Source: Halorussus salilacus (lineage in GTDB: Archaea > Halobacteriota > Halobacteria > Halobacteriales > Haladaptataceae). Taken from it: a DNA stretch of 64,000 nucleotides. Below are positions 1-64,000 of this stretch, piece by piece. The notes under the pieces are model-generated. The model was not told the DNA's origin. It made no database searches and was given only the letters and a program-made list of their open reading frames with translations. A program made the translations under genes and the position numbers. The stretch lies in the NCBI RefSeq assembly GCF_024138125.1, contig NZ_CP099994.1:186001-250000 (forward strand), in the 5' to 3' direction. How positions within the stretch are numbered: the first letter of the stretch is position 1; each line of letters opens with the position of its first letter.

Positions 1-1
1 G

Positions 2-1153
2 GTCCACTCCTCGAACCTCTGCACCGAAATCACGCTCAACACGAGCGAGGACGAACACGCGGTCTGCAACCTCGGGTCGGTCAACCTCTCGGAGCACACG
101 GATTCGGACGGTCTCGACCGCGAACACCTGCGCGAGACGGTCGAGACCGGGATGCGGATGCTCGACAACGTCGTGGACCTCAACTTCTACCCGACCGAGG
201 AGGCCGAGCGCTCGAACATGCGCCACCGGCCCATTGGCCTCGGCGTGATGGGATTCCACGAGTCGCTCATCGAGCAGGGCGTTCCGTTCGCGTCCGAGGA
301 CGCGGTCGAGTTCGCCGACGAAGCACAGGAGTTCGTCTCGTACCACGCGATTCGGACCTCCGCGGAGTTGGCGGACGAGCGCGGCGCGTACCCCTCGTTC
401 GAGGGGTCGAAGTGGGAACGCGGAATCCTCCCCCACGACACGCTCGACCTTCTCGAAGACGAACGCGGCCGCGAGATTCCCTTACCGCGCGAGGAGCGAC
501 TGGACTGGGACGCGGTTCGCGAGACCATCGCCGAGAACGGCATGCGAAACTCCAATACGATGGCAATCGCGCCGACCGCGACCATCTCGACAATCGCGGG
601 CACGACGCCCTCTATCGAACCGCTGTACTCGAACCTCTACGTCAAGTCGAACATGAGCGGCGACTTTACGGTCGTCAACGACCACCTCGTCGCCGAACTG
701 AGAGACCGCGACCTGTGGGACGAGGAGATGGTGGACCGAATCAAGTTCCACGACGGTTCTATTCAGGAGATTGATGAGATTCCCGAGGACGTGCGCGAGC
801 GCCACCGGACCGCGTTCGAAATCGACCCGCGCCACCAGCTCCGGCTGACCGCGCGGCGCGGCCAGTGGATAGACCAGTCGGTGTCCCACAACGTCTTCTT
901 CCCCTCGACCGACGGGTCGCTGTTGGACGACGTGTATCAGACGGCGTGGGAACTCGGCGTGAAGACGACCTACTACCTCCGGACGCTCGGCGCGTCCCAG
1001 ATAGAGAAGTCCACCCTCGAGATGTCCGAGTACGGCAAGACCCAGACTCGCCGACAGCAGAGCACCGAGGAGGCCGCGGACGGTGACGACGAATCGAGCG
1101 ACGAGACCGACCTCCCGAGCGTGGAGGACCCGACCTGCGAGGCCTGCCAATGA
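2..1153 (+). CDS. nrdA: Ribonucleoside-diphosphate reductase large subunit (C-terminal part)
   Basis: The open frame runs in from the left edge, so the N-terminus is outside the window. The product reduces ribonucleotides to deoxyribonucleotides together with the small subunit encoded next. The visible part carries class I alpha-subunit motifs: NLCTEI at the edge, VCNLGSVNLS, the NSNTMAIAPTATIS phosphate-binding stretch, and SIEPLYSNLYVKSNMSG. It ends in a CEACQ tail, which has the CxxC pair that re-reduces the active site in class I enzymes. The last 40 or so residues before that tail are an acidic linker. Its TGA overlaps the ATG of the next gene (ATGA), so the two are translationally coupled. 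Confidence 0.96.
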   Translation, partial: VHSSNLCTEITLNTSEDEHAVCNLGSVNLSEHTDSDGLDREHLRETVETGMRMLDNVVDLNFYPTEEAERSNMRHRPIGLGVMGFHESLIEQGVPFASEDAVEFADEAQEFVSYHAIRTSAELADERGAYPSFEGSKWERGILPHDTLDLLEDERGREIPLPREERLDWDAVRETIAENGMRNSNTMAIAPTATISTIAGTTPSIEPLYSNLYVKSNMSGDFTVVNDHLVAELRDRDLWDEEMVDRIKFHDGSIQEIDEIPEDVRERHRTAFEIDPRHQLRLTARRGQWIDQSVSHNVFFPSTDGSLLDDVYQTAWELGVKTTYYLRTLGASQIEKSTLEMSEYGKTQTRRQQSTEEAADGDDESSDETDLPSVEDPTCEACQ

Positions 1154-2136
1154 TACTGAACGACGAGAAGACCGACCCGAACAAGATTCTGCCCATCGAG
1201 TACGACTGGGCGCGCGAGTACTACCGCGCTGGCGTTGACAACAACTGGGTGCCCGAGGAGATTCCGATGGGCGAGGACGTAAAGCAGTGGAACGGCGACG
1301 CGCTGACCGACGCCGAGCGCCAGTTGGTCGAGTGGAACCTCGGGTTCTTCTCGACCGCCGAGTCGCTGACCGCCAACAACATCGTGCTGGCGCTCTACGA
1401 GTACGTCACCAGCCCCGAGTGTCGCCAGTACCTCCTCCGGCAGGCCTACGAGGAGGCCATCCACACCGACACCTTCATCTACTGCTGTGACTCGCTCGGC
1501 CTCGACCCCGACTACGTCTACGGCATGTACGACGAGGTGCCGTCCATCGAGGAGAAAGACGAGTTCGTCGTGGACCTCACCGAGGGAATCTTGGACGACG
1601 ACTTCGAGATTCGGACCGACGACGACGTCCGGTCGTTCCTGCGCGACCTCGTCGGCTTCTACGTCGTGATGGAGGGCATCTTCTTCTACGCGGGATTCGC
1701 CATGATGCTCGGACTCAAGCGCCAGAACAAGCTGGTCGGCATCGGCCAGCAGTTCGAGTACATCATGCGCGACGAGTCGGTCCACCTCGCGTTCGGCGTG
1801 GACCTGATACACGCGATTCGCCAGGAACACCCCGGCGTCTGGACCGACGAGTTCGGAGCCGAAATCGCGTCACTCGTCGAGGACGCGGTCGAACTCGAAC
1901 AGATATACGCCTTGGAGGCGTGTCCCACGGAGATACTCGGGATGGGCCCCTCGCAGTTCGCCGAGTACGTCGAGTACGTCGCCGACCGCCGCCTCGGGCA
2001 ACTCGACCTGCCCGAGGCCTACGGCACCGACAACCCCTTCCCGTGGATGTCGGAGGCGACCGACCTCAACAAGGAGAAGAACTTCTTCGAGACGCAGGTG
2101 ACCGAGTACCGGTCGGGCGGCTCGCTCGACTGGTAG
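1150..2136 (+). CDS. nrdB: Ribonucleotide reductase small subunit, class Ic-like
   Basis: 328 aa, the usual R2 length. It houses the dinuclear metal cofactor that starts the radical in the large subunit. Metal ligands read as Glu71, Glu102, His105, Glu175, Glu209 and His212. The first ligand is Glu rather than Asp, and the residue four after the first His, where class Ia carries the radical Tyr, is Phe109. The spacings 71-102-105-109-175-209-212 equal those of the chlamydial class Ic protein (89-120-123-127-193-227-230). A Mn/Fe cofactor is therefore inferred rather than a tyrosyl radical. It overlaps nrdA by 4 nt and ends back to back with the thioesterase gene. Confidence 0.95.
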   Translation: MILNDEKTDPNKILPIEYDWAREYYRAGVDNNWVPEEIPMGEDVKQWNGDALTDAERQLVEWNLGFFSTAESLTANNIVLALYEYVTSPECRQYLLRQAYEEAIHTDTFIYCCDSLGLDPDYVYGMYDEVPSIEEKDEFVVDLTEGILDDDFEIRTDDDVRSFLRDLVGFYVVMEGIFFYAGFAMMLGLKRQNKLVGIGQQFEYIMRDESVHLAFGVDLIHAIRQEHPGVWTDEFGAEIASLVEDAVELEQIYALEACPTEILGMGPSQFAEYVEYVADRRLGQLDLPEAYGTDNPFPWMSEATDLNKEKNFFETQVTEYRSGGSLDW

Positions 2137-2631
2137 CTACTCGGTCTCGGCCGCGAGTTCCGCCCGGCGCTCGGCGCGCTCTTCGAGCGCGCGCTCGCGC
2201 TTTCGCTTCTGGTCGTCGGTCGGACACCGGAGGTCGGGGACGCTCGCCGGGTCCTCGTCGTCGTCGAGCGCGACGAAGGTGAAGAACGACGTGGCGGTCT
2301 CGTTTCGTTCGTCCCCGCTCGGCCGTTCGGCGTACACGTCCACCTTGACCTCCGCGCTGGTCTCGCCGGTCTCGAACACGTACGCCTCCGTGACGACCAC
2401 GTCTCCGAGGTCGATGGGCGCGAGGAAGTCCACATGGTCCATCGACGCGGTGACCACCTGCCGTCGGGAGAACCGCCGGGCCGAGATGGCCCCGCAGATG
2501 TCCATCCAGTGGAGAACCGCACCCCCGAGCGCGCGCCCGAGGTTATTGGTGTCGTCGGGCATCAGGATCTCGGTCGTCTCGGTGTGCGAGTCGGCCAGCG
2601 TCGCGGTCCGAACTGTCGCCGTCTGCTCCAT
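2137..2631 (-). CDS. Acyl-CoA thioesterase, hotdog fold
   Basis: 164 aa. It resembles the YciA/BACH acyl-CoA thioesterases that release fatty acids or other acyl groups from CoA in the cytosol. Visible signals are the N-terminal strand region followed by the NNLGRALGGAVLHWMD helix (hotdog central helix with the catalytic-region Asp) and the VVTASMDHVDF strand. The C-terminal third is charged and Arg/Glu-rich, typical of halophilic versions. The substrate cannot be told from sequence. The stop codon directly abuts the nrdB stop (convergent genes, no spacer). Single-gene transcription from about 2.65 kb is likely. Confidence 0.85.
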   Translation of the reverse strand: MEQTATVRTATLADSHTETTEILMPDDTNNLGRALGGAVLHWMDICGAISARRFSRRQVVTASMDHVDFLAPIDLGDVVVTEAYVFETGETSAEVKVDVYAERPSGDERNETATSFFTFVALDDDEDPASVPDLRCPTDDQKRKRERALEERAERRAELAAETE

Positions 2632-2711
2632 GGATGAAGATGGCCGCCCGCCCGAATAAAACCACTAGATTTTCAGTAATCCAAACGAACTTTCATAACC
2701 GTCCCTCGCCC

Positions 2712-3278
2712 TCACCCGAGCAGGTAGCTCAGGAACGGGTACCGCTCGACGAGGGGTCGGCCGCCCACCGGGTACTGCTCGATGTAGGCGTCGAGACCCA
2801 GCACGCGGCCCGCGCCGAGCGCGGCCACCGCGAGGAAGGTGAGCATGTACGCGAAGTCGCCGTTGATGGGGCCGTGGGCCATGTCCCAGTTGCCCAGATA
2901 GAACATGAGCATCATGAACGCGCCGAAGAACGCCGCGAGGCGGGTGAACGCTCCGACGATGAGTCCGAGACCGATGAGGACCTCGCCCCACGGCACCGCG
3001 ACGTTCACGACCGCCACGAACCAGTCGGTCTGACCCATCGCGACGAAGAGGTCGGCGAAGGGGCTCCCGTTCTCGGGGGTGGCGTACTGGAGGTATCCCG
3101 CGGCGTCGAACGGCTCGGCGGCGAGCACCTTGTCGGCGCCCGACCACAGGAAGGCGATTCCCATCATCAGGCGGAGCGCGAGTACGAACCAGACGCTCAG
3201 GCTGTGAGCGCGCGTTCGGACCGTGCGACCGAGGACGGTGCTTTCGAGGACGTTGGCGTCGAGTTCGCGTCGGCTCAT
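2712..3278 (-). CDS. DoxX family membrane protein
   Basis: 188 aa from the ATG at 3278, giving MSRRELDAN. An 18-codon upstream extension is possible but has no family support. Four hydrophobic segments are visible, with the DoxX-type beginning (LALRLMMGIAFLWSGADKVL) and the GEVLIGLGLIVGAFTRLAAFFGA segment. Members of this family are small quinone-related or redox-associated membrane proteins, but the role of the haloarchaeal ones is not settled. It is transcribed divergently from the copper ATPase, with about 230 bp between the starts. A link to copper handling is only a neighbourhood guess. Confidence 0.8.
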   Translation of the reverse strand: MSRRELDANVLESTVLGRTVRTRAHSLSVWFVLALRLMMGIAFLWSGADKVLAAEPFDAAGYLQYATPENGSPFADLFVAMGQTDWFVAVVNVAVPWGEVLIGLGLIVGAFTRLAAFFGAFMMLMFYLGNWDMAHGPINGDFAYMLTFLAVAALGAGRVLGLDAYIEQYPVGGRPLVERYPFLSYLLG

Positions 3279-3506
3279 GTACTCTGGTTGTGAATCCCAC
3301 AGTGAAATATTTACCCCCCGACATGAACGCACGGGGCCCGGCCTCCGACCGGCGGGAACCGAACGTGGTCGGCGGGCGAACCTCGGATACGAAACTCGGG
3401 GCTCGAATTACTTTCGAGTCGTTAGGCTCACTGGGCATATCAGTTCACTCGTTAAGGGAAAAGTCGCTTCAACGTGGGACCCCTACCTTCACGCAAGGTG
3501 ACCACC

Positions 3507-6146
<2,640 letters not shown>

Positions 6147-6186
6147 TTCCCGCTCGGCGTCGGCTCTCGGCCGGAACCGCGGCGGG

Positions 6187-6369
6187 TCATCGGAGGGCCT
6201 TCTGCACGCCCTCGTAGGCGACCCCGGCCTCGAAGACGACCAGCAACGCGAGGAGCGTCGCGGTGACTCCCGTCAGGTCGAACCACTCGAACGTTCTGAC
6301 CGCCAGTATCACGAGCGTGACGGTGAGGAGGACGTACACGAGGGTCGGCAGTAGCGCGGCTTCGTCCAT
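6187..6369 (-). CDS. Small two-helix membrane protein
   Basis: 60 aa from the ATG at 6369; a GTG at 6378 would add three residues. Two hydrophobic stretches (LLPTLVYVLLTVTLVILAV and a second around ALLVVFEAGVAY) suggest two membrane helices joined by FEWFDLTG. No family is recognised. It sits between convergent copA and the lipoprotein gene, and its coding character (GC-rich third positions) supports a real gene. Function unknown. Confidence 0.6.
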   Translation of the reverse strand: MDEAALLPTLVYVLLTVTLVILAVRTFEWFDLTGVTATLLALLVVFEAGVAYEGVQKALR

Positions 6370-6436
6370 GGGTCCCACCGGTCGGGAGTTGTTCTCGCGA
6401 GGTCAAAAAATTTGCTCCTCCCGAAGCCGCGGCGTC

Positions 6437-7120
6437 TCAGAAGCATTCGAGGAGGTCGCCGTCTTCGAGGGGGTCGGGGGTCGCCTCCCGCACCGACCCC
6501 TCGACGTTGCCGCGGTACTCCGCGTCGGTCCGAGCGAGCCCGGTCTCGTCGACGGCGTAGACGGCGGCCTCCCCGGCCGGTTCGGTCATCACCACCGAGT
6601 CGCCGCTGACCGCCGCGAAGTGGACCGCGAAGTCGACACGGACGGTCGCGACGGGGTCGCGGAAGTCGAACCGCTCGACGCCCTCGACCATCGGGTCGAA
6701 CTCGACGAGTCGGTCCTCGTGCTTGTCGAGATAGACGTTTCGCTGGTAGACCTTCTCGTATTCCGCCACGAACGTCTCGACGGCGTCGCCGTCGAACGCC
6801 GCTGGCGGAGTCGGGTAGTCGGTCGAGCCGACGCTCTCGTAGACCTCGGTCTCGTCGCCGACCTCCACCTCGTGTTCGACGCCCGCCTCCACGTCTGACT
6901 CGGGTCGATAGGCGCTCGAACAGCCGAAGCGCTCTGCGACCGGATTCGGCGCGGCCGTCTCCGTTTCGTCGTCGTCCGTCGCGTCGGTGGTCTCGGTCGG
7001 ACGGTCGTCCGAGTCGGACGACTCGTCGGCGCTTCCGAAGCCCGAACCGTCGCCGAGACAGCCTCCGAGCGGGAGGCAGACCGAGAGGCCGACACTCGCG
7101 AGGAGTTCGCGGCGGTCCAT
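6437..7120 (-). CDS. Predicted lipoprotein, unknown function
   Basis: 227 aa. The N-terminus MDRRELLASVGLSVCLPLGGC has a hydrophobic core and a lipobox (LGGC), so Cys21 is probably lipidated and the protein anchored outside the membrane. A Ser/Asp/Thr-rich acidic linker of about 35 residues follows, then a folded domain of about 150 residues with no recognised family. A single Cys pair (RFGC near residue 67 and the terminal ECF) could form a disulfide. It is transcribed in the same direction as the NicO permease behind it. Confidence 0.75.
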   Translation of the reverse strand: MDRRELLASVGLSVCLPLGGCLGDGSGFGSADESSDSDDRPTETTDATDDDETETAAPNPVAERFGCSSAYRPESDVEAGVEHEVEVGDETEVYESVGSTDYPTPPAAFDGDAVETFVAEYEKVYQRNVYLDKHEDRLVEFDPMVEGVERFDFRDPVATVRVDFAVHFAAVSGDSVVMTEPAGEAAVYAVDETGLARTDAEYRGNVEGSVREATPDPLEDGDLLECF

Positions 7121-7165
7121 ACCTCGAACCCGTCGGGAGACGGTTAAATACTTTCCCGGGGCGCG

Positions 7166-7954
<789 letters not shown>

Positions 7955-7993
7955 TCGCGTCCGGAACTACGGACGACCCTCGCAAAACGACTT

Positions 7994-8024
7994 GTTATTA
8001 CTGAATCGGGCACCGAGTAATAAC
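7994..8024. promoter_or_regulatory. Putative NikR operator over two divergent promoters
   Basis: Perfect inverted repeat GTTATTAC, 15 nt spacer, GTAATAAC. Each AT-rich half lies about 40-50 nt upstream of one start codon (permease at 7954, nikR at 8069) and is the best TATA-like element for that gene. A tetrameric ribbon-helix-helix protein bound here would block TBP access on both sides. Confidence 0.7.
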
Positions 8025-8068
8025 CGCGACTCGAAATCCCCATCCGGGTCGGGCCCCAAGCGCCCGGT

Positions 8069-8464
8069 ATGCGAACCAGCCTCAACGTTCCCGACGACGT
8101 GCTCGCGGCGTTCGACGAGACGTGGCGCGCGCAGGGACTGGACTCCCGCTCGCGCGCGGTCCGCGAGGCGATGCGCGAGTACGTCGAATCCCACGAGGAA
8201 CTCGAATCGGCGGAGGGAGAGGTGGTCGCGGTCCTGGCCTACGACTACGAACACGAGGCGGTCATCGGCGACCTCCACGTCGTCCAGCACGAGTTCGGCG
8301 AGGTCATCACCGCGACCAGCCACGTCCACCGCGGCGAGTGGTGTCTCGAGACCGCGTTCTGTCAGGGCCCGGCCGAACAGGTCCGACGGCTCGCGTACCG
8401 CCTCCGGGACTTCGACGCGGTGGCGCGCGTGAAGGTGATGGTCCTCGGAAGCGACCGCGAGTAA
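8069..8464 (+). CDS. nikR: Nickel-responsive regulator NikR
   Basis: 131 aa. Residues 1-45 form a ribbon-helix-helix DNA-binding domain (MRTSLNVPDDVLAAFDE). Residues 50-131 form an ACT-like nickel-sensing and tetramerisation domain. Candidate high-affinity nickel ligands are His74, His85, His87 and Cys92, matching His76, His87, His89 and Cys95 of the E. coli protein with one residue less before the Cys. In the family, nickel binding triggers operator binding and repression of nickel transport. It is divergent from the NicO permease, with the operator between them. Confidence 0.93.
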   Translation: MRTSLNVPDDVLAAFDETWRAQGLDSRSRAVREAMREYVESHEELESAEGEVVAVLAYDYEHEAVIGDLHVVQHEFGEVITATSHVHRGEWCLETAFCQGPAEQVRRLAYRLRDFDAVARVKVMVLGSDRE

Positions 8465-8532
8465 CTGACAGTTTCGGGGTGATATCGGGTTGTTTCCCCG
8501 TGCCGTGAGAGGGGTACTCATTGAGGCTTCGG

Positions 8533-8550
8533 TTCGACGGCCTTAAGTGT
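8533..8550 (+). promoter_or_regulatory. rRNA operon promoter P1
   Basis: TTCGACGGCC followed by TTAAGTG: a BRE-like and TATA-like pair of the type seen at haloarchaeal rRNA promoters. Transcription would start about 8570. Nearly the same arrangement recurs 82 nt downstream. Confidence 0.7.
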
Positions 8551-8614
8551 AACCCGGGCATTCGTAGTGATGTGAACGATGTCCCGCGGTTCCGACCGCT
8601 CGGGGCGTCGCGGA

Positions 8615-8632
8615 TTCGAAGCAGTTAAGTAG
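8615..8632 (+). promoter_or_regulatory. rRNA operon promoter P2
   Basis: TTCGAAGCAG followed by TTAAGTAG, the second of two tandem promoters in front of the rRNA operon. The expected start is about 8650, just upstream of the leader hairpin. Confidence 0.7.
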
Positions 8633-8663
8633 GGTTGTCCCCTACGATTGAATCCGAACGAGT

Positions 8664-8698
8664 CCGACCGGGGCGGGGCGACGCCCCGCCCCGGTCGG
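8664..8698 (+). repeat. Perfect 17-bp hairpin in the rRNA leader
   Basis: Arms 8664-8680 and 8682-8698 are exact reverse complements with a single central base, all G/C except one A-T pair near the base. It would form an extremely stable stem in the nascent leader. Its role is unknown; it could be an early processing or assembly element. Confidence 0.85.
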
Positions 8699-8753
8699 CA
8701 GGAAATGAGGATTCCACCCCTGCGGTCCGCCGTACACGATGGAATCTGATGTT

Positions 8754-8783
8754 AGCCCTGGTAGTTCGGTGATACTCGGTCGG
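8754..8783 (+). other. 16S processing stem, 5' strand with bulge-helix-bulge
   Basis: 8754-8767 pairs with 10446-10459. GGTG (8768-8771) pairs with CACC (10439-10442). Bulge ATA (8772-8774) faces bulge TTC (10443-10445). 8775-8783 pairs with 10430-10438 with one G-U pair. This is the standard archaeal motif cut by the splicing endonuclease to excise pre-16S. Confidence 0.85.
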
Positions 8784-8870
8784 TCCTCGACCAGTATCGT
8801 CGAATCTACGGAACCATAGCATTCGATGCTTCCGCCAGAGACCCACCGAGTCCTTCGGGACTCGGCAACC

Positions 8871-10342
<1,472 letters not shown>

Positions 10343-10429
10343 AACGCACGGGACCACCCACACCGGGTGGCCCACACCCGTCCGTCTTCGCGACGGACAC
10401 GGAGGGTCCTCGACGATGCTGTCGTGGTG

Positions 10430-10459
10430 CCGACCGGGCACCTTCGAACTACCAGGGCT
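10430..10459 (+). other. 16S processing stem, 3' strand
   Basis: Complement of 8754-8783 with the matching central CACC helix and TTC bulge. It ends one base before the degenerate tRNA in the spacer. Confidence 0.85.
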
Positions 10460-10460
10460 C

Positions 10461-10522
10461 AGACCTAGCTCGTGGGAGCGCCTCCATCTCCGGAGGTTCT
10501 AGGTTCGACTCCTAGTAGGTCC
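10461..10522 (+). pseudogene. Degenerate tRNA in the 16S-23S spacer
   Basis: This is where many haloarchaea keep tRNA-Ala(UGC). The T arm is perfect (CTAGG, loop TTCGACT, CCTAG) and AGACCTA nearly pairs with TAGGTCC as an acceptor stem. However, bases 8-9 are missing, the D loop is cut to four bases (GCTC-GTGG-GAGC), the anticodon loop has only six bases (ATCTCC), and the variable loop has two. At 62 nt it cannot make a normal cloverleaf. It looks like a tRNA reduced by several small deletions, perhaps kept as a processing signal. Confidence 0.65.
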
Positions 10523-10662
10523 TTACTCCGGGTTAATCCCGAACCGTGACCCTTATACGTGGTCCGGCGTTACGGATTAATCCGAAGACCGATGCACTAC
10601 TCCGTGAAAGCGCGAGTAGGAAGGGTTCGATGCACGCTCTCGCGACCACCGAGACGTGGCGA

Positions 10663-10724
10663 TGACGACCGTGTGTACGTGCAATCCAGGCGTCCACTGG
10701 ACTCGATTTCATCGGGTCACAGTG
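10663..10724 (+). other. 23S processing stem, 5' strand with bulge-helix-bulge
   Basis: 10663-10689 pairs with 13690-13716 with a single A-A mismatch in 27. GCGT (10690-10693) pairs with GCGC (13683-13686). Bulges CCA (10694-10696) and TAA (13687-13689) flank the 4-bp helix. 10697-10710 pairs perfectly with 13669-13682. ACAGTG at 10719-10724 pairs with CACTGT at 13657-13662. Confidence 0.9.
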
Positions 10725-10741
10725 ACATTATCCACAACAAC

Positions 10742-13647
<2,906 letters not shown>

Positions 13648-13656
13648 ACACTCATG

Positions 13657-13716
13657 CACTGTACTCGAGAAATCGAGTCCAGGCGCTAACTGGATTGCAC
13701 GAACACACGGTCGTCA
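13657..13716 (+). other. 23S processing stem, 3' strand
   Basis: Complement of the 5' strand at 10663-10724, including the central GCGC helix and TAA bulge of the bulge-helix-bulge. Confidence 0.9.
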
Positions 13717-13729
13717 GTACATCGGACTA

Positions 13730-13772
13730 CCGACGTTGGACACTGTTCGCGGTTCGATTCCGCGAGTCGGCG
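13730..13772 (+). other. tRNA-like element directly upstream of 5S
   Basis: A T-arm (stem CGCGG/CCGCG at 13748-13752 and 13760-13764, 7-nt loop TTCGATT) sits on a short acceptor-like stem (CCGAC 13730-13734 with GTCGG 13766-13770). The structure ends at the first base of 5S. In Haloferax volcanii a comparable element lets tRNase Z make the 5S 5' end, so the same role is inferred here. Confidence 0.75.
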
Positions 13773-13894
13773 TTAAGGCGGCCATAGCGGCGGGGTTGAC
13801 ACCCGTACCCATCCCGAACACGGAAGTTAAGCCCGCCTGCGTTCCAGTGAGTACTGGAGTGGGCGACCCTCTGGGAAAGCCGGTTCGCCGCCTC
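13773..13894 (+). rRNA. rrf: 5S ribosomal RNA
   Basis: 122 nt. Starts TTAAGGCGGCC, contains CCCATCCCGAACACGGAAG and GAGTACTGGAGTG, and ends GGTTCGCCGCC, which closes helix I with the 5' end. Last gene of the rRNA operon; no distal tRNA-Cys is seen. Confidence 0.97.
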
Positions 13895-13913
13895 CCATTC
13901 ATACCACTATTCA

Positions 13914-13950
13914 CCCCACGACCAGCGCACGCGCTGGCCGTGGGGTTTTT
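13914..13950 (+). terminator. Terminator of the rRNA operon
   Basis: A 14-bp hairpin (13914-13927 with 13932-13945, one A-C mismatch, loop CACG) is followed at once by TTTTT and then TATTTTAT. Confidence 0.85.
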
Positions 13951-14064
13951 GTATTTTATGCGATAGCACTCGCGAGCGGCGGCGCTTCGACTGGCTCGCC
14001 GCACGCGGTCGAGCGACCTCGACGATTCAAACTGCAGAAGGGAGCATCTGGCGAGTGGCCAGGG

Positions 14065-14682
14065 TCACCGGGTGTCGTCTCGCGGCCGGTCGGGGTCGCG
14101 CCCGAACAGGAACGCCGCGAACGCGACGGGCGAGAGCAGTCCGAGCAGGCCGCTCGCGCCGACCGCCGCGGTCCACGCGTCGAGTTCGAACCCCGACTCG
14201 CCACCCGATTCGCCGCCGCCGACCTCGGCGTCGCCGACGACGAGTGCGCCCTTCATCCCCATCGACTCGTGGGGGACGCAGACGTACCTGAACACGCCCT
14301 CCTCCTCGGCGGTGTACTCGAAGGTGTGGCCCTCGTCGCCGACCGTCTCGCTCTCGAACGCGCCGCCCTCGTCGACGACGTTGTGCTGGCCGCCGTCGCC
14401 GGTCCACTCCCAGACGACCGTGGTCCCGGGGTCGATTCTGACCGCCGCGGGGCCGAAGGCGAACCCGCCGCCGTTGCCCTGCGCGCCGACCTCGATGGTG
14501 ACCTCGTCCTCGCCGGTGTGGTCCTCGACGCCGTCGTAGTTCTCGACGCCCTCGAACCACGAGTCGAGGCCGTCGTCCGACTGGGCGGCCGCGGGCGCGC
14601 TCGCGAGCGCGCCCGCGGCCGCCGTGGCGGTCGTTGCCGCGGTCCCCTTCAGGAACGTCCGTCTCGTGGTGGATTTCGTCAT
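14065..14682 (-). CDS. Halocyanin-domain blue copper protein
   Basis: 205 aa from the ATG at 14682; a GTG at 14691 is possible. A Tat signal (TTRRTFLKG) leads into an Ala-rich segment ending AAAQS. The domain at residues 55-150 is a plastocyanin-like halocyanin, with copper ligands His100, Cys135, His138 and Met141 or Met143 (YVCVPHESMGM). A Gly/Ser/Glu hinge and a C-terminal membrane helix keep it on the outer face. It carries electrons between membrane redox proteins. The multicopper oxidase gene ends within 10 nt of this start, so the two form an operon. Confidence 0.93.
   Translation of the reverse strand: MTKSTTRRTFLKGTAATTATAAAGALASAPAAAQSDDGLDSWFEGVENYDGVEDHTGEDEVTIEVGAQGNGGGFAFGPAAVRIDPGTTVVWEWTGDGGQHNVVDEGGAFESETVGDEGHTFEYTAEEEGVFRYVCVPHESMGMKGALVVGDAEVGGGESGGESGFELDAWTAAVGASGLLGLLSPVAFAAFLFGRDPDRPRDDTR
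14584..14623. repeat. 40-bp perfect palindrome in the halocyanin signal peptide
   Basis: Bases 14584-14603 are the exact reverse complement of 14604-14623, with no spacer and every position G or C except the A/T pairs of the central TCGCGA. It encodes the Ala-rich h-region and c-region of the Tat signal. Confidence 0.92.
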
Positions 14683-14687
14683 CGGAA

Positions 14688-15833
14688 TCACGCCTCGTAG
14701 CCCGCGTACTCCATCAGCTGTGCGAAGATGTCGGTGTCCATCACCGACTCGTAGACGATGCCTCCGAGCATCCCGCCGGGGTAGCTCCGGCCGTTCATGA
14801 CGTGGTTGACCTTGTGGCAGTGCATCAGGTAGATGCCGGGGTCGGCGTCGGCCGTGAACTCGATGGTGTGGCGCTCGGCGGGTGCGATGTTCGTGATGTC
14901 CTCGTCGTGACGGGCCGCCTCGGGGATGGTCCCGCCGTCCTTCTCGACGAGCTGGAACCGGTGGTTGTGGATGTGCATCGGGTGGGACATGTACCCGCCG
15001 TTGACGAGGTGGAGCCGGACGGTCTCGCCCTCCTTGACGATGATGGGCGACCCCTGCTCGGGGTGGAGCGTCCGGGGCGCGCTCTTGCCGTTGACCGTGA
15101 ACACGTCGGGCTGGCGCTCGCGGGGGTTGTAGTTTACGTCCTCGCCCGCCATCTGTCGGGGGAGCCGCGAGTCCCAGTCCTTGAACGTTAGGAAGTGCTC
15201 CTTGTCGGCCTCCTCGTAGTCCTTCGGGTCGACGCGGAAGATGCCGTACATCCCCATGTCGATGTGGCGCTGGGTCTGGAAGTGGCAGTGGTAGACGTGG
15301 GTTCCCGGGACGTTGGCTGGAATCTCGTAGGTGTGTTCCTCACCGGCGTCGACCGTGATGCCGGTCGTCGTCGGCACGCCGTCGTTCTCCCAGGTCTTGC
15401 TGGCGCCGTGGAAGTGGATGGTGTGTGCGCGCTGGCCCTCGGTGTTGTCGAGGGTGACCTCCATGTCCTCGCCCTCCGTGGTCCGGAGGATGGGACCGGG
15501 AACGCTGGGGTCGCGGTCGTCGGCCTGGAACGCCCACACCTGCGGGAACGCTATCGGTCCGCCCATCGACTCACCGGGGTGGACGTCGTGGCGCGCGGGT
15601 TGGGTCTTCATCGTCACCTGACCGCCCTGTTCGTCCACGTTCACGATCTCCGGCGGACTCGTGGTCGGCAGCGAGTCGTCGCTCTGCATCGCCTCCTGTC
15701 GCGTGGTCCGGGTCCGTTGGTCGCTGGCACTCGGGGCGGTGCACCCCGCCGTGGCGGCGAGCCCACCCGCGCCGGTCGCTTTCAGGAAGTCGCGTCGAGA
15801 CGGTCCGTTTCCGGGTGCGCCGATGTCGGTCAT
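14688..15833 (-). CDS. Two-domain multicopper oxidase, Tat lipoprotein
   Basis: 381 aa from the ATG at 15833. Tat signal SRRDFLKAT is followed by a lipobox ending at Cys31, so the enzyme is probably anchored outside the cell. Two cupredoxin domains are present. Copper motifs are HTIHFHG (137-143), HCH with His190 and Met193/195 in domain 1, HPMHIHNH (284-291), and HCHKVNHVM (338-346) in domain 2. The spacing fits the two-domain laccase group rather than NirK nitrite reductase. It would oxidise phenols or metals, or exchange electrons with the halocyanin encoded behind it. It is divergent from an HTH regulator gene. Confidence 0.9.
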   Translation of the reverse strand: MTDIGAPGNGPSRRDFLKATGAGGLAATAGCTAPSASDQRTRTTRQEAMQSDDSLPTTSPPEIVNVDEQGGQVTMKTQPARHDVHPGESMGGPIAFPQVWAFQADDRDPSVPGPILRTTEGEDMEVTLDNTEGQRAHTIHFHGASKTWENDGVPTTTGITVDAGEEHTYEIPANVPGTHVYHCHFQTQRHIDMGMYGIFRVDPKDYEEADKEHFLTFKDWDSRLPRQMAGEDVNYNPRERQPDVFTVNGKSAPRTLHPEQGSPIIVKEGETVRLHLVNGGYMSHPMHIHNHRFQLVEKDGGTIPEAARHDEDITNIAPAERHTIEFTADADPGIYLMHCHKVNHVMNGRSYPGGMLGGIVYESVMDTDIFAQLMEYAGYEA

Positions 15834-15923
15834 GATACAGTTGAAGATAGACATCCCGTATGTAAATCGGGGGACGCTGATTCCCGAGAACTGAAAATCG
15901 CGACCCCGAGTCGAACGAATTAT

Positions 15924-15940
15924 GTATCGGCTGGCGATAC
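15924..15940. promoter_or_regulatory. Inverted repeat upstream of the HTH gene
   Basis: GTATCG, 5 nt, CGATAC, lying between a TATA-like AATTATGTA (15918-15926) and the start codon at 15950. The position suits an operator for autoregulation, perhaps also acting on the divergent oxidase gene. Confidence 0.55.
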
Positions 15941-15949
15941 TCCCAGTAG

Positions 15950-16327
15950 ATGGTACGAGACCCGGCGGGAGCGCAGGATCAACCGAACCTGCAGGAGGTC
16001 CTCGACGCGCTCGACGACCCGGACTGCCGGGCCATCGTCAAACACCTCGACGAACCGATGACAGCCAGCGAACTCTCGGACACCGCCGACATCCCGCTCT
16101 CGACGGTCTATCGGAAGCTCGAACTCCTCAGCGAGGCGTCGCTGTTGCGGGAACTCACCGAGGTTCGGAGCGACGGCCACCACACCACCCGCTACGACCG
16201 GGACTTCGACGAGGTGACGCTAGCGATAACCGAGAACCGCGAGTTCGACGTCACCGTCGCGCGGCCCGCCCGGTCGGCCGAAGAACAGCTCGCGAACATG
16301 TGGTCGGAGGTGCGAAAACAGACATGA
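15950..16327 (+). CDS. Winged-helix (ArsR-like) transcriptional regulator
   Basis: 125 aa. A typical haloarchaeal wHTH: LDDPDCRAIVKHL, then MTASELSDTADIPLSTVYRKLELLSEA as the helix-turn-helix, then a beta wing. No metal-binding cysteines of classical ArsR are seen; the C-terminal 35 residues are acidic and helical. It overlaps the next membrane-protein gene by 4 nt, a common haloarchaeal pairing in which the membrane partner may act as a sensor (inference). It lies divergent to the multicopper oxidase with an inverted repeat in the spacer. Confidence 0.88.
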   Translation: MVRDPAGAQDQPNLQEVLDALDDPDCRAIVKHLDEPMTASELSDTADIPLSTVYRKLELLSEASLLRELTEVRSDGHHTTRYDRDFDEVTLAITENREFDVTVARPARSAEEQLANMWSEVRKQT

Positions 16328-16602
16328 CTCACGACGTTACCACCCTCGTCGTCGCCCTGAAGACAGTCACCCTCCTGCTCGGAGGGTTGATAACCTACTT
16401 CGCGTACAAGGCCTACCGCCAGACGGGATCTCCCGCGCTCCGAGCGCTCGCGCTCGGGTTCGCGTTCGTCACGCTCGGCGCGTTCCTCGCGGGCGTCGCC
16501 GACCAGGGGATCGGTCTCGACCGCTCGCTCGTGCTGGTCATCGAGAGCGGTCTGGCCGCGCTCGGGTTCGCGGTCATCACCTACTCGCTGTACGTGGACT
16601 GA
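16324..16602 (+). CDS. Small membrane protein paired with the HTH regulator
   Basis: 92 aa from the ATG at 16324, coupled to the regulator by an ATGA overlap. Three hydrophobic segments (VALKTVTLLLGGLITYFAY, ALALGFAFVTLGAFLAGVA, VLVIESGLAALGFAVITYSL) indicate three membrane helices. It belongs to a conserved haloarchaeal family found next to wHTH genes (DUF7521-like, recalled and not searched). A sensory or anti-regulator role is only a guess. Confidence 0.75.
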   Translation: MTHDVTTLVVALKTVTLLLGGLITYFAYKAYRQTGSPALRALALGFAFVTLGAFLAGVADQGIGLDRSLVLVIESGLAALGFAVITYSLYVD

Positions 16603-16866
16603 CTCGCTTCTCACGGTTCCTCCTCACACCGGCGCTCCGCTCGGCGACGACGGTCCCCGCGCGTCTCGTTCGGGCGAGAGCGTCACGTCTGGGCCTCGGT
16701 CCGGCCTCACACCGACTCAGGTCGTGATTGCGCCACGGTATTCGGGAATTCTTCCGTTGCCGTCTTTCGATTTCGACGCGTGAGCTCGGGAACGTCTTTC
16801 TATTCGGAGGCCTCGGCGAAAACACGCGGGCGGGACGTCTAGTTTTACCAATAACCACATACAACA

Positions 16867-16876
16867 TTATAAATAA
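16867..16876 (+). promoter_or_regulatory. TATA box of the binding-protein gene
   Basis: ATTATAAATA in a locally AT-rich stretch. A start about 25 nt downstream (near 16895) would leave the ATG at 16887 outside the message, which favours the ATG at 16914. The preceding 260 bases hold no gene that can be supported. Confidence 0.6.
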
Positions 16877-16913
16877 TTAGATACATATGCGACTCCGTTG
16901 TCTCTCCGTTGGG

Positions 16914-18764
16914 ATGTCAGAGAAATCCAACATGTCTCGCCGTCGCTTCCTCGAAGCGACTGGCGGGGCGGCATCGGCTGTAGCGCTCACGGGTACCGCG
17001 GTCGGTCAGGACACCACCACCGAAAGCGGTCAGGATACCACCACCGAAGGGGGACAGGACACCACCCAAGAGGGGGGTGGGGACGGAGACAGCGAGCTCA
17101 ACCTCATCAACTCGACGATGACCACGCTCGACCCCATCGAGGCGACCGACACCGCCTCCGGGACGGTCATCCAACAGGTGTTCGACGCCCTGATGAACTA
17201 TCCGGACGGGGCCATCGAGGTCGAGACCCAGCTCGCAGACGACTACGAGGTGTCCGACGACTTCACGCAGTACACCTTCCAGCTCAAGGAGGGCGCGACG
17301 TACCACAACGGCGAGGAGGTCACCGCGCAGGACTTCGTGTACGCGTGGGAACGACTCGCGGCCTCAGAGAACTCCAGTCGCGCGTACTTCGTGCTCGACT
17401 CCATCGGTATCGCCCACGAGACGACCACCGAGACCACCGAGGAGGGCGAAGAAGAGGAGTCCTACGAGCCCGGGACCCTCGCGGTCGAGGCCAGCGACGA
17501 TTACACCCTCGAAATGGAACTCGAAGAGCCGTTCCACGCCACGCTCCCGATGCTGGCGTACACGTCGTTCGCCGCGGTTCCGGAGGGACTCGTCGACGAC
17601 ATCGAGGGCTACGACGGGGAGATGTCTCAGGACGAGTTCGCCAGCGAGAGCCCGGTCGGGGCCGGACCGTTCGAGTTCGAGAACTGGGCGACCAACGACG
17701 AGGCGTCGGTCACGCGCTTCGACGACTACCACGGTAGCGTGGCGAACGTCCAGCGGGTCCACTGGAACATCGTCGAGGACGCCAACGCCCGGTGGACGTA
17801 CGTGACCAACCAGAACGCCGACGTCTTCCAGATTCCGACCCAGTTCTACGACCCGAACCTTCTCAGCGTCGAGAACACCGACGACCAGGGTCGGGAGACC
17901 GGCACCTACGGTCCGGTCGAGCGCGCGAACGACGAGACGCTCAACTATCAGGGCGTCCCGACCATCAACGCCTTCTACATCGGCTTCAACACCGACACGG
18001 TCGAGAAACCGGCGCGGCAGGCCGCGGCGTACGCGATGAACCAGCAGGACGTTCTCGACCAAATTTTCAAGGGCCGGGGAGAACCGTCCTATCACTTCAC
18101 GCCGCCGACCATCTACCCCGGGGGCCCGGAGGAGTACCAGAGCCACGCCGAGGAGAACTACCCCTACGGCTACAACGAGACCCAGCTCGACCAGGCCCGG
18201 CAGGTCATGGAGGAGGCCGGATACGGCCAGAACGAGCGCTACTCGTTCACCATGACGGTCTACGAGTCCTCGGACACCTGGGAGGACGTCGCCGTCCTCC
18301 TGCGCGACCAGCTCGCGAGCGCCCACATCGACATGGCGGTCGAGAGCGCGCCGTTCTCGACCCTGCTGGAACGCGGTCGCAACGGTAATCTCGGAGCCTA
18401 CTCGCTCGGATGGGTCATGGACTGGCCCGCACCCGACAACTTCCTCCAGTTGCTCAATCCGCCCCAGACCGACACGTCCCAGGCGGCGCCCATCTCCTAC
18501 TTCAACTGGAGCGACACCGACGCGGCCAGCTCCGCCGAGGAGGCGTGGGCGACCATCGAGGAGAACCGCGCGCCGACCGACGAGGACGAGCAGGCCCGCG
18601 GCGAGGCCTACGTCCAGATGGAGGAGGCCAACTGGGAGGACATCGCGCTCCTGCCGACCTACCACGAACTCGACCAGCGGTTCAGCTACGAGTCGGTCGA
18701 CATCTCCGCGTTCGGTGCGGCCGGGACGAGTCGACAGATGTACAACGAAGTCAGTCTGAACTGA
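16914..18764 (+). CDS. ABC transporter substrate-binding protein, peptide type (family 5)
   Basis: 616 aa from the ATG at 16914, which fits the TATA box; an ATG at 16887 is the longer option. Tat signal (MSRRRFLEATGG) without a lipobox Cys, then a Thr/Gly/Asp linker of three QDTT repeats. The body has DppA/OppA family features: LDPIEATDTASGTVIQQVFD near the start, YTFQLKEGATYHNGEEVTAQDFVYAWE, and the SYFNWSDTDA region. It should capture oligopeptides or similar solutes outside the cell. No permease or ATPase gene lies beside it, so it is an orphan in this window. Confidence 0.9.
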   Translation: MSEKSNMSRRRFLEATGGAASAVALTGTAVGQDTTTESGQDTTTEGGQDTTQEGGGDGDSELNLINSTMTTLDPIEATDTASGTVIQQVFDALMNYPDGAIEVETQLADDYEVSDDFTQYTFQLKEGATYHNGEEVTAQDFVYAWERLAASENSSRAYFVLDSIGIAHETTTETTEEGEEEESYEPGTLAVEASDDYTLEMELEEPFHATLPMLAYTSFAAVPEGLVDDIEGYDGEMSQDEFASESPVGAGPFEFENWATNDEASVTRFDDYHGSVANVQRVHWNIVEDANARWTYVTNQNADVFQIPTQFYDPNLLSVENTDDQGRETGTYGPVERANDETLNYQGVPTINAFYIGFNTDTVEKPARQAAAYAMNQQDVLDQIFKGRGEPSYHFTPPTIYPGGPEEYQSHAEENYPYGYNETQLDQARQVMEEAGYGQNERYSFTMTVYESSDTWEDVAVLLRDQLASAHIDMAVESAPFSTLLERGRNGNLGAYSLGWVMDWPAPDNFLQLLNPPQTDTSQAAPISYFNWSDTDAASSAEEAWATIEENRAPTDEDEQARGEAYVQMEEANWEDIALLPTYHELDQRFSYESVDISAFGAAGTSRQMYNEVSLN

Positions 18765-19010
18765 CCCGAGCTATCGCTCGCTCCTTTTTCGTGGGAACGA
18801 CCCGAACGACGGACCTGTAGCGGTCGAAGACGGGTCACGGGGACCGAGTCCCCGAGGTTCGACAATGGTGTTGGGACCGGTGTCAGAGGCACACGCTGGT
18901 TCCGCACCAGCGTTCCCACTTGAGACCCGGGGTCCTTCATCCCATCTTCCGAGGGGGTCGCTCACGCGTTGTGAGCAGACACAAAAGCCTATCGCACACT
19001 TAAATATGTG

Positions 19011-19034
19011 CTTACATGTAATTTCTTATGTAAG
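19011..19034. promoter_or_regulatory. Inverted-repeat operator upstream of the FilR1-type regulator
   Basis: CTTACAT, 10 nt, ATGTAAG, located 5 nt after a TATA-like CTTAAATA (18999-19006) and 18 nt before the chosen start. The position over the expected transcription start suggests autorepression. Confidence 0.6.
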
Positions 19035-19052
19035 CGGTGTGTGCGTTCTCCC

Positions 19053-19970
19053 ATGTCCCCCGATTCCGCCGCGATGCAGAAGTGTCTCCGGAACCGAAGC
19101 CACTTCCTGCGTCGACTGCGCCGCCCCCACGAGAAGTGCGAACTGGCCCGCGAACTCCGGGAGTCGCGGTCCACCATCGACCGCGCGGTCCGGGAACTCG
19201 AGTCTGCCGGGTTCGTCGACCGGACCGAGGACGGCTACCGGACGACGCTCGCGGGGAAACTCGCGCTCGAAGACCGCGAGCGCCACGCCGCTCGTCTCGA
19301 CGGAATCGCCCGATTCCGGGAGGCGCTCGCCGGGCTCGCGCCCGACGCGCCGCTCGACGCCGCCCTCTTCGAGGACGCCGAGGTGTCGCTACCCGAGTCG
19401 TACTCCCCCCACGAACCCGTCGAGACGCTGGCGTCGTTCCTCGCGGAGGCGTCTCACGTCCGGCTGTTCGCGTCGGCCGTCGTCTCGCGCTACGTCGACC
19501 TCTACCGCGAGCGCGTCGAGGCGGGGATGACCGCCGACCTCGTCTTCGCCGAGGAGGTGTTCGAGTGGTTGCTGGCCCGTCGCAAGGAGGACGTGTCGGC
19601 GCTGCTCGGAACGTCCGGGGTCTCGGTCTCGCGAACGCCGCTCGACCGGTCGTTCAGCCTCGTGCTGATCGACCGCGCCGACCGCGGTGAGTGCGCCGAC
19701 CCCGCCGACTCCGCCGACTCCGCCGCCCGAGGTACTCGCACGACTTCGGCCGCCGACGCCGGGTCGGTCGACCCGGCGTCGGCGGCCGACCGCTCGGACC
19801 GAGCGGTCGGGGTGATGCTCTACGACGACGGCTCCATCCTCGGGTTCGTCCGGACCGACTCCCGCGAGGCGGTCGCGTGGGCCGACGACCTGTTCGAGCG
19901 CGTCGCGTCGGAGGCCGCGCGCGTCGGGCGTTCGCCCGACGCGCGCGACGGCGGAGTCGCCGAATCTTGA
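19053..19970 (+). CDS. Haloarchaeal HTH regulator with FilR1-type effector domain
   Basis: 305 aa from the ATG at 19053; ATGs upstream lie before the likely transcription start. An N-terminal winged helix (residues 8-80, CELARELRESRSTIDRAVRELE) is followed by an effector domain like the FilR1/DUF1724 type. The linker TTSAADAGSVDPASAADRSD interrupts that domain and is encoded by two adjacent inverted repeats (19746-19789 and 19786-19810). The last codons carry a third (19916-19947). The ligand is unknown. The 288 bp upstream contain the promoter and operator described separately. Confidence 0.85.
   Translation: MSPDSAAMQKCLRNRSHFLRRLRRPHEKCELARELRESRSTIDRAVRELESAGFVDRTEDGYRTTLAGKLALEDRERHAARLDGIARFREALAGLAPDAPLDAALFEDAEVSLPESYSPHEPVETLASFLAEASHVRLFASAVVSRYVDLYRERVEAGMTADLVFAEEVFEWLLARRKEDVSALLGTSGVSVSRTPLDRSFSLVLIDRADRGECADPADSADSAARGTRTTSAADAGSVDPASAADRSDRAVGVMLYDDGSILGFVRTDSREAVAWADDLFERVASEAARVGRSPDARDGGVAES
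19746..19810. repeat. Two overlapping perfect inverted repeats in the regulator gene
   Basis: 19746-19766 with 19769-19789 (21-bp arms, 2-nt loop), and 19786-19797 with 19799-19810 (12-bp arms, 1-nt loop). Both lie in a linker of biased composition. Confidence 0.9.
19916..19947. repeat. Perfect inverted repeat near the end of the regulator gene
   Basis: Arms 19916-19930 and 19933-19947 (15 bp) separated by TT, in the codons for the C-terminal tail. Confidence 0.88.
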
Positions 19971-20038
19971 TTCCCTTCCAAATCCCGAGTCCCGTGCCGA
20001 TTTCCCTTCGCCGAAGTCCGAGTCCCCGCGCCGACTTC

Positions 20039-21790
20039 CTATCCGCCTCCGTCGACCTCCTCCATCGCGACCTCGCCCGCCGGAACCCGGTAGCGCCGCA
20101 GGAGCCGCTTGGGCACGTCGGCCGAATCGACGCTCCTGTCGACCGCGTACGCCGAGTAGACGAGCTCCTCGCGGTTCACCTCCACGACCGCGTAGCCCCA
20201 GTTGCTGCTGTCGAACCACTCGACGTGGGGGTTCTCTATCCGTAGCGCGCCCGCGACCGCGTCGCTCTCGGGGAGCTGTCCCGTCGCGACGAGGTTGTCG
20301 CTGGAGACCGCCGGGGCCATGAACTCGACGCCCACGCGCTCGCGCTCGCTCTCGGACGCGAGCGCCTGCGGGGACACCGCGAAGTCGGCCAGCAGGTACG
20401 CCGCCAGATAGCTGTGCATGTCGCCGGTCAGCGTGACGAGGTTCTCGACGCCCGCCTCCGAAAGCGCCGACAGGAGCCGCCCGCGCTCGGTCCGGTAGCC
20501 GTCCCATGCGTCGGCGTTGACCGCCACGCTGCCGTCGTCGAGGAACCGGAACGCCGACGCCAGCACCTCGTTGCCCCACAGCGTCCACCGGGCCGACGAG
20601 TCGGTCGTCCCGTCGAGGAACCACCGGCGCTGGTCGTCGCCGAGCATCGTCCGGCCGGGGTCCTCGGCGGCCTCCTCGGCGGGGACCGCGGGGCCGTCCT
20701 CGCCCGCGCTGGGCGGCTCCGACCGGTAGAGGCGCTCGTCGGTCACGAACAGCTCCGCGAGGTCGCCAAACCGGAACGACCGGTAGAGCCGGAACGCGTC
20801 GTGGAGGTCGTCGGCCGGGAGTTCCCGGCCGTCGGCTCGGTCGTCTCGGTCGCTCCCCTCGGGCTCGTACTCGACCCGAACTGGGACGTGTTCGGTGTAC
20901 GCCCGGATGGCGTCGACGTACAGCTGGCGCATGAACTCGGGGTCTTCACCGCGCGGGTGGGTCCCCGACTGGGGCGCGTCGGTCTCGTAGTTCCACCACC
21001 GGTCGTTGACGATCTCGTGGTCGTCCCATGTGTGAATGAGGGTGTGGGCCTCCAGCGCGCGCTGGAGGCTCCGGTCGCTGCGGTAGGTCCGGTAGAGGTG
21101 CCGATAGTCGGCGAGTTCGTGGGCGAGCCGGTTCCCGCTGGGCAGTTCGATGGCGCGGTCGCCCGGCCCGTCGCCGCCGTACGAGTAGATGAAGTCCCCG
21201 AGGTGGACGAGGAAGTCGACGTCCTCCTCGGCGATTCGCGCGAACGCGCCGAAGAAGCCGTCGAGGTAGTCGTTACAGCTCGCGACCGCGAACCGGACCG
21301 ACTCGGGGCTGGCGTCGGCTCCGGGCAGGGTCCGACACCGCCCGACCCTGCTGGCGTCGCCGTCGTAGACGAACCGATAGCGGTACCGAGTGTCGGCGTC
21401 CAGTTCCCCGTCGAGGTCGACGGTCGCGGTGAAGTCGCGGTCGGGACCGAACCGCTCGGGCGGGACGGTCCCCCGGTAGACCACGTCGGCGAACTCGGGG
21501 TCGGTCGCCACCTCGACGCCGAGCGGCGTGGCCCCGTCGCGGGCGTCGGGGTCCACGCGGGTCCACAGCAGCACCCCGCTCGGGGTCGGCCCGCCGCTGG
21601 CGACCGACTGCGGGAAGACCGACGACGGCTGGCGCTCGACCTCGAAAATTCCCTCGCGCCCGTCGCCGACGGCTTCGGGGTCGATTCGCGCGGCGGCCGC
21701 GCCGTCGTCGGCGAGCGCCGACAGGGTCCCCCCGAGCGTGAGCGCGCTGGCGGCGGCCAGAACGTCGCGGCGTGTCGAGTGGTCGGGCAC
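20039..21790 (-). CDS. phoD: PhoD-like alkaline phosphatase/phosphodiesterase
   Basis: 583 aa from the GTG at 21790, giving MPDHSTRRDVLAAASA; a TTG at 21817 is the longer choice. A Tat signal (STRRDVLAA) sends the folded metalloenzyme outside. The N-terminal Ig-like PhoD domain (SVFPQSVASGGPTPSGVLLWTR) precedes the catalytic domain with metal motifs ASCNDY, HLGDFIY, TWDDHE and TGDMHS. The family hydrolyses phosphomonoesters or diesters with Ca and Fe, usually for phosphate scavenging. No Pho-box type element is evident upstream. Confidence 0.92.
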   Translation of the reverse strand: MPDHSTRRDVLAAASALTLGGTLSALADDGAAAARIDPEAVGDGREGIFEVERQPSSVFPQSVASGGPTPSGVLLWTRVDPDARDGATPLGVEVATDPEFADVVYRGTVPPERFGPDRDFTATVDLDGELDADTRYRYRFVYDGDASRVGRCRTLPGADASPESVRFAVASCNDYLDGFFGAFARIAEEDVDFLVHLGDFIYSYGGDGPGDRAIELPSGNRLAHELADYRHLYRTYRSDRSLQRALEAHTLIHTWDDHEIVNDRWWNYETDAPQSGTHPRGEDPEFMRQLYVDAIRAYTEHVPVRVEYEPEGSDRDDRADGRELPADDLHDAFRLYRSFRFGDLAELFVTDERLYRSEPPSAGEDGPAVPAEEAAEDPGRTMLGDDQRRWFLDGTTDSSARWTLWGNEVLASAFRFLDDGSVAVNADAWDGYRTERGRLLSALSEAGVENLVTLTGDMHSYLAAYLLADFAVSPQALASESERERVGVEFMAPAVSSDNLVATGQLPESDAVAGALRIENPHVEWFDSSNWGYAVVEVNREELVYSAYAVDRSVDSADVPKRLLRRYRVPAGEVAMEEVDGGG

Positions 21791-21986
21791 GCGTTCGGTG
21801 ACGCCGCCGACGCCCAAATAGGTGCGGGATTGATAGGATAATTGATATCTACTGCCAGCGACGAATCGCTGGTAGCGGTCGGTTACGGGGGCGTCGCCGG
21901 GTTCGCCGACCGGCCCGAGCGCAGAATGAACAGAATACTAGACGGAAACGTTTTATTCGTATGGCTCCACACATCACGTCCAACAC

Positions 21987-22433
21987 ATGAAACGCGCGCT
22001 CGCAGTCGTCGACGCCGAGGAGTCCACCAAAGCGCTCGTCCGAGAGGCGGGCGAACTCGCCGCGGCCGTCGATGCCGAACTCGTGCTGTTGCACGTCACG
22101 ACCGACGATGAGTACAACGACAGGCGACAGGCGATGGCCGAAATCCCCGACAGCAACGTCACCTACTCCGCCCAGCAGGCCCGCGACGGTGCCCGCCAGT
22201 TCGCGGCCGACATCGGACACGAGATGCTGAGCGACGTCGATGTCTCCTTCGAGGCGGTCGGTACGCTCGGCGACGAGCAGGACCAGATTCTCCGAACGGC
22301 CGACGACCGTGACTGCGACCACCTGTTCATCGCGGGCGAGAAGCGCTCGCCCGCGGGCAAGGCCATCTTCGGCGACCTCACCCAGTCGATAATCCTCAAC
22401 TTCGACGGGCCGGTCACCGTCGTCACGGAGTAG
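21987..22433 (+). CDS. Universal stress protein, UspA family
   Basis: 148 aa, a single USP domain. N-terminal KRALAVVDAEESTKALV strand-helix, LVLLHVT strand, and the C-terminal nucleotide-loop region GEKRSPAGKAIFGDLTQSIIL. The loop matches the ATP-binding type G-2x-G-9x-G(S/T) only loosely, so ATP binding is uncertain. A TATA-like GTTTTATTC lies about 35 nt before the ATG, giving a nearly leaderless message, normal for haloarchaea. It is a stand-alone gene between PhoD (divergent) and a repeat element. Confidence 0.9.
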   Translation: MKRALAVVDAEESTKALVREAGELAAAVDAELVLLHVTTDDEYNDRRQAMAEIPDSNVTYSAQQARDGARQFAADIGHEMLSDVDVSFEAVGTLGDEQDQILRTADDRDCDHLFIAGEKRSPAGKAIFGDLTQSIILNFDGPVTVVTE

Positions 22434-22529
22434 GGCTTTCGTCGTGGTTTGGTAGACGGTGCTTTTCGGGAGCGGTCTTTTCGAGATGTCCGTTAGGAGC
22501 CAGTGGTCCAGACAGCAGAACGAACGTCT

Positions 22530-22662
22530 CGAAAGCCCCCGCCCGCTCGCGGTCGCTCAGCGACATATCGCCGCAAACCGCGCGGCGATAGGGGTCGCTG
22601 AGGCGACCACGGGCCTGCGGCCCGCGAGCGGACGGCCCCTTTCATTCCCACCCACGGTGGAC
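22530..22662. repeat. Dispersed hairpin repeat element, copy 1
   Basis: Shares a 5' box (GAAAGCCCCCGCCCGCTCGC) and a 3' box (GGCCCCTTTCA, then TCCCACCC, then CGGTGGAC) with the copy at 32087-32233. Between them the sequence differs, but both fold: here CTCAGCGAC (22556-22564) pairs with 22594-22602, and TATCGCCGC (22566-22574) with 22582-22590. CCGCTCGCGG also pairs with CCGCGAGCGG after the hairpin. The 336-bp gap around it holds no supported gene. Confidence 0.8.
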
Positions 22663-22769
22663 TGTTCCACCGGCTGATTCCCGATGGACGACCCACCGAG
22701 CGCCACTAGTCAGTGGGCCGCCCACGAGGCGGGCCAACGATTTTCCCGGTCGCGGTCCAAATCGGTTCT

Positions 22770-23795
22770 ATGGACCTCTACGAGCGGATCGCCGACCTCC
22801 CCGTTTCGGTCGAGAGCGTCGAGTTCGAGCGCCGCGAGCGCGAGACGACCAAGTTCACCCGCGCGACCACCGTGGTCTCGCTCCGCGGCGACGGCGAGAC
22901 CGGCGTCGGGGAGGACGTGACCTACGACGCCGACCTCCACCCGATTCCCGACCGCGACTTCGGCCTCGACGGCGAGTACGCATTCGGCGAGTTCAGCCGC
23001 GAACTCGCCGACCGCGAGTTCTTCCCCGACGCCGACCCCGACGACCACTTTCGCCACTACCGGCGGTGGGCGTTCGAGAGCGCCGCGCTCGACCTCGCGC
23101 TCCGGCAGGCCGACACCGACCTCGGCGCGGAACTCGGCCGCGAGTACGACCCGGTCCGGTTCGTCGCGAGCCCCCCGCTCGGCGACCCGCCGAGCGCGGC
23201 CGCTCTCGACCGGTTCCGCGAGCGAACTCCCGACGTGGAGTTCAAGCTCGACGCCGACGACGGATGGACCCCCGACCTCGTCGCCGACCTCGCGGACGCG
23301 GGCGTGCGCGTGGTCGACTTCAAGGCCCACTACGAGGACAGTGAGGTCGCCGGGAGCGCCGACCCGGACCTCTACCGGCGCGTGGTCGAGGCCTTCCCGG
23401 ACGCGGTCCTCGAAGACCCCGCGTGGACCGACGGGACCCGGGACGCGCTCGCCGACGCCCGCGAGCGCGTCTCGTGGGACTACCCCATCACCGGCGTCGA
23501 GAGCGTCCGAGACCTCCCGTTCGAACCCGAGTGGCTCAACGTCAAGCCCTCTCGGTTCGGGTCGGTCGAGTCGCTGTTCGAGACCGTCGAGTACTGCGAG
23601 CAGCGCGGCGTCCGGATGTACGGCGGCGGCCAGTTCGAACTCGACGCTGGACGACGCCAGATACAACTGCTGGCGTCGCTTTTCTACCCCGACGCGCCCA
23701 ACGACGTGGCCCCCGGGGCGTACAACGACCCCGACCCGTCGGCCGACCTGCCCCCGAGTCCCCTGTCGATATCCGACGTGCGCGGGTTCCGATAG
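22770..23795 (+). CDS. Enolase-superfamily (mandelate racemase/muconate lactonizing type) protein
   Basis: 341 aa from the ATG at 22770. The capping domain spans about residues 1-110 and the barrel 115-330. Metal and catalytic positions read as EFKLDADD, VVDFKAHYED, VLEDPAW and LNVKPSRFGSV, equivalent to the Lys and Asp/Glu ligand strands of the superfamily. Related haloarchaeal proteins are listed only as enolase-like; dipeptide epimerase or o-succinylbenzoate synthase activity is possible but not supported by neighbours. It stands alone, convergent with the histidine kinase gene. Confidence 0.82.
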   Translation: MDLYERIADLPVSVESVEFERRERETTKFTRATTVVSLRGDGETGVGEDVTYDADLHPIPDRDFGLDGEYAFGEFSRELADREFFPDADPDDHFRHYRRWAFESAALDLALRQADTDLGAELGREYDPVRFVASPPLGDPPSAAALDRFRERTPDVEFKLDADDGWTPDLVADLADAGVRVVDFKAHYEDSEVAGSADPDLYRRVVEAFPDAVLEDPAWTDGTRDALADARERVSWDYPITGVESVRDLPFEPEWLNVKPSRFGSVESLFETVEYCEQRGVRMYGGGQFELDAGRRQIQLLASLFYPDAPNDVAPGAYNDPDPSADLPPSPLSISDVRGFR

Positions 23796-23827
23796 CTTCG
23801 GGTCGCTCTCCGAGGCGGTCGCCCGTC

Positions 23828-25336
23828 CTACGCGGTCGCGATTTCGAAGCGCGCACCGCCCGCGTCGCTCTCGTGGGCAGACACGTCCCATCCGTGGGCG
23901 TCGGCGATGCTCTTGACGATGGAGAGGCCCAGCCCCGAGCCGTCCTCCGCGGTGGTGTGGCCGTGTTCGAACACCTTCTCGCGGTCGGCCTCGGGGATTC
24001 CCGGGCCGTCGTCGGCGACGTAGAAGCCGTCGGCGCGAGCGACGCGCCCCGCGTCGTCGCTCGCGGGACCGCCGAGGGGGCCGACCTCGACGACCACGTC
24101 TCCGCCCGCGTGTTCGACCGAGTTCCGAAACAGGTTTTCGAGCAGTTCCTGCAGGCGGCCGTCGTCGGCCTCCAGCTCGCCGAGCCCGTCGGCCACGCGG
24201 AGGCTCGCGTCGCCGGTCGAGACGGTCGCCCAGGCCCGCCGGACGACCGCTTCGAGGTCGACGCGCTCGGTCTCGCTCACGTCTTGGCCCTGCCGGGCCA
24301 GCTTGAGCAGGTCACCGATGAGCGACTCCATCCGGTCGAGCGCCGACTCGGCCTTCTCGAAGTGGCGCTGTTCGCCGGTCTCCTCGGCGAGTCCGAGGTG
24401 GCCCTGCGCGACGTTGAGCGGGTTTCGCAGGTCGTGGCTCACCACGCTGGCGAACTCCTTGAGCCGCTCGTTCTGGCGCTCGACGCGTCGCTTGCGCTTG
24501 CGTCGCTCGGTCACGTCGCGGGCCGACCCGAGGTGGGCGACGTCGCCGTCGTACGTGATGACCTGGACGCTCATCTCGACGTAGCGCACGTCGCCGTCCT
24601 TCGTCCGGACGCGGAGTTCGTAGTGGGGCGTGTCCTCCTCGGGCTCGCGCTGTTCCATGAGTTCCTTGACCCGCTCGCGGTCGTCCTCGTGGACCACCCC
24701 CCAGATGGGTAGCTCGTCGAGTTCCTCGCGGCTGTAGCCGGTGAGTTCGGCGACGCGGTCGTTGACGAACCGGAACCGCCCGTCGCTGTGGATGAAGATG
24801 GCGTCGTGGCTCCCCTCGACGAGCGTGCGGTACTTCTCCTCGCTCTCGCGCAGCGCCGACTGGGACTCGATGCGGGAGATGACCTCGGTGACGTGGGACA
24901 TCAGCAGTTCCGCGAGTTCGAGGTCGTCCTCGTCGAAGGCCTCGGCCTCGCGGGACCCGGCCTGAAACACGCCGTGGTCGCCAAGCGGGACGCTGAGGAT
25001 GGACCGGTACTGCTTCTGGACCGGTTCGGCCTCGTCCATCGTGCGAACGTCCGGGATGACGAACGACTCGCGGTTCTGGAACGTCCGACCGGCCAGCCCC
25101 TCGTCGACTTCGAGGGCGTCGTAGCCGTCGTTGGGCATCTCCGTCGAAGTCGCCTTCGGGACGAGGTAGCCGTCCTCGGCCACGTCGATGCCGCAGATGT
25201 CGAACTCTAGGATGCCCTCCGCGGCGTCGACGCCGAGGCGATACACCTCGTCTTCGGTGTGACACGCCTCCATCTCGGACGCGACTTCGTGTAGCTCTTC
25301 GATCTTCCGCTTTTCTTCACGTAGCTGTTCGTTCAT
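23828..25336 (-). CDS. Cytosolic GAF-PAS sensor histidine kinase
   Basis: 502 aa without membrane helices. Order: short coiled coil (residues 1-20), GAF domain (about 20-155), PAS domain (about 165-285, EEKYRTLVEGSHDAIFIHSDG, ELTGYSREEL), HisKA with the phospho-acceptor in SVVSHDLRNPLN, then the ATPase domain with N box (LENLFRNSVEHAG), G1 (VADDGPGIP) and G2 (GSGLGLSIVK). No receiver domain or partner regulator is nearby, so it is an orphan kinase. The roughly 230 bp upstream contain a TATA-like TGTATTTCTA about 75 nt before the start and nothing else recognisable. Confidence 0.93.
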   Translation of the reverse strand: MNEQLREEKRKIEELHEVASEMEACHTEDEVYRLGVDAAEGILEFDICGIDVAEDGYLVPKATSTEMPNDGYDALEVDEGLAGRTFQNRESFVIPDVRTMDEAEPVQKQYRSILSVPLGDHGVFQAGSREAEAFDEDDLELAELLMSHVTEVISRIESQSALRESEEKYRTLVEGSHDAIFIHSDGRFRFVNDRVAELTGYSREELDELPIWGVVHEDDRERVKELMEQREPEEDTPHYELRVRTKDGDVRYVEMSVQVITYDGDVAHLGSARDVTERRKRKRRVERQNERLKEFASVVSHDLRNPLNVAQGHLGLAEETGEQRHFEKAESALDRMESLIGDLLKLARQGQDVSETERVDLEAVVRRAWATVSTGDASLRVADGLGELEADDGRLQELLENLFRNSVEHAGGDVVVEVGPLGGPASDDAGRVARADGFYVADDGPGIPEADREKVFEHGHTTAEDGSGLGLSIVKSIADAHGWDVSAHESDAGGARFEIATA

Positions 25337-25564
25337 GGCGTGGTGTTCGGTTCCGGTCGCCGCCGACGGTCGCCAGTTACCTTCGTCTGATTGGTCGCGG
25401 AGTCAGGTAGAAATACATTTCCCAATCGTCGGGTGGGCGCTCCCCGGCGCGCCCGGCGGTCGCTGGGCCCTCCGCTCCCGCCGGAACGCCGGTCGTTTTT
25501 CTTCATCCTCTCGTTCCTTGGTGAAAATATTCCTTCTGGAACTTAAAAATAGGTGGTCCGACGG

Positions 25565-26086
25565 TCACGCGCTGTCCCCCAGAGCGCGCACCTCGTCGGC
25601 GACCGCTCGCACCGTCTCGTACTCGTCGTCGGCGTAGGCGACGAACCCCGCGTCTTCGAGCGACTCCGGGTCGAAGTCGGCGATCTCCTCGCAGATGATC
25701 CGCGCGCCCTCTCGGAGGTCGAACCCCGCGACCCCGCACCCGAGCGCTGGGACGACGACCGACTCCGCCCCGCGGCCGTCGGCGGCGTCGAGCGCGTTCC
25801 GGGCCGCCTCCCGGATGCTCTCGGCGGTCGCCCGGCCGTCGCCGTAGTGGGGCATGGCCGCGGCGTGGACCACGTACTCGGCGTCGAGGTCGTACGCGTC
25901 GGTGACCGCGACCTCCCCGAGGTCGACCGGTCCCTTCGCCATCGCCTCCTCGTTTAGCTCCTCGCCCGCCGTCCGGCGGAGCGCCCCGGCGACACCGCTT
26001 CCCATCCGGAGGCTGGTCCCGGCGGCGTTGACCAGCACGTCGGCGCGCTGTCGGGCGATGTCGCCCTGTATCACGGTGAACTCCAT
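25565..26086 (-). CDS. Macro-domain protein (ADP-ribose hydrolase-like)
   Basis: 173 aa from the ATG at 26086; the longer frame has no conserved upstream residues. Macro-domain marks: FTVIQGDIARQRADVLVNAAG (Asn-Ala-Ala-Gly ribose contact), GSGVAGALRRTAG, and the late VVVPALGCGVAGFD loop that holds the diphosphate. Family members remove or bind ADP-ribose or O-acetyl-ADP-ribose. A 23-bp perfect hairpin lies about 55 nt upstream of the start. Confidence 0.92.
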   Translation of the reverse strand: MEFTVIQGDIARQRADVLVNAAGTSLRMGSGVAGALRRTAGEELNEEAMAKGPVDLGEVAVTDAYDLDAEYVVHAAAMPHYGDGRATAESIREAARNALDAADGRGAESVVVPALGCGVAGFDLREGARIICEEIADFDPESLEDAGFVAYADDEYETVRAVADEVRALGDSA

Positions 26087-26140
26087 GTCCGGTGATACGC
26101 GCGCCGAACGGTTGGATTTGACGGTGCGGGGGGAATTCGA

Positions 26141-26190
26141 CGGTTCGCGGGGACCGCGGGGTCGAGAGACCCCGCGGTCCCCGCGAACCG
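26141..26190. repeat. Perfect 23-bp inverted repeat with GAGA loop
   Basis: Arms 26141-26163 and 26168-26190 are exact reverse complements; the loop GAGA is a GNRA tetraloop when read as RNA. It sits between the macro-domain gene and a 56-aa gene transcribed toward it, so it may form a terminator-like or leader hairpin. Confidence 0.92.
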
Positions 26191-26226
26191 ATTCGCCTTC
26201 GCTCCTGCTCGTCCCTCCACTCGCTC

Positions 26227-26397
26227 TCACCACTTCGTCCGGCCGTCCTCCGTGACGCCGCCGAGCCACAGCAGGTTCGCGAACGGGACGAACGCGAGGA
26301 ACTCCTCGTCGTCGCCGTAGAGGGTCGCGCCGCGCTCGCCGAGTTCGTAGTCGGCGCAGTCGATCTGCTCGCCGTCGGTCAGTTGTGCTCTGAACAT
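26227..26397 (-). CDS. 56-aa conserved haloarchaeal small protein
   Basis: Translation starts MFRAQLTDGEQIDCADYEL and continues with GATLYGDDEEFLAFVPFANLL, ending TKW. The pattern of alternating strands (a small beta barrel or SH3-like fold) and the high Asp/Glu content resemble a small haloarchaeal family I recall without a known function. GC-rich third codon positions support coding. It is too short to be picked up by long-frame searches. It ends 37 bases from the perfect hairpin. Confidence 0.7.
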   Translation of the reverse strand: MFRAQLTDGEQIDCADYELGERGATLYGDDEEFLAFVPFANLLWLGGVTEDGRTKW

Positions 26398-26464
26398 CGT
26401 GCCTAGTTCCCGACGGGGGCCGACAAAGGGCTGTCGGCGAGGTCGTTCGCGGGTTGCCGTCGCG

Positions 26465-27274
26465 CTACCCCCCGCCGCGGGTCACATGGCCGTACTTGAG
26501 CAGGCCGACGAACACGCCGCCGCCGACCGCGTTGCCGAGCGTCGCCAGCGAGAGGAACTTCGCGTAGTCGAGGACCGACACCTCCGGCGAGACGAACACG
26601 CCGAACAGCACCTCGACGTTGCCCGCGATGGAGTGGGGGAGGTGGAGGATGCCGATGGAGGCGGTGACGAGCCAGATGATGAGCAATCGGCTCACCGTCT
26701 CCTGTGCGGCGGTTATCAGCCACGCCAGCAGGCCCATCAGCCACCCCGCGAGGATGCCCGCGACGAACAGCCAGTCGAGGTCGTGGTCGACCAGTTTGTG
26801 CGCGATGGTACCGAACGCCTCGGGGTCGGCGACCCCGAGCGAGGGGAACATGGTGACGACGAGCGCGGTGAACGCCGCCCCGCCCACGATGTTGCCCACG
26901 TAGACCAGCCCCCAGAGTCGCCCCAGTTCCCGCAACGTCGCCTGTCCGTCGAGGACCGGCATCACCGCGAGGGTCGTGTGCTCGGTGAACAGCTCCGACC
27001 GCCCGATGATGACGAAGATGAACCCCACGGCGTAGGCGCTCGCCAGCAGCAGCTCGGTCCCGATGTCGCCGTACCCGCCCTCGCTGAGCGTGAGGAACAC
27101 CGCCATCAGCAGGGGACCGAACCCGATGTCGAGTCCGGCCGAGAACCCCGACAGCACCAGTCCGGACCACTCCCGGTCCATCTCGTGGAGCCCCGACTCG
27201 ATGAGCGAGGTGAGAACGTCGGGCGTCGGCGTCTGTTCGCCCGTGAGGGAGGCCTCGGACTCGGAGCCTCCCAC
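26465..27274 (-). CDS. Formate/nitrite transporter (FNT) family channel
   Basis: 269 aa from the GTG at 27274. A longer frame to 27484 exists, but its first 70 residues are basic and unlike the family. Six membrane helices with FNT features: SGFSAGLDIGFGPLLMAV, GRSELFTEHTTLAVMP, the YVGNIVGGA loop and the late LATLGNAVGGGVFVGLL. These pentameric channels pass formate, nitrite, hydrosulfide or other small anions. No metabolic partner gene is adjacent, so the substrate is open. The start is close to the divergent zinc-ribbon gene. Confidence 0.85.
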   Translation of the reverse strand: MGGSESEASLTGEQTPTPDVLTSLIESGLHEMDREWSGLVLSGFSAGLDIGFGPLLMAVFLTLSEGGYGDIGTELLLASAYAVGFIFVIIGRSELFTEHTTLAVMPVLDGQATLRELGRLWGLVYVGNIVGGAAFTALVVTMFPSLGVADPEAFGTIAHKLVDHDLDWLFVAGILAGWLMGLLAWLITAAQETVSRLLIIWLVTASIGILHLPHSIAGNVEVLFGVFVSPEVSVLDYAKFLSLATLGNAVGGGVFVGLLKYGHVTRGGG

Positions 27275-27487
27275 GTTACGAACCCTCCCCGTTCGTCGCG
27301 ACTTCGCCCTCCGGTCGGTTCCGACGAGTCGAGAACCCGCGCATACGTCGTCTACCGTCGCGCGTGTGGTAGTTCTTTTGTTGTTCGGAGCCCGAAACAC
27401 CGGAAACGCCGGTGTGGTCGTCCGGACCGCGTCCCGACCCCTCGACGTCGCGACACGCTCAAGTCGCGCGCTATCGTATGTCAACTG

Positions 27488-27619
27488 ATGACGGTACTCG
27501 TGGACATCGACTGTCCCGACTGCGGCCGAAACCGACCGGTCCGTAAGTTCGGTCTCGGCCGATATCGGTGTCGGCAGTGTGGACGGCAGTTCTCACCCGC
27601 AGACATCGTTCGGCGGTAG
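27488..27619 (+). CDS. 43-aa zinc-ribbon protein
   Basis: Complete small frame from the ATG at 27488. It contains CPDCGRNRPVRKFGLGRYRC and a second CRQC, i.e. two CxxC knuckles about 19 residues apart, an obvious zinc ribbon. The sequence resembles the N-terminal ribbon of IS1/IS1595-type transposases (RYRCRQCGRQF) but no transposase body follows. It is therefore either a stand-alone zinc-finger microprotein, common in haloarchaea, or a transposase remnant. Confidence 0.65.
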   Translation: MTVLVDIDCPDCGRNRPVRKFGLGRYRCRQCGRQFSPADIVRR

Positions 27620-27673
27620 CGTCGGACTCGCGCGTGGCCGGTCGAGAGCGCGGGAAGACCCCGACGGGGCTAC

Positions 27674-28474
27674 TCAGTTCGACGACGCCTCGGCTACTTC
27701 GGGTTCGGCCTCCTCGCCCCGAAGCAGGCGTTCGGCCCGCTCGCGGTCCTCGGGGTAGCCGACGTCGACGCGCCAGCCGTCCATCCGAATCGCGTCGATG
27801 GTGCGGCCGCTCTGGATGAGGAGGTCGATGGCCTCGCTGATCTCGTACTCGCCGCGGTTCGAGGGCTGGACGAGGTGACACGCGTGGAAGATGGCGGGGG
27901 TGAAGGTGTAGAAGCCGGTCATCACGAGGTTCGAGGGCGGGTTCTCGGGCTTCTCGACCACGTCCGTAATCTCGCCGTACTTGTTGGTATTGCAGACGCC
28001 GTACCGCCCGGCCTCCTCGTAGGGGACTTCCTCGACGAGGAAGGCGGCGTCGGCGCGGTCCTCCTGCTGGCGATTCACCACGTCGCCCAGATTGGCGTCG
28101 AAGACGTTGTCGCCCAGCATCAGCATGAACTCTTCGTCGATGTGCTCCTCGACCGTCAGGAGAGCGTGAGCCAGTCCCTTCTGCTCGCGCTGGTGGGCGT
28201 AGGTCATCGGAATCTCGCCGGACTCCGACGACTCGGACTCCCCGCGAGCGTCGCTCGCGGGGAGTCCGTCGAACGCGTCGCCGTAGTGGTCGATGATGTC
28301 CTGCTTGCGGTACCCGACCACGACGACGAACTCGTCGGCACCCAACTCGGCCAACTGCTCGAAACAGTGGCTCAGGATGGGCTTTCCGTCCACTTCGACC
28401 ATCCCCTTCGGTTTGTCCTCGGTCAGCGGTCGAAGCCGGGTTCCCTCTCCCGCGGCGAGTACTACTGCTTTCAT
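27674..28474 (-). CDS. Sugar-1-phosphate nucleotidyltransferase (AglF/RmlA-like)
   Basis: 266 aa. N-terminal AAGEGTRLRPLTEDKPKGM is the nucleotide-binding signature of NTP:sugar-1-phosphate transferases. LMLGDNVF and VEKPENPPSNLV are the metal-site and substrate strands. It makes UDP- or dTDP-glucose-type donors, here plausibly for the surface-glycan genes 9 kb further on. Residues about 70-85 (LPASDARGESESSESGE) are an insert encoded by a 35-nt inverted repeat (28234-28268). The C-terminal 15 residues are an acidic tail. Confidence 0.88.
   Translation of the reverse strand: MKAVVLAAGEGTRLRPLTEDKPKGMVEVDGKPILSHCFEQLAELGADEFVVVVGYRKQDIIDHYGDAFDGLPASDARGESESSESGEIPMTYAHQREQKGLAHALLTVEEHIDEEFMLMLGDNVFDANLGDVVNRQQEDRADAAFLVEEVPYEEAGRYGVCNTNKYGEITDVVEKPENPPSNLVMTGFYTFTPAIFHACHLVQPSNRGEYEISEAIDLLIQSGRTIDAIRMDGWRVDVGYPEDRERAERLLRGEEAEPEVAEASSN
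28234..28268. repeat. Perfect inverted repeat inside the nucleotidyltransferase gene
   Basis: Arms 28234-28250 and 28252-28268 (17 bp) around a single T, in a non-conserved Ser/Glu-rich loop. Confidence 0.9.
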
Positions 28475-28669
28475 GTCCAGTTCCCGGCGCTACGACAATC
28501 CGGACTCGGATATACGTCCCGGCCGACGGAATCGGACCGGCCGACCGGAAGATAGCGACGGAGTCGGCCGTCCTTGCCGTCACCAGCGTCCACGCTGGGG
28601 AACTCCCACCCGGTTTCTCGGTCCCCGAAGGGACTACTTCGCCGTTCGCGTCCGGGGACGCCGACCGAG

Positions 28670-29884
28670 TCACCGCATCACCTGACCCATGTCCACCGTC
28701 CGGAGGGTCCGCCATCCCGCGATTGCGGCCGCGAGCGTCCCGATGACCAGCGCGATGCCGATTCCGAGCGCCAGCACCGACTCGGGGGTCCGGACGAGTC
28801 CCTCGAACCCGACGATGGTCTCGGCTGTGTAGTTCAGCGCAATCACGAACGGCGGGGTCACGGCGATACCGAGCAGACCGCCCGCCGCGCCGAGCAGGAC
28901 GCCCTGCCCGGCCACCATCGCGACCAGCGTGCGCGAGGAGACCCCGAGCGCGGTCAGCGCCGCGAGTTCCGCGCGTTGCTGGAACACCACGATGGAGAGG
29001 ACGTTGAGCGTCAGCGCGAACCCCGCGACCACCGAGAGGACGACCAGCGCGCCCCCGACCGCGATGACGACCGCGTTGTGTTGGAGCACCGACCGCATCT
29101 GCTCGTCGTTCGTCCGAATCGTGTAGTCGGGGTACCGCTCTTCGAGGTCGGCCGCCACCGCGCTCCGGTTGGCGTCGTCGTCGAGCGAGACGGTGACGAA
29201 CGTCGCGGTGTCGGTCCCGGCCGACCCCGTCACCTCCTGCAGTTCGCTGAGATGGAGCGTGACGGTCGGCGCGCCCAGAAAGCTGGAGAACGTCGGTGAG
29301 ATGCCGACGACCTCGAACTCGTGCTGGCGGGCGGTCTCGACAGACCCGCCGACCTGTATCTCGTCGCCGACGCCCACGTCGAGCAGCTCCGCGGTCCGGG
29401 AGTCGATTATCGCCTCGTAGGTCATCTCGCCGTCGTAGCTCCCGTTGGCGTAGTGGGGGTCGCCAGAGACCATGCCCGGCCCCTCCTGCAACTGCACGAA
29501 CGGACCGCCGAACGGGACGCCGACCCCGACCAACGTCTGCATCTCGCCCGTGGCGTTGCCGACGTACACTCCCCGGAACGACATCGGGACCGCGGCCTCG
29601 ACCTCCTCGCGGGACTCGATGTCACTGGACACCTCGTGGGCGTCGAGGATGGACGTGCCGTAGCCGCCGGGCCCCTCCGAGAGCGACCCGCCGGTCACCC
29701 AGAGGTCCCGCCCCGAGGCGTCGAACCGCTCTTGGCCGGTCTCGAACACCCCGACGCCGAGGCTCGCGAGCAGGGTGGTCGAGAGGACCGCGACCGCGAT
29801 TCCCACCACCGCGAGCAGGGTCCTCGCGCGGTCGTGGCGGAGCTGTGCGGCTGCGACCGCCGCGGCGACCCGGAGCCTGCTCAT
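28670..29884 (-). CDS. MacB/FtsX-type ABC permease, second
   Basis: 404 aa. One N-terminal membrane helix (TLLAVVGIAVAVLSTTLLASL), a large extracellular domain of about 220 residues, and three C-terminal helices beginning VIAVGGALVVLSVVAGFALTL. This is the standard FtsX/MacB topology. With the ATPase encoded upstream it would form a mechanotransmission-type exporter, moving lipoproteins, peptides or antibiotics or driving surface enzymes. Its start overlaps the stop of the first permease (ATGA). Confidence 0.9.
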   Translation of the reverse strand: MSRLRVAAAVAAAQLRHDRARTLLAVVGIAVAVLSTTLLASLGVGVFETGQERFDASGRDLWVTGGSLSEGPGGYGTSILDAHEVSSDIESREEVEAAVPMSFRGVYVGNATGEMQTLVGVGVPFGGPFVQLQEGPGMVSGDPHYANGSYDGEMTYEAIIDSRTAELLDVGVGDEIQVGGSVETARQHEFEVVGISPTFSSFLGAPTVTLHLSELQEVTGSAGTDTATFVTVSLDDDANRSAVAADLEERYPDYTIRTNDEQMRSVLQHNAVVIAVGGALVVLSVVAGFALTLNVLSIVVFQQRAELAALTALGVSSRTLVAMVAGQGVLLGAAGGLLGIAVTPPFVIALNYTAETIVGFEGLVRTPESVLALGIGIALVIGTLAAAIAGWRTLRTVDMGQVMR

Positions 29885-31122
29885 CGAATCACCTCGGTCA
29901 CGTCGTCGATTCGGCCCTCCATCGCGAGCAGGTAGGGCGCGACCAGCACGCCGATGAGCGCCGAGACGCCGAGCCCGTAGACCACCAGCAGGGGGTGGAA
30001 GTCGGCGATGGGAACCGGCGCGATGGCGCGGGTCGCGGCGTAGTTGGTGAGGGCGGTCGCGGCGTACGCGAGGACGATTCCGAGCGCGCCGCCGACGAGG
30101 GTGAGCGCGAGCGCCTGCACCACGAGGACGACGGCGCGGGCGCGCCGCGAGAACCCGAGCGCGCTCAGCGCCGCCAGTTGCTCGCTGTCGGCCTCGACCT
30201 GCAGGCCCTGCGTGGTGGCGACGAACAGCGCGCCGACCACGATGGCGATGAGTAGCGCGGCCAGCCCCATCGCCAGCGGGAGTTCGGCGTCGGTGGTCTG
30301 CTGGGCCGCGAACCCCGAGCGCGTCACCGCGGTCGCGCCCTCGTAGCGGTCGCCGAGTTCGGCTTCGAGGCCGCCAGTGCTCGACTCCACCAGAATCTGG
30401 TCGGCCTGATCGCCCGACTGAGCGCCCGTGATGGTCTGTAGCTCGCTGAGGTGGACGACCATCACGGGTAGCCCCGACAGCCCCGATTCGACCGCGGCCT
30501 CCCGAACGTCGACCGCGCGGAGGTCGCGGGTCTCGCCCGCCGAGACCGCACCTGACACCGACATGGACGCGCCCGACTCGACGCCGAGTCTGTCGGCCGC
30601 GCCTCGCGAGAGGACCGCCTCGCCGGTCCACTCGCCGTCGTAGTCGCCGTCGGCGTAGTGGGGGTCGCCGGGCGCGAGCGCCCCTGGCGACAGCCCGGCG
30701 ATGTCGTCGAGTTCGGGCGCGGGTATCACCCCGACCGCGAGGACGTACTCGGCCGACCCCTCAGCGCGGACCTCGACCACCTCCACGAGGACCGGCGTGG
30801 CGTACTCGATGCGACCGTCGTCGGTCAACTCGGTGCTCTTGCCGTGAACGTCGCCGAGCTTCGGCGCGTCGGCCGAGACCACCATCGTGGAGGTGCCGGT
30901 CGATTCGGGAACGACCCAGTAGTCCACCGCGTCGCCCCTGACCGTGGTGCCCTCCACGAGTCCGAGACCTGTGGCGGTCACGACCAGCATGAGCGCGACC
31001 GCGATTGCGACGCCAGCGACGCTCACGGCGGTCTGGCGCGGCGCGGTCCGGGTCGCCTTGGTCGCGGTCCGGCGTAGCGCCACGCCGACCAGTCCGGTCC
31101 AGCGGACGAGGGCCTTACCCAT
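29881..31122 (-). CDS. MacB/FtsX-type ABC permease, first
   Basis: 413 aa with the same topology: helix 1 near residues 32-56, an extracellular domain, then helices near 285-305, 335-360 and 385-405. It is a distant paralogue of the following permease (shared VVHLSELQ and GDPHYA.G.YDGE motifs), so the transporter is probably a heterodimer. It overlaps the ATPase gene by 8 nt upstream. Confidence 0.9.
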   Translation of the reverse strand: MGKALVRWTGLVGVALRRTATKATRTAPRQTAVSVAGVAIAVALMLVVTATGLGLVEGTTVRGDAVDYWVVPESTGTSTMVVSADAPKLGDVHGKSTELTDDGRIEYATPVLVEVVEVRAEGSAEYVLAVGVIPAPELDDIAGLSPGALAPGDPHYADGDYDGEWTGEAVLSRGAADRLGVESGASMSVSGAVSAGETRDLRAVDVREAAVESGLSGLPVMVVHLSELQTITGAQSGDQADQILVESSTGGLEAELGDRYEGATAVTRSGFAAQQTTDAELPLAMGLAALLIAIVVGALFVATTQGLQVEADSEQLAALSALGFSRRARAVVLVVQALALTLVGGALGIVLAYAATALTNYAATRAIAPVPIADFHPLLVVYGLGVSALIGVLVAPYLLAMEGRIDDVTEVIR

Positions 31123-31924
31123 GCTGAATCTTCCCGTCCACGAGTCGAATCACCCGGCCGGTCCGGTCGAGCGCGCGCTCGTCGTGGGACGCGAGCACGA
31201 CCGCGCGGTCGGACGCGAGGTCGGCGAGGAGTTCGAGGATGGTCTCGCCCGTCTCGGTGTCGAGTTCGCCGGTGGGCTCGTCGGCGAAGACGACGAGCGG
31301 GTCGCCCGCGAGTGCGCGGGCGACCGCGACCCGCTGTTGCTCGCCGCCCGAGAGCTCGCCGGGCCGGTGGTCGGTCCGGTCGCCCAGACCCACCCGAGCG
31401 AGCAGGTCCTCGGCCTCCTCGCGGCGCTCGGCCTTCGGCACCCCGCGCTCGACCAGCGGCAGCGCGACGTTCGCCCGCGCTGACAGCGACGGCAGGAGGT
31501 GGAACCGCTGGAAGACGATGCCGACCCGTTCGAGTCGCAGGCGGGTCAGCTCCCGCTGGGAGAGGTCTGCAACGTCCTCCCCGGCGAGCGTGACGGTCCC
31601 GCTCGTGGGCGTGTCGAGCCCCGCCAGCAGGTGGATGAGCGTGGACTTGCCGCTCCCGCTGGGTCCCGAGAGGCCGACGAACTCCCCGCGCTCGACCGTC
31701 ACCGACGCGTCCGAGAGCGCGGTCACGGTCGGCCGGTCGCGGTCGTCGCTGCGCCACGGGAACCACGACCCGCCGCCCCCGCGCTCGTACGTCCGGGTGA
31801 CGTTCCGGCACTCGACGACCGCCTCCCGCGTCCCGAGTCTCTCCTGCGCGTCGGATTTCTCTTGCGCGTCGGATTTCTCCTCGGCGTCCGAATCCCCCGT
31901 CGCTGTTGCCGTACTCGCGTCCAT
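31115..31924 (-). CDS. ABC transporter ATP-binding protein, LolD/MacB type
   Basis: 269 aa from the ATG at 31924. Walker A SGPSGSGKST, Q loop FQRFHLLPSL, signature LSGGEQQRVAVARAL, Walker B VVFADEPTGELD, and H loop LASHDE. The N-terminal 40 residues are acidic and include a direct repeat (EKSDAQ twice, from a 17-nt tandem duplication near 31845-31880). It is the first gene of a three-gene operon with the two FtsX-type permeases, and its stop overlaps the first permease start. Confidence 0.93.
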   Translation of the reverse strand: MDASTATATGDSDAEEKSDAQEKSDAQERLGTREAVVECRNVTRTYERGGGGSWFPWRSDDRDRPTVTALSDASVTVERGEFVGLSGPSGSGKSTLIHLLAGLDTPTSGTVTLAGEDVADLSQRELTRLRLERVGIVFQRFHLLPSLSARANVALPLVERGVPKAERREEAEDLLARVGLGDRTDHRPGELSGGEQQRVAVARALAGDPLVVFADEPTGELDTETGETILELLADLASDRAVVLASHDERALDRTGRVIRLVDGKIQHG

Positions 31925-32086
31925 CAGTCCCCCACCAGAATATACGGTTGGACCACGCCGACCCACTTAGCGTTTGAGACCGTTCGGTAGGGAAGTGGTT
32001 TAAATCAAATCGCCTTTTCGTGTGCGGTGTTCCTGTGGAAAGCCCGCGCTCGCTACGGACCACGGGGAATTGTACTGTGACCGCTT

Positions 32087-32233
32087 CGAAAGCCCCCGCC
32101 CGCTCGCGGTCGCTCTGCGGGATATTTTCGCGCCTCACCGCACCGCCCCGCGTCGGCGCGAAAATAGTGGCCCGCAGAGGCAACTAAAGTAAACGCGACC
32201 GGGTGGCCCCTTTCAGTCCCACCCGCGGTGGAC
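32087..32233. repeat. Dispersed hairpin repeat element, copy 2
   Basis: Same 5' and 3' boxes as 22530-22662. The inner sequence is different, but CTCTGCGGG (32113-32121) pairs with CCCGCAGAG (32171-32179) and ATTTTCGCGCC (32124-32134) with 32155-32165, at the positions where copy 1 pairs. No supported gene lies in the 512-bp gap (31925-32436). Confidence 0.8.
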
Positions 32234-32234
32234 C

Positions 32235-32288
32235 GATTCACCGGCCGTAGCCCCGGTGGATGATTCACCGGCCGTAGCCCCGGTGGAT
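32235..32288. repeat. 27-bp tandem duplication after repeat copy 2
   Basis: Two exact 27-nt units (each beginning GATTCACCGGCCGTAG) followed by a partial third and a 10-bp hairpin (GCGGCCGCGC/GCGCGGCCGC at 32309-32332). Copy 1 is followed by a related but unduplicated GGTGGAC...CCACCGG hairpin. Confidence 0.9.
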
Positions 32289-32436
32289 GGTCCACCGGCT
32301 TCGGCCACGCGGCCGCGCTCCCGCGCGGCCGCGGGTGGACCTGTCGCGTCGTCGGTCGGCCTGAGGGGCGTCGGCGGTCCGCCCGAGGAATTTTCCGGCT
32401 CGCGGTCGATACTCCCCGGGAGAAGGTGTATTCCGG

Positions 32437-34128
32437 ATGGGGACCACGGACCGCTGGTACCAGAACGCGACGTTCTACGCCGTCGACGTGGAGGCGTTCG
32501 CCGACGGCGACGGCGACGGAATCGGCGACTTTCGGGGGCTAATCGAGAGGCTCGATTACCTCTCGGGGCTCGGCATCGACTGCGTCTGGCTTCTGCCCTT
32601 CTACCCGTCGCCCAACCGCGACAACGGCTACGACGTGGCCGACTACTACGGCGTCGACGACCGCCACGGCACGCTCGGCGACTTCGTGGAGTTCGTCCGG
32701 GAAGCCGACCGCCGGGGCATCCGGGTCGTCGTCGATCTGGTGGTCAACCACACCTCCGACCAGCACCCGTGGTTCCGGCGCGCCCGCGAGGACCCCGACT
32801 CGAAGTACCGCGACTACTACGTCTGGGTCGACGACCCGCCGGAGTGGCCCGACCCCCACCGGGGTCCGGTGTTCCCCGGCGAGGAGGACGCGGTCTGGAG
32901 CTACGACGAGGTCGCAGAGGCGTTCTACTACCACCGATTCTACCACTTCCAGCCCGACCTCAACACCGCGAACCCCGACGTGCGCGAGGAGATACGCAAG
33001 ATAATGGGGTTCTGGCTCCAGCTCGGGGTCTCGGGGTTCCGGGTCGACGCCGCGACCCTGCTGATAGACAACAAGGGCGGGCTCGAATCGACGGAACTCG
33101 ACGACCCCCACGGCGTGCTCCGGGACATGCGCCGGTTCGTCGAGCGCCGGGGCGACGACGCCGTCCTGCTCGCGGAGGCCGACGACGACCCCGAGAAGCT
33201 CGCGAGCTACTTCGGCGAGGGCGACGAGATGAACCTCCTGTTCAACTTCCTGCTCGACGCCTACCTCGTCGGCGCGCTCGCGACCGAGCGCGCCGACCCC
33301 CTTCGGGAGGTGCTGGACCTCCTGCCCGAGATTCCCGAGGAGGGCCAGTGGGCCAACTTCCTCCGGAACTACGACGAACTCAACGTCGGGCGGCTCCCCG
33401 CCGACCTCCGGCGGGCCGTCTTCGACGCGTTCGCTCCCGACGAGGCGATGCGCATCTACGGCCGGGGCATCCGGCGGCGACTCGCGCCGATGCTCGCCAG
33501 CGCCTCCGGTCGCGACGCGACCGGAGGCGCCTCGGACGCGCCCGACGCCGACCGCGACCGCATCGAACTCGCCTACTCGCTCCTGTTCTCGCTCCCCGGC
33601 GCGCCCCTCATCGTCTACGGCGACGAAATCGGCATGGGCGAGGACCTCTCGCTCCCCGGTCGGAACGCGGTCCGGACGCCGATGCAGTGGAGCGACGAGG
33701 AGAACGGCGGCTTCTCGACCGCCGACCCCGAGGACCTCGTCCGGCCCGTGATATCGGGCGGGGAGTACGGCTACGAGTCGGTCAACGTCGCCGACCAGCG
33801 CGGCGACCCCGACTCGCTTCTCGCGTGGTTCTCGCGGCTGATCCGCGCCCGAAAGGAGTGCCCCGAAATCGGCAACGGCGACCTGTCGGTGTTCGAGACC
33901 GCCGACCCTGCGGTCTTCGCCCACGGAATGGTCGGCGACGGGAGCGCGGTCGTCGCGGTCCACAACCTCGGAGACGCGGCGACCGACGCGACGCTGAGGC
34001 TCGACGGCGACCCGGTGGGACTGTTCGGTCCGAACGAGGGCGGCGAGTTCGAGGCGGTCGGCGAGGGCGAGTGGCGGTTCGAACTGGACCGGTACGGCTA
34101 CCGCTGGGTTCGGGTCAATGAGAGTTAG
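32437..34128 (+). CDS. GH13 alpha-glucan enzyme (trehalose synthase/alpha-glucosidase-like)
   Basis: 563 aa. TIM-barrel motifs of family GH13 in order: VVVDLVVNHTSD (region I), GFRVDAATLL with the nucleophile Asp (II), AVLLAEADDD with the acid Glu (III), then FLRNYDELN (IV, with Asp). The FLRNxDEL form is typical of the trehalose synthase-like subgroup. It lacks a signal peptide, so it acts in the cytosol on maltose, trehalose or oligoglucans. A linker (SASGRDATGGASDAPDAD) is encoded by a perfect inverted repeat. The stop overlaps the convergent nuclease-like gene by 3 nt. Confidence 0.9.
   Translation: MGTTDRWYQNATFYAVDVEAFADGDGDGIGDFRGLIERLDYLSGLGIDCVWLLPFYPSPNRDNGYDVADYYGVDDRHGTLGDFVEFVREADRRGIRVVVDLVVNHTSDQHPWFRRAREDPDSKYRDYYVWVDDPPEWPDPHRGPVFPGEEDAVWSYDEVAEAFYYHRFYHFQPDLNTANPDVREEIRKIMGFWLQLGVSGFRVDAATLLIDNKGGLESTELDDPHGVLRDMRRFVERRGDDAVLLAEADDDPEKLASYFGEGDEMNLLFNFLLDAYLVGALATERADPLREVLDLLPEIPEEGQWANFLRNYDELNVGRLPADLRRAVFDAFAPDEAMRIYGRGIRRRLAPMLASASGRDATGGASDAPDADRDRIELAYSLLFSLPGAPLIVYGDEIGMGEDLSLPGRNAVRTPMQWSDEENGGFSTADPEDLVRPVISGGEYGYESVNVADQRGDPDSLLAWFSRLIRARKECPEIGNGDLSVFETADPAVFAHGMVGDGSAVVAVHNLGDAATDATLRLDGDPVGLFGPNEGGEFEAVGEGEWRFELDRYGYRWVRVNES
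33500..33530. repeat. Perfect inverted repeat inside the GH13 gene
   Basis: Arms 33500-33514 and 33516-33530 (15 bp) around one A, encoding a linker absent from the conserved barrel. Confidence 0.9.
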
Positions 34129-34811
34129 AATCTCTCTCGCAAATTACGCCTCGAAAATGTAGAAACGAAGTTCTCCGCTAATTCCCTTCGTATGTCGGGC
34201 CAATGAAGGTTGGTCCCATTTTTTAGCTCTGAATGATAACAGTAGTGAAGTCCGTTCGAATCGTCCACAAGTGAGTACGTTCCACCGAATTCGGGCACCA
34301 ATTCCCCCGCCTCGATGTCTTTTACGCGGAGTTTCCAGTCAAAGCCGTCCGTCGCTATACCGACGAGATACTTCATATTTGGATATTTCTTGTATTTTGC
34401 AAACGAATTTCGTTCGAGGTACGGATCTTTGAGGTTCTCGATGGCCTCTCGACCGTTACGCTCTCTGTTCAGCGCTTTGCATTCCACGATACCAACGCAC
34501 TTCTCACCGACATTCTCTAATTTTATGTCGGGCTGAGTGCGCTCATCTTTGACCAATTCAGCAGGATGGTGTGTGATCGTGTACCCGAGAGCGTTCAGCA
34601 CCTCTGCAACGATAGTTCGTTGTGTGAACTCTTCGGGCATTTGTCCGACGCTTCCACCTTTGAACCGATACGTTTCGTCGTTCAGAAGCTTTCTACATGT
34701 CGCTCCCGCGGATTCAGAATCCTCGTCCGAGAATTCCCAGATGAACTTTCGAAATGCGAGTTGTAGTCTCTCGGCGCAATATCTATCGTGGTCAAAATTT
34801 TCGAATCCCAT
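34125..34811 (-). CDS. AT-rich PD-(D/E)XK nuclease-like protein
   Basis: 228 aa. The stretch TQPDIKLENVGEKCVGIVECKAL has the Asp ... Glu-x-Lys arrangement of the PD-(D/E)XK fold, like the N-terminal domain of type I restriction HsdR or stand-alone restriction endonuclease-like proteins. Base composition is far more AT-rich than every neighbour, with many Lys/Asn/Phe codons, which points to transfer. No methylase or specificity gene is adjacent. It could be a defence nuclease, a fragment of a larger system, or a repair enzyme. Its 3' end overlaps the GH13 gene, suggesting insertion at that boundary. Confidence 0.7.
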   Translation of the reverse strand: MGFENFDHDRYCAERLQLAFRKFIWEFSDEDSESAGATCRKLLNDETYRFKGGSVGQMPEEFTQRTIVAEVLNALGYTITHHPAELVKDERTQPDIKLENVGEKCVGIVECKALNRERNGREAIENLKDPYLERNSFAKYKKYPNMKYLVGIATDGFDWKLRVKDIEAGELVPEFGGTYSLVDDSNGLHYCYHSELKNGTNLHWPDIRRELAENFVSTFSRRNLRERF

Positions 34812-34881
34812 CTCCGGTATTCCTCTTAACGATACTACCTAAAGATGGGGAATTAAATCTCCCGCTCTCGTACCGAGGCTC

Positions 34882-35271
34882 TCACGACGATATCCCGAAC
34901 TCCTCTTCGAGCAGCGCCACGTTCCGCTCGTTGGCCTTGAACACCGCGTCGAAGACGGTCCCGATGGCGGGTATCGACCCGATGACCGTGTCGACGCCGA
35001 TGTTGACCAGCATCTTGAGCAGGGTCTCCCGGGACGCGCCCATCCGGGCGGCCTCGCCGACGGTGTACAGCGAGATGGCGGCCGAGACCGTGTCGCCGCC
35101 CACCGGGAGGATGCCCATGATGGGGTCGAGCCCGATCTTGTAGTTGATGACCGGAATCTCGAACGCTTCGTCGAGGAGCGTGCTGATGGTGCGGACCCGC
35201 TCCATCCCCGGCGGTTCGTCCTCGACCGCGACGTCTATCGACTGGCCTTCGCGCTCGGAGTCGGTTCCCAT
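34882..35271 (-). CDS. DUF4112 family membrane-associated protein
   Basis: 129 aa from the ATG at 35271. Conserved signs: VRTISTLLDEAFEIPVINYKIGLDPIMGILPVGGDTV, a hydrophobic hairpin rich in Gly/Pro, and DTVIGSIPAIGTVFDAVFKANERN. The family has two weakly hydrophobic segments that probably lie in the membrane. Function is unknown. It lies between the AT-rich nuclease and the beta-propeller gene. Confidence 0.85.
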   Translation of the reverse strand: MGTDSEREGQSIDVAVEDEPPGMERVRTISTLLDEAFEIPVINYKIGLDPIMGILPVGGDTVSAAISLYTVGEAARMGASRETLLKMLVNIGVDTVIGSIPAIGTVFDAVFKANERNVALLEEEFGISS

Positions 35272-35377
35272 ATCGAGTACGGTCGTCGTGGGCGGGCAAA
35301 AGTTCGCTGGTAGTTTCGCTCGTCGACCCTCGGGAGGACGCCGCGATTCTCTCCTCCCATTCCGGAGACTGTCGCGA

Positions 35378-36553
35378 CTACCGGGCCTCGCCCGTCTCGG
35401 CGTCGAGCGCGTGGACTTCCCCGTCGTGGTTCCCCAAGTAGACGGTGCCGTCGACGACCACCGGACTGCTCTCGGTGAGCTTCCCCACCCAGACGGGCCA
35501 GTCGCCGTCCCGGAGTTCGCCGGTCTCGGCGTGGAGGGCGTAGACCTTCCCGTCGTAGTTCCCGACGTAGACGGTGCCGTCGACGACCGCTGGGTCGCCG
35601 TGAACCGGGGTCCCCGTCTCGACGGGCCAGTCTCCGTCACAGCGCTCCCCGGTCTCGGCGTGGAGGGCGTAGACCTTCCCGTCGCCGCTGCCGACGTAGA
35701 CGGTCCCGCCTGCGATTGCGGGGCTGCTGTGGACTATCCCGCCGGTCTCGACCGGCCACTCCTCGCCCCGAGGTTCGCCCGTCTCGGCGTCCCACGCGTA
35801 CACCCGCTCGTCGTCGCTGCCGACGTAGAGGATGCCGTCGGCGACCACGGGCGTACAATGGACTTTGCCGCCGGTCTCGACCGGCCACCCCTCGCCACGA
35901 GGCTCGCCCGTTTCGGCGTCCCATCGGTACACCTTGTGGTCCTCGCTCCCGATGTAGACGCTCCCGTCGGCCACCGTCGGCGTGTCCGGTAGCGGGTCGT
36001 GAATGGGGGGCGCGTGCTCGCCGCCCGTGAACTCGCCGGTCTCGGCGTCCCACATGAACACGCGGCCCGCGCTCCCGGCGTAGACGGTGCCGCCCGCGAC
36101 CGCGACGCTCCCCGTCACGTCGCCGCCCGCGTGGACGGGCCACCCGCTCCGGAGCGCGCCCGTCTCGGCGTCCCACGCGTATATCTTACCGTCGCAACTC
36201 CCGACGTAGACGGTACCGTCGACGACCGCGGGCCCGCCCGTAATCGAATCGCCCGTCTTCGCGGGCCACTTCCCTCGACACGGCTCGCCGGTCTCGGCGT
36301 CGAACGCGTACAGCTTGCCGTCGCCGCTCCCGACGAAGGCGGTGCCGTCGGCGACCGCGGGACTGGCGTGTATCGGTCCGCCGGTCCGGGCGGGCCACTC
36401 GGTCCCATCGGGTTCGGTTCCGGTCGTTGCCCGGCCTCCGCCGTCCCGGGTCGCACGCACCGTACTCGCGAGCTCCGCCGTCGAACCACTCGCCAGTCCC
36501 CCGACGACCAGCGACTGCTTCAGGAACCGCCGCCGCGTCGTGCGTCCCCCCAT
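35378..36553 (-). CDS. Secreted PQQ-type beta-propeller repeat protein
   Basis: 391 aa from the ATG at 36553. A Tat signal (TTRRRFLKQSLVVGG) is followed by about eight repeats of 40-43 residues, each near DGTVYVGSGDGKVYAWDAET. That is the tryptophan-docking/PQQ-like propeller seen in BamB-type proteins. Repeats are very similar to each other at DNA level, so expansion by recombination is recent. The catalytic residues of quinoprotein dehydrogenases are not seen, so a scaffold or binding role is more likely. Confidence 0.88.
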   Translation of the reverse strand: MGGRTTRRRFLKQSLVVGGLASGSTAELASTVRATRDGGGRATTGTEPDGTEWPARTGGPIHASPAVADGTAFVGSGDGKLYAFDAETGEPCRGKWPAKTGDSITGGPAVVDGTVYVGSCDGKIYAWDAETGALRSGWPVHAGGDVTGSVAVAGGTVYAGSAGRVFMWDAETGEFTGGEHAPPIHDPLPDTPTVADGSVYIGSEDHKVYRWDAETGEPRGEGWPVETGGKVHCTPVVADGILYVGSDDERVYAWDAETGEPRGEEWPVETGGIVHSSPAIAGGTVYVGSGDGKVYALHAETGERCDGDWPVETGTPVHGDPAVVDGTVYVGNYDGKVYALHAETGELRDGDWPVWVGKLTESSPVVVDGTVYLGNHDGEVHALDAETGEAR

Positions 36554-36689
36554 ACCGTTACATTCCGTCAATCCGTACTTATGCCTTCTCGTCGTTCACA
36601 CCGATTCGGAGCGCTTTCGCCGTCCCGCACCCTCCGGCCCACGAACTTATCCGGTTCGTCGTGGATGTGAGTCCGGGGGAGAAATACAC

Positions 36690-37661
36690 ATGAGTCGGAA
36701 GATCGCGACCCTCGCCATCCTACTGGCGATTTCGCTCGTAATCGGGGGAATGACTACGACGCTCGGAGCGACCGAAGGCGACCGCACCGGGGTCGAATCG
36801 AACGCGTCCGAGTCGTTGCAGGACGACCAGACCGCGAACGAGACGACGGTCACGTTCGAGGACCAGACCTCGAACGGCACCGTCGTCACCGTCGACGAGG
36901 TGACGCTCGAAGACGGCGGATTCGTCGCGATACACGACCGCGAACTCCTGAACGGGTCGGTCCTCGACAGCGTTCTCGGGTCCTCCGAGTACCTCGAAGC
37001 CGGGACCCACGAGAACGTGACCGTCGAACTCGACCGGCCGGTGAACGAGTCACAGACCCTGCTCGCCGTCGCGTATCAGGACACGAACGACGACGAGGAG
37101 TTCGACTTCGTCGAATCGCAAGGAGAGGAAGATGGTGCGTACACGATAGAGAACCAGATCGTCGTGGACGCCGCCTTCGTGAACGTCGAGGAGGAACCGG
37201 GCGACGAGGAGACCGAGACTCCTGAGGAGACGGACACCCCTGAGGAGACGGAGACGCCGGAAGAGACAGAGACGCCGGAGGAGACAGAGACCCCGGAAGA
37301 GACGACGACCGCGCCCGGAGAGGTGACCACCGAGGAACCCACTGACGAGGTCGACTCGTTGCTCGTCTCCGAGTTCGACGCGCCCAGCACGCTGTCGACC
37401 GACGACGAACTCGCCGTGAGCGCGACGGTGTCGAACCCGGGTGACGAGACCATCAACGAATCAGTCGAACTGCGCGTCGACGGGACCGTAATCGAGCGAC
37501 AGGAGGTCGAGGTCGAACCGGGCGAGAGCCAGCGCGTCGAGTTCAGCGTGGACGCGGGAACGCTCGAGGTCGAACCCGGCGATAGCTTCGTGGAGGTGCT
37601 CACCCGCGACTTCGGACAGGTCGAGCGGCTCACCGTTGAAGACTCTGAGACGTCCGACTGA
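36690..37661 (+). CDS. Secreted DUF7282-type surface protein with TPEET stalk
   Basis: 323 aa from the ATG at 36690 (GGGGGA 8-13 nt upstream). Sec-type signal peptide (KIATLAILLAISLVIGGM). A first domain (about 55-165) matches the haloarchaeal family with VTVDEVTLEDGGFVAIHD and GSVLDSVLGSSEYLEAG. Then comes a stalk of six near-identical ETPEET units (37205-37300), and a C-terminal CARDB-like beta domain (LSTDDELAVSATVSNPGDE). No membrane anchor follows, so it is probably released or held by contacts. Confidence 0.82.
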   Translation: MSRKIATLAILLAISLVIGGMTTTLGATEGDRTGVESNASESLQDDQTANETTVTFEDQTSNGTVVTVDEVTLEDGGFVAIHDRELLNGSVLDSVLGSSEYLEAGTHENVTVELDRPVNESQTLLAVAYQDTNDDEEFDFVESQGEEDGAYTIENQIVVDAAFVNVEEEPGDEETETPEETDTPEETETPEETETPEETETPEETTTAPGEVTTEEPTDEVDSLLVSEFDAPSTLSTDDELAVSATVSNPGDETINESVELRVDGTVIERQEVEVEPGESQRVEFSVDAGTLEVEPGDSFVEVLTRDFGQVERLTVEDSETSD

Positions 37662-37766
37662 GAGGTCGGCTGGCCCGACTCCGCTCTGCAGTAGACGGCG
37701 TCCGGCCGGAGGTCGTCGAACGAACGCGACCTCGGACCCGAGGGCTCCCGTTCCGGGCGTCCGAGT

Positions 37767-38672
37767 TCACACCCGATAGCCGAGGTCGACGAGGTGGTCC
37801 TCTATCTCCTCGAAGTCGCGTTCGTTCCGCTCGGACGGCGCTTCGGCGACGATCTCCTTGCGTCGTTCCGACTCGACTTCGAACCAGGGGACGTTCACGA
37901 GCTGCGGGACGTGAATCCCGTACCAGTGGTCGTAATCCTTGACAGGGATTACGGGCAGCCGCTCGCCGAGGAGTTCACCGTGATCCGCGGTGACTACCGT
38001 CTTGCCCCGAAACGCGTCGAGGAGGGTTTCGACCTCTTCGAGCACGAGTTCGAGGTTCTCCCTGTACGCCCGTCTGATGTCCGCATCGGTCAGATGCGGG
38101 TTCCGATTTCGAGTGGTGACGATGTTGAGCCCGTGGCCGTGACCGATGTTCTCGCGCGCGAACCGCCCGAGGTACGGCTGATGCGGTTGGAGATAGTGGA
38201 CGAGCATCCGTTTGTTCGGATACTCGTCGTGTGCTTCGAGCGCGTGTCTCGTGACGGTCTCGGGATGGGTCGTGAGCCCGTCGGCGGCGTCCCGGTACTC
38301 GTCCCGGTAGAGCGCCACCGAGCGATGCACTTCGGCGTCGATCTCGTCACGGAGCGCGTCGTAGTACCCGTTGGCCGAGACGTACACCGTGTCGTAGGCG
38401 GTCCGGTCCGTGAAGTTCCCGCGAACGAACTCCGCGCTGGTCGAGCCGCGGGATTCGACCTCGCTGAGGGTTCCGTCGAACTCGCAGACGTAGCGGAACG
38501 CGTCGAACCTGCACGCGTCCAACACGATCAGGTTGTCCCAATCCCTGGCGAAGATGTCGATTCCGTCCCGATTGAACGTCCTCCCACCGCGAAGGTACCA
38601 CATTCGAAGCGGTTTCCGAGCGGCGGCATTCGGGTCCTCGCGCAGGACGCTCACCGCATCCGAGAGAGACAT
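37767..38672 (-). CDS. Sulfatase/alkaline-phosphatase-superfamily protein of the glycan locus
   Basis: 301 aa. WDNLIVLDACRFDAF near residue 45 and VVTADHGELLGERL near residue 225 are the metal-binding strands of the alkaline phosphatase superfamily. The residue after the first Asp (DACRFD) sits where sulfatases carry formylglycine or phosphotransferases carry Thr. Haloarchaeal glycan loci often contain this type, which may transfer or remove sulfate or phospho groups. It is a cytosolic form without a signal peptide. It opens the glycan locus on the minus strand, followed upstream by the FemAB-like gene. Confidence 0.75.
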   Translation of the reverse strand: MSLSDAVSVLREDPNAAARKPLRMWYLRGGRTFNRDGIDIFARDWDNLIVLDACRFDAFRYVCEFDGTLSEVESRGSTSAEFVRGNFTDRTAYDTVYVSANGYYDALRDEIDAEVHRSVALYRDEYRDAADGLTTHPETVTRHALEAHDEYPNKRMLVHYLQPHQPYLGRFARENIGHGHGLNIVTTRNRNPHLTDADIRRAYRENLELVLEEVETLLDAFRGKTVVTADHGELLGERLPVIPVKDYDHWYGIHVPQLVNVPWFEVESERRKEIVAEAPSERNERDFEEIEDHLVDLGYRV

Positions 38673-38766
38673 AACACCTCTGACCGTAGGGTATCCAATA
38701 AGTATACTGGCGTTTCAGACCGGATGACTCCCAGCGTGTCCGAGTCCCTGAATGGTCGCCGGTAGC

Positions 38767-39792
38767 TTACGACCCGAAGAACCGCCGATAGAGCGACCGG
38801 GCGAATTTGTAGGCAGGCCACTGTACCGTCGAACACCCGCGTTCCCACGCGAGTGCGGGAACCGGTCGCGCGCCGAACTTCTCCTTGAAGCGGAACACTC
38901 CATCCCTGAAGTCCAGCACTGTCCCCCCGAAGTTGTACGTGTCGTAGCCCCGTTCTTGCGCCCACCGGATGGCGTGTTCGTGTATCAGTTCGGAGGCGTT
39001 GTACTCGAAGTTCTCCTGCGTCACTCCCGAACACTCGTAGTGGACCGTCGACTGCTCGTCGTCGAGCGTGAACAGTATCGTCCCGCGCTCGTCCCCGTCT
39101 ATCCTGACCCCGAACAGCTTCAGTCGCTCGGAGAACTCCGCGAGTTCGAGGAAGTACCGCCGGGGTCGCTTGTACCCCTCGACTCGGTCCATCACCGCCG
39201 AGAAGTCGTCGAAGAACTCGGCCATCGTCTCCCTCGTAATCTCTTTGTCCACGATCTCGAACTCGTTGTCGTGACCGCGTCTGATGGCTCGTCGCCTCGA
39301 ACTGTGCATGTCCCCGAGGATGTCCTCCCAATCGCGCGAGATGTCGAGCGTGAAGTCGCCGTAGACGAGCCGCTGTTCGTATCCGTTCTCTTCGAAGAGG
39401 CTGTGGTATCGGCTGTAGTCGGTACCGGAGGTCTGAATCTGGCTGGAGATGACCATCTTGTCACCGATTTCGGGGGCGACGTCGAGGAGTAACTGGATCG
39501 CCTCTTCCTCGTCGGTCATCGCGATGGGGCCGCCCGGACCGGGTTTCGACGATTTGAGGTGTCTGTACGGCGTCCGGTCGCTGTCCATGATGAAGTTCGG
39601 AAAGATCGCGATGGGGTTGTTCTTCTTCGTGACGAGGAGATGTCGCGGCTCGTACGCCGTTCCGAGTTCGACCGCCCGCAACCACCCGTACCGGTGATAG
39701 ACGTATCCGAGATCGGACTGCTCGACGACTTGGTTCCACTGGTTCTCGTTTACCGATTCGATAGTATCGACGCCGATGACGCTTAAGGACAC
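38767..39792 (-). CDS. FemAB/GNAT-type acyltransferase (aminoacyltransferase-like)
   Basis: 341 aa. Two tandem GNAT-like folds as in FemX/BioF2 proteins: N-terminal NQWNQVVEQSDLGYVYHRYGW; middle PGPGGPIAMTDEEEA; then SSRRRAIRRGHDNEFEI, and HYECSGVTQENFEYNASELIHEHAIRWAQERGYDTYNFGG with the terminal FKEKFGARPV of the family. In bacteria FemAB enzymes move amino acids from tRNA onto peptidoglycan; archaea lack that polymer, so a surface glycan or lipid acceptor is inferred. It lies in one orientation with the sulfatase-like gene. Confidence 0.8.
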   Translation of the reverse strand: MSLSVIGVDTIESVNENQWNQVVEQSDLGYVYHRYGWLRAVELGTAYEPRHLLVTKKNNPIAIFPNFIMDSDRTPYRHLKSSKPGPGGPIAMTDEEEAIQLLLDVAPEIGDKMVISSQIQTSGTDYSRYHSLFEENGYEQRLVYGDFTLDISRDWEDILGDMHSSRRRAIRRGHDNEFEIVDKEITRETMAEFFDDFSAVMDRVEGYKRPRRYFLELAEFSERLKLFGVRIDGDERGTILFTLDDEQSTVHYECSGVTQENFEYNASELIHEHAIRWAQERGYDTYNFGGTVLDFRDGVFRFKEKFGARPVPALAWERGCSTVQWPAYKFARSLYRRFFGS

Positions 39793-39999
39793 TTGTACTT
39801 CTCCCCCGAGTACCTCCGAGTAACGAGAGAACTCAAGAAAAACCTTCTCACCACATTGAAGTCAGTGTCCCGCTCTCGACCGACCTCGTGGGGCCCCTCT
39901 CCGGTCGGTGGCACGTCCCCGAAGAACTATACGCGCTTTCGTCGTTCAATCGCACGAACTCGAACGACCCGTAGCCTCGCTCGACGGGGGTGATTGCAA

Positions 40000-40221
40000 A
40001 TGGATGTCCGGAGTTCGGTCACCGTCAACAACGCCGTACTGGCGATTCTGTGGCTCGGCATGGCCGGATTCGTCGTCTTCCACAGCCTCGTCCTCCTCTG
40101 GAGCGTCGACGGCCCGACGCGCGCGTCCTTCAGGCTCGCGTGGTTCGTCGGGCTCGGTCTCGTCGCAGTGACGCTCGCGTACTTTCGGCTCTCGGGAACG
40201 CCGACTCCCTCCGACGCGTAG
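40000..40221 (+). CDS. Small two-helix membrane protein in the glycan locus
   Basis: 73 aa from the ATG at 40000 (GGGGGTGA 7-14 nt upstream). Two hydrophobic helices (AVLAILWLGMAGFVVFHSLVLL and RLAWFVGLGLVAVTLAYF) joined by SVDGPTRASF. No family recognised. It is flanked on both sides by minus-strand glycan genes, so it has its own promoter. The 200 bp upstream hold no other gene. Confidence 0.65.
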   Translation: MDVRSSVTVNNAVLAILWLGMAGFVVFHSLVLLWSVDGPTRASFRLAWFVGLGLVAVTLAYFRLSGTPTPSDA

Positions 40222-40253
40222 TTCACCGACGCTGGAGCGACAGCACGGACCTT

Positions 40254-41498
40254 CTACGAGGCGGAGCCGTCGACTCGATTCAGCAGGGGTCTGGCGAGTT
40301 CGTTGTACGCGTATCGAAGAAACGGACAGGGGTCGCTGCGGTCGGCGTAATCGAACCGGGGATGCCGGACCAGCGACGACAGGACCGCCGCCAGCGCGGC
40401 CCCCATCGACGGCCGCTCGACGAGAGGCACGTCCTCGAAGACCACACTGCGCAGGTACGATATCTCCCCGACGAGGAGGTGGCCGCCGATGCCGACCTCG
40501 TACTCGCCGCCGATGCGGTCGGCCCGTCCGGTCGCGAGTCGCCAGTAGTAGAGCGGGAAGTCGGCTCCGGCCTGCACCGCGAACGGCACCGACGACCAGA
40601 ACCGGGGGTTGACCTCCATGAGCTTGAACTCGCCGGTGCGGTCGTCGCGCTTGAACTCCACGTCGGCCGGGCCGTGCCAGTCGAGCGCGTCGAGCAGTTT
40701 CAGCCCCTCGGCTTCGAGGTCGGGGTCGTACACCGACTTCCGGAACGCACTCGTGCCGCCGCTGTAGCTGAAGCCCCGTATCTGGCGGTGCTGGAACGTC
40801 GCCAGCGGCTCGCCGCGGTCGTACATCGCACAGAAGCTGTACTCGTCGGTGTCGGGCAAGTACTCCTGGACCAGCGGGACGTGACCCGACCGGTCGCGGA
40901 GGGCGTCGACGTCCGGGCGCTCGCCCGGTGGGAGATACTCCGTCTTCGGCGGGTTCGCGAGACCGGCCTCGGTCCCGCCGCCGTTTCGTACCGCCTGTCC
41001 CCCGACCGTCGGCGGGGACTCGCGGTAGGCGTCGGCCAGTATCGTGTACCGCCCCTTGACTATCGTCGGCCGGGACCAGTCGGTCCACTCGGTGAGCAAC
41101 TCGGTCTCGGGCACCGGGACGCCAGCCTCGGCGGCCACGTCGAACAGTTCAGTTCGGTCCTGCACCTTGCGGAGCGTCCCGAAATCGGGTATCGGCAGGT
41201 CCACGTACTCGTCGAACTCCGCCTTGTAACGCGAGAGGACGTAGGCGTCCTCCTCTCGGACCGGGAGGATCGTCCGCACGTCCTCGCGCATGGCGAGGTC
41301 GAGTAGCGCCTCCCTGTAGCCCGACGCGGTCCGGTTCGGCGAGGGGACCCGGACCGCCTCGTCGCAGTACCGCGAACAGAACACTTCGGGTGACTCCCGC
41401 TCGGAGACGGCGATGGTGTGTATCCCGCGTCGGTGGAGCGACCGCAGGGCAACGAAGGAACTCGGCACGTCCACCGCGGGAACGATGACGGACTCCAT
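40254..41498 (-). CDS. ATP-grasp carboxylate-amine ligase
   Basis: 414 aa from the ATG at 41498; the longer frame upstream overlaps another gene and is unlike the family. A preATP-grasp Rossmann part (MESVIVPAVDVPSSFVALRSL) is followed by an ATP-grasp fold with VPLVQEYLPDTDEYSFCAM, the strand DVEFKRDDRTGEFKLMEVNPRFWSS, and a C-terminal helical part. The enzyme joins a carboxylate to an amine through an acyl-phosphate. Related haloarchaeal proteins sit in polysaccharide loci. With the FemAB-like neighbour it suggests amino-acid decoration of a glycan (inference). Confidence 0.85.
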   Translation of the reverse strand: MESVIVPAVDVPSSFVALRSLHRRGIHTIAVSERESPEVFCSRYCDEAVRVPSPNRTASGYREALLDLAMREDVRTILPVREEDAYVLSRYKAEFDEYVDLPIPDFGTLRKVQDRTELFDVAAEAGVPVPETELLTEWTDWSRPTIVKGRYTILADAYRESPPTVGGQAVRNGGGTEAGLANPPKTEYLPPGERPDVDALRDRSGHVPLVQEYLPDTDEYSFCAMYDRGEPLATFQHRQIRGFSYSGGTSAFRKSVYDPDLEAEGLKLLDALDWHGPADVEFKRDDRTGEFKLMEVNPRFWSSVPFAVQAGADFPLYYWRLATGRADRIGGEYEVGIGGHLLVGEISYLRSVVFEDVPLVERPSMGAALAAVLSSLVRHPRFDYADRSDPCPFLRYAYNELARPLLNRVDGSAS

Positions 41499-41604
41499 GC
41501 TCTCTGTCGTAGAGCCATCCGGGACGGCGGCTTTGTTATTCGCCCGTTTCCGGCCGACGGCCGGGTTTAAGTCGATGCTGTGGGGGTCGGTCCCGCCGAC
41601 GGCA

Positions 41605-42687
41605 TCACGCCCGGAACATCCCGATGGCCCAGTGGTTGGGGCCGAACGCGCGTCGTCCGAGGCCGACGTTGCCGTCGACCGCACACAGCCAGCCGTCGCC
41701 GGTGTCCCACGGGTCGACGTGGTGCATCCGACCGCCGTTCCAGCCAAGCGCTCGGCCGGTCCCTTCGAGAATCGGCGATTCGGGACGTTCCGAATCGGCG
41801 TACTCGTCCGGAGCGAGCCGATCTATCTCGTAGGCGCGAACCCTGTCGCCGTACTGGGCCGCACAGTCCTGAAAGAAGACCAGAACCGAATCTTCGCCGA
41901 CGATGGGCCGCCCCGCGGGTCGAGCGGCCGTGGGCCGACCGGAGACGACCGGATTGTCGTCGTGGGGCGTCCACCCGTCCGCGAGGAGGTCGTCCGTGTA
42001 GTACGCTTCGAGTTCGTACCTGCCGTCGTCGCTACCCAACAGCGCCCACCACCGGTCGTTCCACCGGAACGCCACGCAGTCGGCGAGCTGGCGGTCGGGC
42101 GCGACCACGGTCGAGACCGGCCGCCACCCGTCCGGGAGCGAGTCGGTCCGGAACACCCGGATGGGGGCCGCCCGCTCGCGGTTCCAACGGTCGGGTATCA
42201 TGAAGTACGACCCATTCCACTCGAACACGTATGGGAACGCCAGGTGGACCTCGTCGCGGAGGACGACCCCGGTGTAGGTCCACGACCGTCCGGCGTCCCC
42301 GCTGGTCGCGTGCCCGATGACGCCCGTCGGCGTCCGGTCGCGGTTGTACACCTCGAAAAAGAGGTTCCACCCGTCGGTCTCGGAGGCGAACAGGAAGGGG
42401 TCGGCGACGAACTCCGCGTCCCCGTAGTCGTGCACGTCGGCGACGGTCAGCACGGGGTTGGCGGCCGACGCCAGCGGCCGCGGACGGAAGGGTCGGTGGC
42501 TCCCGACGCCACCCTCGTGGCCCGGGCGTACCGAACCGGGGTCGGGGGTCCGTCCCCAGTGAGCGAGTCCCTCGTCGCGACCGACGCGGCGGCCGTCGGC
42601 GAGGCCCCGGTGGACGGCCTCGCCGACGCGCCACCTGGCCCGCTCGATAGCGTCGAGGGGTTTCCTCCGGATACGTTCTACCTGCAT
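41605..42687 (-). CDS. GINT1-like five-bladed beta-propeller glycosyl/aminosugar transferase
   Basis: 360 aa. Repeated propeller marks: FVADPFLFASETDGWNLFFEV, IGHATSGDAGRSWTYTGVVL, HLAFPYVFEWNGSYFMIPD, and ADCVAFRWNDRWWALLGS. These match the N-terminal domain of glucosamine inositolphosphorylceramide transferase-like proteins found in bacterial and archaeal polysaccharide clusters. The ligand is likely a sugar; catalysis is not shown. It is in line with the ATP-grasp gene, about 105 bp downstream. Confidence 0.78.
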   Translation of the reverse strand: MQVERIRRKPLDAIERARWRVGEAVHRGLADGRRVGRDEGLAHWGRTPDPGSVRPGHEGGVGSHRPFRPRPLASAANPVLTVADVHDYGDAEFVADPFLFASETDGWNLFFEVYNRDRTPTGVIGHATSGDAGRSWTYTGVVLRDEVHLAFPYVFEWNGSYFMIPDRWNRERAAPIRVFRTDSLPDGWRPVSTVVAPDRQLADCVAFRWNDRWWALLGSDDGRYELEAYYTDDLLADGWTPHDDNPVVSGRPTAARPAGRPIVGEDSVLVFFQDCAAQYGDRVRAYEIDRLAPDEYADSERPESPILEGTGRALGWNGGRMHHVDPWDTGDGWLCAVDGNVGLGRRAFGPNHWAIGMFRA

Positions 42688-42856
42688 ACGTGGTCGATTT
42701 CGCGGTCGCTCATCCGCGACGATTTCGGTGGGCCGCCCCTCTCACGGCGACGCGCCCCTCGACCGCGCTGTTCGGTTCGTATTCGTCCCCATCCCATAGC
42801 GACTCCAACGACGCCGCATTTCAAAAGCGTGTCGCGCGTTCGGCGGACACTGTGAG

Positions 42857-44689
42857 CTACGGGGTTCCCGTGGTCGAGGAGTTCGTTCGGTTCCCCACGT
42901 CTCGGACGACGTAGGTGTCCAGCGTCCCGTCGTCGTAGACGTGAGCGACCGCGGGGTCGCGTTCTAACCGCTCGAAGTCCTCGGGCGAGTGTCGCCAGAA
43001 GTCCCGATACTGGGGGTAGAACCGCGGGTTCTTGGTCCGTCCCAGTTTGGTCGCCACCAGATAGCGGCGGTCGGTCGCCGCCCACGAGGGCACCTCCTCG
43101 TCGGAGGCGTTTCGGTAGTCGAAGTGCATCGGCGGCGGCGGCACTTCCCGCCGGACGTTCTCGCCCCAGACCTCCGTAGAGCGGTGGAAGTTGTACATCC
43201 GATACTGGTCGATTCCCAACTGATCGATCAACAGCGTCCGATTGCGGTGCTCGAAGAGCCAATCCATCCCTTCGACCTCGGCCTGTGTGATCTGACTGCT
43301 GGAGTCGTTCGCGAGCGGTGACCCGTACAGGAGAAAGACCGAGAGGAAGGCGAACACGACGAACGAGACGTAGAGGAGCCGACGGAGGTTCCGACTCGCG
43401 GTTTCGCAGTCGACCCGCTCGAAGAGCGTGTAGAACCCGATTCCGATCAGGACGGAACCGGCGAACAACGCGTACCGGACGATTCGATAGAAGTCGAGTA
43501 CCACGTCGACGAAGAACGCGATGGCACCGCCGACCGTGAACACCACGAGAGTCGCCCCGAGGAAGGCCTCGACGGGGTCGAAGCGGCGCTCGTCCCGGAC
43601 GATGAGGAGCGCGTAATAGCTCAAAAAGAGCAGTCCCATACCGACGACGGCACCGACCATCCCGTAGGTATAGATGCCGGTGAGGGCGACGTCGACGAGG
43701 TCCGGCGAGGTTCGGCCGAACACGCCCGAGATGTTGTCGAACGTCGACGACCCCTCGGAGACCCCGACCAGCGTGTACACGACGCCGAGGGTGCTCCCGA
43801 TTATCGACTCGAACGAGTAGTACCACGAGAAAAAGAGGACGAACCCGAGCGAGGCCGCGGTCAGCGAGGTCGTCTCCCGGCCGGTGAACCCCTCGCCCGT
43901 GCGCCGTCCGACGAGGAACGACAGCTTCAGGAGCACGAGTATGCCGACGACGAAGACTGTGACCGCGGGGTGATAGAACACGAGCGCGACCATGGCGACG
44001 AGCAACAGCAGCTTGAACCGGTAGCGCGACCGGCCGCCGTAACTCCGGAAGAGCAGGGCGAGGACGAACGGGAGGAGCATGAACGCGACCACGCTCGGAT
44101 GGAAGAAGACGTGGTCGAAGCCGAACAGGGGCAACGAGGCGAACGGCAGGACGAGTAGTGCCTTCCGGCCGTCCGAGAAGAGCGCGGTCAACAGCGGATA
44201 CATCGAGACGACGTAGAAAATCGAGACGACCGGCGGAACGACGTTTATCACCTTCGAGGGGTCGATACCGGTCGCATCGCTCAGCGTCAGCGCGAGCAGG
44301 TGAACGTTGGGATAGTAGTTGTTCCGCGGGAGGGTCCCGAGGTCGGCGATCTCCCGAATCATCCCGATGTACGTGAGCATGTCGCCCCTGGCGAACAGGT
44401 GGTATCGCAACGCGGGAATCGACAGCAGAACCACGCTGGCGGCGACGACGAGCGCGAAGCCCCACTTCCAGTAGGGGTGGGGGTCCTCTGACCGCCCGCT
44501 CTCGAAGACGACGACCTGCCCGAGGAAGACGGCCGCCAGCAGGAGTGCCCAGAACGCCGGGCCGTAGCTGTCGTACACCGATATCTCGTAGGTCGGCGCG
44601 TACGGGTCGGCGGCGACGAACGTAATCGCCGTCGCGACCGACGCCGCTCCCGCGGCTACGAGGAGCTTCAGCCTCGTCGGCCGCTCCAC
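42857..44689 (-). CDS. Large polytopic membrane glycosyltransferase-like protein
   Basis: 610 aa with about 12 predicted membrane helices in residues 10-460 and a C-terminal extracellular domain of about 150 residues. The loop after the first pair of helices contains ARGDMLTYIGMIREI and NNYYPNVHLLALTLS, an arrangement like GT-C enzymes (Asp in the first outer loop, lipid-linked sugar donor). It probably transfers sugars from a dolichol carrier on the outer face. It is divergent from the flippase gene, with a 28-bp perfect palindrome between them. Confidence 0.75.
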   Translation of the reverse strand: MERPTRLKLLVAAGAASVATAITFVAADPYAPTYEISVYDSYGPAFWALLLAAVFLGQVVVFESGRSEDPHPYWKWGFALVVAASVVLLSIPALRYHLFARGDMLTYIGMIREIADLGTLPRNNYYPNVHLLALTLSDATGIDPSKVINVVPPVVSIFYVVSMYPLLTALFSDGRKALLVLPFASLPLFGFDHVFFHPSVVAFMLLPFVLALLFRSYGGRSRYRFKLLLLVAMVALVFYHPAVTVFVVGILVLLKLSFLVGRRTGEGFTGRETTSLTAASLGFVLFFSWYYSFESIIGSTLGVVYTLVGVSEGSSTFDNISGVFGRTSPDLVDVALTGIYTYGMVGAVVGMGLLFLSYYALLIVRDERRFDPVEAFLGATLVVFTVGGAIAFFVDVVLDFYRIVRYALFAGSVLIGIGFYTLFERVDCETASRNLRRLLYVSFVVFAFLSVFLLYGSPLANDSSSQITQAEVEGMDWLFEHRNRTLLIDQLGIDQYRMYNFHRSTEVWGENVRREVPPPPMHFDYRNASDEEVPSWAATDRRYLVATKLGRTKNPRFYPQYRDFWRHSPEDFERLERDPAVAHVYDDGTLDTYVVRDVGNRTNSSTTGTP

Positions 44690-44745
44690 GCCGACCCCCC
44701 ACTCATCGTCTACCTACGCGGCGGCCTCGGTATTGTGTCTTCCGG

Positions 44746-44773
44746 GCGAGGCGGTCCCGCGGGACCGCCTCGC
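44746..44773. repeat. 28-bp perfect palindrome between divergent glycan genes
   Basis: 14-bp arms with no spacer, in the promoter region shared by the GT-C-like gene (start 44689) and the flippase gene (start 44880). A TATA-like ACATTTATG lies at 44791-44799 for the flippase. Confidence 0.88.
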
Positions 44774-44879
44774 GCCGGTTCGCGTGGCGAGAACATTTAT
44801 GCGGAGTTCAGTTGTTGCTCGCGGTGTGCAGTACACGAACGAACCCGGCGAGCGCGCCGTCGAATGAGGGGGTGAACCG

Positions 44880-46304
44880 ATGAACGTCGCCCGGTCGAGC
44901 TTCAAGGTGTTCCTCGCGGAGACCGTCAGCGTCGTGCTGTCGTTTCTCGCCATCATGTACTACGCCCGAGAGCTGGGTGCCGCGCGACTCGGGACGTTCT
45001 TCCTGTTTCAAGCGACGCTGTTCGTTCTCAGGCGACCGGCCGACTTGGGCCTCCGAATTGCTGTCCAGAAACGGATCAGCGAGGGGAGCCATCCCGAATC
45101 CGTCCTCACCACGAGCCTCCTGTTGAAACTCGGATTGCTGTCGCTCACGATCTGGGGCCTGTTGGCGGTCCGAGGATTCGTCGCGGATTACATCGGTCTC
45201 GACCTCACCTGGTTCCTCGTCGTAGCTCTGGTGCTTCACGAGCTTTCGTCCCTGATGAAGAACGCCCTCTCCGGGGAACTCCGCGTGGGTGAGACGGCGA
45301 TCATAGACTTCGTGTACAACGTCGTCATGTACGGCGGCGGTGTCCTCCTCGTGTACGCGGGATACGGGGTCGTCGGACTGGTCGTCAGCGTCATCGCGGG
45401 ACTGGCGCTTCGACTCGTCCTGGCGTTCCGCGCCGTCGACACCGGCTTCGGGCGGCCGTCGATGGAGCGGGCGCGCTCGCTGGCCGCCTACGCCAAGTTC
45501 ACCGTCGTCCCGAGCGTCGGCCATCAGGTCCACCAGTGGATGGACACGCTCATCCTCGGCGTGCTGGCGACGAACGCCGCGGTCGGGGTGTACGAGGTCG
45601 CGTGGCGGATCGGCGGCCCCGTGCTTCTGGCAGCCCAGTCCATCGGCGTGGCCATCTTCCCCCAGTTCAGCTCGTGGGACTCCGCGGGGTCGCGGGACTC
45701 CATCGAGCGCCTGTTCTCGCGCGTACTCACCCCGTCGATGTTCCTCGTGTTTCCGGCGTTCTTCGGCACGCTCGTCCTCGCCGAGGAGATACTGACACTC
45801 GTGTTCGACGCCGAGTTCGGGGCCGCGTGGCTCGCCCTCATCATCATCATGGCTGGCAAGATACCCAGCGGCATCAAGACGCTGGCAGGCGACGCCCTGT
45901 ACGGCCTCAACAAGCCGAAGTACGTCACCATCGCGACCATCGTGACGATAACCGCGAACTTCGTGCTGAACGTGATTCTCATCTCGGCGTTCGGCATCGT
46001 CGGTGCCGCGACGGGGACGATGGTCTCGGTCACCATCGGGATGGCTCTCCGAACCTACTATCTCTCGAGATTCATCGAGATTCGAGCACCGTACGACGAA
46101 CTCGGGTGGTGTGCGGTGTCGGCCGCCGCCATGGGGACCGTCCTCTACGCCGCGAAGACCGTCGTTCCGGTCGAGACGGCGGCCGGTCTGTTCGGATTCG
46201 TCGCGACGGGCGTCGTCCTGTACGGCGCGTTCGTGCTCCTCTACCCGCCGCTGAAGGACCAGATATCCGCACAGCTCCGGGAGTTCGTTCCAGGGTTGCA
46301 GTGA
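44880..46304 (+). CDS. Wzx-type oligosaccharide flippase
   Basis: 474 aa, about 14 membrane helices, polysaccharide-synthase/MATE fold. Typical features are a start SSFKVFLAETVSVVLSFLAIMYYARELG, the middle YAKFTVVPSVGHQVHQWMDTLILG (conserved in Wzx), and LAGDALYGLNKPKYVT. It flips lipid-linked oligosaccharides to the outer leaflet. The ATG at 44880 has GGGGGTGA 5 nt before it. A glycosyltransferase gene follows on the same strand about 125 bp later. Confidence 0.92.
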   Translation: MNVARSSFKVFLAETVSVVLSFLAIMYYARELGAARLGTFFLFQATLFVLRRPADLGLRIAVQKRISEGSHPESVLTTSLLLKLGLLSLTIWGLLAVRGFVADYIGLDLTWFLVVALVLHELSSLMKNALSGELRVGETAIIDFVYNVVMYGGGVLLVYAGYGVVGLVVSVIAGLALRLVLAFRAVDTGFGRPSMERARSLAAYAKFTVVPSVGHQVHQWMDTLILGVLATNAAVGVYEVAWRIGGPVLLAAQSIGVAIFPQFSSWDSAGSRDSIERLFSRVLTPSMFLVFPAFFGTLVLAEEILTLVFDAEFGAAWLALIIIMAGKIPSGIKTLAGDALYGLNKPKYVTIATIVTITANFVLNVILISAFGIVGAATGTMVSVTIGMALRTYYLSRFIEIRAPYDELGWCAVSAAAMGTVLYAAKTVVPVETAAGLFGFVATGVVLYGAFVLLYPPLKDQISAQLREFVPGLQ

Positions 46305-46430
46305 CCCGCCTCGGCCCGTCGATTCGACCTCGGCCCGTCGGTTCGACCTCGCCCGACCCCGATTGCGTCCGGTTCGCGACGCGGGTCGGCCCGCTAACGA
46401 TTTGGGGGTCGCCGTCGTTAGCGAGTACTC

Positions 46431-47600
46431 ATGCCCTCGATCAGTACCGCGCTCGTCACCGCGTTCGCAGTATCGAGTTTCCTCGTGCTGTACGCCTACT
46501 TCCTCTACCCCGCGGGGCTCTGGGTCGTCTCCCGGTTCGTCTCCCGCTCGACGCCCACGCTCGCCGCCGCCGACGAACTCCCCACGGTGTCGCTGATAAT
46601 CGCGGCGTACAACGAGGAGGGCGTCATCGCCGACAAGATAGAGAACAGCCTCGGACTCGACTACCCCGAGGACAGACTCGACATCGTCGTCTTCTCCGAC
46701 GCGTCGAGCGACCGCACCGACGAGATCGTCCGTTCGTACGCCGACGAGGGCGTCGAACTCGAACGCATCGAGGGGCGGGTGGGCAAGACCGAGTGCCAGA
46801 ACAGGGTCGTAGACCGGGTCGACGGCGAGATACTCGTGTTCTCGGACGCCAACTGCATGTACGACGACGATGCGATACGTCGGCTGGTCGCGCGGTTCGG
46901 CGAGGGCGTCGACTGCGTCGTCGGTGAACTCCGCCACACCCGAACCGACGACGACGTGGAGGGCGAGTCGCTCTACTGGCGCTACACCCGGCTGGTCAAG
47001 CGACTGGAGTCGAACGTCGGGTCGGTCGTGAAGGGCAACGGCGCGATATACGCCGTCCGCCGGGAGGCGTACGTCCCGCTCCCGGCCGACGCCATGAGCG
47101 ACTTCGCCGAACCCCTCGCCGTCCGGGAGCGCGGCGGGCGGGTCGAGTACGCCCACGATGCGGTCGCTCGCGAGCGGACCGCCGGGTCGGTCGAGGCAGA
47201 ACGCGCCCGCAAGACCCGCATCGCGACCCGGTCGTGGCACACGGTGGCCCAGCACCTCGGACTCCTGAACCCCCTGCAGTACGGCCGCTACTCGCTCCAG
47301 TTGTTCTCCGACACCGTCCTCTGGTGGACCACTCCGCTCCTGTTCGTCGCGGCGTTCGCCAGTGCCACCGCGCTGTGGTTCCTGACCGGAAGCACCTTCT
47401 TCGGCCTCGTGGTCGCGGGGTTCGTGGCGCTGGTCCTCGCGGGTTCGGTCGGACACGTCCTGAACCGCCGGGGGAGCTCGGTCCCCTCGCTGTTGCACGT
47501 CCCCCACTACTTCCTCGTCGGCAACTACAGCCTCGCGGTCGGCGCGTGGAACTTCCTCCGGGGACACAACATCGTGACGTGGAATACGATGAACGAGTGA
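46431..47600 (+). CDS. Family 2 glycosyltransferase with membrane helices
   Basis: 389 aa. One N-terminal helix, then a GT-A domain: PTVSLIIAAYNEEGVIADKIE, VVFSDASSDRTDEIV, EILVFSDANCMY (the DxD-equivalent metal site), KGNGAIYAVRR, and a C-terminal pair of helices (LLFVAAFASATALWFL and the region after FGLVVAGFVALVLAG). This is the hyaluronan/cellulose-synthase-like GT2 layout, so it may extend a chain at the membrane. It is expressed together with the flippase. Confidence 0.92.
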   Translation: MPSISTALVTAFAVSSFLVLYAYFLYPAGLWVVSRFVSRSTPTLAAADELPTVSLIIAAYNEEGVIADKIENSLGLDYPEDRLDIVVFSDASSDRTDEIVRSYADEGVELERIEGRVGKTECQNRVVDRVDGEILVFSDANCMYDDDAIRRLVARFGEGVDCVVGELRHTRTDDDVEGESLYWRYTRLVKRLESNVGSVVKGNGAIYAVRREAYVPLPADAMSDFAEPLAVRERGGRVEYAHDAVARERTAGSVEAERARKTRIATRSWHTVAQHLGLLNPLQYGRYSLQLFSDTVLWWTTPLLFVAAFASATALWFLTGSTFFGLVVAGFVALVLAGSVGHVLNRRGSSVPSLLHVPHYFLVGNYSLAVGAWNFLRGHNIVTWNTMNE

Positions 47601-47635
47601 AAAGAAACCGCTCGGTATCGGCCGCTTCGCCGTCC

Positions 47636-49126
47636 TCAGAGCGTGATGGTCTCGGTCTGGGTAGTGACGTTCTCCCCGCCATCTTCGGCGCGCAACGTCA
47701 CTTCGAGTCCGGTGTCGACCGGGAACTGGAAGAGGTCCCACCCGGACGCGCTCTCGCCACTTACGTCGGTCACCGCGAAGTTCATGTTCTCCTCGTCCTC
47801 GGCCACCACGACTTCGACGGTGTCGAGTTCGTCCTCGTTCTCCGAGACGGCCCACTGGACCGAGAACATCCTGTCGTCGCCCAACTGCTGGCTCTTGGAT
47901 ATCTCGAATCGGTCGATGTCGGGACCGTCCGATTCGACGATGTCGTCGATGCTCACTTCTTCGTCGTCGTACCGAATCGTCCACTTCGACTCGTCGAGGT
48001 CGGACATCGACTCGATGGTGCCGTCCACGTAGTACGAGTCGCCGTATCCGTTGCCGACCGCACCGTTGACCGTCACGGTTCCGTCACCGTTGTCGGTGAT
48101 GTCGTCGTTGTCCTCCGCGGAGAGGTCACCGGCGTCGGTCCGCTTTTCGACGGTTCCGGCGACGGTGAACTCGTACTCCGTCGTGGCCATCCCCTCGCTA
48201 GTGATGAGTTCGAGGATGATGCCTTCCGGGTCGGCGTCCTGTTCGGGTGGTGTACCCGGGATGGGGGTGGTGCTGAGCTTCCAGTTATCTAAATACACGT
48301 CTTGGTCTTTCGGTGACGGGTCACTACCGCCGTACCATACCGTGAACGCGTAGTTGATTCCTTCTTCGGGGTGTTCTGTCCACCGAACCTCATCTTGCTC
48401 GATTGTCTTTTCGTCGTCGACCCAGTACTCTAATATTCCATCGGAATTTGCACTCCCGTTTGAAACGGTGTTCATCTTTACGTGTTGGGTGATTCGATGC
48501 CACTCGCCTTTCGACACCCAACGATAGCCCCAGTTATTGCCGTACTGGCCATCCATGTCCATGTGGTAGACGTACGAGCCGATTCGAATCCGGTCGCTGT
48601 CGGTGTCTTTGAACCCGGCCCGTGCGCTCCATCCGTATCCGGTGGCCGGATCGCCACCGTGGCCGTCACCGTTCTCGTCGGTTTCACTCCAGTCTTCGAA
48701 GTAGTTCATCGGCCCCGGCAGTTTGTTCGTGTGCGAACTGCCTTCGAAGTCGGACGAAAACCGCACCCAGTAAGTGGCGTACAGCTCCTGAATCGGTTCG
48801 TCGAGTAGGTCCGCTTCGACGGGATCGGTCCACGCGGTCATACCGTCGTGACTCCCCTCTTCGAACGGAACTCTGAGTGAATACGGTTCGGACTGAATCG
48901 GCTGGGACGTGAGTTCATCGTACATGTTGTACGTGAACGTGAAATTGTCACGGTACCCCTCGTCCTCGAAGTTTTCATCCAAAAATAGGTCTCCTTCTTG
49001 CGCCGTCCCGACTGTACCGAATGCTACAAGAGATGTCGCTGCCACGCCAGCTAATTGCAAGTAGTCACGCCGTTTGAGCGCCAATTTCTCGTGGTCGGAA
49101 TCACGTACCGTCTCGTCGCGTGCCAT
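47636..49126 (-). CDS. Tat-exported polysaccharide lyase-like protein (PL14 type)
   Basis: 496 aa. The N-terminus LKRRDYLQLAGVAATSLVA is a Tat-like signal. Residues about 45-290 form a concanavalin-type beta sandwich with ATYWVRFSSDFEG, NKLPGPMNYFEDW and RWVSKGEWHRITQHVKMNT, close to alginate/glucuronan lyase family 14. The final 180 residues are two beta-rich domains. It would cut or bind an acidic extracellular polymer, plausibly the one made by this locus. Base composition is clearly lower in G+C than the flanking genes. Confidence 0.75.
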   Translation of the reverse strand: MARDETVRDSDHEKLALKRRDYLQLAGVAATSLVAFGTVGTAQEGDLFLDENFEDEGYRDNFTFTYNMYDELTSQPIQSEPYSLRVPFEEGSHDGMTAWTDPVEADLLDEPIQELYATYWVRFSSDFEGSSHTNKLPGPMNYFEDWSETDENGDGHGGDPATGYGWSARAGFKDTDSDRIRIGSYVYHMDMDGQYGNNWGYRWVSKGEWHRITQHVKMNTVSNGSANSDGILEYWVDDEKTIEQDEVRWTEHPEEGINYAFTVWYGGSDPSPKDQDVYLDNWKLSTTPIPGTPPEQDADPEGIILELITSEGMATTEYEFTVAGTVEKRTDAGDLSAEDNDDITDNGDGTVTVNGAVGNGYGDSYYVDGTIESMSDLDESKWTIRYDDEEVSIDDIVESDGPDIDRFEISKSQQLGDDRMFSVQWAVSENEDELDTVEVVVAEDEENMNFAVTDVSGESASGWDLFQFPVDTGLEVTLRAEDGGENVTTQTETITL

Positions 49127-49328
49127 GCAACCTTCAATGCTATATCCACATATTATAAACTTATTGGTGTGGGACCAATCTGTCGCAAGTAATCAGGCTA
49201 TCGTCTTTCGCAAAGGATGGCAATGGAACATTACTACTAAAAGTTAGATGACTACCTCTCGGGGACCAAACTGTACGGTTGTATTGCCTCCCCAAGGATT
49301 AAATGAGATATTCCCGTTCCAACGGTCT

Positions 49329-50045
49329 ATGCCACTGAACAGGGGATACCAGTACGTGAAGGCCGCAACAAACCTCGTTCTGGCGATGCTGTCCCGCGAC
49401 TCGACCCAAAAAAAGCGACAAGCTGAGTTGGGGTACTGGAGACTCCAAAAAGCTAAGAAAGGAAAACTACCATCGGACCATTACGAGTACTTCTTCACGG
49501 ATCACTTCGATCTCGATACGGGTGAGTACGACGGAAAGCGAGTGCTCGATATCGGCTGTGGTCCGCGGGGGTCTCTCGATTGGGCGACGATGGCCGAACA
49601 GAATATCGGGCTGGACCCGCTGGTGAACGAGTACGAGAATCTCGGTTTCGCTGACGACTCACCGATGGAGTACGTCGATAGCGGAGCCGAAGACATTCCG
49701 TTTCCCGACGAACACTTCGATATCGTTACCTCGTTCAATTCGTTGGATCACGTAGACGACCTTCAGCGGAGCATCGCTGAAATCAAGCGTGTGACGGCTC
49801 CCGATGGCTTGTTCCTACTTATCACTGATGTGAACCACGACCCGACCGTGACCGAACCGATATCCTACGGCTGGGATATCGTCGACGAATTCCGTCCCGA
49901 ATTCGAACTCGTCTGGCAAGACCGACGCGAGAAATCGGAAGACGGAATATATGCGAGCGCTCGATTCGGCGACCCATACGACTTTTCTAACGAAGAGACA
50001 CGGTACGGCGTGCTGTCAGCGAAGTTCGAACGCCGAAGTCTTTAG
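49329..50045 (+). CDS. Class I SAM-dependent methyltransferase
   Basis: 238 aa from the ATG at 49329, directly after a TATA-like GATTAAATGAGATATT; an ATG at 49248 would add 27 residues without family support. SAM-binding motif GKRVLDIGCGPRGSLDW, then IGLDPLVNEYENLG, AEDIPFPDEHFDIVTSFNSLDHV and the post-motif LFLLITD. Methyltransferases in glycan loci usually cap or modify sugars. It is AT-rich and rich in Lys/Glu relative to neighbours, like the adjacent lyase-like gene; both may have arrived together. Confidence 0.85.
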   Translation: MPLNRGYQYVKAATNLVLAMLSRDSTQKKRQAELGYWRLQKAKKGKLPSDHYEYFFTDHFDLDTGEYDGKRVLDIGCGPRGSLDWATMAEQNIGLDPLVNEYENLGFADDSPMEYVDSGAEDIPFPDEHFDIVTSFNSLDHVDDLQRSIAEIKRVTAPDGLFLLITDVNHDPTVTEPISYGWDIVDEFRPEFELVWQDRREKSEDGIYASARFGDPYDFSNEETRYGVLSAKFERRSL

Positions 50046-50181
50046 TCAGCGGCGACAGTTTCCTCATCGGTGCGCGAGGGTTCTTCTGAGACAGTCTCGT
50101 GATATAGAACTGAACGACGATTCCCGTTTTCCAAAAGCCGTGGTCACCGAATATCGGGTTTCGGTGTTCACCACTCCGAAG

Positions 50182-51423
50182 TTATTCCAAAGACGCCCTC
50201 GTGTCCTCGTTGGGAGTCGACGTGTCCGCCTCTACCTCGCTAGTGCTGAGGAGTTCTGCGATCACCGGATCGTACCTCTCCAACAATGAGTCCCACGAGT
50301 ACTCCCGACCGAGTACTTGCGCGTTCGACGAGAGCGTATCCCGTAGGGATTCCGACGCTTCGAGTCGCTCGATAGCCTCGACGAACCCGTTCCACGAATC
50401 TCGTATCAGGGCGGTTTCGCCGTCCTCAAGCGGCAGACCCTGAGCCCCTACCTCCGTCGTCACGATGGGGAGACCGGCCGCGAGGTAGTCGAGCATCTTG
50501 AGCTTCGTCCCCGACCCGAGCGTCAGCGGACAGATGGCGATGTCCGCGAGCGACAGGGTTCCTGGCAAATCGTCCACGAACCCGGGCGTGTGGACGTTTT
50601 CACGGTCGACAGACGGTGGATTACGCCCCACCAAGAGGAACTCGATGTCGGGGAGCGCGGGTGCGAGTTCGTCGGCGATCACTTCGGCCGCGACTTCGTT
50701 CGGGTCGTAGTCGAACGCCCCGACGTACAGACAGACCGTCTCGGAACCGTCGAGGCCGAATTCCTCCCGGACTGCGCCGGGGTCGCCGCCCGAATCGATG
50801 TGATCGAAATCGGTCCCGTTGGGTATCACCTCGACCACCGCGTCGTCCGGAAGCCGGAACCGCGTGGCGTCGTCCTCCGACTGGAACACGACCGCGTCCG
50901 CGGCGTCGATTCCCCACTGCTCGAATCGACGGAGGTTCTTCACCGCGCGTTGCCGCAGGGACGACGGAACCGGCCGCAGGCCGAGTTGCTGGTCGAGCAG
51001 GTCGTACATCGCGTTGTGCTTGTTCAACAGGAGCTTCGCGTCGTACCGGGCCGCCAGTCTACGTCCCGCTCGGAGCATCTGGGGCGACTCACAACACACC
51101 ACATCGAACTCCGCGTCGAGCCGGTCGAGCGTTCGAACCGTCCGACCGGCCTGTAATCGGTCGAGCCCGTTGTCGGCCGCGAGACCAAACGTTGCGTTCC
51201 ACGCGTATATGCGAGTCGTCTTGTAGTTCAAGAACGGATTGTCGGTTCCCACGCCCTTGACTCCGGGGTGGAGGTCGCTCCCGTCGCCGTCCGGATGCGC
51301 TAACCACACGCTCCCGTACTCCGCGAACTTCTTCGCCGTCTCCCAGATGCGGACCTCCTCCCCGTTCGACGGTGGATGTATCTCGCCTCGGTGCAGTTGG
51401 AGGATGGCCGGTCTATCCGTCAT
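50182..51423 (-). CDS. Family 4 glycosyltransferase
   Basis: 413 aa from the ATG at 51423. GT-B fold: N-terminal ILQLHRGEIHPPSNGEEVRI, middle VIPNGTDFDHID, and the nucleotide-sugar domain CLYVGAFDYDPNEVA, then LTLGSGTKLKMLDYLAAGLPIVTTEVGAQGL, with the E-x7-E-like loop replaced by GTKLKMLDYLAAG. It adds a sugar from a nucleotide donor. It overlaps the preceding glycosyltransferase by 11 nt, so it is the last gene of a three-gene operon. Confidence 0.92.
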   Translation of the reverse strand: MTDRPAILQLHRGEIHPPSNGEEVRIWETAKKFAEYGSVWLAHPDGDGSDLHPGVKGVGTDNPFLNYKTTRIYAWNATFGLAADNGLDRLQAGRTVRTLDRLDAEFDVVCCESPQMLRAGRRLAARYDAKLLLNKHNAMYDLLDQQLGLRPVPSSLRQRAVKNLRRFEQWGIDAADAVVFQSEDDATRFRLPDDAVVEVIPNGTDFDHIDSGGDPGAVREEFGLDGSETVCLYVGAFDYDPNEVAAEVIADELAPALPDIEFLLVGRNPPSVDRENVHTPGFVDDLPGTLSLADIAICPLTLGSGTKLKMLDYLAAGLPIVTTEVGAQGLPLEDGETALIRDSWNGFVEAIERLEASESLRDTLSSNAQVLGREYSWDSLLERYDPVIAELLSTSEVEADTSTPNEDTRASLE

Positions 51424-52654
51424 CCGCGCCACCCCCCGGCCGCCGAGGGGCCGTCGGCGCGTCGCCGCCGACCGGAACGGGTTCGTCGGCCGTCGGTTGG
51501 GTCCGCCGTTCCGCGACGACGCTTCGAACCGCGTCGTAGAGTAGGGGCGCGACCGATTCCGCATCGTTCGTCGTTGCTACCCGCTCGCGGGCGTTCCTCC
51601 CGATTCGGTCGCGCTCTGCCGGGTCGTCCAACAGCGATGAGACCGTTCGTGCGAGTTCGTCCGACTCGTTCGGGTCGACAAAAACCCCGGTCTCGCCGTC
51701 GTCTATCTGCTCGACGATGCCGTACGCGGGGTTCGTAACGATGGGGAGTCCGGTCGCCTGGGCCTCCAGAATCACGTTCGGATAGCCGTCGATGAACGAG
51801 GCGTAGAGGAACACGTCGGCACACCGATATAGTTTCGCCACCTCGTCGACGTATCCCGGCGTTCGGATTCGGTCCCGCACATCGCCGTCCACGCCATCGT
51901 CGAGATACCGCTGTAGACGGCCGTAGTACCTCCCGTCACCCGCGACGACGTATTCCACGTCTGGACGCTCCCGGAGCAACGGGACGATTCCGTCGATCAG
52001 TCGCCTGACCCCCTCGTACTTCCCCTGAAAGTTCAGGTTCGTCACGGTCAACAGCAGTTGCCCTTCGTCGGCGTCCCGGCCGTGGCCTCCCGCCTCCGAT
52101 GGGGCGTACGTCTCGAGGTCGACCGGGTTCGGAACGGACGCGATTCGCTCTGTCGGGCACCCAGTCTGGCGGTGAACAGTCCCCGCGAGCGCGTCGGCGA
52201 CCGGGACGAACCCGTCTGCGTCGTGGAAGACCGCCCGAGTCAGCAACGCAAACGGAAGGTGGGTCGCGAACCGCTTCCACTCGCGCTCTCGAACGAGGTC
52301 GACCGCCGCCTCTCGATGCTGTCTGAAGATATCCCCGTTCTGCCGTATCAGGAATGGAACCCCGTGATACCTGCCGAGTAACGCGCCGACGACGCCGAGG
52401 AGTCCCGACCCGTTGTAGGTGAGAACTGCGTCCGAGCCGCGTCGCTCGATACACCGTGACCCGGTCGTGAACGCCGACAGGTAGGCCCGAACCCCGTCGT
52501 CAGGGTCGATAGTCACGAGAGTCCCGCGACGGCCTAACTCCTCGAACGGTTCTCGCATCTCGTCGACCCGCATGTTCGTGAGCCCGAGTACGTGCATCCG
52601 GTCTGTGACTTTCCGTCCGTCCTCCGTCGGTCCCGCCTGTGAGTCGTTACCCAT
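51413..52654 (-). CDS. Family 4 glycosyltransferase
   Basis: 413 aa. GT-B features: MHVLGLTNMRVDEMREPFEELG, FVPVADALAGTVHRQTGCP, SVPNPVDLETYAP, LLLTVTNLNFQGKYEG, and the C-terminal sugar-nucleotide loop DVFLYASFIDGYPNVILEAQATGLPIV, with the retaining-GT4 E-x7-E motif formed around it. The tail is Gly/Ala/Pro-rich. It lies 6 bp after the stop of the GT2 gene in the same operon. Confidence 0.92.
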   Translation of the reverse strand: MGNDSQAGPTEDGRKVTDRMHVLGLTNMRVDEMREPFEELGRRGTLVTIDPDDGVRAYLSAFTTGSRCIERRGSDAVLTYNGSGLLGVVGALLGRYHGVPFLIRQNGDIFRQHREAAVDLVREREWKRFATHLPFALLTRAVFHDADGFVPVADALAGTVHRQTGCPTERIASVPNPVDLETYAPSEAGGHGRDADEGQLLLTVTNLNFQGKYEGVRRLIDGIVPLLRERPDVEYVVAGDGRYYGRLQRYLDDGVDGDVRDRIRTPGYVDEVAKLYRCADVFLYASFIDGYPNVILEAQATGLPIVTNPAYGIVEQIDDGETGVFVDPNESDELARTVSSLLDDPAERDRIGRNARERVATTNDAESVAPLLYDAVRSVVAERRTQPTADEPVPVGGDAPTAPRRPGGGADDG

Positions 52655-52660
52655 CTCGGC

Positions 52661-54010
52661 TCACCTCCCCACCGACCCGTCTCCCGGCGGTCCGACGTGG
52701 GTCTGTATCGAATGGAGGATGACGCCCGCAAACGAGAGTAGAGACCCGAGAAACGTGCTGAACAGGCAGATCAGCACGATTCCCGTCGGGAACGTCCCCG
52801 TCTGCACGTAGTTGACGACCCCCCAGTAGCCGAAGCCCATGCCGACCGTCACGGCCGCGATTCCCGGGAGTCCGACGAAGGTCAGCGGCCGCTCGCGCTC
52901 GACGGTCCGCAGGATGTTGCTCACGACCGACAGGCCGTGGGATATCGGGTTCTGCGTGCTCGTCTCATCGCCGTCGTAGCGGATGGTGGTCCCGACCTCC
53001 TCGACGGCGTAGCCGTTCCGTCGCGCGTGATAGAGGATGTCGGTGCTGGCTCCCATGTCGTCGCCGAGCGTCCCGTCGCCCGCGAGGCTCTCGATGGCGC
53101 GGGCGTCGAACGCCCGGAACCCGCTCTGGGTGTCCGAGACCCACGACCTGAAGGGGAACGCGCCCATCGAGAGGTTCGTGAGGACGTTGATGACGAACAG
53201 GCCGAACCGCCGATACCGGGGGACGTGAGCGTTCGCGTCACCGCGGAACCGGCTCCCGACAACGACGTTCGCGTCGGTCTCTCGCTGTCGCGCGAGCAGT
53301 TTCGGGATGTCCTCGGGGTCGTGCTGGCCGTCGCCGTCGAGGGTCACGAGCGCGTCGGCGTTTCGGTCGTCGGCGGCCTCGAACGCGGTCTGCAACGTCG
53401 CTCCGTACCCGCGGTTCGTCCCGTGCTCCACGACGGTCGCGCCCGCCCGCTCGGCCGCGGCGACCGTCTCGTCGGTGCTCCCGTCGTCGACGACCACCAC
53501 CTCGTCGACGTGCGGGCGGGCTCGCTCGACGACCGACCCGACGGTGTCCTCCTCGTTGTACGCGGGGATGGCCGCGACGGTGTCGACCGATTCGCGCGAC
53601 GGTTCGTCGACCAGCGGAGCTGCGGCGGTGTAGCTGTCGGTCGCTTCGGCGGCCTCCTCGAATCGTGACGTATCAACGCGGACGCCGGGAGAGTCGACGT
53701 AGAGCATCGCCGGAAAGCCGTACGCCCGCGCGACCCGCTCGACGGTATCGACCGGCGAATCGTCCTCGAACTCGAGTTCGAGGACGACCGAGCCTAACTT
53801 CTCGGCGAGCCGACCGATCAGGGAGTAGTCGGTCTCCGGAACAACGACGAAGGAGAAGACCCCGTGTTCGTTCGCCCGCAACAGGGTCCGGGCCACCGTC
53901 CCCAGGTCGAGTTCGTGGGCGATGATACTGAGAGCGGGCGATACCTTCTCTCCCGTCGGTATCGCTTCCAGTCGGTGTTCGTTTTCCGTGTACTCGTTCG
54001 TACTCCCCAT
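52661..54010 (-). CDS. Dolichyl-phosphate hexosyltransferase-like GT2
   Basis: 449 aa. An N-terminal region of about 140 residues, unrelated to GT2, has SPALSIIAHELDLGTVARTLL. The GT2 domain follows: VDTVAAIPAYNEEDTVGSVV, EVVVVDDGSTDET, ALVTLDGDGQHDPEDIPKLL (metal DxD), VVGSRFRG, and SDTQSGFRAFDARAIESL. Two membrane helices close the protein. It resembles the AglJ/DPM1-like enzymes that load dolichol phosphate with a hexose. First gene of the operon with the two GT4 genes. Confidence 0.9.
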   Translation of the reverse strand: MGSTNEYTENEHRLEAIPTGEKVSPALSIIAHELDLGTVARTLLRANEHGVFSFVVVPETDYSLIGRLAEKLGSVVLELEFEDDSPVDTVERVARAYGFPAMLYVDSPGVRVDTSRFEEAAEATDSYTAAAPLVDEPSRESVDTVAAIPAYNEEDTVGSVVERARPHVDEVVVVDDGSTDETVAAAERAGATVVEHGTNRGYGATLQTAFEAADDRNADALVTLDGDGQHDPEDIPKLLARQRETDANVVVGSRFRGDANAHVPRYRRFGLFVINVLTNLSMGAFPFRSWVSDTQSGFRAFDARAIESLAGDGTLGDDMGASTDILYHARRNGYAVEEVGTTIRYDGDETSTQNPISHGLSVVSNILRTVERERPLTFVGLPGIAAVTVGMGFGYWGVVNYVQTGTFPTGIVLICLFSTFLGSLLSFAGVILHSIQTHVGPPGDGSVGR

Positions 54011-54144
54011 CGGACCCCCTATTGCTATCCTGATGTATAGTTAGAAGCCCCGTATCACGCGTAAACAGCCGATGGAAGTCGAGCGTCGAAACGCCGGTCG
54101 GACGCATCGAGCCGATAATTCCGGTCTGGTCTCTCCCCGACCGT

Positions 54145-54180
54145 CGAAACGGCCGGAACGGTAGCGAAACGGCCGGAACG
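54145..54180. repeat. 20-nt period direct repeat in the glycan-locus flank
   Basis: Two exact copies of CGAAACGGCCGGAACG (54145-54160 and 54165-54180), with a partial third after them. The 265-bp gap 54011-54275 contains no supported gene. Confidence 0.8.
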
Positions 54181-54275
54181 CCGGTGAAACGACCTCGCCG
54201 TCCGGTCGCGGTTCCGGCTGGCGGTTCCCGCCGTTCGAATCGACGAAACGCGCATGTGGGGTCCGGTATGCGTCG

Positions 54276-55316
54276 TTACTGCTCGGTGACGTTCACCCAG
54301 ACGTGGACGCTCCGATATGCGTTCCCGGCGCTCGGGTCTTCGGGCGGTTCGTCGACGTAGAGCAGGTACTGGAGTCGGAGTCGCTCGCCGGTGGTCCCCG
54401 GTGCGAACTCGTGGCGACGGTGGACGGTCTCGTTGTCGCCGACGGCCGCCCGGAACCGGTCGAGTTCTCGCGAGTCGGTCACGGTCGACGAGTCGTTCGT
54501 TTCCCGAACCTGCTGTAACTGGACGACGACCGAGTACTCGACGTCCCGGTGCTCGTGGTTGCCGATTCCGACGACGACCGTCGCGTTCTCGCCCCGCGCT
54601 ATCGTCTCGGGGTAGCCGTCGGCCGCCAGTTCGCCGGTCTCGTTCTCGCCGAGGAGGTAGAACTCGGTGAACGTCTGGCTCTCCTGCGGGCCGAGTACCG
54701 CGTACACGCCGCCGCCGACCGCGACGAGCACGGAGACGACGAGTACGACGTTCAACGCGGTATCGAGCGTCGAACTCCCCGCGAGTCGTTCGGCGCTGAT
54801 TCCCGCGGCCCACTCCCCATACGGAACCCGGAACCGGCGTTCGGCCGGGAGTCGCCATCGGCGGGCCGCCGCGACTGCCGCCATCGCCAGCGCGAACCCG
54901 CCGACCGAGAACAGCAGCGACTCGCGAGTGATGTCCACGGGCGCGAAGTTTATCACCAGCGCGAGGAGGGGCACGACCAGCAGGCTCGCCCCAACCGAGA
55001 ACAGGCCGCGCTCGGCGAGGGTGAGGCCAGCGCTCGACCGCGGCCAGTGGGCGGTCGGCCCCCGGTCGTCGGCGGGCTCGGACTCGTCGGTCCCCGACTC
55101 GCTCGATTCGGGGAAGAGCGCGGCGACGACCGCGTACCCGGGAACGAAGAGGACGAACACCCCCCCGAGTACCGCGCGGAGCCACGACTCCCGGACGACC
55201 GGGAGCCAGACCGCGAGCAGGGCCGCCGCGACGAGTCCGACGACCACCGTCAGGTCGGCCGGGAACCGGCGGACCGGCCGCGGCAGGAGCAGTTTCAGCT
55301 CGCGTCGGCTCACCAT
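54276..55316 (-). CDS. DUF1616 family membrane protein
   Basis: 346 aa from the ATG at 55316. Four membrane helices in two pairs plus one (residues about 25-70, 105-150 and 180-205), then an extracellular beta domain rich in Asn-x-Ser/Thr (LGENETGELAADGYPETIARGENATVVVGIGNHEHRDVEYSV). DUF1616 proteins are membrane proteins of unknown role often found by archaeal surface-glycan genes. It is in the same orientation as the GT operon but separated by 265 bp. Confidence 0.85.
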   Translation of the reverse strand: MVSRRELKLLLPRPVRRFPADLTVVVGLVAAALLAVWLPVVRESWLRAVLGGVFVLFVPGYAVVAALFPESSESGTDESEPADDRGPTAHWPRSSAGLTLAERGLFSVGASLLVVPLLALVINFAPVDITRESLLFSVGGFALAMAAVAAARRWRLPAERRFRVPYGEWAAGISAERLAGSSTLDTALNVVLVVSVLVAVGGGVYAVLGPQESQTFTEFYLLGENETGELAADGYPETIARGENATVVVGIGNHEHRDVEYSVVVQLQQVRETNDSSTVTDSRELDRFRAAVGDNETVHRRHEFAPGTTGERLRLQYLLYVDEPPEDPSAGNAYRSVHVWVNVTEQ

Positions 55317-55392
55317 GGTGTCCACCTGTTCGCCGCCGAAGACTAAAAATAAGCGGAACCTTTGAACTCTTCGCGAGGCCGTCCGACCGGGC

Positions 55393-55668
55393 TCACAGCA
55401 GCCCCTCGGGGAGGAATTCGAGGACGCGCCGAACCATCAGCACGCCGAACCCGAGCACCCCCGCGAGCGCGACCCACTTCAGCCGGGACCGCCACCTCGG
55501 GGCGACGTTGACCGGCGCGGTCAGCTCCGCGAGCACGAGGAAGCCGACGAGCGACCCGATGAAGAACGTCTCCAGCGACGGCTCCCCGAGCGCCGCCAGC
55601 GCCAGCACGGTCCCCAGCATCCACGCCACCTGTCCGTAGACGAACCGGCGGGGTCGTCGCATCGCCAT
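55393..55668 (-). CDS. Small membrane protein, unknown function
   Basis: 91 aa from the ATG at 55668. Three hydrophobic segments: GQVAWMLGTVLALAALG, ETFFIGSLVGFLVLAELTA and LKWVALAGVLGFGVLMV. N-terminal RRPRR precedes the first helix. It resembles small haloarchaeal membrane proteins without a name. It is divergent from the DUF4350 gene. Confidence 0.7.
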   Translation of the reverse strand: MAMRRPRRFVYGQVAWMLGTVLALAALGEPSLETFFIGSLVGFLVLAELTAPVNVAPRWRSRLKWVALAGVLGFGVLMVRRVLEFLPEGLL

Positions 55669-55819
55669 CGTCCCGTGTACGCCGGGGCCACAGTAGAAGG
55701 TGACGCCCGAATGCGCTCGCCGCGGCGCGGGACGTGCTCGGCCGAGGGGAAACATCCGGCCGGAACGGAGCGCAACGATGCGAACGTTTCTATGCGTCCC
55801 CCGTCGTAGACCGGTCGGA

Positions 55820-56859
55820 ATGAGGGGAGACGGGCTCGCGATTCCGCACGTCGTGTTGGCCGGGCTGACGCTGGCGGTCGTCGTCGGCGTGGCGGTAGCC
55901 GGGGCCACGTCCTCGGCGTCGTACGGTCCGTACAACGACGAGTGGGACGGGACGACCGACCTCCGCTCGGTGGCCGACGACACCGGCACGCGGGTCGAAC
56001 TCGCCCACGACACCGCGACCTACTCGTCGGTCCCCGCCGACGACGCGGTGGCGTTCGTCCTGTCGCCCGACCAGCGCTATCGGCCGACGGAACTCGCCCG
56101 CGTGACCGACTTCGTCGAGCGCGGGGGCACCCTCGTCGTCGCCGACGACTACGGGCCCCACTCGAACGACCTCCTCCGCAGCGTCGGCGCGTCGGCCCGA
56201 CTGGACGGGCGGCCGCTGTACGACGTTCGGTCGAACTACCGGTCCTCGGCGATGCCGGTCGCGACCCCGGTCGAGGGCCACCCGTTCGTCGCGGGCGTCG
56301 AGTCGGTGACGCTCAACCACGGGACTGCGGTCGACCCTGCCGACGCGACCCCGCTGGTCGAGACCTCCGAGCACGCCTACGTCGACGCCGACCGGGACGG
56401 CGAGTTCGGCCAGAACGAGACCCTCGACAACCGGACCGTGGCGACGGTCGAGTCGGTCGGCGACGGCCGGGTCGTGGTGGTCGGCGACTCCAGCGCGTTC
56501 ATCAACGCGATGCTCGACCGGCCCGGCAACCGGGCGTTCGTCCGGGCGCTCCTCGCCCAGCACGGCACGGTCGTGCTCGACCACTCGCACACCGGGTCGC
56601 TCCCGCCGCTCGCGCTCGCGGTCCTCGTCGTCCGGGGGTCGCCCCTCGCCCAGTTCGGTCTCGGCCTCCTCGCGGTGGGCGCGCTGGCGGCGTGGGCCCG
56701 GCGCGCGGTCGGCTCGCACCGCGAGCCGACCGCGCTGGTCGACGACGCCCGTCCCCCCGGTCGGAACTGGCCGACTCCCTCGAACGTCGCCACCCCGACT
56801 GGGATCGCGAGCGCATCGAACGGGTCGTCTCGGCGGTCGAGCGCCGCCGCGAGCGATGA
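55820..56859 (+). pseudogene. DUF4350 family protein, frameshifted
   Basis: N-terminal membrane helix (IPHVVLAGLTLAVVVGVAVAG), then the DUF4350 domain (AVAFVLSPDQRYRPTELARVTDFVERGGTLVVADDYG, VVVVGDSSAFINAML) and a second helix (LGLLAVGALAAWARRAVG). The expected C-terminus (SELADSLERRHPDWDRERIERVVSAV, stop at 56857-56859) lies in another frame. A run of six C at 56753-56758 has one base too few. Read as it stands, the frame runs on into the MoxR gene. Either a homopolymer sequencing error or a real lesion; the domain itself is intact. Confidence 0.75.
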
Positions 56860-56918
56860 GCGTTCGCGCCCGCGCCGCGGGCGCGAACGCCCGTTCGAGT
56901 GCGAACGCCCGTTCGAGT
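56860..56918. repeat. Palindrome and tandem repeat between DUF4350 and moxR
   Basis: 56860-56874 is the exact reverse complement of 56876-56890 (15 bp, 1-nt centre), beginning right after the DUF4350 stop. It is followed by GCGAACGCCCGTTCGAGT twice in tandem (56883-56918). Confidence 0.88.
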
Positions 56919-56947
56919 TATCCGGCTCGGCGTCGTCACCGACGACG

Positions 56948-57946
56948 ATGACCGAACCCGCCGCCGTCTACGAGGACCTTCGAGAGGAGATACAGACCGT
57001 ACTGGTCGGCAACGAGTCGGTGCTGGAGACGCTGACAATCTCGCTGTTGACGGGCGGTCACGTCCTCGTGGAGGGCGTCCCCGGCGTGGCGAAGACGACC
57101 ATCGCCCGCCTGTTCGCGGCGGCGACGGGGCTGGACGCGAACCGCGTCCAGATGACCCCGGACGTTCTTCCGGCCGACATCACGGGGACCCATATCTACC
57201 GCGAGACGACCGGGGAGTTCGAACTCCAGCGCGGGCCGGTGTTCGCGAACGTCGTCGTCGTCGACGAAATCAACCGCGCGACGCCCAAGACCCAGTCGGC
57301 CCTGCTCGAAGCCATGCAGGAGAACGCGGTCACTATCGACGGCGATACCCTCCGGCTCCCGGACCCCTTCTTCGTCGTCGCGACCCAGAACCCCATCGAG
57401 ATGGAGGGGACCTACGAACTCCCCGTCGCCCAGCGCGACCGCTTCCAGTTCAAGTTCACCGTCGGGATGCCCGACGAGGACGAGGAACTCGCGCTCCTCG
57501 ACCGGTTCGACGACCGGCCCGAACTCGGGCCCGAGGACGTCTCGCAGGTCGTCACCGCCGGACAGATTCTCGACGCGCGGGAGGTCGTCGCCGCGGTCCA
57601 CGTCGACCCGGCCGTCAAGCGGTACCTGCGGGACCTCGTGAACGCGACGCGCGAGACGCCCGACCTAGAGTACGGTGCGTCGCCTCGGGCGGCCCTGTTC
57701 CTGCTCGACGCGACGAAGGCGCGCGCGGCGCTCCGCGGCCGGGAGTACGCCACCCCCGACGACGTGAAGGCGCTCGCCCGCCCGGCCCTCGCCCACCGAC
57801 TCGTGACCAGCGCGGAAGCCGAGTTGAGCGACGTCTCCGTCCACGACGTGCTCGACGAGGTGCTGACCAGCGTCGACCCCCCGGACGGCGACGGTTCGAT
57901 GGCCGGAGCCGAGAATGCGGCGGCGTCTGGACGTGAGGACTCGTGA
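56948..57946 (+). CDS. MoxR-family AAA+ ATPase
   Basis: 332 aa from the ATG at 56948. Walker A VEGVPGVAKTT, Walker B VVVVDEINRA, sensor 1 FFVVATQNPIEMEGTYELP, Arg finger region PVAQRDRFQFKF, and the C-terminal lid with YGASPRAALFLLDATKARA. MoxR ATPases act as chaperones for assembly or metal insertion, usually with a DUF58/VWA-like partner, which is encoded 1.5 kb away on the other strand. It belongs to a cluster with DUF4350, DUF58 and DUF4129 genes. Confidence 0.93.
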   Translation: MTEPAAVYEDLREEIQTVLVGNESVLETLTISLLTGGHVLVEGVPGVAKTTIARLFAAATGLDANRVQMTPDVLPADITGTHIYRETTGEFELQRGPVFANVVVVDEINRATPKTQSALLEAMQENAVTIDGDTLRLPDPFFVVATQNPIEMEGTYELPVAQRDRFQFKFTVGMPDEDEELALLDRFDDRPELGPEDVSQVVTAGQILDAREVVAAVHVDPAVKRYLRDLVNATRETPDLEYGASPRAALFLLDATKARAALRGREYATPDDVKALARPALAHRLVTSAEAELSDVSVHDVLDEVLTSVDPPDGDGSMAGAENAAASGREDS

Positions 57947-57967
57947 CTGGCCCCGCGCCTCGGCTCT

Positions 57968-58918
57968 CTACTCCCGTTCTCCGCCCGCGGATTCGGCGTC
58001 CTCGTCCGTCGGTTCGACATCGTCCCACTCGCAGGTGACGAAGTAGTCGGCCGGGCCGTTCTCCGCGGGCGTCACGTCGAGCGACACCGGCGCGTCGAGG
58101 GCCGCGGCCATCCCCACCCCGAATAGGGACGCGACGGGGTGGTCGAACCGGTCGACCGGGCCGTAGACGGCCCCCGAGACTTCGACCGTGACCCGTCGGC
58201 CGTCCGGGTCGGCGTCGGCTCTCGCGCTTTCGGCGAGTTCGAACCCCTCCACGAGCGCGTCGGCCAACTGCGCCCCGAGGTCGGCCGGATGCGTGGCGGC
58301 CTCCTCGACCATCGCGGATTCGAACGCTCGATAGAGCCCGCCGCCGGTCGGCGTCAGGGCGACGCCGCGCTCCCGGCCGCGCTCGGTCACGACGAACAGC
58401 GAGTCCAGCGACTCGGCGTCCGGAACGGCGAACTCCGAGCGGTTGGGGACGAACAGGCGAACGTCGGCGACCTCCTCGTCGGTCGTTCGTCCCGGCACGT
58501 ACACCCGGTCGTCCTGCAGGCCGAGTTCGGCGACGAGTTCCGCGCCGGTCGCCGCGAGCGCGGCGTAGACTCGCTCGCCGGTCTCGGCGGCGACGAACCG
58601 CTCGGCGGTGAGGTAGTAGGTCATCACCCCGGCGAACAGCCCCGTGCCACCGAGCGCGAACAGGACGTTCCGCGAGTCGGGGAACGCGACCGCTGCCAGC
58701 GCCGCCAACGCACCGACGGCGAACATCCCGAGCGCGGTCCGCCGGTAGGAGGCCTGGTGGGCGCGGACGGTCTCCTCGCGGAGCCGTCGGTTCTCCTCGA
58801 CCAGCATCTCGACCTGAGCGGCGAGGTCCGATGCGGTTTCGGACCCCGCGCCGTCGCCCTCGGACTCGCGGCCGCCGGAACCGGGGCCGTCGGCGGATTC
58901 GAGGCCGTCGCTACTCAT
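57968..58918 (-). CDS. Conserved haloarchaeal membrane protein of the MoxR cluster
   Basis: 316 aa from the ATG at 58918. A short coiled coil (AQVEMLVEENRRLREETV) and two membrane helices near residues 63-105 are followed by a mixed alpha/beta cytosolic domain of about 200 residues. That domain has paired halves (VYVPGRTTDEEVADVRLFVPN and VTVEVSGAVYGPVDRFDHPVASLFG). No named family is recalled. Its 3' end faces moxR (22-bp spacer) and its start overlaps the preceding small membrane gene. Confidence 0.7.
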   Translation of the reverse strand: MSSDGLESADGPGSGGRESEGDGAGSETASDLAAQVEMLVEENRRLREETVRAHQASYRRTALGMFAVGALAALAAVAFPDSRNVLFALGGTGLFAGVMTYYLTAERFVAAETGERVYAALAATGAELVAELGLQDDRVYVPGRTTDEEVADVRLFVPNRSEFAVPDAESLDSLFVVTERGRERGVALTPTGGGLYRAFESAMVEEAATHPADLGAQLADALVEGFELAESARADADPDGRRVTVEVSGAVYGPVDRFDHPVASLFGVGMAAALDAPVSLDVTPAENGPADYFVTCEWDDVEPTDEDAESAGGERE

Positions 58919-59429
58919 CGGTCTCACCCGCGAGTCCGAGCGAGACGAGGCGGTAGCGATGCAGTCCGTACGTTGTGAACGCCGCCAGCGCCACTACCAG
59001 ACCCGCGGCGGTCGGGATTTCGAGAAGCGGCCTCGCGCTCGCCCACGCGAGGACGCCGCCAGCAAGTATCCACGCGAGGACGACGAGTAGCCCGACGGAG
59101 GCCCCCGGCGTCGAGCGGCGGGGGCCGACGGGCCGGACCGTCGCGACCAGAACGCCCACCAGCCCGGCCTCGACCGCGCCTGCGCGGGCGAGGTCGACGG
59201 TCGAGACGATGGCCCTCTCCGGTAGCACCGCCACGAGCGCGAGGTGACCGACGGCGAACGCGTACGTCGGCCCGGCGAGGTACCACGCGACCGGGACTGC
59301 GAGCGCACCGACGACCGCGACCCACTGCTCGCCCGCGAAGCTGATGAGCGCGGCCGTCGCGACCAGCGCGCTCGCCCCGCCGAGTCGGGTCCGGTCGGTA
59401 GCGAAGCCGGATTCCGGTTCGGCCGCCAT
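58911..59429 (-). CDS. Membrane protein of the MoxR cluster (DUF7519-like)
   Basis: 172 aa from the ATG at 59429; a GTG at 59435 is possible. Five or so hydrophobic segments (ALVATAALISFAGEQWVAVVG, VPVAWYLAGPTYAFAVGHLALVAVL, and further ones to LVVALAAFTTYGL). Found next to DUF58 and MoxR genes in other haloarchaea, as recalled. It overlaps or abuts the DUF58 stop and overlaps the following gene by 8 nt, forming one operon. Confidence 0.7.
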   Translation of the reverse strand: MAAEPESGFATDRTRLGGASALVATAALISFAGEQWVAVVGALAVPVAWYLAGPTYAFAVGHLALVAVLPERAIVSTVDLARAGAVEAGLVGVLVATVRPVGPRRSTPGASVGLLVVLAWILAGGVLAWASARPLLEIPTAAGLVVALAAFTTYGLHRYRLVSLGLAGETDE

Positions 59430-59431
59430 CG

Positions 59432-61039
59432 TCACTCACTCGCTCCCGCTCGCGCGCTCGCTCTCGTGGCTTCCCCCGTTCGCGGCCCGGTCTCGTTCGC
59501 GGCCATCAGGGCGTCCAGCCGGTCGCCGGGAGCGACCTCGAACGCCGAGACGCCGTCGAGTTCCGCGAGTTCACGCCGGAACAGCTCGAAGTCGACGTAC
59601 CGGTCGTATGTCGATTCGAGGTCGGCCGACCCGCGGTCGAACAGCGCCCTCGGCGTCAGGAACACCACGACGTGGTCGTCGTACCGGCGCGCGACTTTCA
59701 CCGTCTGGAGGACCTCGGCCCGGCGCGAGTCGTCGGTCAGCACCACCGTCGTCACGTTGCCCCGCAACCGTTCGAGACGGGTCTTGGCGGTGCGGTAGAG
59801 CGGGTCGTCGGCCACGCGCTCGACGTAGGGGTCTGCGTCGGCGAAGAACGGTTCCAGCCGAGCGGCGAACGCCGTTCGGTCGTCGCTCAGCCGCCGCGAG
59901 CGACGCCGAGCGGCGGCTGGCGAGTGCGCCGCACCGCGTCCGACTCCACTCCCGGTCCCGGCTTCACTCGCGTTTCCGACTCCACTCCCGGTTCCGGCTT
60001 CACTCGCGCTTCCGACTTCGCTCTCGCCGCCGGACGCGCGAGACCGCTCGGGCCCCGGTTCGAGCGCCCGAAGCCAGCGTTCGAGTACCGCGTAGTTCCC
60101 GCCCACGGTGGACGGTGACCCGTCCCGGAGCAGGCCCGCCTCGCCGACCGCGTACACGTTCACCGGCTCGTTGCTATCGCGAGCGTGACCGACGACGGCG
60201 AGCGCGATCTGTCTGGCGTAGTCGAACGCGGTCTCCCCGTCGGGACCGGTGGCCATCGACGCTCGGCAGTCCACGAGGAGGGCGGTCCGGCGCTCGGTGG
60301 TGGCCTCGAACTCCCGGACGTGGGGGAACCCGAGACGGGCCGTCGCGTTCCAGTCGATCTGTCGCACCTCGTGACCGGGGACGTAGGCCCTGATGTCGTC
60401 CGGGTCGAGACCGGACCCGTTGTCGCTACTGGCGTACTCGCCGTAGGGCGCTTCCACCGAGTCGCCGCCGACTCCGACGTGGACGTTCGTCGGCCCGCGC
60501 GGGCTCGCGCTCACGCGGGGCTCGGGCCCCGCGGGGAACACCGCCCGGAACCGTCCGGTGGCGTCGGTCGCGGTGACCGTCGCTCGGCCGAACTGGAAGT
60601 CCCCGGCTACCCGACAGCGAACTGCGAACGTCGTCCGCGCCGAACGCTCGCCGACCGACAGCGACGCTCGCGGTCCGCGAGCGTCGCTGTCGGGGTCCTC
60701 GTCACTGGCACCTTCGTCGTCTCCCCCGCTCACTTCGACCCCGACCGGGAGGTCCGCTTCGAGTTCGATTCCGACCGGGGCCGGGCGATGCAACTCCGCG
60801 CCGAGGACGACCTCCAGATCGTCGCCGACGCTGGTCGCGTCCCTCGCTACCGACTGGGTGACCGAAAGGTCCTCGGCCGCGTTCGAGACCGCCCGCACGA
60901 ACAGGTACTGGCGCGCGACCAGCCAACCGGCGACTCCGGCCGCGCCGACCAGCAGGACGGCGCGGCCGAACAGAACCGCCGAACCGGCGAGAACGACGGC
61001 AACCCCCGCCTCCCCCCAGTAGCGCCGCGTCGCTTCCAT
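59432..61039 (-). CDS. DUF58 family protein
   Basis: 535 aa from the ATG at 61039. Two N-terminal helices (VAVVLAGSAVLFGRAVLLVGAAGVAGWL), a beta domain, and the DUF58 core with RQIDWNATARLGFPHVREF, followed by a VWA-like region (RTALLVDCRASMATGPDG, TTVVLTDDSRRAEVL). DUF58 proteins are MoxR partners. Two variable inserts are seen: one encoded by a 39-nt inverted repeat (60655-60693) and one made of two 36-nt tandem copies (59942-60013, SEAGTGSGVG repeats). It is the head of the minus-strand operon, divergent from the DUF4129 gene. Confidence 0.88.
   Translation of the reverse strand: MEATRRYWGEAGVAVVLAGSAVLFGRAVLLVGAAGVAGWLVARQYLFVRAVSNAAEDLSVTQSVARDATSVGDDLEVVLGAELHRPAPVGIELEADLPVGVEVSGGDDEGASDEDPDSDARGPRASLSVGERSARTTFAVRCRVAGDFQFGRATVTATDATGRFRAVFPAGPEPRVSASPRGPTNVHVGVGGDSVEAPYGEYASSDNGSGLDPDDIRAYVPGHEVRQIDWNATARLGFPHVREFEATTERRTALLVDCRASMATGPDGETAFDYARQIALAVVGHARDSNEPVNVYAVGEAGLLRDGSPSTVGGNYAVLERWLRALEPGPERSRASGGESEVGSASEAGTGSGVGNASEAGTGSGVGRGAAHSPAAARRRSRRLSDDRTAFAARLEPFFADADPYVERVADDPLYRTAKTRLERLRGNVTTVVLTDDSRRAEVLQTVKVARRYDDHVVVFLTPRALFDRGSADLESTYDRYVDFELFRRELAELDGVSAFEVAPGDRLDALMAANETGPRTGEATRASARAGASE
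59942..60013. repeat. 36-nt tandem duplication in the DUF58 gene
   Basis: Two copies of a 36-nt unit differing at two bases, encoding a 12-residue Gly/Ser/Glu/Ala repeat in a linker. Confidence 0.9.
60655..60693. repeat. Perfect inverted repeat inside the DUF58 gene
   Basis: Arms 60655-60673 and 60675-60693 (19 bp) around one T. Encodes the loop PDSDARGPRASLS between conserved strands. Confidence 0.9.
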
Positions 61040-61177
61040 GGCGCTGGAGACGACGTTCCCGTAGTTCAAGCTACTGGTAGTCGGGGGCGAACGACGCGGG
61101 TACCGGACCTGTGCTACTCGTTCTCGCGGAGCCTCCACCAAACGTATTACCGAGGCAAGAGTACTGGTCGATGTGAC

Positions 61178-63331
61178 TTGGGGGAGTGGGGACCGACCGG
61201 CCGGATAACCCTCGTTCTGTTCGTCCTGGTAGCGACCGCCGGGCCTATCGTCTTCGGAGCGAGCGCTGGGAGTGCGGTCCCAGACGTGGAAATCGCCGAC
61301 AACGCTGGCATCTCGGACGCCGAACGGGACGACCCTCCCGAGGGGAACGAGACCTCGGTCGCCCACCGGAACCCGGACGAGGTCGACGAGAGGGACAGCG
61401 TCAGCGACGCGCAAGTGTGGATGTCCAGAGAACTGTCGGAACGCCTCGCCGAGAGCGCCGACGTGAGTCGAGAGGACCGCGAGCGCGCGAGCGAACTCAT
61501 CGACGACAACTCAGAGTACGCCGAACTGGCCGACCAGTACGCAGAGGTGTCGAACGAGGGCGAGCCCGAGAGCGGCCGAATCGAGGGCGACCCGCTCGAC
61601 GCCACCGGGCAACTCCAGCGGGAGTTCTTCGCCGAGGCCCGACTGTACCAACGGACCCACGAGGACTACCGCGAGGCCCGCGAGGAGAACGAGACCCTCC
61701 GGACCCGGCGACTCGCCCACGAACTCGAACGCCGAGCCGCCGAGGTGAACCGGACCGCGTCCCGACTCGACGAGAGCTACGCCGACATGGAGTCGCTGGA
61801 CGAGGGCGAGCGCCGGAACGCCACCCGGTCGATCAGCGAGGTGCGGTCGAACGTTACCCGAACGCAACTGACCGTCCGAAACCGGACGCTCGTCCGGACC
61901 GAACTGTCGGTCGAGGCGACGGAACCGGTCGGGTCGTTCGTCGACCCCGTCCCGCTCGACGGTCGCCTGCAGACGGCCGACGGCGACCCGGTCGCCGACG
62001 AGAACGTGACTCTCCGGGTCGGCAACCGGACGCTCGACGCGACGACCGACGGGGACGGTCGGTTCGAGGTCGCGTACCGGCCCACGCTCGCCCCGGCGGG
62101 CGAGCGCGCGCGGACGGTCGAGTTCCTGCCCGCGAACGAGTCGGTCTACGTGCGCGACGACGCGACGGCCCGATTCGAGATTCGGCGGGTCGAGCCGAAC
62201 GTGACGATAGCCGACGCGTCGTCGCCGGTCGGGTACAACGATACGCTGTCCGTCGAGGGGAGCGTCGCGGGCGACGGCGTCGGCGCTCCCGACGTGCCGC
62301 TCGCGGTGACGGTCGACGGTGTCCCGATTGCGCAGGTCCGAACCGCCGAGGACGGCTCGTTCGACGCCGCAGGACGGTTCCCGGCGAACGTCTCGCCCGG
62401 AGACCGGCGGGTCGACGTCGGTCTGGCGCTCGATACTGCGACGTCCCGGGCCGACGGCCCGGTCGCGCTCGCCGGGGCGAACGGAACGGCGGCGGTCACC
62501 GTCGAGGAGACCCGGACCTCGCTGTCGACGACCGAGGTTCGGACGTTCAACGAGACCGTCTACGTCGCGGGTCGGCTGGCGACCGAGGACGGCGACCCGC
62601 TCGCGAACCGGACGGTCGACCTTCGCGTCGACGGCCGGACCATCGGGAACGCCACTACGAACGCGACGGGCGAGTACGCGACGACCGCGACCGTTTCGAA
62701 GGGGTCGGTCTCTGCCGACTCGTCTGCCGAGGTCGTCGCGGCGTACTCGCCGTCCGACGGGAACCTCGGCCCGGCGCGGGCGAGCGCGACCGCGACCTTC
62801 GACGCGAACGATTCGGCATTCTCCGCCGAGCAGTTGGGACTGGGCGTCGTCGGACTACTCGGCGTCACCATCCTCGGCGCGTTCGTCTGGCGATTCCGCG
62901 CCGACGAAGCCGAACGGTCCGACCGCGAGACCGACGCGGACGCCCAGGCGAACGCAATCGCGGATACCGGCCGACCCTCCCCAGAGTCGCTGTTCGACTC
63001 GGCGACCGTAGCACTCGAAGCCGACGAGTTTGACGCCGCCGTCGTCGCCGCTTACGTTGCCGTCCGCCACCTGCTGAGCCGTGGTAGCCGACCGGTGGCG
63101 GGACCGCTCGATTCCAGCGGTCGAACTCACTGGGAGTTCTACGACGCGTGTCGGGCCGCCGGTCTCCCCGACGAGCGATTGCGGACGCTGAAGCAACTCA
63201 CGGAGACCTACGAGCGCGCGGCGTTCGCGCCCGGCGAAGTCCCCGAGGCTGTCGCGACGGACGCGGTCGCCTCTGCGACCGCGTTCGGTTCTGACGGTGG
63301 GCCGGACTCGCCGACGAGGTCGGGGGAGTGA
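61178..63331 (+). CDS. Surface protein with C-terminal DUF4129 domain
   Basis: 717 aa if the TTG at 61178 is used; no ATG or GTG precedes the signal peptide in frame. Signal (ITLVLFVLVATAGPIVF), a helical acidic region, two or three carboxypeptidase-regulatory-like beta domains (GDPVADENVTLRVGNRTL, GDPLANRTVDLRVDGRTI), a membrane helix (LGLGVVGLLGVTILGAFVW), and a cytosolic DUF4129 domain (FDSATVALEADEFDAAVVAAYVAVRHLLSR). DUF4129 usually accompanies a transglutaminase in MoxR/DUF58 clusters; none is seen here. Divergent from the DUF58 gene. Confidence 0.8.
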   Translation: MGEWGPTGRITLVLFVLVATAGPIVFGASAGSAVPDVEIADNAGISDAERDDPPEGNETSVAHRNPDEVDERDSVSDAQVWMSRELSERLAESADVSREDRERASELIDDNSEYAELADQYAEVSNEGEPESGRIEGDPLDATGQLQREFFAEARLYQRTHEDYREAREENETLRTRRLAHELERRAAEVNRTASRLDESYADMESLDEGERRNATRSISEVRSNVTRTQLTVRNRTLVRTELSVEATEPVGSFVDPVPLDGRLQTADGDPVADENVTLRVGNRTLDATTDGDGRFEVAYRPTLAPAGERARTVEFLPANESVYVRDDATARFEIRRVEPNVTIADASSPVGYNDTLSVEGSVAGDGVGAPDVPLAVTVDGVPIAQVRTAEDGSFDAAGRFPANVSPGDRRVDVGLALDTATSRADGPVALAGANGTAAVTVEETRTSLSTTEVRTFNETVYVAGRLATEDGDPLANRTVDLRVDGRTIGNATTNATGEYATTATVSKGSVSADSSAEVVAAYSPSDGNLGPARASATATFDANDSAFSAEQLGLGVVGLLGVTILGAFVWRFRADEAERSDRETDADAQANAIADTGRPSPESLFDSATVALEADEFDAAVVAAYVAVRHLLSRGSRPVAGPLDSSGRTHWEFYDACRAAGLPDERLRTLKQLTETYERAAFAPGEVPEAVATDAVASATAFGSDGGPDSPTRSGE

Positions 63332-63455
63332 CCGTCGGGGAGAGTGCTCGTCGGGCGGAGTACCCGTCCGGCGGAGTCGGAGCTGTCGGCGGGCGCTCAG
63401 AACTCGCCGGTCACGACTCAGGACGGGACAGCTATCGGCGATTCTTCGGAAGCCG

Positions 63456-64000
63456 TCACTCGTGACCCTCGATCTCCACCGGTCCGTACGGCTCCTCCAG
63501 ATACTCCAGTTCGCTGTCCGAGAGGTCGATTTCGAGCGCTTCGACCGCGTCCTCCAGATGCTCGACGCTGGTCGTCCCGACGATGGGCGCGTCGACCTCG
63601 TCTCGGTGGAGGAGCCACGCGAGCGCGATCTGGGCCATCGTCACTCCCTTCTCCACCGCCAACTCTTCGACGCGCTCGTTGACCTCGTCGCCCCCGTTCG
63701 AGCGGTAGGCGGCGACTCGACTCGACATGGACTCGTCTTCGTCCATGAACTCGCCGCGGACCGTTTCGAGGAACTCCTCGTGCGGACGGGTGAGATACCC
63801 ACGGGCGAGCGGACTCCACGGCATCACGCCGATGCCCTCCTTCTCGCAGAGCGGGAGCATCTCGCGCTCTTCCTCGCGGTAGGCGAGGTTGTAGTGGTTC
63901 TGCATCGAGACGAACCGGTCGAGTCCGATTCGCTCGGAGGTGTAGAGCGCCTCGGCGAACTGGTGGGCCCACATCGACGAGGCACCGATGTACCGGACCT
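63456..64000 (-). CDS. Aldo/keto reductase, C-terminal part
   Basis: The frame enters from the right edge, so about the first half is missing. Visible: RYIGASS at the edge, VSMQNHYNLAYREEEREMLPLCEKEGIGVMPWSPLARGYL (barrel strands 6-7), VTMAQIALAWLL, and the cofactor loop APIVGTTSVEHLEDAVEAL. NADPH-dependent reduction of aldehydes or ketones is expected. The catalytic Tyr and Lys lie in the missing part. It converges with the DUF4129 gene. Confidence 0.93.
   Translation of the reverse strand, partial: VRYIGASSMWAHQFAEALYTSERIGLDRFVSMQNHYNLAYREEEREMLPLCEKEGIGVMPWSPLARGYLTRPHEEFLETVRGEFMDEDESMSSRVAAYRSNGGDEVNERVEELAVEKGVTMAQIALAWLLHRDEVDAPIVGTTSVEHLEDAVEALEIDLSDSELEYLEEPYGPVEIEGHE

Follow-up and report, generated by a model that had tools for sequence, protein, structure and literature searches.

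Between an ABC transporter gene and an alpha-amylase family gene of Halorussus salilacus lies a palindromic element, which the initial annotation read as the second copy of either a structured non-coding RNA family or a non-autonomous mobile hairpin. The locus thus raises the question of what kind of unit this is and how its copies come to be dispersed. The element probably belongs to a family of non-autonomous dispersed repeats of the REPIN, ERIC and SMR kind, in which each unit is a stretch of DNA that has to be able to fold on itself. The window referred to below is the whole 64,000-nt stretch of DNA analysed (G000:C2:186001-250000), G000 being the organism's own genome (Halorussus, 3.6 Mb).

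Layout and fold of the element

The boxes and arms named in the initial annotation were all found in place, and the parts of the element and its surroundings are as follows:

22531-22653, plus strand: core of copy 1
22655-22703, plus strand: 3' units of copy 1, delimited by reading
31115-31966, minus strand: flanking gene outside the element, ABC transporter ATP-binding protein (PF00005)
32038-32087, plus strand: degenerate 5' unit (GAAAGCCCGCGCTCGCTACGGA...), delimited by reading against the intact units of other copies
32088-32224, plus strand: core of copy 2, a nested hairpin running from GAAAG to CCCACCC
32088-32108, plus strand: 5' arm, comprising P1 GAAAG, the CCC loop and P2 CCGCCCGCTCGCG
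From 32088, plus strand: 5' box GAAAGCCCCCGCCCGCTCG
32113-32121, plus strand: 5' arm of the inner stem, CTCTGCGGG, partner 32171-32179
32124-32134, plus strand: 5' arm of the apical stem, ATTTTCGCGCC, partner 32155-32165
32155-32165, plus strand: 3' arm of the apical stem, GGCGCGAAAAT
32171-32179, plus strand: 3' arm of the inner stem, CCCGCAGAG
32205-32224, plus strand: 3' box GGCCCCTTTCAGTCCC (32205-32220), then ACCC, the end of the core
32226-32300, plus strand: 3' array, with units from about 32226, 32254 and 32281 (the last partial)
32437-34128, plus strand: flanking gene outside the element, alpha-amylase family protein (PF00128)

A 54-57-nt unit stands in tandem 5' of many copies, and copy 2 has a degenerate version of it. 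On the other side, each unit of the 3' array is a small hairpin, CGGTGG(N6)TCACCGG, with a unit length of 26-28 nt. The duplicated tail already reported for copy 2 is indeed exact, the 28 nt GATTCACCGGCCGTAGCCCCGGTGGATG standing at 32235 and 32262 with a period of 27, and is followed by a third, partial unit. The sequence CTTTCAKTCCCRCCC (window 32209-32224, and in other 3' boxes) has what we take to be a likeness to the start of some archaeal CRISPR repeats.

A single long hairpin begins with the 5' box and ends with the 3' box, GAAAG pairing with CTTTC (P1). Inward from P1 come an unpaired CCC/CCC loop, which is conserved, then about 13 base pairs of stem and a linker on the 3' side; next follow an inner stem, whose purine bulge and A/GNNG loop are conserved, and finally the apical stem. 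Taken as RNA, the plus strand folds 5.5 sd below its shuffles. Across the alignment 99.0% of cells are paired, against 91.5% for column shuffles and 35-44% for slid versions, and double-sided changes occur in 13 of 29 pairs where shuffles predict 4.3; none of five pairing measures was reached by any shuffle. The alignment contains related copies, so that its cells are not independent, but the slid control, in which this relatedness is retained, falls far short. One further pair of columns proposed by RNAalifold (22-102, G.U in 13/29) was left out of the analysis, since the same G pairs inside P2 in most copies. Over 165 distinct cores from several species, Watson-Crick pairs make up 96.5%. Pairing is therefore strongly constrained, and the arms stay matched while their sequence changes.

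The proposal of a structured RNA family found no counterpart in Rfam, where no family reached its cut-off. Only symR (26 of 61 bits) and mir-976 (33.7 of 100 bits) gave matches, both far below cut-off and at chance level, and Rfam membership was rejected.

Family size, nested forms and possible exchange of cores

The family is far larger than the initial annotation reported. In the own genome there are 76 BLAST matches, 122 places that match the 5' box within three mismatches (against 0 for a reversed-pattern control) and 109 matches at E<=0.01 to a covariance model seeded with 29 copies, numbers that chance does not explain; own-genome sequence was then examined in the stretches surrounding matches. 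Searching haloarchaeal genomes for the boxes, as had been proposed, also yielded matches, and most of the named records that contain the element belong to Halorussus or Haladaptatus. Across the Halobacteriales, the element has a match (E<=1e-7) in 52 of 145 genomes, which represent 15 of 49 genera. Even within Halorussus the copy number is patchy, ranging from 0 (G008) and 1 (G013) through 6-10 (G005, G004, G014) up to at least 59. In a copy from another family (L143) the ends and the ATAT/ATAG motif are kept and the stem differs yet remains complementary. The viral contigs and phage records searched gave no match, and therefore no sign of viral carriage.

Two observations concern the main chromosome of the own genome. 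A stretch of 368 kb (G000:C1, about 1,522,000-1,890,000) contains no recognised copy and is longer than random placement would lead one to expect (P=0.0006); it may be an island, or selection may act there against insertions. The clearest example of an orphan array is at G000:C1:1926764-1926841, where 3'-type units stand with no recognised core in the vicinity.

Copies range in form from bare frames of 40-59 nt (L206-L210, L213, L228), through frames bearing the base of the inner stem only (L214, L215 and, in another genus, L151), to the whole core present in most copies, full cores being mostly about 112-140 nt. Beyond these are copies with extra hairpins, which sit in some at the apical loop (L123, L126, L230) and in others where the outer and inner stems join (L218-L223, L225, L227, L231). 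The same inner hairpin can also occur with different linkers or frames, e.g. in L011/L020 and L107/L115/L137. The orphan 5' boxes inspected proved to be frame-only, truncated or further-nested copies, and no enzyme gene was recognised among them, leaving no candidate for an autonomous form whose boxes would enclose a gene.

The 3' side varies as well. Right after TTTCATTCCC, five copies (L019, L020, L022, L209, L231) have an alternative module (GCGAGCGAAGCGAGTGGGAAGTCGAAAGACAAGCG...GCGCAGTCTTTCGGAAGTCCCRCCC), which stands in place of the usual 3' units or ahead of them; a 137-nt stretch extending into this module is common to L020 and L209 at 97.8% identity. In L119, L121, L128, L129, L132 and L030 the 3' end of the element directly adjoins another dispersed repeat family, which is GC-rich (ACCGACAGCACCGC..GCAGGCCAC..CCTCCCCAACCGACTGCG...).

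Cores 96-99% identical stand at unrelated loci in the pairs L098/L100, L023/L109, L099/L101, L107/L115 and L004/L005. In these near-identical cores identity starts within about eight bases of GAAAG and ends shortly after CCCRCCC, and the core is therefore a discrete moving or converting cassette. Because both partners usually have diverged 3' units of their own, exchange of cores between resident copies (gene conversion) is no less likely than a new insertion. No flank repeat indicative of a target-site duplication exceeded the shuffled controls, the best z being 2.2 in some 590 settings.

At the window site the element is missing in relatives that retain both flanking genes, with intergenic divergence too high to define the junction, and no clean target junction was recovered among the sites compared. 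The locus of copy L027 could be followed through 16 species, eight of which carry the element, all in the same orientation. Its interior there ranges from a bare frame (G016) to unrelated hairpins (G002, G006), and in G008 and G003, where the site is empty, the aligned flanks are separated by only about 84 and 115 bp. A tree of about 340 bp of flanking coding sequence, with modest support, fits ancestral presence and several losses. In eight species (G004, G005, G006, G007, G009, G013, G014 and G016; L191-L195, L197, L198, L200) the same gap contains a conserved short ORF, roughly 100 aa in length, which occurs with or without the adjoining repeat.

Between the own genome and G010 (H. amylolyticus), at least five copies stand at orthologous places and differ in a compensatory manner; for a sixth, one flank is shared. 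Such orthologous retention of several copies exceeds what a purely neutral hopper suggests.

Gene context, folding strand and candidate movers

Gene context was assessed from codon-usage gene calls around 73 sampled own-genome copies, 72 of them classifiable. The possibility that the boxes are confined to conserved coding genes, raised in the initial annotation, was looked at and does not hold; all 72 classifiable copies are intergenic. These are spread over co-directional, divergent and convergent gaps much like gaps in general, and there is therefore no preference for gene ends. On the chromosome, plus and minus copies are interspersed (runs test P=0.15), showing no replication-strand polarity, so that any orientation bias follows genes and not replichores.

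Such a bias is present. Of the own-genome copies in co-directional gaps, 32 of 39 are antisense (32 to 7), as are 43 of 58 elsewhere (43 to 15), the latter figure being not fully independent since a few named-contig loci may repeat G001 or G010 copies. Over the 165 cores, plus-strand A.C mismatches, equivalent to G.U on the reverse strand, number 53 against 15 G.T, an excess also present outside antisense contexts; we treat this asymmetry as suggestive because two columns supply 19 of the 53. An earlier reading of no strand signal, based on a small tally (6 G.T, 14 A.C), was dropped once the 165 cores gave 15 against 53. The antisense bias and the mismatch asymmetry are together suggestive of the reverse strand as the folding strand, and leave room for a role of that strand in transcripts.

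The same two observations are what a cis-acting RNA would lead one to expect, with the reverse strand lying in transcripts (3' UTR, intercistronic or 5' leader), its fold selected for mRNA stability, termination or regulation, and dispersal being secondary. The copies retained at orthologous sites with compensatory differences fit this account too, and there is a precedent in ERIC, whose orientation affects mRNA stability (PMC2229807). We nevertheless consider it rather unlikely, given that G008 has no copy and G013 only one, that occupancy of a fixed locus varies and interiors are wholly replaced, that divergent gaps are as frequent as among gaps in general, and that G.U pairs amount to only about 1% even on the reverse strand.

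Matched arms could also arise by mutation alone, if template switching within palindromes copied one arm from the other and the structure were needed for neither function nor mobility. Near-perfect arms where the flanks are unalignable between species, and an excess of double changes over mismatched states at most varying pairs, would follow from such upkeep. It would not be expected to produce the one-strand excess of G.U over A.C, and the unpaired CCC/CCC loop, purine bulge and A/GNNG loop are conserved where it should have 'corrected' them, which makes this explanation improbable.

It is very improbable that the element is the partner of a standard IS200/IS605 or RAYT (Y1) transposase, i.e., REPIN or PATE proper. 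Its hairpin ends, many copies and absent target duplication would fit such a partnership, as would the Y1 genes that the own genome and certain relatives possess. On the other side, six species holding 31 to at least 59 copies (G001, G002, G003, G009, G010, G016) gave no PF01797 match, the GTAG head is absent, and inspection by eye of loci in low-copy genomes revealed no transposase and no Y1 gene flanked by the element. A Y1 transposase is thus unsupported as the mover, being missing from these six high-copy species. A reverse transcriptase is likewise unsupported, being missing from the genus: PF00078 was found in 0 of 18 Halorussus genomes in a search that detected its controls. A hairpin enzyme outside these two families, or one since lost, is possible.

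The initial suggestion of a non-autonomous mobile hairpin is, by comparison, well supported by dispersal, intergenic placement, species-variable occupancy, near-identical cores elsewhere and covariation. In the dispersed-repeat reading that we favour, the conserved part is a frame hairpin (GAAAG, CCC-CCC loop, 13-bp stem, CTTTCAKTCCCRCCC) that carries inner and sometimes further hairpins. Copies would spread or be exchanged as a folded single strand, either in replication or repair or via a hairpin-recognising enzyme supplied in trans, and ectopic recombination between the common end boxes may swap cores among resident sites. New hairpins would presumably be tolerated only where the outer stem stays intact. 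More tentatively, it may be folding of the reverse strand that matters; in co-directional transcripts this strand could act as an ERIC- or REP-like mRNA hairpin, an effect that might bias which orientations survive.

A bolder version of the dispersed-repeat reading is possible, although we lean against it. The family could form a class of archaeal mobile DNA in its own right, with nested single-strand hairpins as its sole vehicle of propagation and exchange; its cores would be swapped between resident sites via the end boxes and would grow by hairpins lodging in hairpin tips. The driver would then be a host repair or replication activity, or a hairpin enzyme lost in copy-poor lineages.

Relation to known repeats and significance

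Several known repeats resemble the Halorussus element in part. REPIN/REP-RAYT sequences are likewise non-autonomous intergenic hairpin units of about 100 nt, present in many copies, with compensatory changes and a predicted ssDNA or mRNA hairpin (PMC2817692, PMC3116915). However, REPINs have a GTAG or GTGG head beside each palindrome, whereas the aligned Halorussus copies end GAAAG...CTTTCAKTCCCRCCC, and REPINs have a cognate RAYT flanked by the repeat, which the Halorussus element is without, Y1 being missing in several high-copy species. The Halorussus element is, moreover, archaeal, and it has nested hairpins and tandem arrays on both flanks. ERIC/IRU/RU-1 of enterobacteria is similarly an intergenic repeat (127 bp) with a long stem-loop whose orientation affects mRNA, but ends in TA, has a 7-bp TIR and duplicates its target (PMC2229807); the Halorussus element has neither the TA ends nor the duplication, and sequence kinship between the two is not expected. 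PATEs, also haloarchaeal, are transposase-free and palindromic, with heterogeneous copies and no target duplication, but they have no terminal inverted repeats and are akin to IS605 ends (PMC3119063), whereas the termini of the Halorussus element pair as P1.

SMR-A of Haloquadratum walsbyi is closest in kind, by description and not by sequence (HqIRS42/43/55). It too is haloarchaeal, about 110 bp long, with terminal inverted repeats and dozens of copies, and neither element has target duplications or a known mover, with an association with palindromes perhaps common to both (PMC3119063). SMR copies are >95% identical, those of the Halorussus element far more divergent, and SMR-A inserts within near-terminal palindromes of PATE or IS605 elements (PMC3119063). 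At the loci inspected, the Halorussus element gave no evidence of preferential insertion in IS605/PATE palindromes; one copy, L016, lies near the end palindrome of a TnpB-type element, not within it. This palindrome, GAAAGCCCCGCCCTTCAGGGCGGGGATGAATCC, located 5' of the L016 core, is what we take to be a TnpB-type element end. Its first arm matches the 5' box, through shared ancestry or coincidence.

The element is therefore set apart from REPIN/RAYT, PATE and ERIC by their published defining features (PMC2817692, PMC3116915, PMC3119063, PMC2229807). No published description of it was found in the open-access literature, in agreement with the initial impression that it had not been described. 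Like those repeats it is palindromic, dispersed and devoid of a transposase, and it combines these traits with hairpins nested in one another, a tandem array on either flank and compensatory evolution that is strong.

A long-standing question is how ERICs, haloarchaeal SMRs and similar palindromic repeats spread without an enzyme of their own. For this question the family offers readable steps, near-identical donor and acceptor pairs, orthologous copies with compensatory differences, and close relatives holding about 60 copies or none, so that the mover can be sought by comparing a few species. The covariance-model seed is available for annotating a repeat family found neither in Rfam nor in the open-access literature.
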